Source of the DNA: a bacterium
Lineage (GTDB): Bacteria; Patescibacteriota; Patescibacteriia; 2-12-FULL-60-25
DNA: 37,070 bases
Assembly (NCBI GenBank): GCA_021806685.1
Contig: JAJZQU010000004.1
Location: 1 to 37,070, forward strand
Reading direction: 5' to 3'
Positions 1-37,070 of this stretch are shown here, piece after piece. The translations under genes were made by a program, and so were the position numbers. Numbering within the stretch: position 1 is the stretch's first letter; each line of letters opens with the position of its first letter. The notes beneath the pieces are model-generated. The model searched no databases. It was not told the DNA's origin and saw only the letters and a program-made list of their open reading frames with translations.

Positions 1-77
1 TTCCCCCTTTATCAAGGGGGTCACCGGCAAACTCTGTAACAACCCCCTTGTCAAAGGGGGGCAGGGGGGATTTTTGC
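1..77. repeat. Double stem-loop C5TT-N4-AAG5 element inside recJ
   Basis: CCCCCTT-TATC-AAGGGGG (3-20) and CCCCCTT-GTCA-AAGGGGG (43-60), 22 bp apart, read through in frame. Confidence 0.75.
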
Positions 78-394
78 GCCAGCATTTTGATCGTCTCTGC
101 CATAACCACCGAACCAGTAACTCCGTCCGCATCATAATCCCCGTGGATGATGATGTGTTGGCCTTGCTCCAAAGCTGACAATATCCTCTCAACTGCCTTT
201 GGCATTTGGGTAAACAAAAAAGGGTCATGGATACCCTTCTCCCAAGATGGATTTAAAAAAGCTTCAATATCTTCCTGCGAAAAAAAGCCACGCCTGGCCA
301 ACATGTTAGCTGCCACCGGATGCAAGCCTTCGGCCTCTGCGCCAAGCAGTACTGTCTTGTGGTCTGTTTCCATGCACTGCCAGGCTTTAGTCAT
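1..394 (-). CDS. recJ: Single-stranded-DNA-specific exonuclease RecJ, N-terminal part (truncated by window edge)
   Basis: Own translation of minus strand: MTKAWQCMETDHKTVLLGAEAEGLHPVAANMLARRGFFSQEDIEAFLNPSW...IIIHGDYDADGVTGS...; the HGDYDADGVTGS motif is the DHH-family/RecJ signature. Open through position 1. Not in the supplied ORF track. Confidence 0.85.
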   Translation of the reverse strand, partial: MTKAWQCMETDHKTVLLGAEAEGLHPVAANMLARRGFFSQEDIEAFLNPSWEKGIHDPFLFTQMPKAVERILSALEQGQHIIIHGDYDADGVTGSVVMAETIKMLAQKSPLPPFDKGVVTEFAGDPLDKGG

Positions 395-404
395 AGCCAA
401 GCAG

Positions 405-503
405 TTAGAAATTCGCAAAAGGTATAACAACGCCCAAAATCATGGTAACAGCAACAAAAATGACCACGACTCTCCAAATTTTCTTGATGGTTTTTTGGTT
501 CAT
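405..503 (-). CDS. Small single-TM protein (32 aa)
   Basis: Own translation: MNQKTIKKIWRVVVIFVAVTMILGVVIPFANF*; Lys/Arg N-terminus plus one hydrophobic helix, between lepA and recJ on the same strand. Below ORF-track cutoff. Confidence 0.5.
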   Translation of the reverse strand: MNQKTIKKIWRVVVIFVAVTMILGVVIPFANF

Positions 504-505
504 AA

Positions 506-2359
506 TTAATTACGTCTCAAAACTTTAACAAAAGTATCGCTTGGAATCTCCACCCGGCCTTTGCCCATGGACATCATGCGCTCTTTGCCTTTTTTCTGTT
601 TTTTCAAAAGCTTGTCTTTGCGTGTACGGTCACCGCCATAAAGCTTGGCCAGCACATCCTTACGATATGCCGAAAGCTTTTCGCTGGCAATAATCTTACT
701 GCCAATGGCTGCCTGGATCTTGATGACGAACTGCTGGCGCGGCAAAGATTCCTTCAAGGTTTCCACCACGTACTTGCCATAACGATAAGCTTCTGACTCG
801 TGGATCAGCGTGGCAAAGGCGGCCACTTGTTCTTCGGCCACCAAAATATCCAACCGGATGATCTTGGAGGGCCTAAACTCTGCGAATTCGTAATTCAGCG
901 AGGCATAACCGGCCGTGGCGCTCTTAAGCTTGTCGTGGAAGTCAACGATGACCGAGGAAAGCGGCATTTCATAATGCAAAACAGCGCGCTGGGCATCAAA
1001 ATATTCGGTATTCTTGTAAACTCCGCGCCTATCTTGCACCAAAGCCATGACATTACCCAGGTAATCGGAAGGCGTGACAATGTCGACCTTGACCCAAGGC
1101 TCACGCGCTTCTTTAAGATGTGAAGGGTCAGGAAAATCCAAAGGTGATTTGATGACTTTTTCATCCCCGTTGGTCAGCGTCACTTCGTAAGCCACAGACG
1201 GCAAAGTGGCAACGATTTCCATGTCGTGTTCGCGCTCCAACCTTTCTTTGACTATTTCCAAATGCAAGATGCCTAAAAACCCGCAACGGAACCCAAAACC
1301 AAGCGCCGTTGAATGTTCCGGCTCAGATTGCAACGCTGCATCCGAAAGCTTGAGCTTCATCAAAGCGTCGCGCAAATGCTCGTACTCATTCCCCTCGCTT
1401 GGGAAAATGCCGGCGTAAACCATTGGCCTGACTTCGCGGTAGCCTTGCAGAGGTTCGACGTCGAGCATTGAGCGGGATGCATCCAAGGCCTCGCGCGACA
1501 TATTGGCCGTGTCTTTTGGCATGCCCAAAGCTACCGTGTCGCCCACGCGGACTGCTGTAATGTCTTTCAGCCCGGAAACAACGTAACCGATTTCGCCTGA
1601 TTCCAAAAAGCCCGTAGCCTTATATTCAGGTTTGAGGTAACCCACTTCCAATGCCTGGCCTTGGGATTGGGTGGCCAAAAAACGAATAGGGTCATTGGTT
1701 TTAACAATGCCATCGAGCACGCGGATATAGGCTACTACTCCTTTGTACTCGTCGTACTTGGAATCAAAAATCAAGGCCCTAAACGGTTTGCCATGATCAC
1801 CATGCGGCGGAGGGATATCACGCACCAAACGTTCCAATAATTCCGGCACGCCCTCCCCTGTCTTGCCAGAAACGCTCAATATTTCTTCGCGTTTGCATCC
1901 GATCAGCTTCATCAACTCTTCAGCGCGGCGTTCGACTTCCGAGTTAGGGAGGTCGATCTTATTCAGGACAGGAATGATAGTCAGGTCTTGCTCAATGGCC
2001 AAATATAAATTTGCAATGGTTTGTGCCTGCACGCCTTGCGTGGAATCTACGAGCAAAACAGCACCTTCCACGGCTGCCAGCGAGCGCGAAACTTCGTAGT
2101 TAAAATCAACGTGTCCCGGAGTATCAATCAAATTGAGTTGATACTCGACGCCGTCCTTGGCCTTGTAAGACATACGCGCCGGTTGCAGTTTGATGGTAAT
2201 GCCGCGCTCGCGTTCCAAATCCATGGTATCCAAAAGCTGTTCTTTCATCTTCCTTTTCTCGACCGTTCCGGTCAATTCCAAAAGCCGGTCCGACAAAGTC
2301 GACTTGCCGTGGTCTATATGCGCTATGATGCAGAAATTCCGGATCAGTGATTGGTCCAT
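506..2359 (-). CDS. lepA: Elongation factor 4 (LepA)
   Basis: 617 aa; NFCIIAHIDHGKSTLSDRLLELTGTV, DTPGHVDFNYEVSRSLAAVEGAVLLVDSTQGVQAQT, C-terminal KKGKERMMSMGKGRVEIPSDTFVKVL typical of LepA. Confidence 0.98.
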   Translation of the reverse strand: MDQSLIRNFCIIAHIDHGKSTLSDRLLELTGTVEKRKMKEQLLDTMDLERERGITIKLQPARMSYKAKDGVEYQLNLIDTPGHVDFNYEVSRSLAAVEGAVLLVDSTQGVQAQTIANLYLAIEQDLTIIPVLNKIDLPNSEVERRAEELMKLIGCKREEILSVSGKTGEGVPELLERLVRDIPPPHGDHGKPFRALIFDSKYDEYKGVVAYIRVLDGIVKTNDPIRFLATQSQGQALEVGYLKPEYKATGFLESGEIGYVVSGLKDITAVRVGDTVALGMPKDTANMSREALDASRSMLDVEPLQGYREVRPMVYAGIFPSEGNEYEHLRDALMKLKLSDAALQSEPEHSTALGFGFRCGFLGILHLEIVKERLEREHDMEIVATLPSVAYEVTLTNGDEKVIKSPLDFPDPSHLKEAREPWVKVDIVTPSDYLGNVMALVQDRRGVYKNTEYFDAQRAVLHYEMPLSSVIVDFHDKLKSATAGYASLNYEFAEFRPSKIIRLDILVAEEQVAAFATLIHESEAYRYGKYVVETLKESLPRQQFVIKIQAAIGSKIIASEKLSAYRKDVLAKLYGGDRTRKDKLLKKQKKGKERMMSMGKGRVEIPSDTFVKVLRRN

Positions 2360-2442
2360 AAGGTTAGGCTATTCTGCCTTAAATACGCCTAAGAATCAAG
2401 CTCACTGGAGTTACCGCTCTTTCCGTTGATTAAAGAATTCAA

Positions 2443-3087
2443 CTATTTTCCCTTTAATGACTTTTTTAGCTTAAAAACACTTTTGCAATTCCCAGGGTAT
2501 TCATCATCTTCGGTATCTTCTTGTTTAAAATTTTCATCGATACTTTTCAAGAAATCCAAAGAAAGAACCCTTGAACGCTCTTTTTGCTCGTCAAAAGTTT
2601 GTTTTTTGTCAATTTCCGGAAAAATTCTTGGATTCAATTGTGGCCAAATCCTCAATTCACCACCTGGTCGTAAGACCCTTTTAGCTTCATCTATTATCGC
2701 ACTAAGTTTTTCCCTAGAATCGGTAACCGTCGCTGCTCCAGCATGAGAGATGATGATGTCAAATGTTTCGTCCCGAAAGGGAAGCCTACCGGCATCGGCT
2801 TTGAAATACTCCAAACCCCGTGCCCGCCCTTTTTCTACGTGGATATCAAATTTTTCTGGATCATTATCAATGGAAATTACTCTAACACCTTGTATTTTCG
2901 CTTCCTGTGCTATCTCCGCCCCTCCAGCTCCAATATCCAACGTCAGCTTATCTCGCATTGCATCCATTCTCAATCCAAGACGCTTTAGAGCAAATTGTGC
3001 ATATGTTTCCTGCGATTCTTCTCCTTCCACTTTCACAGGCAAGTCTTCGTCGTAAGTAAACATTGATTCAGGTCTTCCTATGGGCAT
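2443..3087 (-). CDS. Class I SAM-dependent methyltransferase
   Basis: LTLDIGAGGAEIAQEAKIQGVRVISIDNDPEK motif I/II and RPGGELRIW; start may be the ATG at 3063 (MFTYDEDLPVK, upstream AGGAAG). Confidence 0.8.
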   Translation of the reverse strand: MPIGRPESMFTYDEDLPVKVEGEESQETYAQFALKRLGLRMDAMRDKLTLDIGAGGAEIAQEAKIQGVRVISIDNDPEKFDIHVEKGRARGLEYFKADAGRLPFRDETFDIIISHAGAATVTDSREKLSAIIDEAKRVLRPGGELRIWPQLNPRIFPEIDKKQTFDEQKERSRVLSLDFLKSIDENFKQEDTEDDEYPGNCKSVFKLKKSLKGK

Positions 3088-3161
3088 AATTTTAGTAAAA
3101 TATTTGACGTTATCCTAACTCGATTGAAGTGAGTCTTGCAACCATTCAACATTTTCTGACA

Positions 3162-3584
3162 TCAAAGCGAATCAACAATATCCTCAAAACTCTCAAACCT
3201 GATGATTGGATCAAACTTAAACTGTTGGTTAGCTGGGTTTTCGCTATAAAAAGCCTCGGTAAAAGGAATGGACAAAGACTTGTGGATGGCCATAATTGTT
3301 GGTTTGCCCATACCGGCAAACAATCCCACGTCGAAACCTCGGCCTTCGCTGGGATCTTCTGACGTATAGACACATAGTGCTGCATCGCAGTCCTTAACCA
3401 TCCTGTACTGAGCTTGAAGAACTTCTGTCTTGGGTTGCGACTGCCAATCCCAGTTTTGGATATCCTCAACCATAGTCACTACTTCGTGGCCTTTTAACTC
3501 AAGCAGACTCCTCAATTTAGTTAGTTGATTTTTAAGTTCATCCAAATCAGCTCCTCTGAATTTATAGGCCAGCCAAAACTTCAT
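3162..3584 (-). CDS. Nucleoside 2-deoxyribosyltransferase-like / Rossmannoid protein
   Basis: 140 aa; N-terminal MKFWLAYKFRG and SEGRGFDVGLFAGMGKPTIMA resemble deoxyribosyltransferase-like proteins (S-G/E-G..xEhGhA...GKPhhhh). Tentative. Confidence 0.45.
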   Translation of the reverse strand: MKFWLAYKFRGADLDELKNQLTKLRSLLELKGHEVVTMVEDIQNWDWQSQPKTEVLQAQYRMVKDCDAALCVYTSEDPSEGRGFDVGLFAGMGKPTIMAIHKSLSIPFTEAFYSENPANQQFKFDPIIRFESFEDIVDSL

Positions 3585-3586
3585 AG

Positions 3587-4654
3587 CTACGCCGACGGAC
3601 CAGCGGCACGCGGTGTGGTAGTTGGAGTGACTTCAAGCAGGTTGATTGACCTCAAGGGCGGTTGAAATTTTATAATTGTTGAAGAGCTGGCCATGTACAA
3701 CTGCTCTGCCCGTAACAACTCCGGCTGTTTTTCTTGCATCCACAGAATTGACCCAAGCCAGCGCTTCATCTGTTCCGGCGTTAAACCTGTATTCCAATAG
3801 TCATCCCAGGCCACCGGTACGCTCCACCTGAACGGGTTTTCCGGGCGCTTGAGCTCTATCGGGTCGATCTTATTGATGCCAAAGATATATCCAGGTTGTT
3901 TGCGTTCAGTCGCGCTTAAGCTGCGGATGTTTTTAAGCATCAAGGCGCGCATGTCAGTTATCTTATCGATGGATGCAGGATCAAGGCGCAGCCCGCTGCC
4001 AGCTGCCAATAAAACTGATTCTGAAACAGTATTACCCGTATTGAGCGCGGTCTGGGTCACAACTTCCACCTGGTGGTCAGCGACAGTCACATCTACTTCC
4101 TTGCCAACATATTGCACGCCAAAACCAGTGCCGCGGACAGTAGCTACTACATTGCTGGCATCAACTGACATGGCTTCGTCCGGGCCAAGCAACCTTTCCA
4201 AACGCGTCCAAATCTTACCTGCCTTCAATATTATTTTTATGCCTACGCCGCCTTCTTTTGGTTCACCGTTTGGCCCAAGCGTTACCTGCGTGCCTTGTTC
4301 CAAAACCGACATGCCTGCATCCGGATATAAGAGACGCGCTTCGCCAGACACGACCTGAATTTGGTCAGCGTAATACAACTCCATATTAGGCACTCCCTGC
4401 CTCTGTTCTACGCCGCGGGTAACTGTGATCTTAGCGTCTTTAGTCATCAAAAGATAGGCCAAGGGTTGCGGTTGGGCGGGTACTATTTCATCGGTTGATG
4501 TCGCAACGCCGGACGTACTCGTCGCCTCCGCCTGTTGTTGGACGTTTGACGTGTCACGTGTCACGTTTGATGCTGGCTTGTTGCACCCCCACCCGAAAAA
4601 AGATATCCCCGCAAGACTGACTGTCAGCGCGAGATAAGTAATGGATTTTTTCAT
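3587..4654 (-). CDS. Lipoprotein with FecR-like domain
   Basis: Lipobox ..ISFFGWGC; central YYADQIQVVSGEARLLYPDAGMSVLEQGTQVTLG.. GKIWTRL...VVATVRGTGFGV typical of FecR-domain proteins. Confidence 0.7.
   Translation of the reverse strand: MKKSITYLALTVSLAGISFFGWGCNKPASNVTRDTSNVQQQAEATSTSGVATSTDEIVPAQPQPLAYLLMTKDAKITVTRGVEQRQGVPNMELYYADQIQVVSGEARLLYPDAGMSVLEQGTQVTLGPNGEPKEGGVGIKIILKAGKIWTRLERLLGPDEAMSVDASNVVATVRGTGFGVQYVGKEVDVTVADHQVEVVTQTALNTGNTVSESVLLAAGSGLRLDPASIDKITDMRALMLKNIRSLSATERKQPGYIFGINKIDPIELKRPENPFRWSVPVAWDDYWNTGLTPEQMKRWLGSILWMQEKQPELLRAEQLYMASSSTIIKFQPPLRSINLLEVTPTTTPRAAGPSA
4542..4569. repeat. Heptamer tandem repeat ACGTTTG ACGTGTC ACGTGTC ACGTTTG
   Basis: Four 7-bp units in the mature N-terminus of the FecR-like lipoprotein. 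Confidence 0.85.
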
Positions 4655-4668
4655 ACTGTTATATGATA

Positions 4669-6291
4669 TCAGATTGAAGCTTTTTCCGCTCCTTCCTCGA
4701 TCTTGGCCTGGCGATAAAGTTTGAGTTTGATGGTATGTATGAAGTCATTCAGCTCTTCGATACGCAACAACCGCGCGACGGCGTAGAATGCCCCACAACC
4801 AACAACAATCGCTGCACCGGCTTGCAAGGCAACCTGCCAAAAAGTCCTAAGCGGGAAAAGAGTGCCCAAAGCCTGGCGAGCAACCCAGCCAAAACCAAAA
4901 AGTGCAATCGAAGCCAAGATGATCTTGGTCAGTGATTTGCCGACGTCCTTGCTGTCCAAATGGCCGAACTTGCCGCGCAGTAAATACCAAAGGAGTAGGA
5001 ACTGCGCAAAAGCATCAATTGAAAAGGCCGTTGCCAAGCCAACTACTCCCAACGGCTTGCGCAACAAATAGGCTAGGCCAGCGTTGGCTGCCAAAGAAAC
5101 AAGGCTCACATAAAACGGCGTCTTGGTGTCTTGCAAGGCATAAAAAACGCGGGCTGCCAGCGGAATCATAGCTTGGGCAATCAGCGAGAGGACAAAAATC
5201 GCCAAAACATCTGACGTGCGGATAGTAGCTTCCCAGTCAAAAGCGCCTGCGCCTAAAACCAAACGCACGATTTGGGCGCGCAATAACAGCATCAAGGCAG
5301 TGCACGGCACGATGAAAAACAAAATCTTACGGGTAGTGGCCAAGAATGCCTGTCTAAGACCTTCCATATCTTTATTGGCCGCCAATTGCGAAAATGATGG
5401 GAAGGCCGCAACGGCGAACGAAATGCCGATAAGCCCAATCGGAACATATTGTAAGTTATTGGCCAAATTAAAAACCGAGATGGAGCCTGACTCAAGCGAT
5501 GACGCAAAAACCAATAAAGCTACCAGGTTGACTTGTTGCGCTGCCAGGCCGGCAATGCGCGGTACCATAAGTTTTAAGATTTGGAGCACGCCGGGGTCTT
5601 TAAAACTCGGCGGCAGGATGCGCCTAAAACCCATGGGCAAAGCCACCAGGGCCTGGACCAAAAAATGCAAACCAGCTCCCAGGACAACGCCATAAGCCAC
5701 GCCCGCGATACCAAAAGAAGGAGTGAAGCCGATGATGCCAATGATTATGCCGACATTATAAAGCACTGGCGCTAGCGAGAATGCGATGAACCGCCTCGTG
5801 GCCTGCAAAACTCCTCCCATGACAGCCGAAAGGCCCAACGTAAAAGTCGAGATGAGCAGGATGCGCGAAAGGGTGATGGTAGTGGCCAGTTTATCTCCAA
5901 CAAAACCAGGCACTGTCCAAGGCACGACTTTGTCTGCAAAAATCGCCAAGACTAAACACACAATGCCAAGTATCAAGGCAATGGTCGTAAAAACTTTTTC
6001 TGCCAACTTCCAAGCTTCAGTATGTCCCTTCTTCTCAAGATATTCCGTAAAAACCGGAATAAAACCTGCGGACAAGGCTCCCAGCACAATTAACTGGTAG
6101 AAGAGGTCGGGCAAACGGAAGGCTGCATAATAAGCATCCAACATGTCGCCCGCGCCAAAATGTCCGGCCAATAACCTGTCACGCAATAAGCCGACGACAC
6201 GCGATGCGAGCGATGCAAAGCCAATCAAAAAAGCCGCCGCTGTCACGTTTGAAGTCTCTTTTTGCCAAAATTTTGTTATGAAGTTGAACAT
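4669..6291 (-). CDS. murJ: Lipid II flippase MurJ (MviN)
   Basis: SLASRVVGLLRDRLLAGHFGAGDMLDAYYAAFRLPDLFYQLIVLGALSAGFIPVF; multi-TM. Start moved to ATG 6291 (AAAGGATG context) from the ORF-track TTG at 6315, which lies in an AT repeat. Confidence 0.95.
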   Translation of the reverse strand: MFNFITKFWQKETSNVTAAAFLIGFASLASRVVGLLRDRLLAGHFGAGDMLDAYYAAFRLPDLFYQLIVLGALSAGFIPVFTEYLEKKGHTEAWKLAEKVFTTIALILGIVCLVLAIFADKVVPWTVPGFVGDKLATTITLSRILLISTFTLGLSAVMGGVLQATRRFIAFSLAPVLYNVGIIIGIIGFTPSFGIAGVAYGVVLGAGLHFLVQALVALPMGFRRILPPSFKDPGVLQILKLMVPRIAGLAAQQVNLVALLVFASSLESGSISVFNLANNLQYVPIGLIGISFAVAAFPSFSQLAANKDMEGLRQAFLATTRKILFFIVPCTALMLLLRAQIVRLVLGAGAFDWEATIRTSDVLAIFVLSLIAQAMIPLAARVFYALQDTKTPFYVSLVSLAANAGLAYLLRKPLGVVGLATAFSIDAFAQFLLLWYLLRGKFGHLDSKDVGKSLTKIILASIALFGFGWVARQALGTLFPLRTFWQVALQAGAAIVVGCGAFYAVARLLRIEELNDFIHTIKLKLYRQAKIEEGAEKASI

Positions 6292-6299
6292 CCTTTTGC

Positions 6300-6327
6300 A
6301 ATTAACAATTAACAAATAACAAATTAA
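6300..6327. repeat. Heptamer tandem repeat AATTAAC AATTAAC AAATAAC AAATTAA
   Basis: Four 7-bp units directly upstream of murJ. Confidence 0.75.
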
Positions 6328-6386
6328 TAATTCTTCTAATTTTGGCTATTGAACGTTAATCAAAAATTGTTAATTATTAATTTTAA

Positions 6387-7112
6387 TTATTCATTCTTAA
6401 ACGCGTCCCCTCCCATATCATATCCTCCCTTGGGTAGTTCTTTAAAAGACCCTCCTGTCATCATGCGCAATTCAGCCATGGCATATTTTATCGCAATGCC
6501 CAACCGGCCATCTTTCTCGAGCCGCCTGACAGAAACCGCAATGGGATAAGAACGTAAAATACGGAAACGGTAACCGGCTTTTTCCGCCCGTTGGACATAA
6601 TCATGGTCTTCGGCAAAAACAACTGTTTCGTCAAACCCGCCGATTTCCTCATGCACATGCTTTTTGACAAAGATACAAAAGCCCGGGGCATGCTGCCAAA
6701 CCCTTTCCGTAGCAATGGCATAAGCGTTATAGACCTCATGCAGTGCATGGTCTATCGGATTACGCGTCAAAGGCTTAACTTTAACCGTAGCAACGCAAGC
6801 ACCCTTACGTTTCATCTCATCCAAATTTGCCTGCAAAAATTTCGGGCTGACTAGCAGGACATCGGCATCTAAAAATAAAATTACATGCCCTATAGCAACT
6901 TCAGCTCCCCTGTTCCGCCCAGGTCCCGGCATGCCGCCTCCAACAAGCTTGGCGCCAAAGGATTGTGCAATTTCCCTGGTCTTGTCAGTCGAGTTAGCAT
7001 CGGCCACGATAACTTCGTAATCAGTAAAAGTTTGCGCCTTAATGCTAGCCAACAGTTTTGGTAAATTCACTTCTTCATTTTTCGTCGGTATGACGATCGA
7101 GAGAAACGGCAT
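6387..7112 (-). CDS. Family 2 glycosyltransferase
   Basis: MPFLSIVIPTKNEEVNLPKLLASIKAQTFTDYEVIVADANSTDKT...FLDADVLL. Confidence 0.92.
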   Translation of the reverse strand: MPFLSIVIPTKNEEVNLPKLLASIKAQTFTDYEVIVADANSTDKTREIAQSFGAKLVGGGMPGPGRNRGAEVAIGHVILFLDADVLLVSPKFLQANLDEMKRKGACVATVKVKPLTRNPIDHALHEVYNAYAIATERVWQHAPGFCIFVKKHVHEEIGGFDETVVFAEDHDYVQRAEKAGYRFRILRSYPIAVSVRRLEKDGRLGIAIKYAMAELRMMTGGSFKELPKGGYDMGGDAFKNE

Positions 7113-7118
7113 GAAATC

Positions 7119-7586
7119 CTACAATTGTTTTAATTTTAACATAAGTGCATAACAGGCGATACCGGCAGCCACAGATACGTTCAATGATTCCTTAACGCCT
7201 TCCTGCTGGATAAAAACCAGCTCATCACATTGCTCACGCAAATATGGGGTAATGCCCTCAACCTCATTGCCTAACAACAACGCCAACTTATCTTTTGAGG
7301 GTTTGTATCGATCTAGCGCTTGAGCTTTATCGTCAAGCTCTAATCCGACGATGCTAAAGCCCTGAGCTTTGAGTTTTGGCAACAATTCTTCGATATTTAC
7401 CACCTTTTCAAAAGCAACTGATTTTTCTGCACCCAAAGCAGTCTTCTTGACCTTGGCATGGTCAGGCCCGGGCGTGTAACCAGTGAGCCAAAGCTTGGTT
7501 ACGCCTAAAGAGTCGCAGGTCCTAAAAAGCGCGCCAACGTTCTCTGTTGAGCGGATATTATGGGCTATCAGATGTAACTCTTTCAT
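7119..7586 (-). CDS. SpoU/TrmH-family RNA methyltransferase
   Basis: AHNIRSTENVGALFRTCDSLGVTKLWLTGYTP..., LALLLGNEVEGI, ESLNVSVAAGIACYAL: SPOUT motifs. Confidence 0.92.
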   Translation of the reverse strand: MKELHLIAHNIRSTENVGALFRTCDSLGVTKLWLTGYTPGPDHAKVKKTALGAEKSVAFEKVVNIEELLPKLKAQGFSIVGLELDDKAQALDRYKPSKDKLALLLGNEVEGITPYLREQCDELVFIQQEGVKESLNVSVAAGIACYALMLKLKQL

Positions 7587-7645
7587 GTGTCCATATGCTA
7601 GTTCTTCGTAGGATTATTGACAATCGGTTGAAATTGGACTAAGAC
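7584..7645. promoter_or_regulatory. Divergent overlapping promoters (trmH-like gene on -, hypothetical 7693 on +)
   Basis: Minus: TTGTCA (7618-7623) -17 bp- TAGCAT (7595-7600), ATG at 7586. Plus: TTGACA (7617-7622) -17 bp- TAAGAC (7640-7645). The two -35 hexamers share TTGACAA. Confidence 0.5.
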
Positions 7646-7692
7646 TGTTAGGCTCAATCATGGGGATTGGGCAAAAAAACCAAGGAGGCAAC

Positions 7693-8325
7693 GTGCAAAC
7701 TACAAAAGCACGCCTTACGCTGTTCCCGCACGGGCCTTCGTCACCGGAGACCCAAGAAAAACTCCGAGAGCTGCTCTTTCATTGCGGCGCCGATCTGAAC
7801 CGCATCATAGATCCGCACCTTCACACCCTCGATAGGTTCGTCAAATTCGTGTCCCGTTCCCGTTTCGATGATTTGGCTGATGAGGAAGGCGCTTCCGCTC
7901 CCATCATGGTCCTGACCAAGACAGAACCAGTCCTTCACAGGGTAGTCTTGGACACCTCTTTCCTCGTCAGGGATTTGCCAGTCACGGCTAAGTCGCTCTG
8001 GGTCGTCTACTTCACCGAGAAGGTTAAGGAACCGTTCTTCGAAGACGAGCTGCGTTCCCTGGGGGAATTCAGTCAAGCTTTGGATGACGAAATACCCTTG
8101 CTAGACCAGGCCCTGATCTGGAAAGACAAGAGGACCCAGCGCAGGTATTTGATCCTGACTCCGGACACGGCAAAAATGAACAGGGTAGAGGAGCGGGTCC
8201 GCTTGCTCGCCCTACCGCAACCCGCGGTCCCCCGCCTCAGAACAGGATTGTCCTCTACCACCCTGAGGACTGTCTACCCTGAGGAAATGATGGAGGAAGC
8301 CCGCGGCCGCGACTCAAAGCCCTGA
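7693..8325 (+). CDS. Hypothetical protein
   Basis: GTG start preceded by AAGGAGG (7682-7688); protein VQTTKARLTLFPHGPSSPETQEKL...; stop lies inside a terminator stem. Family not recognised. Confidence 0.75.
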   Translation: MQTTKARLTLFPHGPSSPETQEKLRELLFHCGADLNRIIDPHLHTLDRFVKFVSRSRFDDLADEEGASAPIMVLTKTEPVLHRVVLDTSFLVRDLPVTAKSLWVVYFTEKVKEPFFEDELRSLGEFSQALDDEIPLLDQALIWKDKRTQRRYLILTPDTAKMNRVEERVRLLALPQPAVPRLRTGLSSTTLRTVYPEEMMEEARGRDSKP

Positions 8326-8354
8326 ACCAACCGGTTCCGGGCTAATTTTTTTTG
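8318..8354 (+). terminator. Intrinsic terminator for 7693..8325
   Basis: AGCCCTGAACC-AACC-GGTTCCGGGCT then AATTTTTTTT. Confidence 0.75.
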
Positions 8355-8382
8355 TAAAAAAATAGGCACGATAGTTCGTGCC
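8353..8382 (-). terminator. Intrinsic terminator for 8409..9578
   Basis: Minus strand GGCACGA-ACTA-TCGTGCC followed by TATTTTTTT. Confidence 0.75.
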
Positions 8383-8408
8383 CGCCGACATTGCATCGGG
8401 AGTGGGGA

Positions 8409-9578
8409 TCAGACCTTGTAGGTCTCAACCACGATCTGGTTGCCCCTGAGAACGCAGGCCTTGAGAATCTTGGGTGCGGCCTCGGCCTCAAGAACGCTGT
8501 CACAAGTTTTGCTAATAATCTCATCGTCGTAGACCAGGTTCCAGCTGCCTGTTCCCCGAGTGTTTCGAGCGGCAAAAACCGGTTCGCGCTCGAAAACGCG
8601 CAAGGACGCATGATCAATCTCCGAGAAGGGGCGGCAAGTAGAGCCTCCGTAAACTACGAACTCATCGTCATTCCACCCACGAAGATGAAACAACAGTTCG
8701 CCACTCCACACAGACACGTCCCCGACCAGTTCGCCTAGGTGGCCAAACGTTGAAACCGACTGGCCACGCAAGACCCTCCAGATGCCGGGCCTTTCGGAAA
8801 CAAGACAGTGAACGCCATCCCGACGGGCATAGAGGTTGGAGATGTCGAACCCCTTCCACAAGCATTCACTGCCAGTGGTAAGTTCCCATGGCCCTTTCGG
8901 CCAGCGTTGCACCGGAAAGATGAGCTTGTTCTGGGCGAATACCGGCCGACGGTAGGCTACGCAGCTCATCTTGGCTTCTTGCTCGACGCGACCGTCGAAG
9001 CCGTAGATCCTGAGGACACGTTCCACCGGTTCTTGGATCGAAGCTCTGGGACCGTGCGCTATGACCCAGATCTTGCCGCCTATCGTCCAGTAATCTTCAA
9101 GCCCACGGATGCCGCCGATCAGCGGATCGGTTCGCAGGTTCTCAAGGATGTACCCAACGCCATCTTCGTCGCACGCGGCGTAGATCACTCTGGCCGTCTG
9201 AGCGTTGGGAGACGAAGGAGCCGTGAACATCTTCTCGGGCATAAAGACCCGGAGCGGCATGCCTTGCTCATTGGTAACCAGATGCCCGATTCCGCCGACA
9301 TCGAAAAAGTCGACGTCGCCTTCCCCCTCAGGACTCTTGGCCCGATCGACATAGACTGCCAGATCCCGCCCGCTCCATCCGAGCTTGCGGAGAGAGGTCA
9401 GGTATGCCGCCTTACCAGCCAAGGAACAGCTCCATTCGCCCAAGACCACATACCCCGGAGCTTCGGCCACGGCATAGAGCGGCTGGCCGTTGGAAGCTTG
9501 CAGATCAGAACGTTCATACTCGTTGGTCCGCCTGTACTCACGAGGCAGAAGGGCTGACTCACTCGATGTAATGTGCAT
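8409..9578 (-). CDS. Hypothetical protein (possibly beta-propeller-like)
   Basis: ATG at 9578 preceded by AAGGAGG; promoter TTGACA-17-TATTTT on minus strand; Trp/Gly-rich strand-like segments. Ends before a strong terminator. Confidence 0.8.
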   Translation of the reverse strand: MHITSSESALLPREYRRTNEYERSDLQASNGQPLYAVAEAPGYVVLGEWSCSLAGKAAYLTSLRKLGWSGRDLAVYVDRAKSPEGEGDVDFFDVGGIGHLVTNEQGMPLRVFMPEKMFTAPSSPNAQTARVIYAACDEDGVGYILENLRTDPLIGGIRGLEDYWTIGGKIWVIAHGPRASIQEPVERVLRIYGFDGRVEQEAKMSCVAYRRPVFAQNKLIFPVQRWPKGPWELTTGSECLWKGFDISNLYARRDGVHCLVSERPGIWRVLRGQSVSTFGHLGELVGDVSVWSGELLFHLRGWNDDEFVVYGGSTCRPFSEIDHASLRVFEREPVFAARNTRGTGSWNLVYDDEIISKTCDSVLEAEAAPKILKACVLRGNQIVVETYKV

Positions 9579-9652
9579 TTTTCGTAACCTCCTTGCCCGC
9601 AAAATAACCAATCCTTTGCTTTTTGTCAATGCTCTGGCTATGATGGGGCATT

Positions 9653-11020
9653 ATGAAATACGGCCATAAAATCAACATGAAGATTGAGGGATATGACGAG
9701 AAGGGTCGCGGATTAGGGCAGATTGAGATCTTGCCTAATGAAATACGCCAGGTTGTCACACCCTTTACTGCCCAAGGCGACGAAGTTGAAGCGACTTTTG
9801 TTAAACGCGAGTATGGCCTTAAAATCTGCCAGCTGGACAAGGTCATTCAGCCCGGGCCAGACCGAGTAGCAGCCCCCTGCCCGCATGCCGGAGTTTGCGG
9901 GGGTTGCTTATGGCAACACTTGGATTACCGGGCGCAACTAAAAGAAAAAGAACGGGGCGTGCGAGAATTATTCGCCCAACTAAACTTAGACGATAAAATA
10001 AAACCAATCATTCCGGCTGATGAGACTTTAGGCTATCGCAACCGCATGGATTATTGCGTGGGTTGGAACAGCGAAATCGGGCTCAAAGAATATGGGTCAT
10101 GGAACCGTTATGTCGACATCAAGGAATGCTTGCTCCTTAAACCTGGTGTCAAGGACATTTTGCAGATAGTCCGCGACCTGATGAAACAATTTGATTTGCA
10201 ACCCTGGGACGCCAAGTTTCATAAAGGCGACATTCGCTATGTCGTCATCCGTGACGGCCAGAATACTCAACAAAGGATGATTAACTTGGTCATCCAAGAT
10301 GCTTCACGTATCAATCAAGAAGCTCGCCAATTTTTGTCCGACAAACTCAAACCGTTTTGTACGACTTTATTGCTTGGCCAACTCTCAAAGCCGACTGACC
10401 TGTCACTCGCTGAATCATTTGAGACGCTGCTTGGCAACGAATGGCTTGAGGAAAAAGTAAACGACATAACTTACCAAATCCATCCCAATTCTTTTTTCCA
10501 AACCAACTCAGCCATGGCCGCCCATCTTCAACAAGTCGTCTTAAACGAGTTACAAGATACAAAATACAAGATACAAAGTTTGTTAGACCTATATTGCGGC
10601 CTCGGCTTCTTCGGAATTGCGGCTGCCAAACAACAAAAGAAACTGGAAGTCCATGGCTATGAGTTGGATGAGGAAGCGATTAAACTCGCTGGCCGGAACG
10701 CGGATTTGAATGGCGTAAAAACCCAATGCCACTTCTTTTCCGGCAAAGCTGAGGATTTGAGTTGGAAAGACGTTGATGCCCAAGCCGTCATAGTTGATCC
10801 GCCGCGCTCTGGATTGCACCCGCGTGTCATAAAAACTTTGCTGGATGACAGCGGCCATCTCCACCCATCCACCATCATATACGTCAGTTGCAACTATCAC
10901 CGTTTAAAAGACGAGCTCCCCGCCTTTCTCCAAAAATACGAAATTGCCTCAATCCAACCCTTAGATCTTTTCCCGCAAACTCCTCACATCGAAGTCGTGG
11001 TGACCATGATAAAAAAATAG
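9653..11020 (+). CDS. rlmD: 23S rRNA (uracil-5-)-methyltransferase RumA/RlmD-like (TrmA family)
   Basis: TRAM-like N-terminus, CPHAGVCGGCLWQHLDYRAQLKEK (Fe-S Cys cluster), LLDLYCGLGFFGIAAA, VIVDPPRSGLHPRV, IIYVSCNYHRLKDEL. Confidence 0.92.
   Translation: MKYGHKINMKIEGYDEKGRGLGQIEILPNEIRQVVTPFTAQGDEVEATFVKREYGLKICQLDKVIQPGPDRVAAPCPHAGVCGGCLWQHLDYRAQLKEKERGVRELFAQLNLDDKIKPIIPADETLGYRNRMDYCVGWNSEIGLKEYGSWNRYVDIKECLLLKPGVKDILQIVRDLMKQFDLQPWDAKFHKGDIRYVVIRDGQNTQQRMINLVIQDASRINQEARQFLSDKLKPFCTTLLLGQLSKPTDLSLAESFETLLGNEWLEEKVNDITYQIHPNSFFQTNSAMAAHLQQVVLNELQDTKYKIQSLLDLYCGLGFFGIAAAKQQKKLEVHGYELDEEAIKLAGRNADLNGVKTQCHFFSGKAEDLSWKDVDAQAVIVDPPRSGLHPRVIKTLLDDSGHLHPSTIIYVSCNYHRLKDELPAFLQKYEIASIQPLDLFPQTPHIEVVVTMIKK
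10553..10577. repeat. Heptamer tandem repeat CAAGATA CAAAATA CAAGATA CAAA
   Basis: About 3.5 units inside the RlmD-like gene, encoding DTKYKIQ. Confidence 0.85.
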
Positions 11021-11043
11021 CGCAGTTTAGTTCTCTGCGCTAC
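11011..11043 (-). terminator. Intrinsic terminator overlapping the 3' end of 11027..11443
   Basis: Minus strand TAGCGCAG-AGAACTAAA-CTGCGCTA-TTTTTTT; the TAA stop is in the loop. Confidence 0.8.
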
Positions 11044-11443
11044 TAGGGTCCACCTCTTCCATCAACTCCGCACTAGTTAAAGACATGTTCGAACGCGAAC
11101 CTCCGCCGTCGAACATGATCGAGCAATGGCAAGGATGAGAAATCTCGCCCAATCTCCTGCGTGCCGAGATTTCTTCGGCTGAAGGAGGCCAGATTGATGT
11201 TACGCGCCCCGTCAACTCCCGAACGATAACCCCGTAATTAAAATCCGTGACCTTTACCCTTTTACCGAAGTATTTGTACTGTATGGCACGCAAGTAGCTT
11301 ATCCTTTCGGCTTCGTTGTTACCATGCGTGCCGTTGCCATGAATCACGAATGCAATCTGTTTTGAACAGGCAGACTTGGTCCTGGCGGGTTCGATGCCGC
11401 GATTTTTAAGAAACGCGATTTGCTTCTGAGTCGGCTTTGCCAT
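11027..11443 (-). CDS. Hypothetical protein
   Basis: MAKPTQKQIAFLKNRGIEPARTKSACSKQIAFVIHGNG...; SD-like AGAGGTG upstream of ATG; promoter TTGACA-17-TACAGA; terminator at stop. Confidence 0.7.
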   Translation of the reverse strand: MAKPTQKQIAFLKNRGIEPARTKSACSKQIAFVIHGNGTHGNNEAERISYLRAIQYKYFGKRVKVTDFNYGVIVRELTGRVTSIWPPSAEEISARRRLGEISHPCHCSIMFDGGGSRSNMSLTSAELMEEVDPSSAEN

Positions 11444-11543
11444 TTCGCACCTCTAGTTCATCTCATATCAGCTGACGGATGGTACGTCTGTACCATAAAA
11501 GACAACCGCTGTCAATCCTGACCATCTCTGATATACTATTACG

Positions 11544-12404
11544 ATGAAATCTGGTTTTGTCATGCTCGCCGGGCGCTCAAACGTTGGCAAGTCAACGCTT
11601 TTAAATGCGCTCATAGGGTCAAAAGTCGCCATTGTCACACCCAAACCCCAAACCACGCGCTTGCCCATCCGCGGCATATTGCATGACCCTCGCGGCCAAA
11701 TCGTTTTCGTTGACACGCCAGGAGTCTTTTTGGGTAAACGGGACGCGCTTTCCCAAAGGCTGAACAAGGCGGTCAAAGAGACTCTGGAAGGTATTGATGC
11801 CATTGTTTATGTAGTTGACCCGACCCGCGCCCCGGGCGAAGAAGAAGAGCACATACAAAAGATGCTCAAGGCCACAAAAACCCCAATTTATCTTGCCATT
11901 AACAAGGCTGACATGGTTAAGCAGATAGCCAAAAACCTGCCCACTTACCGCAAGATTGATGTTGGCCAGCTTGGCACGCTCATGGTTTCGGCCGTCAAAC
12001 ACAGCAACCTTAATCGCTTGGTAGATGCTTTATTTGAAATTTTGCCTGAAGGTGAAAAATATTATCCTGATCTTCAAATCACTGACCTTGGCCACCAGCA
12101 ATGGATAGAGGAAGTTATCCGCGAAAAAGTTTTTCTGGCCTTGGACCAAGAGCTCCCTTACACCGTCCGCGTGACGGTTGAGGATGTTAAATTCCGTAAA
12201 ACCGGCGGGCGTTTCATTGAGGCGACCATTTGGACGACTAATGACCGTTATAAAAGGATGATTATTGGCGCAGGCGCAGCCATGATCAAACAGATTGGCA
12301 TGGCCAGCCGCAAGGAATTGGAAGCTGCCCTGAACACGGCCGTCCATCTGGACCTTGAAGTCAAAGTTGATGCCAAGTGGCAAGAAAAATTCGGAGCCCT
12401 ATGA
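11544..12404 (+). CDS. era: GTPase Era
   Basis: GFVMLAGRSNVGKSTLLNALIGSKVAIVTPKPQTTR, VDTPGVFL, NKADMV, C-terminal KH-like GAGAAMIKQIGMASRKELE. Confidence 0.97.
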   Translation: MKSGFVMLAGRSNVGKSTLLNALIGSKVAIVTPKPQTTRLPIRGILHDPRGQIVFVDTPGVFLGKRDALSQRLNKAVKETLEGIDAIVYVVDPTRAPGEEEEHIQKMLKATKTPIYLAINKADMVKQIAKNLPTYRKIDVGQLGTLMVSAVKHSNLNRLVDALFEILPEGEKYYPDLQITDLGHQQWIEEVIREKVFLALDQELPYTVRVTVEDVKFRKTGGRFIEATIWTTNDRYKRMIIGAGAAMIKQIGMASRKELEAALNTAVHLDLEVKVDAKWQEKFGAL

Positions 12405-13093
12405 ACCGTTTTGAAAGACCCCAACCTTTTTCCTTGAGAGCAGCGCCCCTCAATCCGTTTCGGCACGTCGATCAAGCTCGGAAAGAAGAAATCCGCCAAG
12501 CCGAGGCACGGCGCCTTTCTGACCATAAGACTGTTTTTGATGTCCAAGATTATTTTAAGTCTACGGGTCGACCGGAACTTTGCCGCGATATCGCGACTTT
12601 TGATAAGGCAAAAGTCGACATGGCGCTCTTGGATGACCTGGCGGAAGCGGAGGCAAAAGAACAAACCCAGCTTGTCCGTGAGCTTCGTGCCCTGTCTTTA
12701 GCTGCCGCTAAAAGGGAAAATCCCAAGCCCGAAGTTACTATCAAACAAATAAAAGGGCTCATCATGAAAGAGTTGACTGACGCTAATACGGAAATTATTG
12801 CCCGCAAAGCGGCCGGCGATGACACGGAGAATGAATCTGCAGAGTTTAAAAATTGGTCACGTTTAATGGCCATGGTCGCTCGCCGCGAAGATTCGCCGGA
12901 ACAAGCGGCTTTAGACGAGCCCGCCATCCGTTTCTTGGAAGGCGAACTGACTCATGCCTATGGCCTTTTCGAGGCCTACCGGCAAAAAGGCTCAAAATTC
13001 CGGCCCCAAGAAATGCTCGATCGACTGAAAAAAATCCGCGAAGCAGTCTACTTTCGCCACCTTCGTCCAGACCTCGGGCTGAGTAACGAGTAA
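12401..13093 (+). CDS. Hypothetical protein
   Basis: ATG overlaps the era stop (ATGA), indicating translational coupling; MNRFERPQPFSLRAAPLNPFRHVDQARKEEIRQ... Confidence 0.75.
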   Translation: MNRFERPQPFSLRAAPLNPFRHVDQARKEEIRQAEARRLSDHKTVFDVQDYFKSTGRPELCRDIATFDKAKVDMALLDDLAEAEAKEQTQLVRELRALSLAAAKRENPKPEVTIKQIKGLIMKELTDANTEIIARKAAGDDTENESAEFKNWSRLMAMVARREDSPEQAALDEPAIRFLEGELTHAYGLFEAYRQKGSKFRPQEMLDRLKKIREAVYFRHLRPDLGLSNE

Positions 13094-13125
13094 AAAGTAA
13101 ATAAGACTCGTTACTCGTTACTTTT
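13081..13125. repeat. Inverted heptamer-type repeat GAGTAACGAGT...ACTCGTTACTCGTTACT
   Basis: 11-bp inverted arms between convergent genes; contains CGTTACT units. Confidence 0.75.
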
Positions 13126-13132
13126 TACCGTC

Positions 13133-14017
13133 TTATTGTACGTTATCCAACTGCGTAACCTCGTAACCCAAAAGCGTTGAAAGGAAATCATTACCCTTAA
13201 GCAAAGACTTGTCCTGGAGTTTTGGGTTGAAAGTCATCTTGATGACCAGGGGATTTTGCGGGTTATTTAAGACAACGATTTCACCAAACCAATTGCTAGC
13301 CTTGATGACCTGGACTTTAATGTCCTGGCCGTTAACTTTGAGCGTCCAGTCTGAATATTCTTCATCTGCCTTGGCCCAATCCAAATCCGTTGCCTTACTC
13401 GCCTCCTTTACCTGGTCATCCAAAGAAGTGATAGCATCAGCAAATTCCTTAGCAGTTCTCAGGTTTCCAAAGAGTAAGCTGTCAGTCATCCCATAAAATA
13501 ATGTTGCGTGTTTCGTTTTTGTCAGCTCATCAAATGCATCCTTGGTAAGCCAGATCGCACTCGTTTCTTTGGCATCAGTGACTTCGCTTGGCCAGTAAGC
13601 TGGCGGGTAAAGTTTGTGCGAACTTTTCAAATCAATGTTTTCGACCTTGCCTTTGACCGTTTGCATTTCCGTCGAAGTAGCTCCCTGGCTGCTGATCTTC
13701 CAACTCAACTTGGCATAAACCATTGGAGCGAAGCGTTCCAAAGTAATAATTCGTACGCCTTCTTTATTGTCACCGGCCAAGGCAGCGGCACTTTTTGCAT
13801 CAGCACCCAAATAAGTCTGCCTGATTTCTATCTGGCTGCCTGGAACAAAGTTAATACGTTTGGCAGCTTCGGCTGGAGAAGCATTTTCGAAATTTGCCGG
13901 TCTGGGACCAGCCGGGATTATGGATGAAATACCTGGAGCCTTTCCGGCAATCCAACTGCAACCTGCGCCAAAAAGCGCCAAGGCCAAAGCAACAAACAAG
14001 AAACTTTTAGTTTTCAT
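13133..14017 (-). CDS. Putative lipoprotein
   Basis: MKTKSFLFVALALALFGAGCSWIAG: signal peptide with lipobox. Confidence 0.8.
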   Translation of the reverse strand: MKTKSFLFVALALALFGAGCSWIAGKAPGISSIIPAGPRPANFENASPAEAAKRINFVPGSQIEIRQTYLGADAKSAAALAGDNKEGVRIITLERFAPMVYAKLSWKISSQGATSTEMQTVKGKVENIDLKSSHKLYPPAYWPSEVTDAKETSAIWLTKDAFDELTKTKHATLFYGMTDSLLFGNLRTAKEFADAITSLDDQVKEASKATDLDWAKADEEYSDWTLKVNGQDIKVQVIKASNWFGEIVVLNNPQNPLVIKMTFNPKLQDKSLLKGNDFLSTLLGYEVTQLDNVQ

Positions 14018-14119
14018 AAAGCATATATTACGTAAAGTCCTTTAATTCGTCCATGGTTATCCACAGCCTACCCTTGACCAATTTCAAACCTGTTGCAAAT
14101 CATGCGATAATTTAGCCAT

Positions 14120-14572
14120 ATGTTAGACACTGAACTAAAAGTTGGCGACAAGGCGCCGATCTTCACACTCAAAACCCAAGACAACAAAGATATCAACCTA
14201 AGTGACTATATTGGGAAAGAACCTATTATCCTATTTTTTTATCCCGGCGATATGACACCGGGCTGCACTATCCAGCTTTGCAATATCCGCGATGACTGGT
14301 CAAAATTCAAACAAGCCAGAGCTACTGTCTTTGGCATAAACCATGCGGACGCGGACAGCCACAAACGCTTTTCATCCAAATATAACTTCCCTTTCCCGCT
14401 GCTCATAGATACAGATAAAAAAGTCAGTAAAAAATACGGGGCAGTCAAAAAACTTTTTTCAGCTACTGTCATCAAACGCACTGTTGTGGCCATTGGTAAG
14501 GATGGAATAATCAAGTTCTACCGCCACGGAATGCCTAAAGACATCGAAATCCTTAAATCAATCAATAAATAA
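14120..14572 (+). CDS. Thiol peroxidase, Bcp/PrxQ-type peroxiredoxin
   Basis: KVGDKAPIFTLKTQDNKDINLSDYIGKEPIILFFYPGDMTPGCTIQLCNIRDDW. Confidence 0.93.
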   Translation: MLDTELKVGDKAPIFTLKTQDNKDINLSDYIGKEPIILFFYPGDMTPGCTIQLCNIRDDWSKFKQARATVFGINHADADSHKRFSSKYNFPFPLLIDTDKKVSKKYGAVKKLFSATVIKRTVVAIGKDGIIKFYRHGMPKDIEILKSINK

Positions 14573-14579
14573 CTCATCC

Positions 14580-14664
14580 GTGTCATTTCGACCGGAACGA
14601 AGTGAAGTGGAGAAATCTCAGTTAACCAAGATTCCTCGACTCGTCGAACTCCCTCGGAATGACA
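14580..14664. repeat. GTCATTTCGA...GGAATGAC-type palindromic intergenic repeat
   Basis: GTCATTTCGACCGGAACGAAGTGAAGTGGAGAAATCTCAGTTAACCAAGATTCCTCGACTCGTCGAACTCCCTCGGAATGAC; imperfect terminal inverted repeats. Confidence 0.65.
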
Positions 14665-15264
14665 AACTATATGACCCCAAAACTCCCTCTCCCCTTCTCC
14701 GGGGCGCAAGGCAACATCAGTGAAAAAACCCTGGCCATCCATCACGATAAGCTTTATGTCGGTTATGTCGATAAAAAGGATGAGATCTCAGAAAAACTCA
14801 AGGCTTTATCGCATGGCGGCGATGTCTCGGCGGCCAACCAAAGCTATTCCGAATTGCGTGCCCTCAAAGACGGGGAGACATTTGCTGTTAATGGGACTTA
14901 CCTGCACGAATGGTATTTCGAAAACCTGGGTGGCGACGGCAAACCCATGGACAAGATCGCCTCTGCCTTGGCAGATAAGTACGGCTCCATGGAAAACTTC
15001 CTCAAATACTTTGCTGCTTGCGGCATGGCAGCCCGCGGCTGGGTGGTGTTGGCCTGGGATACGCATGACAAAGCCTTAAAGATTTATAATGGCGACGCAC
15101 ACAACCAAGGTGGCGTCTGGGGCGCCATCCCATTGTTGGTCTTGGATGTTTATGAACATGCTTACTTTATTGATTTTGGCTCAGACCGCAAGACTTATAT
15201 CCAAGAATTTATCAACCACATAAACTGGTCCGTAGTCGAACAACGTTACCTGGCCGCAATCTAA
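14659..15264 (+). CDS. Superoxide dismutase, Fe/Mn type (start may be ATG 14671)
   Basis: LAIHHDKLYVGYV, YLHEWYFENLGG, LVLDVYEHAYFIDFG: all four metal ligands (His, His, Asp, His) present. Confidence 0.9.
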   Translation: MTNYMTPKLPLPFSGAQGNISEKTLAIHHDKLYVGYVDKKDEISEKLKALSHGGDVSAANQSYSELRALKDGETFAVNGTYLHEWYFENLGGDGKPMDKIASALADKYGSMENFLKYFAACGMAARGWVVLAWDTHDKALKIYNGDAHNQGGVWGAIPLLVLDVYEHAYFIDFGSDRKTYIQEFINHINWSVVEQRYLAAI

Positions 15265-15268
15265 AAAT

Positions 15269-15793
15269 ATGTTAAACCTCAACCACGCGGCTCCGCCCTT
15301 TAGCGGAATTACCGCCTACCAAAAAGGAGAATTCAAAAAAATCAGTTTATCTGATTATAAAGGGCAATGGCTAATCCTCTTCTTCTATCCAAGAGACTTT
15401 ACCTTTGTTTGCCCAACTGAAATCAAGGCCTTCTCCGCACAGGAGCCTGAGTTCAAAAAGTTCAATGCTTCAATCCTGGCAGCTTCAACCGATTCCGAGT
15501 GGAGCCACAAGGCTTGGTTTGAACGCGATTTGCCCGAGGTAAACTTCCCAATCCTGGCCGACACCTCGCATAGCCTATCAAAGGCTTACGACGTTTTTAA
15601 CGAAGAAGATGGTTCAGCTAACCGTGGACTATTTATTGTCGACCCTGACCAAATGGTCCGCTATGCGCTAATCAGCGCCGGGTCAGTCGGCCGTTCGGTT
15701 ATGGAGACGCTGCGCGTACTAGAAGCCCTGCAGACTGGCGAGCTTTGCCCGGCTGAATGGAAAATAGGCGAAAAAACGTTAGGCAAAGCCTAA
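15269..15793 (+). CDS. AhpC/Prx1-type 2-Cys peroxiredoxin
   Basis: WLILFFYPRDFTFVCPTEIKAFS (peroxidatic Cys) and TGELCPAEWKIGEKTLG (resolving Cys). Confidence 0.96.
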   Translation: MLNLNHAAPPFSGITAYQKGEFKKISLSDYKGQWLILFFYPRDFTFVCPTEIKAFSAQEPEFKKFNASILAASTDSEWSHKAWFERDLPEVNFPILADTSHSLSKAYDVFNEEDGSANRGLFIVDPDQMVRYALISAGSVGRSVMETLRVLEALQTGELCPAEWKIGEKTLGKA

Positions 15794-15806
15794 ACCTTTA
15801 ATCAAA

Positions 15807-15836
15807 AACCCCGACGTGATGTCGGGGTTTTTTATT
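15807..15836 (+). terminator. Intrinsic terminator
   Basis: AACCCCGAC-GTGAT-GTCGGGGTTTTTTATTTT. Confidence 0.85.
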
Positions 15837-15846
15837 TTCTTGATCC

Positions 15847-18800
15847 TTAAGCCTTACCTAGGTTATCACTGATCGTAGCCTCTAAACTCATGGCAGTGCT
15901 CGCGTTGAAGTCAGCGGCGGAGTCGATGTCAGACCCAAATGAGTAGTTAGAGAAGAAGGCATCAGACATGTCATCAATAAACGTGTTCCAGTTGTCACCA
16001 TAGAGGGCCTTGGCAGCAGCTTCTGTCTTGACCCAGCGTAAGACACCATTAGCATCCACGGCATAGACTTTAGGGTCTGTGGTGAACTTAACCATACGGG
16101 AACCAGGCTTATAGCGGACATTGGAGCCTAAGGGAATACTAGCTAACTGTTCAGCTGTAATGATCCGGACGCCTGAGAAGTCCTTATACCAAGTGAAGTA
16201 TATCTTGGAGTTGGGGAAAGCATGGCGTTTGCCATCAGAACCAATGTAATAGACAGCACTGTCCTCTTGGGTGGCACCGTTGTTGTCATCCGGCAGTTTA
16301 ACCAAGGAATTGACTGGCAAACCCATGGAACTCAGGTTATTCAGGTAAGTTGTGCGGTTAGGATCACTGGTTTCTGATTGGAACTGGGTTGTGACCGGAG
16401 GTAAGCCTCCACCACCACCGCCTGGGGGAGTAACCACGCCGGTTGAGTAGGTTAAAGTGGCTGTCGTGGCACCAGTGTCTGTTGCGTCTTGGTTATCAGT
16501 ATAGGTTTCGGTGCCAATGCCGCTGGCTGAGATTATAACCTCTCCATTGCCAGGCACGATTGTTGTGCCAGTATACAAGCCAACAAGCCCTGAACGGAAG
16601 ATGCCTGTGGCTACACCGGTTTCAGTCAGGGTAACTGTTTCGCTATCCCCTCCACCGGCTGCATTAACTACCAAGGGCACTGTCAGGGTCTCTACTGCCG
16701 CACCATTCATGTTGCGGTTGTTATCCTTGACTTCAAGATAAATGGCACCAGGTGTGGTGTATGAAGTCTGGGTTACGCCACTGGCATTAACGAAGTTCTT
16801 ATAGCTGGCTGCATGCTTTATCTTACCTGTGGTACGGGTGACCAAACCAGCGTTCCCATAGTTGCCTGGGGCATAAAAGATCTTATCGGCTACGGCTAAA
16901 GTACCTGCTGTCAGGAGAAAGTTAGTAGTAGACACATTGCCGGTTAGAGTAGCAACTCCAGCCAACTTATTGACTCCAAAATTATAGAAGCTGGCTTCTG
17001 TGCCAATGGATTGGGCACCACCGCCATTAAACTTCACCCCACCACCAACCGGTGTCAGGGTTCCGGTATCTGTCCAATTGCCACCTACGTTCAGCGTTTC
17101 GCCGTTTAACCTGATCGTTCCGGAACTTGTTATCGAACCAGTTGAAGTGGACTCTGCGCCTAGACCAAGCGTACCCGAATTTGTCAGTGAGGTCATTGTA
17201 ATAGGACCTGAACTTGAGCCTAGAGAACCTGCATTATTTACGGCAGCAAAGGCCAAGGTGCCGGAAGTTGATGTCACTGTAGTGCTGGCACGAATAGTGG
17301 TACCACCTGATACAGTAAAGTTAACAGAACCCGCTGAAAGCGTGCCTCCGACATAGGTGTCGAACACATTGGCAACAGTCACGTCGGCCGTGTTAAAAGT
17401 GGCAGTACCAGCAGATTTCCTATTCTCTAAATTATAGAATGCCATGCCGCGGATTGATTGGTTGGCAGTGCCATAGAAGGTGACTGTACAGGTATTGGCA
17501 TTGAACGTGCCGGGAGCCGGACTGATAAAGTTCGCTACGAGTGCAAACTTGCCAGTGTTACAGTTAATAGTGCCTCCTGAGTTATCCAGTGTCCCTGTAG
17601 TTGTAGCCACGCCAGCACCGACGTTCAGGATGCCACTGTTAGCTAAAGTTGAGCCAAACATCGTGTTGCCATCAACCGATCCGATACTGCCTGAGTTGAT
17701 CACAGCTCCGTTGAAAGTCAACGTGCCAGAAGTGGAAGTGGCTGTACCAGCGATAGTTGAGGCACCGGCGACTGTCAATGATCTAATGTCAGCATTTAGC
17801 GTGCTGGCACTGCCAACAAACAATGTTCCATTAACCATACAGTTCGCGCTCAAGGTTGCATCACCTCCAACAGTCTGAATGTTCAGATTATTGTAAGTAT
17901 AAGAACAATTCACACCTTGAGCTCCGGTTGCTCTGGCGTATTTCACAGTTCCAGACTGAGCGTTAAAAGTGGCACCAGTTGGCCAGATAAAATTTACATT
18001 CGCGGTATTTGCCGCAAGAACAATGGTACCGGAATTTCCATTTATAGTTCCATCACCCGGAAAGGTTATCGTCGAAGTGGCCGTCCCATGTCCGATATTT
18101 AAGACACCAGAGGCATTAGCGAATGACAATGAGGGGAAAAGCATGTTTCCATACGAGCTTCCAATGAATCCTGCATTAGCAATACCTGCAAGACTTAGTG
18201 TTCCCGTGGTCGAAGTGACCGTTGATCCAACAATCGAGACGCCATGCAGTGCCGTCAAAGCTCTGTCGGCTGCGTTAAGCGTGCCAGCACCTTCCATGGT
18301 TAAGGTACCATCGAGGGTTACATCAGCAGTTACTATGGTGACCGTACCAGCAGACTTTCTGAACTCGACATTATAGAATGTGACTCCCCGGATGGATTGA
18401 TTAGCCGTTCCATAAAACCAGGTGGTACCTGCCTGACCATTAAATGTTCCTGCACCTGAGTAGTCAGCAATTAGCGCCAATTTACCTGATTCTTGATTAA
18501 TGGTTCCCGTATTAGTCAAAGAGCCTGTTGAAGTTGCCGTACCCGCACCAAGGCTCAACGTACCGCTGTTATCCAAGGTTGAAGCGAATAGCTCACTGCC
18601 CGAAACCGTTCCGATATTGCCTACATTAGTCACAGCCCCTGTGAAAGTGAGGGTACCGGAAGTCGAGGTGACGGTTGTTAAGGCGCCGATGGCTGTGGTT
18701 AAAGCCACGGATAAAGCATTGCCTTGCATGTCCAGAGTTCCGCCACCCGCAGTTGCTAATGTGCCGTCAATCGTGACAGCAGCTGCAGCTGTAACCGTGC

Positions 18801-19239
18801 CTGAGGCTTTGGTGACAGTGACATTGTTAAAGGTTGTGACACTATTGATGGTTTGGGCTGCAGTGCCAGTAAAATCAATAGTACTGGTACCGGCTGTAAA
18901 AGTTCCAGCCTTAGTCCAATTGCCATTAACACTTAAAGTGCTGCCCCAAGGCTTGAGGGTTCCAGTGATAGTGACTGAACCGGCTGTAGCCGCAGTGTTT
19001 GCCAAAATATAAGTCGTGGTTGCCGCAGGGATCACAACTGGTGATGTGCTGGTTGGTACTCCACCGCAACCCCAGTTGGCAGCAACGTGCCAGCTGTTAG
19101 TTGGTTCTGTACTGGCAAAAGTACAAGTACCGGCAGAAGCTGAATGGCCTTGTATTAACCCATAGGCTAATACGACAAAGCAGCCTATCAGTATCTTGCT
19201 AGATATACTGACAAGCCTGTTATTGAAAAGAAGGTTCAT
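15847..19239 (-). CDS. Large repeat-containing secreted/surface protein, C-terminal envelope-type domain
   Basis: Start set at MNLLFNNRLVSISSKILIGCFVVLAYGLIQGHSASA (signal peptide). Repeated TSTSGTLTF.GAV.N.G.IGS..G..MF.STL.NSGTLN.G.G.ATSTGTL blocks (beta-solenoid-like), Pro/Gly linker PPGGGGGGLPP, C-terminal SAVYYIGSDGKRHAFPNSKIYFTWY domain. Confidence 0.85.
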   Translation of the reverse strand: MNLLFNNRLVSISSKILIGCFVVLAYGLIQGHSASAGTCTFASTEPTNSWHVAANWGCGGVPTSTSPVVIPAATTTYILANTAATAGSVTITGTLKPWGSTLSVNGNWTKAGTFTAGTSTIDFTGTAAQTINSVTTFNNVTVTKASGTVTAAAAVTIDGTLATAGGGTLDMQGNALSVALTTAIGALTTVTSTSGTLTFTGAVTNVGNIGTVSGSELFASTLDNSGTLSLGAGTATSTGSLTNTGTINQESGKLALIADYSGAGTFNGQAGTTWFYGTANQSIRGVTFYNVEFRKSAGTVTIVTADVTLDGTLTMEGAGTLNAADRALTALHGVSIVGSTVTSTTGTLSLAGIANAGFIGSSYGNMLFPSLSFANASGVLNIGHGTATSTITFPGDGTINGNSGTIVLAANTANVNFIWPTGATFNAQSGTVKYARATGAQGVNCSYTYNNLNIQTVGGDATLSANCMVNGTLFVGSASTLNADIRSLTVAGASTIAGTATSTSGTLTFNGAVINSGSIGSVDGNTMFGSTLANSGILNVGAGVATTTGTLDNSGGTINCNTGKFALVANFISPAPGTFNANTCTVTFYGTANQSIRGMAFYNLENRKSAGTATFNTADVTVANVFDTYVGGTLSAGSVNFTVSGGTTIRASTTVTSTSGTLAFAAVNNAGSLGSSSGPITMTSLTNSGTLGLGAESTSTGSITSSGTIRLNGETLNVGGNWTDTGTLTPVGGGVKFNGGGAQSIGTEASFYNFGVNKLAGVATLTGNVSTTNFLLTAGTLAVADKIFYAPGNYGNAGLVTRTTGKIKHAASYKNFVNASGVTQTSYTTPGAIYLEVKDNNRNMNGAAVETLTVPLVVNAAGGGDSETVTLTETGVATGIFRSGLVGLYTGTTIVPGNGEVIISASGIGTETYTDNQDATDTGATTATLTYSTGVVTPPGGGGGGLPPVTTQFQSETSDPNRTTYLNNLSSMGLPVNSLVKLPDDNNGATQEDSAVYYIGSDGKRHAFPNSKIYFTWYKDFSGVRIITAEQLASIPLGSNVRYKPGSRMVKFTTDPKVYAVDANGVLRWVKTEAAAKALYGDNWNTFIDDMSDAFFSNYSFGSDIDSAADFNASTAMSLEATISDNLGKA

Positions 19240-19289
19240 AAATATATAAAAGAATAAATTCTTTTGATTTATGCACATAGTATACCACA
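19240..19289 (-). promoter_or_regulatory. Promoter and hairpin leader of 15847..19239
   Basis: Minus strand TGGTATACT (extended -10) followed by leader hairpin AAAAGAAT-TT-ATTCTTTT. Confidence 0.45.
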
Positions 19290-19293
19290 TACT

Positions 19294-19323
19294 AAAAGAG
19301 ACGCCCAGATGGGCGTCTCTTTT
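19294..19323 (-). terminator. Intrinsic terminator of 19337..21805
   Basis: AAAAGAGACGCCCAGATGGGCGTCTCTTTT, perfect inverted repeat. Confidence 0.85.
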
Positions 19324-19336
19324 TACTTATAATCAC

Positions 19337-21805
19337 CTAGAAGTCTTCACTGATATTCTGTTCACTGGCCATGACTTTGCTCACATCAAAGTCTGCTGAT
19401 GAGTTGATATCAGCCCCAAAGGAGTAGCTGCCAAAGAAAGCATCTGACATGTCGTCAATCTTAGTGTTCCAATCAGCACCATATAATGCTTTGGCTACAT
19501 CTTCACTCTTTATGAAGCGCAGTGTGCCCTTAAGATCAATGGCAAATACCCTAATATCTGTAGTAAATTTGATCATCTTAGAACCTGGCTTATAGCGAAC
19601 ATTAGCGCCCAGTGGGATACTGGCCAATTGGCTGGAAGTTATGACTTTAACTTTGTCGAAATTGCTATACCATGTGAAATATACCTTTGAATTGGGGAAG
19701 GCATGGCGCTTGCCATCACTACTGATGTAGTAAACAGCACTATCCTCTTGGGTGGATATGTTTCCATCATCAGGTAATTTGACCAAGGTGTTGATATCTA
19801 AACCCATGGAACTCAGGTTAGCCAGATTGGCTGAGCGATTTGGGTCGCTGGTTCCTGTTTCATAATGGGTTACAACCGGAGGCAAACCCCCACCGCCACC
19901 TCCACCACCCCGAGGGGCAGCAGCGCCGGTTGAGTAGGTCAAAGTGGCTGTCGTGGCGCCAGTATCTGCCGGATCTTGGTTATCAGTATAGGTTTCTGTG
20001 CCAATGCCGCTGGCTGAGATTACAACTTCCCCATTGCCTGGCACGATTGATGTGCCTGTGTACAAGCCAATAAGTCCAGAACGGAAGACGCCTGTGGCTA
20101 CACCGGTTTCTGTTAAGGTGACTGTTTCGCTGTCACCGCCACCGGCTGCATTAACTACCAATGGAATGGTCAAAGTTTCCGCCAGGGCACCGTTCATGTT
20201 GCGGTTATCATCTTTAACCTCAAGGTAGATGGCGCCAGGTGTGGTGTATGAAGTTTGGGTTACGCCGCTCGCATTAACGAAGTTCTTATAGCTGGCTGCA
20301 TGCTTAATACTGCCTGTGGTGCGGGTGACCAGGCCGTGATTAATATAAGTACCTTGAGCACTGAATATTTTGTTAACTACGGCCAAGGTGCCTGCTGACA
20401 AGGTAAAATTAGTAGTGGTTGCATGACCGTCTAAAGTGGCCGTGCCTGCTGATTTATTAATAACTAAGTTGTTATATATATACTCTCCCCTAACGTCCTG
20501 AGGGGTTGCTCCTACATAGCGCACGGTTCCTGAACCGCGGTTAAAAGTACCGCCCGTGGGCCACGAATCAGTTATAACCAAAGTGCCGCTATTGCCGTTA
20601 ATAATACCAGGAATGGAAAAAATGCTCATGGTAGTCGTAACCGTGCCTGAACCAACATTCAAGGTGCCATTATTTATCAAGTCCGCCTCGAATACAATAT
20701 CGCCTGACGATGAGCCGACATTCCCGGAGTTACCAACTGCGCTAAAAAAGTCCAATAGGCCTGTTGTTGAGGTCACGGTGCCCCCTGGAATGATGGTCGT
20801 ATTATTTAAGACCAATAAATTGGCGGCCCCTGCCGAAAGAGTGCCCCCAGCTACAAATAACGTGCCACCAAATAACGCGTTGGCACCCGTTAACGTGGCC
20901 GTACCACCGGTTTTGAAGACCTCAACATTATTATATTCATACCCCCTTATACTCTGGTCAGCTCCACCACCCAATCTGACTGTACCTGTCCCTGAATTAA
21001 ATGTGCCCGGCGCTGGGCTGACAAAATTAGCTAGTAATATAAGCGTACCCGTATCACCATTGATGGTACCACCGGAGTTATCCAGCGTGCCGGTGGATGT
21101 AGCCACACCTGAACCGATATTTAGGGTACCGCTGTTAGCCAGAGTTGAACCAAACATTTTGCCGCCATCAACCGAGCCGATGGCGCCAGAGTTGGTTACG
21201 GCTCCAGTGAAAGTTAAGGTGCCGGAAGTCGAGGTTACAGTTGTTAGGGCACCAATGGCTGTGGTTAAAGCTACGGATAAAGCATTACCTTGCATGTCCA
21301 GAGTTCCGCCACCCGTAGTTGCCAACGTACCGTTAATCGTGACAGCAGCTGCGGCCGTAACCGTACCCGATGCTTTGGTGACAGTGACATTGTTAAAGGT
21401 CGTAACGCTGTTAATGGTTTGCGCTGCAGTGCCCGTAAAATCGACGGTACTGGTACCGGCTGTAAAAGTTCCGGTTCTTGTCCAATTGCCGTTAATGCTC
21501 AAAGTACTGCCCCAGGGCTTGAGAGTTCCAGTGATGGTGACTGAACCTGCTGTGGCCGCAGCATCCGCCAAAATATATGTTGTGGTTGCCGCAGGAATCA
21601 CTACTGGCGAGGTGCTGGTCGGGACTCCACCGCAACCCCAGTTAGCAGCGATCTTCCAGTTATTAGTCGGCTCTGTACTGGCAAAAGTACAAGTACCGGC
21701 ATAAGCCGAATGGCTCTGTATTAACCCATAGGCTAATACGATAAAGCAGCCTACCAGTATCTTGCTCGCTATACTGAAAGACCGATTATTGAAAAGTAAA
21801 TTCAT
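19337..21805 (-). CDS. Repeat-containing secreted/surface protein, paralog of 15847..19239
   Basis: 822 aa; near-identical N-terminus (signal peptide to about residue 210) and C-terminus, with different and fewer middle blocks. Confidence 0.85.
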   Translation of the reverse strand: MNLLFNNRSFSIASKILVGCFIVLAYGLIQSHSAYAGTCTFASTEPTNNWKIAANWGCGGVPTSTSPVVIPAATTTYILADAAATAGSVTITGTLKPWGSTLSINGNWTRTGTFTAGTSTVDFTGTAAQTINSVTTFNNVTVTKASGTVTAAAAVTINGTLATTGGGTLDMQGNALSVALTTAIGALTTVTSTSGTLTFTGAVTNSGAIGSVDGGKMFGSTLANSGTLNIGSGVATSTGTLDNSGGTINGDTGTLILLANFVSPAPGTFNSGTGTVRLGGGADQSIRGYEYNNVEVFKTGGTATLTGANALFGGTLFVAGGTLSAGAANLLVLNNTTIIPGGTVTSTTGLLDFFSAVGNSGNVGSSSGDIVFEADLINNGTLNVGSGTVTTTMSIFSIPGIINGNSGTLVITDSWPTGGTFNRGSGTVRYVGATPQDVRGEYIYNNLVINKSAGTATLDGHATTTNFTLSAGTLAVVNKIFSAQGTYINHGLVTRTTGSIKHAASYKNFVNASGVTQTSYTTPGAIYLEVKDDNRNMNGALAETLTIPLVVNAAGGGDSETVTLTETGVATGVFRSGLIGLYTGTSIVPGNGEVVISASGIGTETYTDNQDPADTGATTATLTYSTGAAAPRGGGGGGGGLPPVVTHYETGTSDPNRSANLANLSSMGLDINTLVKLPDDGNISTQEDSAVYYISSDGKRHAFPNSKVYFTWYSNFDKVKVITSSQLASIPLGANVRYKPGSKMIKFTTDIRVFAIDLKGTLRFIKSEDVAKALYGADWNTKIDDMSDAFFGSYSFGADINSSADFDVSKVMASEQNISEDF

Positions 21806-21915
21806 AAGTACGTACGTATAAAAAGATAATTTTTTGAATTATGCCTGTAAGATACCACAATTTTGATAACCTAGCTCGCTATCTTGTGTATATATTTTTA
21901 AATTTATAACTAAAC

Positions 21916-21940
21916 ACGACCCATCCCCATGGGTCGTTTT
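21916..21940. terminator. Putative terminator hairpin (minus-strand gene 21956..22144)
   Basis: ACGACCCAT-CCCC-ATGGGTCGT TTT. Confidence 0.6.
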
Positions 21941-21955
21941 GACGCAAGTCTGATT

Positions 21956-22144
21956 TTAAAAGTGGGCCGCACTTACTCCCAGCATCATGGCGAACAAGGC
22001 TCCAAGACTCAAGGCACCGGCCATGATCACAAAAACGCTGGTCTTATGCTGCACGAAATCCTGCAGCATGCTTTCCGAAATCTTTTTGTGTTTCGGCTTG
22101 GCGCACTTTACGCACTTTGGCATGGGTTTTTTTGCTGTTGGCAT
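21956..22144 (-). CDS. Small membrane protein (62 aa) with N-terminal CxxC
   Basis: MPTAKKPMPKCVKCAKPKHKKISESMLQDFVQHKTSVFVIMAGALSLGALFAMMLGVSAAHF; basic Cys-containing tail plus one TM; terminator downstream. Confidence 0.6.
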   Translation of the reverse strand: MPTAKKPMPKCVKCAKPKHKKISESMLQDFVQHKTSVFVIMAGALSLGALFAMMLGVSAAHF

Positions 22145-22173
22145 ATTTTTTGTTAAGTAAGGTTCGTTGGTTA

Positions 22174-22434
22174 TTAGGCTGCTTCTTTGACTTTTTTCTT
22201 AGTGCCCTGTTCCAGGATATCTTGCAATGCCGCCTGGTTCCAACCTACTACGATCTGGCCATTGATTTCTATAACCGGCACTCCCATCTGGCCTGACTTC
22301 TTAACCATTTCATTGGCTGCCGTTGGGTCAGAGGCCACGTCAATCTCAGTAAAGGTAATCCCCTTTTCTTTGAAAAAATCCTTGGCTAATTTACAGTAAG
22401 GGCAAGTCGGCGTCGTATAAATCGTAACATGCAT
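22174..22434 (-). CDS. Glutaredoxin family protein
   Basis: MHVTIYTTPTCPYCKLAKDFFKEKGITFTEIDVASDP...GQMGVPVIEINGQIVVGWN. Confidence 0.93.
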   Translation of the reverse strand: MHVTIYTTPTCPYCKLAKDFFKEKGITFTEIDVASDPTAANEMVKKSGQMGVPVIEINGQIVVGWNQAALQDILEQGTKKKVKEAA

Positions 22435-22490
22435 AAAGAAGGGTGCGCCCATAGTATAGCACACCCTCTTGACTCACTTATCCACAAAAA

Positions 22491-24005
22491 TCACTTAGCT
22501 TGGCGCAAGTAGTTCAAAAGTAACCTGACTCCCCAACCTGTTCCGCCCTGGACCCACTCGGGTTTTGATTCTTTTTCAGCGTAAGCCGTGCCTGCAATAT
22601 CCAAATGCGCCCACGGCACGTCATGCACGAACTTTTCCAAGAATAAAGCTGAGGTAATGACGCCACCTGCCCGGCCACCGACATTTTTCACATCAGCGAT
22701 CTTGGATTTGATGAGTTCTCTGTAGGGTTGGTAAAGCGGGAGCTCCCACATCTGTTCGCCAGAGGTTTGAGCCGCCTCGAACAGAGCTGCCTTAAGCTCC
22801 TTGTTGCCACAGAATAACCCCGTCATGTCACTACCTAAAGCGATGATAACTGCGCCAGTCAGAGTCGCAAGGTCGATAATCGCCTGCGGCTTAATCTTGT
22901 GCGTGGCATAAGATAAAGCATCAGCCAAAGTGACGCGGCCTTCAGCATCAGTGTTATCGACTTCAATGGTTGTGCCGTCCATGGCAGTCACCACATCGCC
23001 CGGACGATAAGCCGAACCGCTTGGCATGTTTTCGACTGCGATGAATACGCCGTGGACTTCGACTGATGGCTTGAGCTGAGACAAGGCCTTGAATACCCCG
23101 AGGACAGCGGCCGCTCCGGCCATATCAATCTTCATGTCAGTCATGTGTTCGGACGGCTTAAGCGAAAGGCCGCCTGAATCAAAAGTCAAAGCCTTGCCAA
23201 CCAAAACAATTTTCTTGGGATGTTTAGGTTTGCTTGGCCTATAAACCAGATGGACAAATTTAGGCTCATGCATTGACCCTTGGCCAACTGCCAGCGAGGC
23301 TTTCATACCTAATTTTTCCATGCCTCCCCTATCCACCACTTTGCAGGTGATGCCAGTACCCCGTCCGGAAAGCGATTGGGCAATCTTGACCATTTGCTCG
23401 GGGTGCATGTCCATAGCCGGCGTGTTAACCATGTCGCGCGCCAAAATAGCTGCTTCAGCCAGTAACTTGCCAAGAGCCATCCCCTTTTCGATCTTAAACT
23501 TTGATTGACGATCAAAAGCCAGCAACAAAATCTCTTCTGCTTGGTGCTTTTTGGTATGCTCCTCGGCTGTACGCTTACGATATGAAGAAAAATGATAACC
23601 ACCCAACTCAATACCCTCGACTAAAGCCTGGGCACCCTCGACTTGGTCTTTAGCGCGCTTCAGCAACTCGGGATGGAAAACAATTTTTTTGGCATGGAAA
23701 CTATTGGCAGCCTTGATGACCTTAGCGCCCATTGACCTTAACTGGTCTTGCTCATAATTCCTTTTCTTGCCAACGCCCACGATAATCAAATGTTTAAAAG
23801 TCCTGTGCCCTAAAAGCGGCAAGACGCAGACATCGCCCTCCTTGGCATCGAACTCGCGACGCTTCAGCTCAGCTAAAATGGCCTTACTCAATTCTGGCGA
23901 CAAGTAACCCTCACCGATTTTTGGCTTATCTTCTTGGAATAAGCCCTCGACAACAGCATCCGCTTGGAGGCCTGAAAACGGTTCAGATAAGATGGAATAT
24001 CGCAT
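22491..24005 (-). CDS. pepA: Leucyl aminopeptidase (M17)
   Basis: VGKALTFDSGGLSLKPSEHMTDMKIDMAGAAAVLG, NTDAEGRVTLADALSYA. Confidence 0.97.
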   Translation of the reverse strand: MRYSILSEPFSGLQADAVVEGLFQEDKPKIGEGYLSPELSKAILAELKRREFDAKEGDVCVLPLLGHRTFKHLIIVGVGKKRNYEQDQLRSMGAKVIKAANSFHAKKIVFHPELLKRAKDQVEGAQALVEGIELGGYHFSSYRKRTAEEHTKKHQAEEILLLAFDRQSKFKIEKGMALGKLLAEAAILARDMVNTPAMDMHPEQMVKIAQSLSGRGTGITCKVVDRGGMEKLGMKASLAVGQGSMHEPKFVHLVYRPSKPKHPKKIVLVGKALTFDSGGLSLKPSEHMTDMKIDMAGAAAVLGVFKALSQLKPSVEVHGVFIAVENMPSGSAYRPGDVVTAMDGTTIEVDNTDAEGRVTLADALSYATHKIKPQAIIDLATLTGAVIIALGSDMTGLFCGNKELKAALFEAAQTSGEQMWELPLYQPYRELIKSKIADVKNVGGRAGGVITSALFLEKFVHDVPWAHLDIAGTAYAEKESKPEWVQGGTGWGVRLLLNYLRQAK

Positions 24006-24045
24006 AGTGGGTATACCTTACTAAGGCGCTACCAAAGCGTCAAAG

Positions 24046-24073
24046 TAAAAAAAGACCGACTGGAGAGTCGGCT
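24046..24073 (-). terminator. Intrinsic terminator of 24076..24987
   Basis: Minus strand AGCCGACT-CTCC-AGTCGGT-CTTTTTTT directly after the stop. Confidence 0.8.
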
Positions 24074-24075
24074 GG

Positions 24076-24987
24076 TCAAAGAGATAGGTGTTCGCCGGGA
24101 AGCATTGGTAAGGCTTCGACAAGATCAGGCGGCAAGAAATCCTTCCTTTCCTGTTCGAACAAGCGGCCGTCGGCAAAAGCCCGATAGAACTGGACGCCTG
24201 TTGAGTGGTGGTCATGCACCCAGACGATGTTGTGGCCTGGATTGCGGCGGATAGCCCCTTGCAGTTCTAACTTGGGGTTGATGGCCCAGCGATACTTTAT
24301 GCAAACCGCCAGTAAGCCAGGCAAGTCAGCTATTGTATCGCCCATATAAATGCTTTCATCAAGGTCGATCCCACAGTCCTCGGCCAAGACTTTGAGGACC
24401 TCGCCTTTCCGGATGGCAGGAGTTTCGTCGCGCTCGCCAGTGAACTGGCCATTTCCATCAACGAAATACTCACAGCCAATTGCCAGGTCGAACTTCAACG
24501 CCTGGCAAAAAGGATCGGCGATGATCTGCGGGGCTCCGGTGATGGACAATATCAGACAACGGTTCTCCGGTGGCTGGACCGAGAGGCCGTCCAAGACAGC
24601 CTTGGGAAACTGGTAGACACGATTCCGATACCTCTTGGCCACTTCAATTGCCAAGTGGCTGACGATCTCAAAATGCAAACCGCGAATAGCATCGGGCAAG
24701 ATCTTGAGAGCCAGCTTGACCACCTCGCCAAACAACAAGCGGCTCTGGTGGTATTCCTGTATAGCTTCTTCCAATGGCTTGATGATCGGTCTTCTCTCGC
24801 TGAACGTCTCACCGACAAAGGTAAGCAAGCTGATCAGGAGTTGCCACTTGCCGACCGTACCGTCAGTGTCTGAGATCATGGCCGGGAGCTTGCCGTTCCC
24901 ACGGCGTTGGAGCTTGCCTTGGGCGATCAAAGAATTGATGACCGCCATGACCATGCACACGATTCGTTCGCGAGCTTTACGTTCCAT
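24076..24987 (-). CDS. HAD-superfamily phosphatase (HAD-IB / SerB-like)
   Basis: Motif I ISDTDGTVGKWQL, motif II LSITGAP, Lys in RKGEVLKVL, motif III YMGDTIADLPGL; TTGAGGTG SD upstream. Confidence 0.7.
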   Translation of the reverse strand: MERKARERIVCMVMAVINSLIAQGKLQRRGNGKLPAMISDTDGTVGKWQLLISLLTFVGETFSERRPIIKPLEEAIQEYHQSRLLFGEVVKLALKILPDAIRGLHFEIVSHLAIEVAKRYRNRVYQFPKAVLDGLSVQPPENRCLILSITGAPQIIADPFCQALKFDLAIGCEYFVDGNGQFTGERDETPAIRKGEVLKVLAEDCGIDLDESIYMGDTIADLPGLLAVCIKYRWAINPKLELQGAIRRNPGHNIVWVHDHHSTGVQFYRAFADGRLFEQERKDFLPPDLVEALPMLPGEHLSL

Positions 24988-25035
24988 CTTTACACCTCAA
25001 GGTTCGAGATGACGCCACGCTAGCAAAAAACAAAA

Positions 25036-25059
25036 CTCCGGTCAACCCAGTGACCGGAG
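25036..25059 (-). terminator. Intrinsic terminator of 25082..26752
   Basis: Minus strand CTCCGGTCA-CTGGGT-TGACCGGAG-TTTTGTTTTTT. Confidence 0.75.
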
Positions 25060-25081
25060 CTAATTCTCAATGATTTGAAGC

Positions 25082-26752
25082 TTATTCCATTTGCGCCTGC
25101 CAAGTCCCATCAACTGTCTTGCCATTACCAGTCAGGCTAATCGTACCTTCCAAACCACCCAGGCCGGATGAATTGCCTTCTGCATGGCCGGTGCCTTTGG
25201 CAGAATTGCTTAACTTGGCTTTCATTTCCGGCGGTAGGTAGGCTGCATACTGTGGTGGCAAGTTAACTTTTGCCCAGTTGTTAAAACCGCCCGAGGTCTG
25301 CAGTTTATTGTCAGCCATCTTGCCGGTAAACTCTCCGTCAAAAGTATAATCTGCTGACATTGCTTCGTTGGTACCGGGAATCAAGTAAGGGATATTGCCT
25401 TTATCAGAAAAATTAAATTTCACGTCACCCTGCTTACTGACAGTGACGGTCAAATCAGCTGTTAAGGTAATCTTTTTATCCATGATCATGGTATCGAACT
25501 TGGCCGTGCCCCGATAAACTCCAAAATTGGGGAACATCTTTTTCAACTCGTCGGCTGTTGGATATTTGGGCGGCAGAGACTGATCGGTCGCTACAAGATA
25601 AACCATGTTGTTGGGCAACTGCTTGAGCATGCCGTCCGCATTGAGCGACATGGGCGGCATGTTGTTGCGATAGTCAGCTGAGCCTTTGACCTGGTTCTTG
25701 GCAATGGATACCGTAAAATAATCGTAGCCTGAAGAAAGAACATTGGAACCCAAGTCATAAATAGTATAGAGGTTGCCCGGGTTTTCCATTCCAGACTTAA
25801 GGTCAACAACGCTCAACAAGGTGGTAAGCGGCGAGATGGTATCGCGGGCCTGAGTATACTGCGCTCCCAACTTGTCATTGCCAAAAGCCAAATTGGCAGT
25901 ATTTTCTGAAACCTCAAGCGCCATATCAACGCCATTAACTGCAATCACAGTGCCCCCAACAGCACCGACACTTGAACCAAAACCAGTGGCAACTGCTGCG
26001 CCGGCCGGCATGGTCAGCACGGCAGAGCCGCCGGCCGTGATAACAGCCCCACCAATGAACAAGCCAACTTTACTGGCTGTCTTGATGGCCTGGGCTGTTT
26101 TGGACGCAATATCATAACCTTTGATCCAGTTACCCCAAGCAGCGGCTTCGTCCTGGTAATGCTGTTCCATGATTTTCTGTGCATCCTTGGCCGTAGTCTC
26201 AAACACATTCTGGACTATCTTAACTGTGTTGGCGCTGGGAGCGACCCTGGTAATCATATTAACCTTGTCCCATTTCGGCATATCCAGCTGGACCTCTGTC
26301 TCTTCGGCGTATGCCGGATTGATTAAGACAGCGTCACGTAAAGTGTTAATCAGTGCCTTGGTCGAGAAGGCGCTTGAGATATTTCCAGTATCAACACTGG
26401 TAGTCTTATGTTCCACTGTAAATGGCTCAAGGGCATTGGCATCTTTTTGGACATCTGCCCATTTTTGGACAGCCTTATCGCAAAGCGCCTTGTAATCTTC
26501 TTTTTTGACAGACTGCAGCTTTGTTAACAAAACGGCATTAGTCAAAACTTGCGCCTCTTTATAATCCAAAGCGACTTTGACTAGAGCTTTTTGGAAAGTG
26601 ACCGCCTGCTTGGTGTCCCCTGTGCCTTGGCTGACTTTTATCTCTGCCGGGCCGGTGGGTGCCGGCCTATTTTGGGCCTTATTGCCACAACCTGCCCCGA
26701 CTGTGGCTAACAAAAACAAACCAAGCGTGACTAAAAAATATTTTTTAAACAT
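25082..26752 (-). CDS. Lipoprotein with central Gly/Ala-rich hydrophobic segment
   Basis: MFKKYFLVTLGLFLLATVGAGCGNKAQ lipobox; VGLFIGGAVITAGGSAVLTMPAGAAVATGFGSSVGAVGGTVIAVNGVDMALEV. Confidence 0.75.
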   Translation of the reverse strand: MFKKYFLVTLGLFLLATVGAGCGNKAQNRPAPTGPAEIKVSQGTGDTKQAVTFQKALVKVALDYKEAQVLTNAVLLTKLQSVKKEDYKALCDKAVQKWADVQKDANALEPFTVEHKTTSVDTGNISSAFSTKALINTLRDAVLINPAYAEETEVQLDMPKWDKVNMITRVAPSANTVKIVQNVFETTAKDAQKIMEQHYQDEAAAWGNWIKGYDIASKTAQAIKTASKVGLFIGGAVITAGGSAVLTMPAGAAVATGFGSSVGAVGGTVIAVNGVDMALEVSENTANLAFGNDKLGAQYTQARDTISPLTTLLSVVDLKSGMENPGNLYTIYDLGSNVLSSGYDYFTVSIAKNQVKGSADYRNNMPPMSLNADGMLKQLPNNMVYLVATDQSLPPKYPTADELKKMFPNFGVYRGTAKFDTMIMDKKITLTADLTVTVSKQGDVKFNFSDKGNIPYLIPGTNEAMSADYTFDGEFTGKMADNKLQTSGGFNNWAKVNLPPQYAAYLPPEMKAKLSNSAKGTGHAEGNSSGLGGLEGTISLTGNGKTVDGTWQAQME

Positions 26753-26812
26753 AAAGATAAAATTATTAAAAAGACGGTAACAGTATACCTTGAGCACTAA
26801 CCTACCGTCTAA

Positions 26813-27973
26813 TTACAGCCTCTCATCAATCAACCGGCTCATGACATCCAGGTTAGGAGAGCCTTCGATTAGGGCGTCGTTGATGATTAAAGTCGGCGTG
26901 GATGAGATGCCAAACGATCGGCCGGCATTATAATCGTTTAAGACTTGGTCTTGCGCTGTTTTGTCATCCAAACATGACTTAAACTTTTCCATATCCATAC
27001 CAAGCGACTGGGCATATTTTTCCAAGTCCGGACGCGTTAAGGCTTTTTGGTTGGCAAACAAAGTATCGTAATACTCAAAAAACTTGCCCTGACGCTGGCT
27101 GCAAACACCCGCGATAGCCGCGCCCATGGCATAAGGATGGACTTCAACCAACGGGAAATTGCGTGGCGCAAACTTTATCCTGCCTTGGTACTTGTCACGC
27201 AAAGGCTTGATGACCAGTTTATGGTAAACGCCGCAAGCCGGGCACTGGAAATCGTAAAACTCAACCAAGGTAACTTTGGAGGTCATGGCGCCTTCGATGG
27301 GAGTTGTGTCAGCGACAATTGGATAGCCTTCCGCAGCAGGCTCGTTAACTTGAGGTGTCGTAGTTGCACCGTCAGGCACATAAAGTTTTTCCGGTGTTCC
27401 TTGGGTCAGAGCCAGGTTGGATGTTTTGGGCGCTGTTGGCTGTAACAGAAAATAAAATCCAACTCCGCCAGCCACTAAACCGATAAACAAGGTTGCAAAA
27501 ACTATTTTTAATTCCTTGGCTGCAGTCTCAATGCCAAACTCAACCTTTTTATCCAGCCAGACAAAAATGAAAAGCCCGGTGGCTGAAGCGGCTGAAACCA
27601 AACACCAAAAACAAAAAGTGTTTAAGACGTAGCGTTGGATCAAGGTCAGGAAGACTGACTCCAAGAAACCGGCCCAAGCCATGAGCAGGATAAAAATGCG
27701 CGTAAGCTTGGCGTTTTTGTGCGGCGCATAAGCGCGATAAATCGAAAGGACGATGACTGCCAGATAAAAAGCCACGCCAAAAGCCGGCGTTGGGATCCCA
27801 AACCAATTGGCCCATTTAGAATTACGCACAACTTCACAGCCGCTCAACGGCCCGCATTTGAGGTCAACCCCCGTGACATAGGTATATAAAAGGTAGGACG
27901 CGGCAAATAGCCCGGCCAACGCAAACCAAAACATGATCCGTCTTGCCCAAGTAATCCTTTGATGTTGAGTCAT
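26813..27973 (-). CDS. VKOR-DsbA fusion, disulfide-bond formation protein
   Basis: N-terminal 4-5 TM VKOR with CGPLSGCEVV and NTFCFWCLVSA; C-terminal thioredoxin/DsbA with VTLVEFYDFQCPACGVYH and SSTPTLIIND. Confidence 0.92.
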   Translation of the reverse strand: MTQHQRITWARRIMFWFALAGLFAASYLLYTYVTGVDLKCGPLSGCEVVRNSKWANWFGIPTPAFGVAFYLAVIVLSIYRAYAPHKNAKLTRIFILLMAWAGFLESVFLTLIQRYVLNTFCFWCLVSAASATGLFIFVWLDKKVEFGIETAAKELKIVFATLFIGLVAGGVGFYFLLQPTAPKTSNLALTQGTPEKLYVPDGATTTPQVNEPAAEGYPIVADTTPIEGAMTSKVTLVEFYDFQCPACGVYHKLVIKPLRDKYQGRIKFAPRNFPLVEVHPYAMGAAIAGVCSQRQGKFFEYYDTLFANQKALTRPDLEKYAQSLGMDMEKFKSCLDDKTAQDQVLNDYNAGRSFGISSTPTLIINDALIEGSPNLDVMSRLIDERL

Positions 27974-27978
27974 AAATT

Positions 27979-28620
27979 TTATTGACAGGCGCCAGGCGCC
28001 CACATGCCGGCCCCGGCAGCTTTAGCTTCGCTTTCAAGTTTTCTTAATTCGACTTTGCGGGCCGGATTTTGCGGGAATGAGACATAGGCCTGCGCATAGC
28101 CATCTTTGATTAGTAAGGCGTTAAAATCAGTCCCGTCTTCCAATAAGACATTGCGCAACAGACGGTCATATTTGTCCCGCTCGTCAGCTTGGGGGTCAGC
28201 CTCAAGCTTGATACGTTTACCATTTAATGCGTGTTTCGTGAAGTCAGAGGCTTGTTTTCCAAAACACTGCACTGGCCGCCGCGGGTCAACCGTCTCCGGT
28301 GTATTAACACCTAGCAACCTGACTTTATATTCCTTGGCTGGTTCCGTATCTAATTTGACGTCGATTGTATCGCCATCAACCACGCGGACTACCGTGGCAT
28401 TCGTTAAAATTTTGGAGGCCTGAGTCGTCGCGGTTACAACTGACGAAGTCGCGCTGGTTGGGACGCTTGAGGACGTTAAGGACCCGCCCGCATCGCCAGC
28501 GAAGCTTGGCGGGCGCGGCGCTTGAGGACGATTGTCTTTTGCCCTCTCAATATCCCAGATGCCAAAAACGCCGACCAAGGCCAGGATAAAAAGCAGAAAG
28601 AGCAATCTTTGCTTGCCCAT
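27979..28620 (-). CDS. Thermonuclease-family nuclease (SNase), membrane-anchored or secreted
   Basis: TVVRVVDGDTIDVKLD...YKVRLLGVNTPETVDPRRPVQCFGKQASDFTKHALNGKRIKLE; N-terminal hydrophobic helix. Confidence 0.92.
   Translation of the reverse strand: MGKQRLLFLLFILALVGVFGIWDIERAKDNRPQAPRPPSFAGDAGGSLTSSSVPTSATSSVVTATTQASKILTNATVVRVVDGDTIDVKLDTEPAKEYKVRLLGVNTPETVDPRRPVQCFGKQASDFTKHALNGKRIKLEADPQADERDKYDRLLRNVLLEDGTDFNALLIKDGYAQAYVSFPQNPARKVELRKLESEAKAAGAGMWAPGACQ
28483..28515. repeat. Intragenic palindromic element CCGCCCGC..GCTTGGCGGGCG
   Basis: CCCGCCCGCATCGCCAGCGAAGCTTGGCGGGCG inside the thermonuclease linker (RPPSFAGDAGG), flanked by G(A/G)CGCTTGAGGACG at 28462-28475 and 28517-28530. Confidence 0.6.
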
Positions 28621-28688
28621 ATGGCTAGAATCTTATGATAACTGTTGACATTGAGCAACCCTTTAGCTTCTGCTATGCTGCTGAACGT

Positions 28689-29057
28689 ATGAAATGGAGA
28701 AATGTGGCCAAAATCGATATGCCCTTGCCGGAAAAACCTTCAGATCCGATTGAAATCGCGCTCTTAGCGGCCGAACTAACCCCTGAGACGCCTAAAATCG
28801 ACCTTCACCAAAAAAATGTCAGTGACGCTTTGATTGAAGTTGATGCCTTCTTGAACCATGAGTTCGTTGACCGGCCGCGCAATGAAATTAAGGTCGTTAA
28901 AATAATCCATGGGCGCGGTGAAGGTATCTTGCGCGAAAGAATTGCCCAATACCTGTCCGGTTCAAAATTAGTCGACAAATTCAGGACCAGCCAAGATCCT
29001 TCACAGGCTAACGCCGTGACCCTAGTAGTTTTGGCCCCGAACAAAAAAATGATTTGA
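28689..29057 (+). CDS. Smr-domain protein
   Basis: IDLHQKNVSDALIEVDAFLNHEF...IKVVKIIHGRGEGILRERIAQYL; start at ATG 28689. Confidence 0.85.
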   Translation: MKWRNVAKIDMPLPEKPSDPIEIALLAAELTPETPKIDLHQKNVSDALIEVDAFLNHEFVDRPRNEIKVVKIIHGRGEGILRERIAQYLSGSKLVDKFRTSQDPSQANAVTLVVLAPNKKMI

Positions 29058-29100
29058 CTGGCTTTCCAGGCCAGTTTAAGATTGCCGCGAGGAGGTTGGA
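29054..29100 (+). promoter_or_regulatory. Promoter and SD of PRPP synthetase-like gene, with inverted repeat in spacer
   Basis: TTGACT (29054-29059) -17- TAAGAT (29077-29082); spacer contains ACTGGC-N7-GCCAGT; GAGGAGG SD. Confidence 0.55.
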
Positions 29101-30168
29101 ATGGATGCACCCTACAGTCGAAATGGCGCTTTGACACTGGTGGCCATGCCAGGCTTTGAAAGCATCAGCCAGCGGGTCAAACAAAAAGTGGAGAGCATGT
29201 ATGAGGCGAATCCCGACAGGCGGCCTACGCCAGTGGATATTGTCTTTCCAATCTTTGGCCAACGCGCCAGCGGCGAACCGTACCTTCGGCTTGGTAAAGA
29301 CCACATCGGGGGCCATGACTGCGTAGTCATCACCAGCGGCCCAGGCACGTATGAGATGCTCATGCAGCTCTATATCGTGCTCAAGTACCTGGTAGGCCGA
29401 CGCGCCCACCGGATTGCCGTTGTCTGCGGCTACTTCCCCCTCTCGCGTTCCGACAAGGATGAGGGCGCCCTGGAATTCGCCATGACGCGCCCTACTACGG
29501 ACTTGCTGATGGAAGGAAGTTGCGGTCTGCTTGACCGCATCATCGTAGCCGACCTGCATGCCCAACAAGTCGTGGCTGCCGGACGCATCGGCCTTGTGAC
29601 AGAAGTTTCGCTTGTGCGGAGACTTCTGACTCGCACCATCGAAGATGCGCACAAGGAGACCAGCAAGATCTGCCTAGCTTTGCCTGATGACGGCGCAGCC
29701 AAACGCGTGGAAGGCGCCATGGCCGATGCCCAAGACAAGCTCAAGATCCAGCTGGCCACCGTCTTCGGCGCCAAGCGGCGCAAGTCGAGCCGCTCATCGG
29801 ACATCAAGCAGCTTTTCGGCGACCTGATGGCCCTGCGCGAATCCATTGTCATCTGCCTGGATGATGAGATCGCCACGGGTGGCACCAACATCGACACCGC
29901 CATCTCGCTCAAGAAGGATTACAACGCGGCCAAAGTCTGGGCAGCAGTAACCCATGGCGTGCTCTGCGGTGAAGCGCCCCAACGCTTTTCACTGCCCAAT
30001 TGCCCGGTGGACCGCATCTACGCGATGGACACCATCCCCTTCGAAAGCCGCACCCACCTATCCCCGCTCATTGCAAACAACAAGCTCATTGTCCTCTCAT
30101 GGTGGGAAGATCTCTCTTGGATCATCTATTGCCACCACTGGGATGAATCAATCCGCGAACTACGTTGA
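29101..30168 (+). CDS. Divergent ribose-phosphate pyrophosphokinase (PRPP synthetase-like)
   Basis: HRIAVVCGYFPLSRSDKDEGALEFAMTRP, RIIVADLHAQQVVAA, PRPP loop VICLDDEIATGGTNIDTA. Confidence 0.8.
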   Translation: MDAPYSRNGALTLVAMPGFESISQRVKQKVESMYEANPDRRPTPVDIVFPIFGQRASGEPYLRLGKDHIGGHDCVVITSGPGTYEMLMQLYIVLKYLVGRRAHRIAVVCGYFPLSRSDKDEGALEFAMTRPTTDLLMEGSCGLLDRIIVADLHAQQVVAAGRIGLVTEVSLVRRLLTRTIEDAHKETSKICLALPDDGAAKRVEGAMADAQDKLKIQLATVFGAKRRKSSRSSDIKQLFGDLMALRESIVICLDDEIATGGTNIDTAISLKKDYNAAKVWAAVTHGVLCGEAPQRFSLPNCPVDRIYAMDTIPFESRTHLSPLIANNKLIVLSWWEDLSWIIYCHHWDESIRELR

Positions 30169-30171
30169 TAT

Positions 30172-30207
30172 ACCGCTCGGTTACTGACACACGAGCGGTC
30201 TTTTTTT
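30172..30207 (+). terminator. Intrinsic terminator
   Basis: ACCGCTCG-N12-CGAGCGGT-CTTTTTTT. Confidence 0.8.
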
Positions 30208-30422
30208 ATTCAGTCATCCTGAACGTAGGTGAAGGATACGCAGAGCTAATTAACTTTCGTAAAAAAATGAGCCCCGCTGGAGACGAGCAGAGGCGAGGGT
30301 GAGAGAAGGGGGAGAAAAAGAAGGGGCAAAGTGCTGGGACTCTCTGGTATTGGGATACGGATCTCGATTGAGGTCGAGCACTTATTTCTTGACGAAGGTC
30401 AAGAATGAAATTACATGGAGGA

Positions 30423-30531
30423 GCGTTTTCGTGGGAGGAGTCGGAAGGAAAAGAGGGTTGCACCGATCGGTGGAAAACGCAGCGCATGTAGCAGCATGTA
30501 AAAGGACGTGGTGGCAACCGCTTAGTTTTTT
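30423..30531 (+). ncRNA. Candidate small structured RNA (unassigned)
   Basis: TTGACG (30389-30394) -17- TACATG (30412-30417); GCGTTTTC (30423-30430) pairs GAAAACGC (30473-30480); palindrome CACCGATCGGTG; 3' hairpin GTGGT-GGCA-ACCGC followed by TTAGTTTTTT. Confidence 0.35.
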
Positions 30532-30642
30532 GATGTGCTGTCTGACCGGAGGCACAATGATCTAGCGGCAATTAAAACATACCATCCAAGACGAGCAGGT
30601 CAAGGGTCGGATGTGGATATTTTTCAGACATCACTTTTGGCT

Positions 30643-30671
30643 TGACCAAGGCTATAAAGCGTGGCACAATG
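30643..30671 (+). promoter_or_regulatory. tRNA-Gln promoter
   Basis: TTGACC-17 bp-CACAAT, about 10 bp upstream of the tRNA 5' end. Confidence 0.6.
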
Positions 30672-30680
30672 CGCGCGCAT

Positions 30681-30754
30681 TCCGGGATCGTCTAATGGTA
30701 GGACAGCGGCCTTTGAAGCCGTGAATCGGGGTTCGAATCCCTGTCCCGGAACCA
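30681..30754 (+). tRNA. tRNA-Gln (anticodon UUG), CCA encoded
   Basis: TCCGGGA acceptor pairs TCCCGGA; anticodon arm GCGGC-CTTTGAA-GCCGT; T arm GGGGTTCGAATCCC; ends ACCA. Confidence 0.96.
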
Positions 30755-30763
30755 ACAATAATA

Positions 30764-30785
30764 ACCGCGCAAGCGGTTTTATTGT
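30764..30785 (+). terminator. Putative terminator after tRNA-Gln
   Basis: ACCGC-GCAA-GCGGT-TTTATTGTT. Confidence 0.6.
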
Positions 30786-30860
30786 TAGGACAGGGAAGAG
30801 AACCGGAAAGGGTGAAAACGAGAGTTTTTACTTATTGAGGAAAGCGCACGAAAACCCGAA

Positions 30861-31931
30861 CTAGCAACTCACCCAACATATCGGATCTGATTCGTACAGA
30901 TCACCGGTTAGGTGAAAAGCGGCGCTGCGGCATCCATAACAAAAGCTGCTCATCGGACAGGATTTGCATTTACCCTTGATGTGCGTGCGAATGTCGCGCA
31001 GCTGTTTCGTCCGCTGTTTGTCCAAGATATTCCGTAAAGATTCCTGATTAATATTGCCAATTTCGATGGGGACACCAGGACATGGTTGGGTTTTTCCGGA
31101 CGCCTGCACATAAACGGATGTGAAATAATAATTGCATGAAGATGCAACGTGCGGCGGGTGAGGTATCCAGGTATGTCCGTATTCTGTTTCATCAATTTTT
31201 AAAAGTTGATGAAAAATATCTTTTGAAGTTCCGCTATCGATCCGATCCGTGCCATTCTTACCTCTACCTGTCGGCGTAATGAGCTCAATGTATGGGTAAA
31301 TACCGTTCTCTCTAGCAAATCGAAATATCTTTGGAAGCTCAACGATATTTTTTTGACTCATGACCGTCTCGATGCCTAAACGAGTTGGTATTGGCGCATT
31401 AAATTTTTTGTCGATTAATATCTGCAACGTCTTTTTAATTTTTTCAAACGTACCAACAACCCCACCGACCATATCGTCTTGGATGGCCGGATTTTCGTGA
31501 CTGTTGTACTTCACGATAATGGACGCGCCATTTTCATAAAGAAAATCAGCTAGTCCGGGAGTCATGAGTGTACCATTTGTAAAAATGAGAGGCGTCAGAC
31601 CAATAGAATGGACATGCGACACAACGTCTTTGAACTTTGGAAACAATAGCGGTTCTCCGCCCAAAATTGTAATTGTTTGCGCCCCGTTTTCTTTCGCTTC
31701 TTGAATTAAAAGCAAGATTCGTTGAAGAGACAGTTCGTCGTCGGTTTTTGATCCTGCATCAGCATAACAAAATGGGCATCGAAGATTACAAGCCTTCGAT
31801 AGTTCAATCGAACAGCGTAAGATCTGACCATTCCGCAGAGCGATTTCGATTTGATTCTTTGTAAAATCCAACCCTTTTAATCGTGGTGGATCCGTAAAGT
31901 TTTTCATAATACGGAGACCGTGACGTCTCAT
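30861..31931 (-). CDS. Radical SAM protein with SPASM/twitch-type C-terminal Fe-S domain
   Basis: CNLRCPFCYADAG (CxxxCxxC), ILGGEPLLFPKF, C-terminal CPGVPIEIGN...CKSCPMSSFCYGCRSAAFHLTGDLYESDPICWVSC. Confidence 0.9.
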   Translation of the reverse strand: MRRHGLRIMKNFTDPPRLKGLDFTKNQIEIALRNGQILRCSIELSKACNLRCPFCYADAGSKTDDELSLQRILLLIQEAKENGAQTITILGGEPLLFPKFKDVVSHVHSIGLTPLIFTNGTLMTPGLADFLYENGASIIVKYNSHENPAIQDDMVGGVVGTFEKIKKTLQILIDKKFNAPIPTRLGIETVMSQKNIVELPKIFRFARENGIYPYIELITPTGRGKNGTDRIDSGTSKDIFHQLLKIDETEYGHTWIPHPPHVASSCNYYFTSVYVQASGKTQPCPGVPIEIGNINQESLRNILDKQRTKQLRDIRTHIKGKCKSCPMSSFCYGCRSAAFHLTGDLYESDPICWVSC

Positions 31932-32001
31932 TCCGCTTCAGACTATACGTCTAGCTCTCCTATGCTTCAAGTAAGTAAGGACTTTCGTGACCTAAAAAAA
32001 A

Positions 32002-32541
32002 TTATTTGTAGTACCCTGTTCCAATCACCCAATCGAACGGCTGGAAGTACATGCTAAAAGCCCGCTTAGCCGACGGGGCTGTCTCCCCTTTTTTCGGGAA
32101 ATAATAATCAGTGAAGCCATCCCCTGTCTTGGCAGCTTCAGCAATCTTTTGGACGTAATAGATGCCATTGATATTCGCGCCATGGCGATCCTTGCCTTCA
32201 ACTGACTTGTCACCATAAAGCACGACGTTGACGCCGGCTGAAGTGTCTGCAAAAAAGTAACCGTCTTGGCCATAAGTCATCTGGCGTAACAGGTCAGCGC
32301 CCAACTTCTTGGCATAGCTTGCCTTCAGCTCCCCGCTCTTCACCTTATTATTAAGCTCATTGAGCATGGCATAAGCCGACTGGATCTGACCCTTAATCAA
32401 ATCATCCCTTGAATCGACTTTTTGGGTCCAGGCTGACTTATTGGCAGTCCTCATCTGCCAATACTTGCCCGCATATAGCCCGATCGCCAAACCGGCGATA
32501 CCTATGGCAACCATGGTCAAGATTAAAGTATTTTTTTTCAT
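32002..32541 (-). CDS. Membrane-anchored lone Cache-domain protein (sCache_2-like)
   Basis: N-terminal TM; MTYGQDGYFFADTSAGVNVVLYGDKSVEGKDRHGANINGIYYVQKIAEAAKTGDGFTDYYFPKKGE...SMYFQPFDWVIGTGYY. Confidence 0.85.
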   Translation of the reverse strand: MKKNTLILTMVAIGIAGLAIGLYAGKYWQMRTANKSAWTQKVDSRDDLIKGQIQSAYAMLNELNNKVKSGELKASYAKKLGADLLRQMTYGQDGYFFADTSAGVNVVLYGDKSVEGKDRHGANINGIYYVQKIAEAAKTGDGFTDYYFPKKGETAPSAKRAFSMYFQPFDWVIGTGYYK

Positions 32542-32575
32542 GGTACGAAAATTAGAGAATAAAAAAGTTGTTGTT

Positions 32576-32615
32576 ATTATAGCATATTCTCACCTATCAG
32601 CCGGAGTGCTATAAT
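32576..32615. promoter_or_regulatory. Divergent extended -10 pair
   Basis: TGCTATAAT on minus (32576-32584) and TGCTATAAT on plus (32607-32615) between the divergent Cache and 32674 genes. Confidence 0.55.
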
Positions 32616-32643
32616 TATTTACACTTCTTTTTCGTAATTATTC

Positions 32644-32671
32644 ATTCTTAATTATTAATTGTTAATTATTC
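32644..32671. repeat. AT-rich heptamer tandem repeat (4 x 7 bp)
   Basis: ATTCTTA ATTATTA ATTGTTA ATTATTC, ending 2 bp before ATG 32674. Confidence 0.6.
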
Positions 32672-32673
32672 TT

Positions 32674-33471
32674 ATGACCACAGGCAAAAAAGTCCTGATC
32701 GGTTGCGCTATTGCTCTCGGCGTGTTCGTCGTAGCGATTGTCGCCATCATTGCCATAGCCCTCTTCGCGACCAAGGGTATAGCCGAGGTTGCAGACCAAC
32801 AACTGGTTGCTCTGCGCGCCGGTGATTATGCCAAAGCTTATTCATACACTTCCAAGGATTTCCAAAACTCCACTTCGTTGGACAAGTTTAAGGAGTTTGT
32901 AGACTCTTATCCTTCGCTCAAGAATAACGAATCAAGCTCCTTCTCCACCCGCAAGATGGAAAATGATGTCGGTACGCTCGAAGGCACGCTCAAATCAAAA
33001 GATGGCGGCGTAACTCCTGTCGTATATAAACTGGTTAAGGAAAACAATGAATGGAAAATCCTATCCATACAACTAAATCCGACCGGGGCAGAAGTGAAAT
33101 CCATAGAGTCCACAACCCAGCCTTCCGAAGAAGCCGCCTCCAGCATCTTTGACATCCGCTTGAGCGATAAGGTTGGCAGCCAAGGCTATGTCGAAACCCA
33201 TAAGGCTGAATTTGCCACCGATACACCGGAAATCCAAGTTTCGGCTTACATCAAAGCCGCTAAAAAAGACATGACAGTGCAAGCCGTCCTAGTTTTCACC
33301 AAGACGGGTGATAAAGTCGGCCCGGCCAGCAACACGGTCGAACAAGATGGCGACATTATCAGCAACTTCACATTCACCAAGCCTACCAAGGGTTGGCCGG
33401 CTGGCGATTACCAGGTTGCTGTCAAGCTTTCGACCGGCGAAATCAAAGCCGTTGATTTTAAGGTCAAATAA
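32674..33471 (+). CDS. Membrane-anchored DUF4878-like / lumazine-binding-like protein
   Basis: MTTGKKVLIGCAIALGVFVVAIVAIIAIALFATKG TM; ADQQLVALRAGDYAKAYSYTSKDFQNSTSLDKFKEFVDSYPSL...NNEWKILSIQL. Start set to ATG 32674. Confidence 0.65.
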   Translation: MTTGKKVLIGCAIALGVFVVAIVAIIAIALFATKGIAEVADQQLVALRAGDYAKAYSYTSKDFQNSTSLDKFKEFVDSYPSLKNNESSSFSTRKMENDVGTLEGTLKSKDGGVTPVVYKLVKENNEWKILSIQLNPTGAEVKSIESTTQPSEEAASSIFDIRLSDKVGSQGYVETHKAEFATDTPEIQVSAYIKAAKKDMTVQAVLVFTKTGDKVGPASNTVEQDGDIISNFTFTKPTKGWPAGDYQVAVKLSTGEIKAVDFKVK

Positions 33472-33479
33472 GTAACTGA

Positions 33480-33547
33480 ATACCACCCCCCCCCGCAGTA
33501 CCGCGGGGCTCCCCTCCTATGTAGGAGGGGAAACAAAGGGGTGGTAT
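33480..33547. repeat. Nested palindromic intergenic element
   Basis: ATACCACCCC...GGGGTGGTAT enclosing CCCGC-AGTACC-GCGGG and CCCCTCCTA-TG-TAGGAGGGG. Confidence 0.75.
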
Positions 33548-33587
33548 TTTATTTTCGCTGGTTTTTAGTTACTATGCACATGTAGCT

Positions 33588-34505
33588 ATGAAAAAATCCT
33601 TGGCTCTAGGTATCTTGATCGGCATAGTTGCCGTCATTGCCGTCTTTATTTTCGTTACTCGTTACTCGTTACTCGTTACTAAGCCCACTTCTGACACGCG
33701 CCTGCAGGCAGCTGCCACCATCAATCCGCTGGCTGATATAGTTAGCCAAATTGGCGGAGAATACGTCAATGTGACAACCATTTTGCCGCCCGGCGCCAGC
33801 CCGCATACTTTTGAACCAGCGCCTGAGCAAATCAGTTCAGCTCAAAACGTTAAACTTTTTTTCGCTATTGGCCATGGGTTAGACAGTTGGCTCAAACCGA
33901 TCGTAGACAGCGTACCAAACTCTTTGACCGTCACGGTTGACCGCAACATCCAATTGCGGGATTTGCCTCTGGACCAGCGCGATGTTGACCAACCAAACCA
34001 GACTGTTGACCCTCATTATTGGTTGACTGTCGCTAATGCCAAAATTATTTCACAAAACATTGCCGATGCTTTAACCCAGGCCGATTCAATCCACAAAGAC
34101 GCTTATGCCGCCAACTTGTCTTCCTATCTGGCTAAGCTCGACCAACTCGACAAAGACATTAAGGCCCAACTCTCTTCCCTTTCCAAACATGAGCTCATCA
34201 CCCACCACAATGCCTGGGGCTATTTTAGCGATGCTTATGGCTTAAAAGTCGTGGGGACGTTTGAAGTTAGCCCGGGCAAAGAGCCAACGCCCCAACAGAT
34301 CGCTGACCTGCAAAGCAAGGTTAAACAATATTCCGTAACCACGATTTTTTCCGAACCCCAGCTTTCCGACCAAAGCCTCAAGCCTTTTGTACAAGACCTT
34401 AACCTGAAAATCGCTGTCTTGGATCCCGAAGGTGGGATCAATAATATGGGATACATTGACCTAATGAGGTATAATGCCAAGACAATCGCCGACGCGTTAA
34501 AGTGA
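33588..34505 (+). CDS. Metal (Zn/Mn) ABC transporter substrate-binding protein, ZnuA/TroA family
   Basis: LADIVSQIGGEYVNVTTILPPGASPHTFEPAPEQ, VDPHYWLTVANAKIISQNIADAL, LITHHNAWGYFSDAYGL, AVLDPEGG. Confidence 0.92.
   Translation: MKKSLALGILIGIVAVIAVFIFVTRYSLLVTKPTSDTRLQAAATINPLADIVSQIGGEYVNVTTILPPGASPHTFEPAPEQISSAQNVKLFFAIGHGLDSWLKPIVDSVPNSLTVTVDRNIQLRDLPLDQRDVDQPNQTVDPHYWLTVANAKIISQNIADALTQADSIHKDAYAANLSSYLAKLDQLDKDIKAQLSSLSKHELITHHNAWGYFSDAYGLKVVGTFEVSPGKEPTPQQIADLQSKVKQYSVTTIFSEPQLSDQSLKPFVQDLNLKIAVLDPEGGINNMGYIDLMRYNAKTIADALK
33653..33680. repeat. CGTTACT heptamer tandem repeat (4 copies) inside the substrate-binding protein gene
   Basis: CGTTACT x4 exact. Confidence 0.9.
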
Positions 34506-34508
34506 GCC

Positions 34509-35210
34509 ATGTCAGCCATCTCTGTTAAAAACCTGACCGTAAAGTACGGAAGTCAGACGGTCTTAAATCGCCTGAGTTTTGACGTAGAGAAAGGCAGCAT
34601 CACGGCCATCATCGGGCCAAACGGTTCCGGCAAGACAACTTTATTCCGTGCCTTACTTTCTCTGATCCCTCACGAAGGCAGTGTCAAAATTTTTCAAAAA
34701 CAAGCCAAAGACGTTTTGTCGCGCATTGGTTATGTGCCGCAAAAATTTGATTTTGACCGGACACTACCCATTACTGTCAACGAATTCTTGTCTTTTGCTT
34801 ATGGCCGGCGCTCGCTCAAGAATAACCAGATATGCCACGAAGTGCGGGTGGATGCGTTAGTCGATAAGTTGATCGGCGAACTCTCAGGCGGCCAGCTGCA
34901 ACGTGTGCTGATTGCCCAGGCCTTGATCAAAACTCCAGACTTGTTGTTATTGGATGAACCTTCGGCCGGCATAGATATCGAAGGTGCCCAAGCCTTCTAT
35001 GACCTCATTCGCCACCTCAATACCGAACACGGCGTGACTGTCCTGCTCATCAGCCACGAAATCAACATGGTCTATAGTTTTGCCGATCAAATCCTATGCT
35101 TGAATCGTGATTTGGTCTGCAATGGCCCACCCCGCGAAGTCTTAACCAAGGAAATCATCGAAAAACTTTACGGTCCTGAAATAGGCTTGCGCGGCCATAA
35201 ACATCTATGA
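34509..35210 (+). CDS. Metal ABC transporter ATP-binding protein
   Basis: Walker A GPNGSGKTTLFRAL, signature LSGGQLQRVLIAQAL, Walker B DLLLLDEPSAGID. Confidence 0.95.
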   Translation: MSAISVKNLTVKYGSQTVLNRLSFDVEKGSITAIIGPNGSGKTTLFRALLSLIPHEGSVKIFQKQAKDVLSRIGYVPQKFDFDRTLPITVNEFLSFAYGRRSLKNNQICHEVRVDALVDKLIGELSGGQLQRVLIAQALIKTPDLLLLDEPSAGIDIEGAQAFYDLIRHLNTEHGVTVLLISHEINMVYSFADQILCLNRDLVCNGPPREVLTKEIIEKLYGPEIGLRGHKHL

Positions 35211-36016
35211 TGATGCAGCTGCTGGCCATGCCTTTCATGCAAAGAGCCTTACTGGCAGGGGTTTTGTTGGGCGCGCTCTTGGCTTTGCTCGGCATTTTCG
35301 TTGTCCTGAGGCGTATGGCATTTTTCAGCGACGGCATTGCCCATGCCTCACTGGCCGGCGTGGCTGTGGGAGTTCTGACCAATGCCAATCCCCTGTTAAC
35401 AGCCCTTGGTTTGTCTGCCATCTTGGCAGCTGGCATGGCTTGGCTGGAACGTAGAACCAAAATTGCTTCTGACGCCATCGTGGGCCTGATTTTCACGGCT
35501 GGCATGGCCACTGGAGTCATCCTGCTATCCTTCAAACGCGGTTACCAACCGGAGCTGGTGAGCTTTCTCTTTGGCAACATCCTGGCTATCCAATGGTCAG
35601 AGCTGATCCTGATGGCCGTCCTGGCTGTCATTATCATTATTTTCATTATCCTAAAATACAAACGATTGGCGCTCATGATCCTTAATCCTGAAATCGCCTA
35701 TCTTTCCGGAGTGGCTGTGACTGTTTACCACACGCTTCTGTATGTCACGGTAGCCGTGGCTGCCGTCTTAGGACTAAAAATGCTGGGCATTGTCTTGGTC
35801 AGCGCCCTGCTTATAGTGCCTGTCTCAACAGCTAAACTTTTCGCAGGCTCTTTCCGCAGCCTGATGTTCTGGAGCGTGGTTATCGCCGAACTGGCCGTGC
35901 TGGTTGGCATTGTTATTTCTGTTTACCTAAACCTGCCGACAGGCGCAGTTATTGTCCTGGTTGGCATTGGTTTTTTTGCTTTGACACTAGCCTTCCAAAA
36001 ACTAAAAAGAATCTAG
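35207..36016 (+). CDS. Metal ABC transporter permease (ZnuB family)
   Basis: MQRALLAGVLLGALLALLGIFVVLRRMAFFSDGIAHASLAGVAVG; multi-TM; 4-bp overlap with the ATPase gene. Confidence 0.95.
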   Translation: MMMQLLAMPFMQRALLAGVLLGALLALLGIFVVLRRMAFFSDGIAHASLAGVAVGVLTNANPLLTALGLSAILAAGMAWLERRTKIASDAIVGLIFTAGMATGVILLSFKRGYQPELVSFLFGNILAIQWSELILMAVLAVIIIIFIILKYKRLALMILNPEIAYLSGVAVTVYHTLLYVTVAVAAVLGLKMLGIVLVSALLIVPVSTAKLFAGSFRSLMFWSVVIAELAVLVGIVISVYLNLPTGAVIVLVGIGFFALTLAFQKLKRI

Positions 36017-36018
36017 TT

Positions 36019-36378
36019 TTATACCAGCTTATGGACAGGCAAATCACGCAGCAAGACTGCCATTTCGTATTTTTTTTGTTGCTCAATATCCATTTGCTGG
36101 ATTTCACTCCAAGCTACCATGGCAGCCAAAGGCATCGTTAAGTGCAGATAACCATGGTCTTGGAGCCACAACAAAAAAGCTTGTTCAAAATCCGGCGCTT
36201 GCATTGTCACGCTTTCATCCAAACCATTAGTCTGCCAATCAGTTATGTGGCTGCCTATCAGATCTTCACCGGCCTGGTTAAGGCTTATCTGGCGACAAGC
36301 GCCTTGGTTAAAAAAAATCTCCCCCAAAGGATTATGCTCCGGGTCAAAAACAATTAAGCACTCTTGGGTACTGGTCAT
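36019..36378 (-). CDS. Hypothetical protein
   Basis: 119 aa, immediately downstream of 36380 ORF on the same strand. Confidence 0.6.
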   Translation of the reverse strand: MTSTQECLIVFDPEHNPLGEIFFNQGACRQISLNQAGEDLIGSHITDWQTNGLDESVTMQAPDFEQAFLLWLQDHGYLHLTMPLAAMVAWSEIQQMDIEQQKKYEMAVLLRDLPVHKLV

Positions 36379-36379
36379 A

Positions 36380-37070
36380 TCAATTAAGCATGGTTGCCAA
36401 GTTACGCAAGGCGATTATTTGGTGGGCATCACCATCCTGGACCAACCTGCTGACTTGCTTTAAAAGCCCGAATGGTACAAGTGTTTGGTCAACCGCCAGA
36501 TCTTCCCCATAAACTCCGCCATCAAAAATCGCCTTTAACAAAGCTGCCCTGACATAAACATCTTTTACCGCATTCTTGATGAGACTTTTGGCTGCTTGTT
36601 GCGCCAGACGCTTGATTATGGCTCTGCGCAATTGGTTGATTTCCCAAACTGCCTGCGGCAAAGCATATGCCGAATCAAGACCATTGAAAGACTCATGGGT
36701 TGCGTGGCAGTGGGCAAGCGCCTGCTCATAGCCATGGCCTTGCGCCCACAAACGGTGCGCCAAAGCCTTCTGCCAATCAGTTTTCTTTTCAGAGCTGGGC
36801 TGGACAGTTAAAGCGTGGATAATCAACTCCGGATCGTCCTGAAGATCGGGATGGTGCTTGATGACGTGGCGCAAAAAGGTCGGCACAAACCGCCCGGCAT
36901 AAGCCAACTGCTCATAATCACCCGCCTCTTTTGAAGGGCCGACTATCACTATACTTTTTCCATCCTGGAGCTTGTCGGATCTTAATTGTTCCGGAGCAAA
37001 CTTACGCCTTTTAAAATCATTTGTTGGTTGGTAAACCACCGAGTCAATATTCTTTGAAAAAGGTTTTGGC
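36380..37070 (-). CDS. Hypothetical protein, probably truncated by window edge
   Basis: Reading frame stays open upstream of the ORF-track GTG (37039) to the window end (..PNPFSKNIDSVVYQPTNDFKRRKFAPEQL..). Confidence 0.65.
   Translation of the reverse strand, partial: PKPFSKNIDSVVYQPTNDFKRRKFAPEQLRSDKLQDGKSIVIVGPSKEAGDYEQLAYAGRFVPTFLRHVIKHHPDLQDDPELIIHALTVQPSSEKKTDWQKALAHRLWAQGHGYEQALAHCHATHESFNGLDSAYALPQAVWEINQLRRAIIKRLAQQAAKSLIKNAVKDVYVRAALLKAIFDGGVYGEDLAVDQTLVPFGLLKQVSRLVQDGDAHQIIALRNLATMLN

What the first reader, a model, noticed from the sequence alone, without database searches (positions are those of the whole stretch)
28462..28530. Palindromic element in the thermonuclease bracketed by 14-bp direct repeats (13/14)
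G(A/G)CGCTTGAGGACG occurs at 28462-28475 and 28517-28530 around CCCGCCCGCATCGCCAGCGAAGCTTGGCGGGCG. Direct repeats around an inverted repeat look like a target-site duplication left by a small non-autonomous mobile element. It lies in the linker between TM anchor and catalytic domain (RPQAPRPPSFAGDAGGSLTSSSVP).
Basis: partly seen in the sequence, partly recalled or inferred. Interest (0 to 1): 0.65.

Follow-up and report, generated by a model that had tools for sequence, protein, structure and literature searches.

The report
Mobile palindrome inside a tandem repeat
A 36-base hairpin-forming DNA element, one copy of an apparently undescribed mobile family scattered through ultra-small Patescibacteria, has landed in frame inside a nuclease gene; the matching sequences on either side are units of an older tandem repeat it landed in, not the scar of its insertion.

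Summary
The repeats are real. The palindrome is a mobile element, but the direct repeats are not its target-site duplication.

The element is 36 bp (minus strand, 28518 to 28483; CCGCGCCCGCC...GCGGGCGGG), a 9-bp stem with one bulged G. It fills exactly 12 codons (PRPPSFAGDAGG). Removing it joins the flanks into a tandem array, CGTCCTCAAG-CGTCCTTAA-CGTCCTCAAG-CGTCC, so the repeats are array units. Such CGTCC arrays occur without the palindrome at other loci of the same genome and genus.

I collected 36 copies (34 with distinct flanks) from Patescibacteria. The exact pattern gave 28 hits in 381 genomes of the class, and 0 for the reversed control. Ends are precise. The preceding dinucleotide is pyrimidine-purine in 32 of 34, against 22% background. 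No duplication longer than 1 bp occurs, except two copies in heptamer arrays. Targets are mostly other repeats: REP-like hairpins, 7-10-bp tandem arrays, and interrupted tRNA gene copies whose intact neighbours show the exact empty site. Nine copies lie in protein genes, all with lengths divisible by three.

Best reading: a non-autonomous REP/RPE-like palindromic element inserting without target duplication; the enzyme is unknown. An IS200-like Y1 transposase does not track its presence.

The parts
28483..28518 (-). 36-bp palindromic element CCGCGCCCGCCAAGCTTCGCTGGCGATGCGGGCGGG, 12 codons (PRPPSFAGDAGG)
   Evidence: Ends defined by 36 copies with unrelated flanks and by exact empty sites in intact tRNA paralogues. 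The 36 bases are identical in L025.
28509..28518 (-). 5' stem arm CC(G)CGCCCGC, with one bulged G
   Evidence: Consensus structure over 21 variants; stem almost invariant
28483..28491 (-). 3' stem arm GCGGGCGGG
   Evidence: Consensus structure
28519..28530 (-).
   Evidence: Joined flanks give a tandem array, period 9-10, shuffle p about 0.005
28461..28482 (-). Array units on the 3' side (TCCTTAACGTCCTCAAGCGTCC), holding the other direct repeat
   Evidence: Same array; (CGTCCTN2-5)n arrays are dispersed in the genus without the palindrome
27979..28620 (-). Host gene: SNase-domain (PF00565) protein, 213 aa, element in its N-terminal linker
   Evidence: Pfam match E 2e-24 at residues 99-208

Best explanation
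The palindrome is one copy of a non-autonomous mobile hairpin element (36-45 bp, conserved ends CCGCGCCCGCC...GCGGGCGGG, variable middle) that is patchily distributed across Patescibacteria. It inserts precisely, without duplicating or deleting target bases, directly 3' of a pyrimidine-purine dinucleotide, most often inside other repeats: tandem 7-10-bp arrays, REP-like hairpins, and loops of spare tRNA gene copies. Here it entered an existing CGTCCTNAAG tandem array in the linker of an SNase gene; because it is 36 bp with no stop in the frame used, it adds 12 residues and leaves the protein readable. Shown: dispersed family, exact ends, absence of duplication, YR preference, empty sites in tRNA paralogues, in-frame position. 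Inferred: movement as a single-stranded hairpin by an enzyme acting in trans (HUH/Y1-like chemistry would give no duplication), and selection removing frame-breaking copies. The 0.8 is for the mobile, duplication-free element sitting in a pre-existing array; the single-strand enzyme step alone I would put at about 0.4.
For: Dispersed: copies in the window's genus and far outside its family; 28 exact-pattern hits in 381 class genomes, 0 reversed-control hits. Some variants are identical in different families: a 36-mer in G121, G002 and G004; a 39-mer in G004, G129 and G359. Exact empty sites without duplication: intact tRNA-Arg next to two interrupted copies (L128), intact tRNA-Lys next to an interrupted copy (L138). 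YR before the element in 32 of 34, p about 4e-19; duplications of 0-1 bp in 32 of 34. Repeats are array units. In-frame: 9 of 9 intragenic copies have lengths divisible by 3, against 17 of 27 elsewhere, Fisher p 0.04. Copies occur in near-complete genomes of few contigs (G001, G226, G407, G714), so they are unlikely to be assembly artefacts.
Against: No clean orthologous empty site exists for the window copy: linkers of SNase orthologues differ in length and sequence, including G004. No mobilising gene was identified; Y1_Tnp is found in about half of carriers and not in G004, which has the most copies in the genus. L025 in another genome shares array plus element over 69 bp at 91%, so array and palindrome may have moved together. 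In two array copies (L030, L054) a 14- or 7-bp duplication cannot be told from array units.
Confidence: 0.8

Rival explanations
1. Transposon-like insertion that left a 12-14 bp target-site duplication.
For: 12/12 repeat on both sides; L030 has a perfect 14-bp and L054 a perfect 7-bp flanking repeat.
Against: In the window the repeats are not both adjacent to the element: on the minus strand the downstream copy starts 7 bases after it, with part of another array unit (TCCTTAA) between. 32 of 34 sites have no duplication above 1 bp; the two exceptions lie in perfect heptamer arrays. The tRNA empty sites show none.
Confidence: 0.06
2. Array and palindrome moved together as one 70-bp compound element, from or to a locus like L025.
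For: 69 bp at 91% identity between the window and L025, including array units on both sides and the shared CCAAGC variant of the core.
Against: All other copies share only the 36-45-bp core, and arrays of the same type exist alone at many loci.
Confidence: 0.2
3. Local origin: hairpin-provoked replication slippage produced the palindrome and repeats in place, with no mobility.
For: Tandem arrays and hairpins are slippage-prone (general knowledge).
Against: The identical 36-mer occurs at an unrelated locus in another genome, and close variants at many, all with exact ends.
Confidence: 0.02
4. REP-type element mobilised by a RAYT (Y1 HUH transposase), a narrower form of the best explanation.
For: Hairpin with a bulge, exact insertion, no duplication, insertion into other palindromes as reported for some REP families (PMC3733652). 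Y1_Tnp found in 8 of 15 carriers defined by the strict pattern.
Against: No GTAG or CGTC tag. Y1_Tnp not found in G004, G002 and the incomplete G000, and similarly frequent in non-carriers.
Confidence: 0.25

Closest known systems
Rickettsia palindromic elements (RPE)
   Same: Small palindromic mobile DNA found in frame inside protein genes as well as outside them (PMC10969869; PMC3733652).
   Different: RPEs as described in that review are about 150 bp with a conserved peptide; this one is 36-45 bp, and is read in several frames and both orientations. Sequences were not compared.
REP elements, GTAG and CGTC super-families
   Same: 20-40 bp hairpins, sometimes within genes (including DNA polymerase I and repair genes) and sometimes inserted in the centre of other palindromes (PMC3733652).
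   Different: No GTAG or CGTC tag; low copy number (1-8 per genome); insertion after YR; hairpins resembling the CGTC-1/dRS3 type are its targets rather than its kin.
GC clusters of yeast mitochondria and hairpin elements of other mitochondrial genomes
   Same: Very short mobile hairpins with conserved stems, variable loops and merging, no coding capacity (PMC4478555, PMC2800124).
   Different: GC clusters are flanked by short AG or ACT repeats resembling duplications; these are bacterial and show none.

Membership tests
RPE-like protein-coding palindromic element | Palindromic repeat inserted in frame in unrelated protein genes | tested here: met
   Nine ORFs with Pfam domains: SNase (window), bPH_2, IMS/Pol IV, GT2, Memo, Wzy_C, DNA Pol I, methyltransferase, GT1
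RPE-like protein-coding palindromic element | Sequence and length of a described RPE family | not tested
   No RPE sequences were compared; length differs from the ~150 bp given in PMC10969869
REP (GTAG or CGTC) | Unpaired GTAG or CGTC tag at one end | tested here: not met
   Position counts show only YR at -2,-1 and no tag on the other side; the element starts and ends with its stem
REP (GTAG or CGTC) | Short hairpin, dispersed in many copies per genome | tested here: inconclusive
   Hairpin yes; only about 1-8 copies per genome
RAYT-mobilised element | Y1 transposase in the genome, its gene flanked by copies | tested here: inconclusive
   Y1 found in about half of carriers, not in G004 and G002; flanking not examined
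MITE of a DDE transposon | Target-site duplication of fixed length | tested here: not met
   0-1 bp in 32 of 34 sites

The most novel reading that the evidence does not exclude
A mobile hairpin that seeks single-stranded loops of structured nucleic acid and inserts after YR with no duplication, using an enzyme not yet known. In three families it sits in tRNA-Arg copies at or next to position 37/38, the usual site of tRNA introns, and in two of them a second palindrome in the D-arm encloses a complete tRNA-Arg gene. This would make it a class of its own, possibly acting on folded DNA or RNA.
Probability: 0.2. Interest if true: 0.75.

Novelty: new variant of a known kind. Interest (0 to 1): 0.52.

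Why it matters
It shows a protein-coding palindromic element family, a phenomenon best known from Rickettsia, in the reduced genomes of Patescibacteria, with precise ends, a clear target rule (YR, no duplication) and a taste for hairpins, tandem arrays and tRNA loops. These give a concrete basis for finding its enzyme. It also warns that repeats flanking a palindrome can belong to the target rather than to the insertion.

Tried and rejected
Target-site duplication: rejected. Hairpin-loop targeting for the window copy: not supported; 84% of background positions score as high as its junction, although across copies there is an excess (KS p 0.005, 11 of 36 below 0.05, partly because several copies share the same target repeat). 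Y1 transposase association: no clear link. Viral contigs: the 48 pattern hits look like chance matches in GC-rich DNA with unrelated middles. Six open frames as a selected trait: 13 of 23 variants against 42% in shuffles, not remarkable. RNA fold of the window stretch alone: z -1.0, not exceptional. Covariation: the outer stem is almost invariant, so no covariation support. Sequence comparison with solved structures placed the Pol I copy between aligned domains but did not align across the site in Pol IV or GT1. Literature searches found no description of this family; the library holds open-licence papers only.

Full report
What is there. The ORF at 27979-28620 (minus strand, 213 aa) has an SNase domain at residues 99-208. 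CGCTTGAGGACG stands at 28464-28475 and 28519-28530. An exact 12-base direct repeat within 100 bp is expected 0.27 times per window of this composition, so the repeat by itself is weak evidence.

The palindrome is a dispersed element. A search for relatives of the protein returned a second place in a related genome, L025, that matched only residues 32-55; its DNA repeats the palindrome exactly and the flanks in part. Searching the 81-bp stretch in relatives gave strong matches in several genomes of the same genus, eight matches at E<=1 in G004 alone. Lining up copies with unrelated flanks fixes the ends as CCGCGCCCGCC...GCGGGCGGG, 36 bp here (28483-28518), 36-45 bp in all, with a rarer CCTGCCCGC start. 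The exact-end pattern gave 28 hits in 381 genomes of the class and none with the reversed pattern, and 6 hits, the window's own among them, in 380 genomes drawn from the phylum. Variants identical over 36 or 39 bases occur in different families. A consensus fold has a 9-bp outer stem with one bulged G and a variable inner part.

The direct repeats belong to the target. Removing the 36 bases joins the flanks as CGTCCTCAAGCGTCCTTAACGTCCTCAAGCGTCC, a tandem array of 9-10-bp units. Arrays of the form (CGTCCTN2-5)n gave 27 hits (some overlapping) in nine genomes of the genus, against one control hit, including four other loci of the window's own genome; none of the array neighbourhoods printed shows the palindrome. 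Other copies of the element sit in the same way inside heptamer arrays: CGTCCYA in L030, CTCGAAG in L054, TAGGTNG in L131, ACTTTTA in L193.

No target duplication, and a YR rule. Among 34 sites with distinct flanks, 23 have no immediate duplication, nine have one base, and the two longer ones (7 and 14) are multiples of the unit of a heptamer array. The dinucleotide just before the element is pyrimidine-purine in 32 of 34 (background 22%, p about 4e-19), and the base after it is A or T in 27 of 34. Two loci with interrupted tRNA copies give exact empty sites: L128, where two tandem partial tRNA-Arg copies carry the element after ...CAATGGA and the neighbouring intact gene reads CAATGGACAGAAC; and L138, where a partial tRNA-Lys copy is interrupted and the intact gene lies about 100 bp away.

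Targets are mostly other repeats. Five copies lie in the loop of GTCATTCYYGCG^AAAGCRRGAATC hairpins, whose empty copies are found in the same genomes. PMC3733652 equates Neisseria dRS3 with the CGTC-1 REPs, and these hairpins resemble dRS3 as I know it; that resemblance was not tested. Others lie in GATCCCGCATCA^AGTGCGGGATGACA-type hairpins. Across all copies hairpin scores at the junction exceed the local background (KS p 0.005), but the window copy does not stand out.

Intragenic copies. Nine copies, the window's included, lie inside ORFs that carry Pfam domains: SNase, bPH_2, Pol IV, two glycosyltransferases, Memo-like, Wzy_C, DNA polymerase I, and a methyltransferase. All nine have lengths divisible by three, against 17 of 27 elsewhere (Fisher p 0.04). 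In Pol I the element falls between the aligned 5'-3' exonuclease and 3'-5' exonuclease-like domains. So survival in genes probably depends on keeping the frame and hitting a tolerant place.

Mechanism. Exact insertion without duplication argues against ordinary DDE transposition with staggered cuts and fits single-strand chemistry as in the IS200/IS605 and RAYT group (general knowledge). Direct support is lacking: Y1_Tnp was not found in G004 or G002 and does not separate carriers from non-carriers. I therefore hold the mobile, duplication-free insertion as well supported and the enzyme as unknown.

Limits. Orthologous SNase genes have different linkers, so the window copy has no clean empty site of its own. 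L025 shares array and element over 69 bp, so joint movement is possible.

Noticed in passing
L132 (G121) and L127 (G184), minus strand around the element: A tRNA-Arg gene is interrupted by the element at about position 37/38 of the anticodon loop and in the D-arm by a second palindrome whose loop holds a complete tRNA-Arg gene. ARAGORN calls the outer tRNA-Arg(cct) in L132 when the inserts are left out. Similar layout in two families.
   Followed up: partly
L128 1481-1782 (G288): Two tandem partial tRNA-Arg copies, each with the element in the D-loop, directly before the intact gene.
   Followed up: yes
L195, L199, L206, L212 (own genome), L197, L198, L205, L211 (genus): (CGTCCTN2-5)n arrays with about one helical turn per unit, in several cases followed by an inverted (GGACG)n array; function unknown.
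   Followed up: partly
window 10551-10577 and 35900-35969: Two further exact 12-13-base direct repeats at short distance.
   Followed up: no
L030, L066: Intragenic copies in DNA polymerase IV and DNA polymerase I, echoing the presence of REPs in replication and repair genes reported in PMC3733652.
   Followed up: partly
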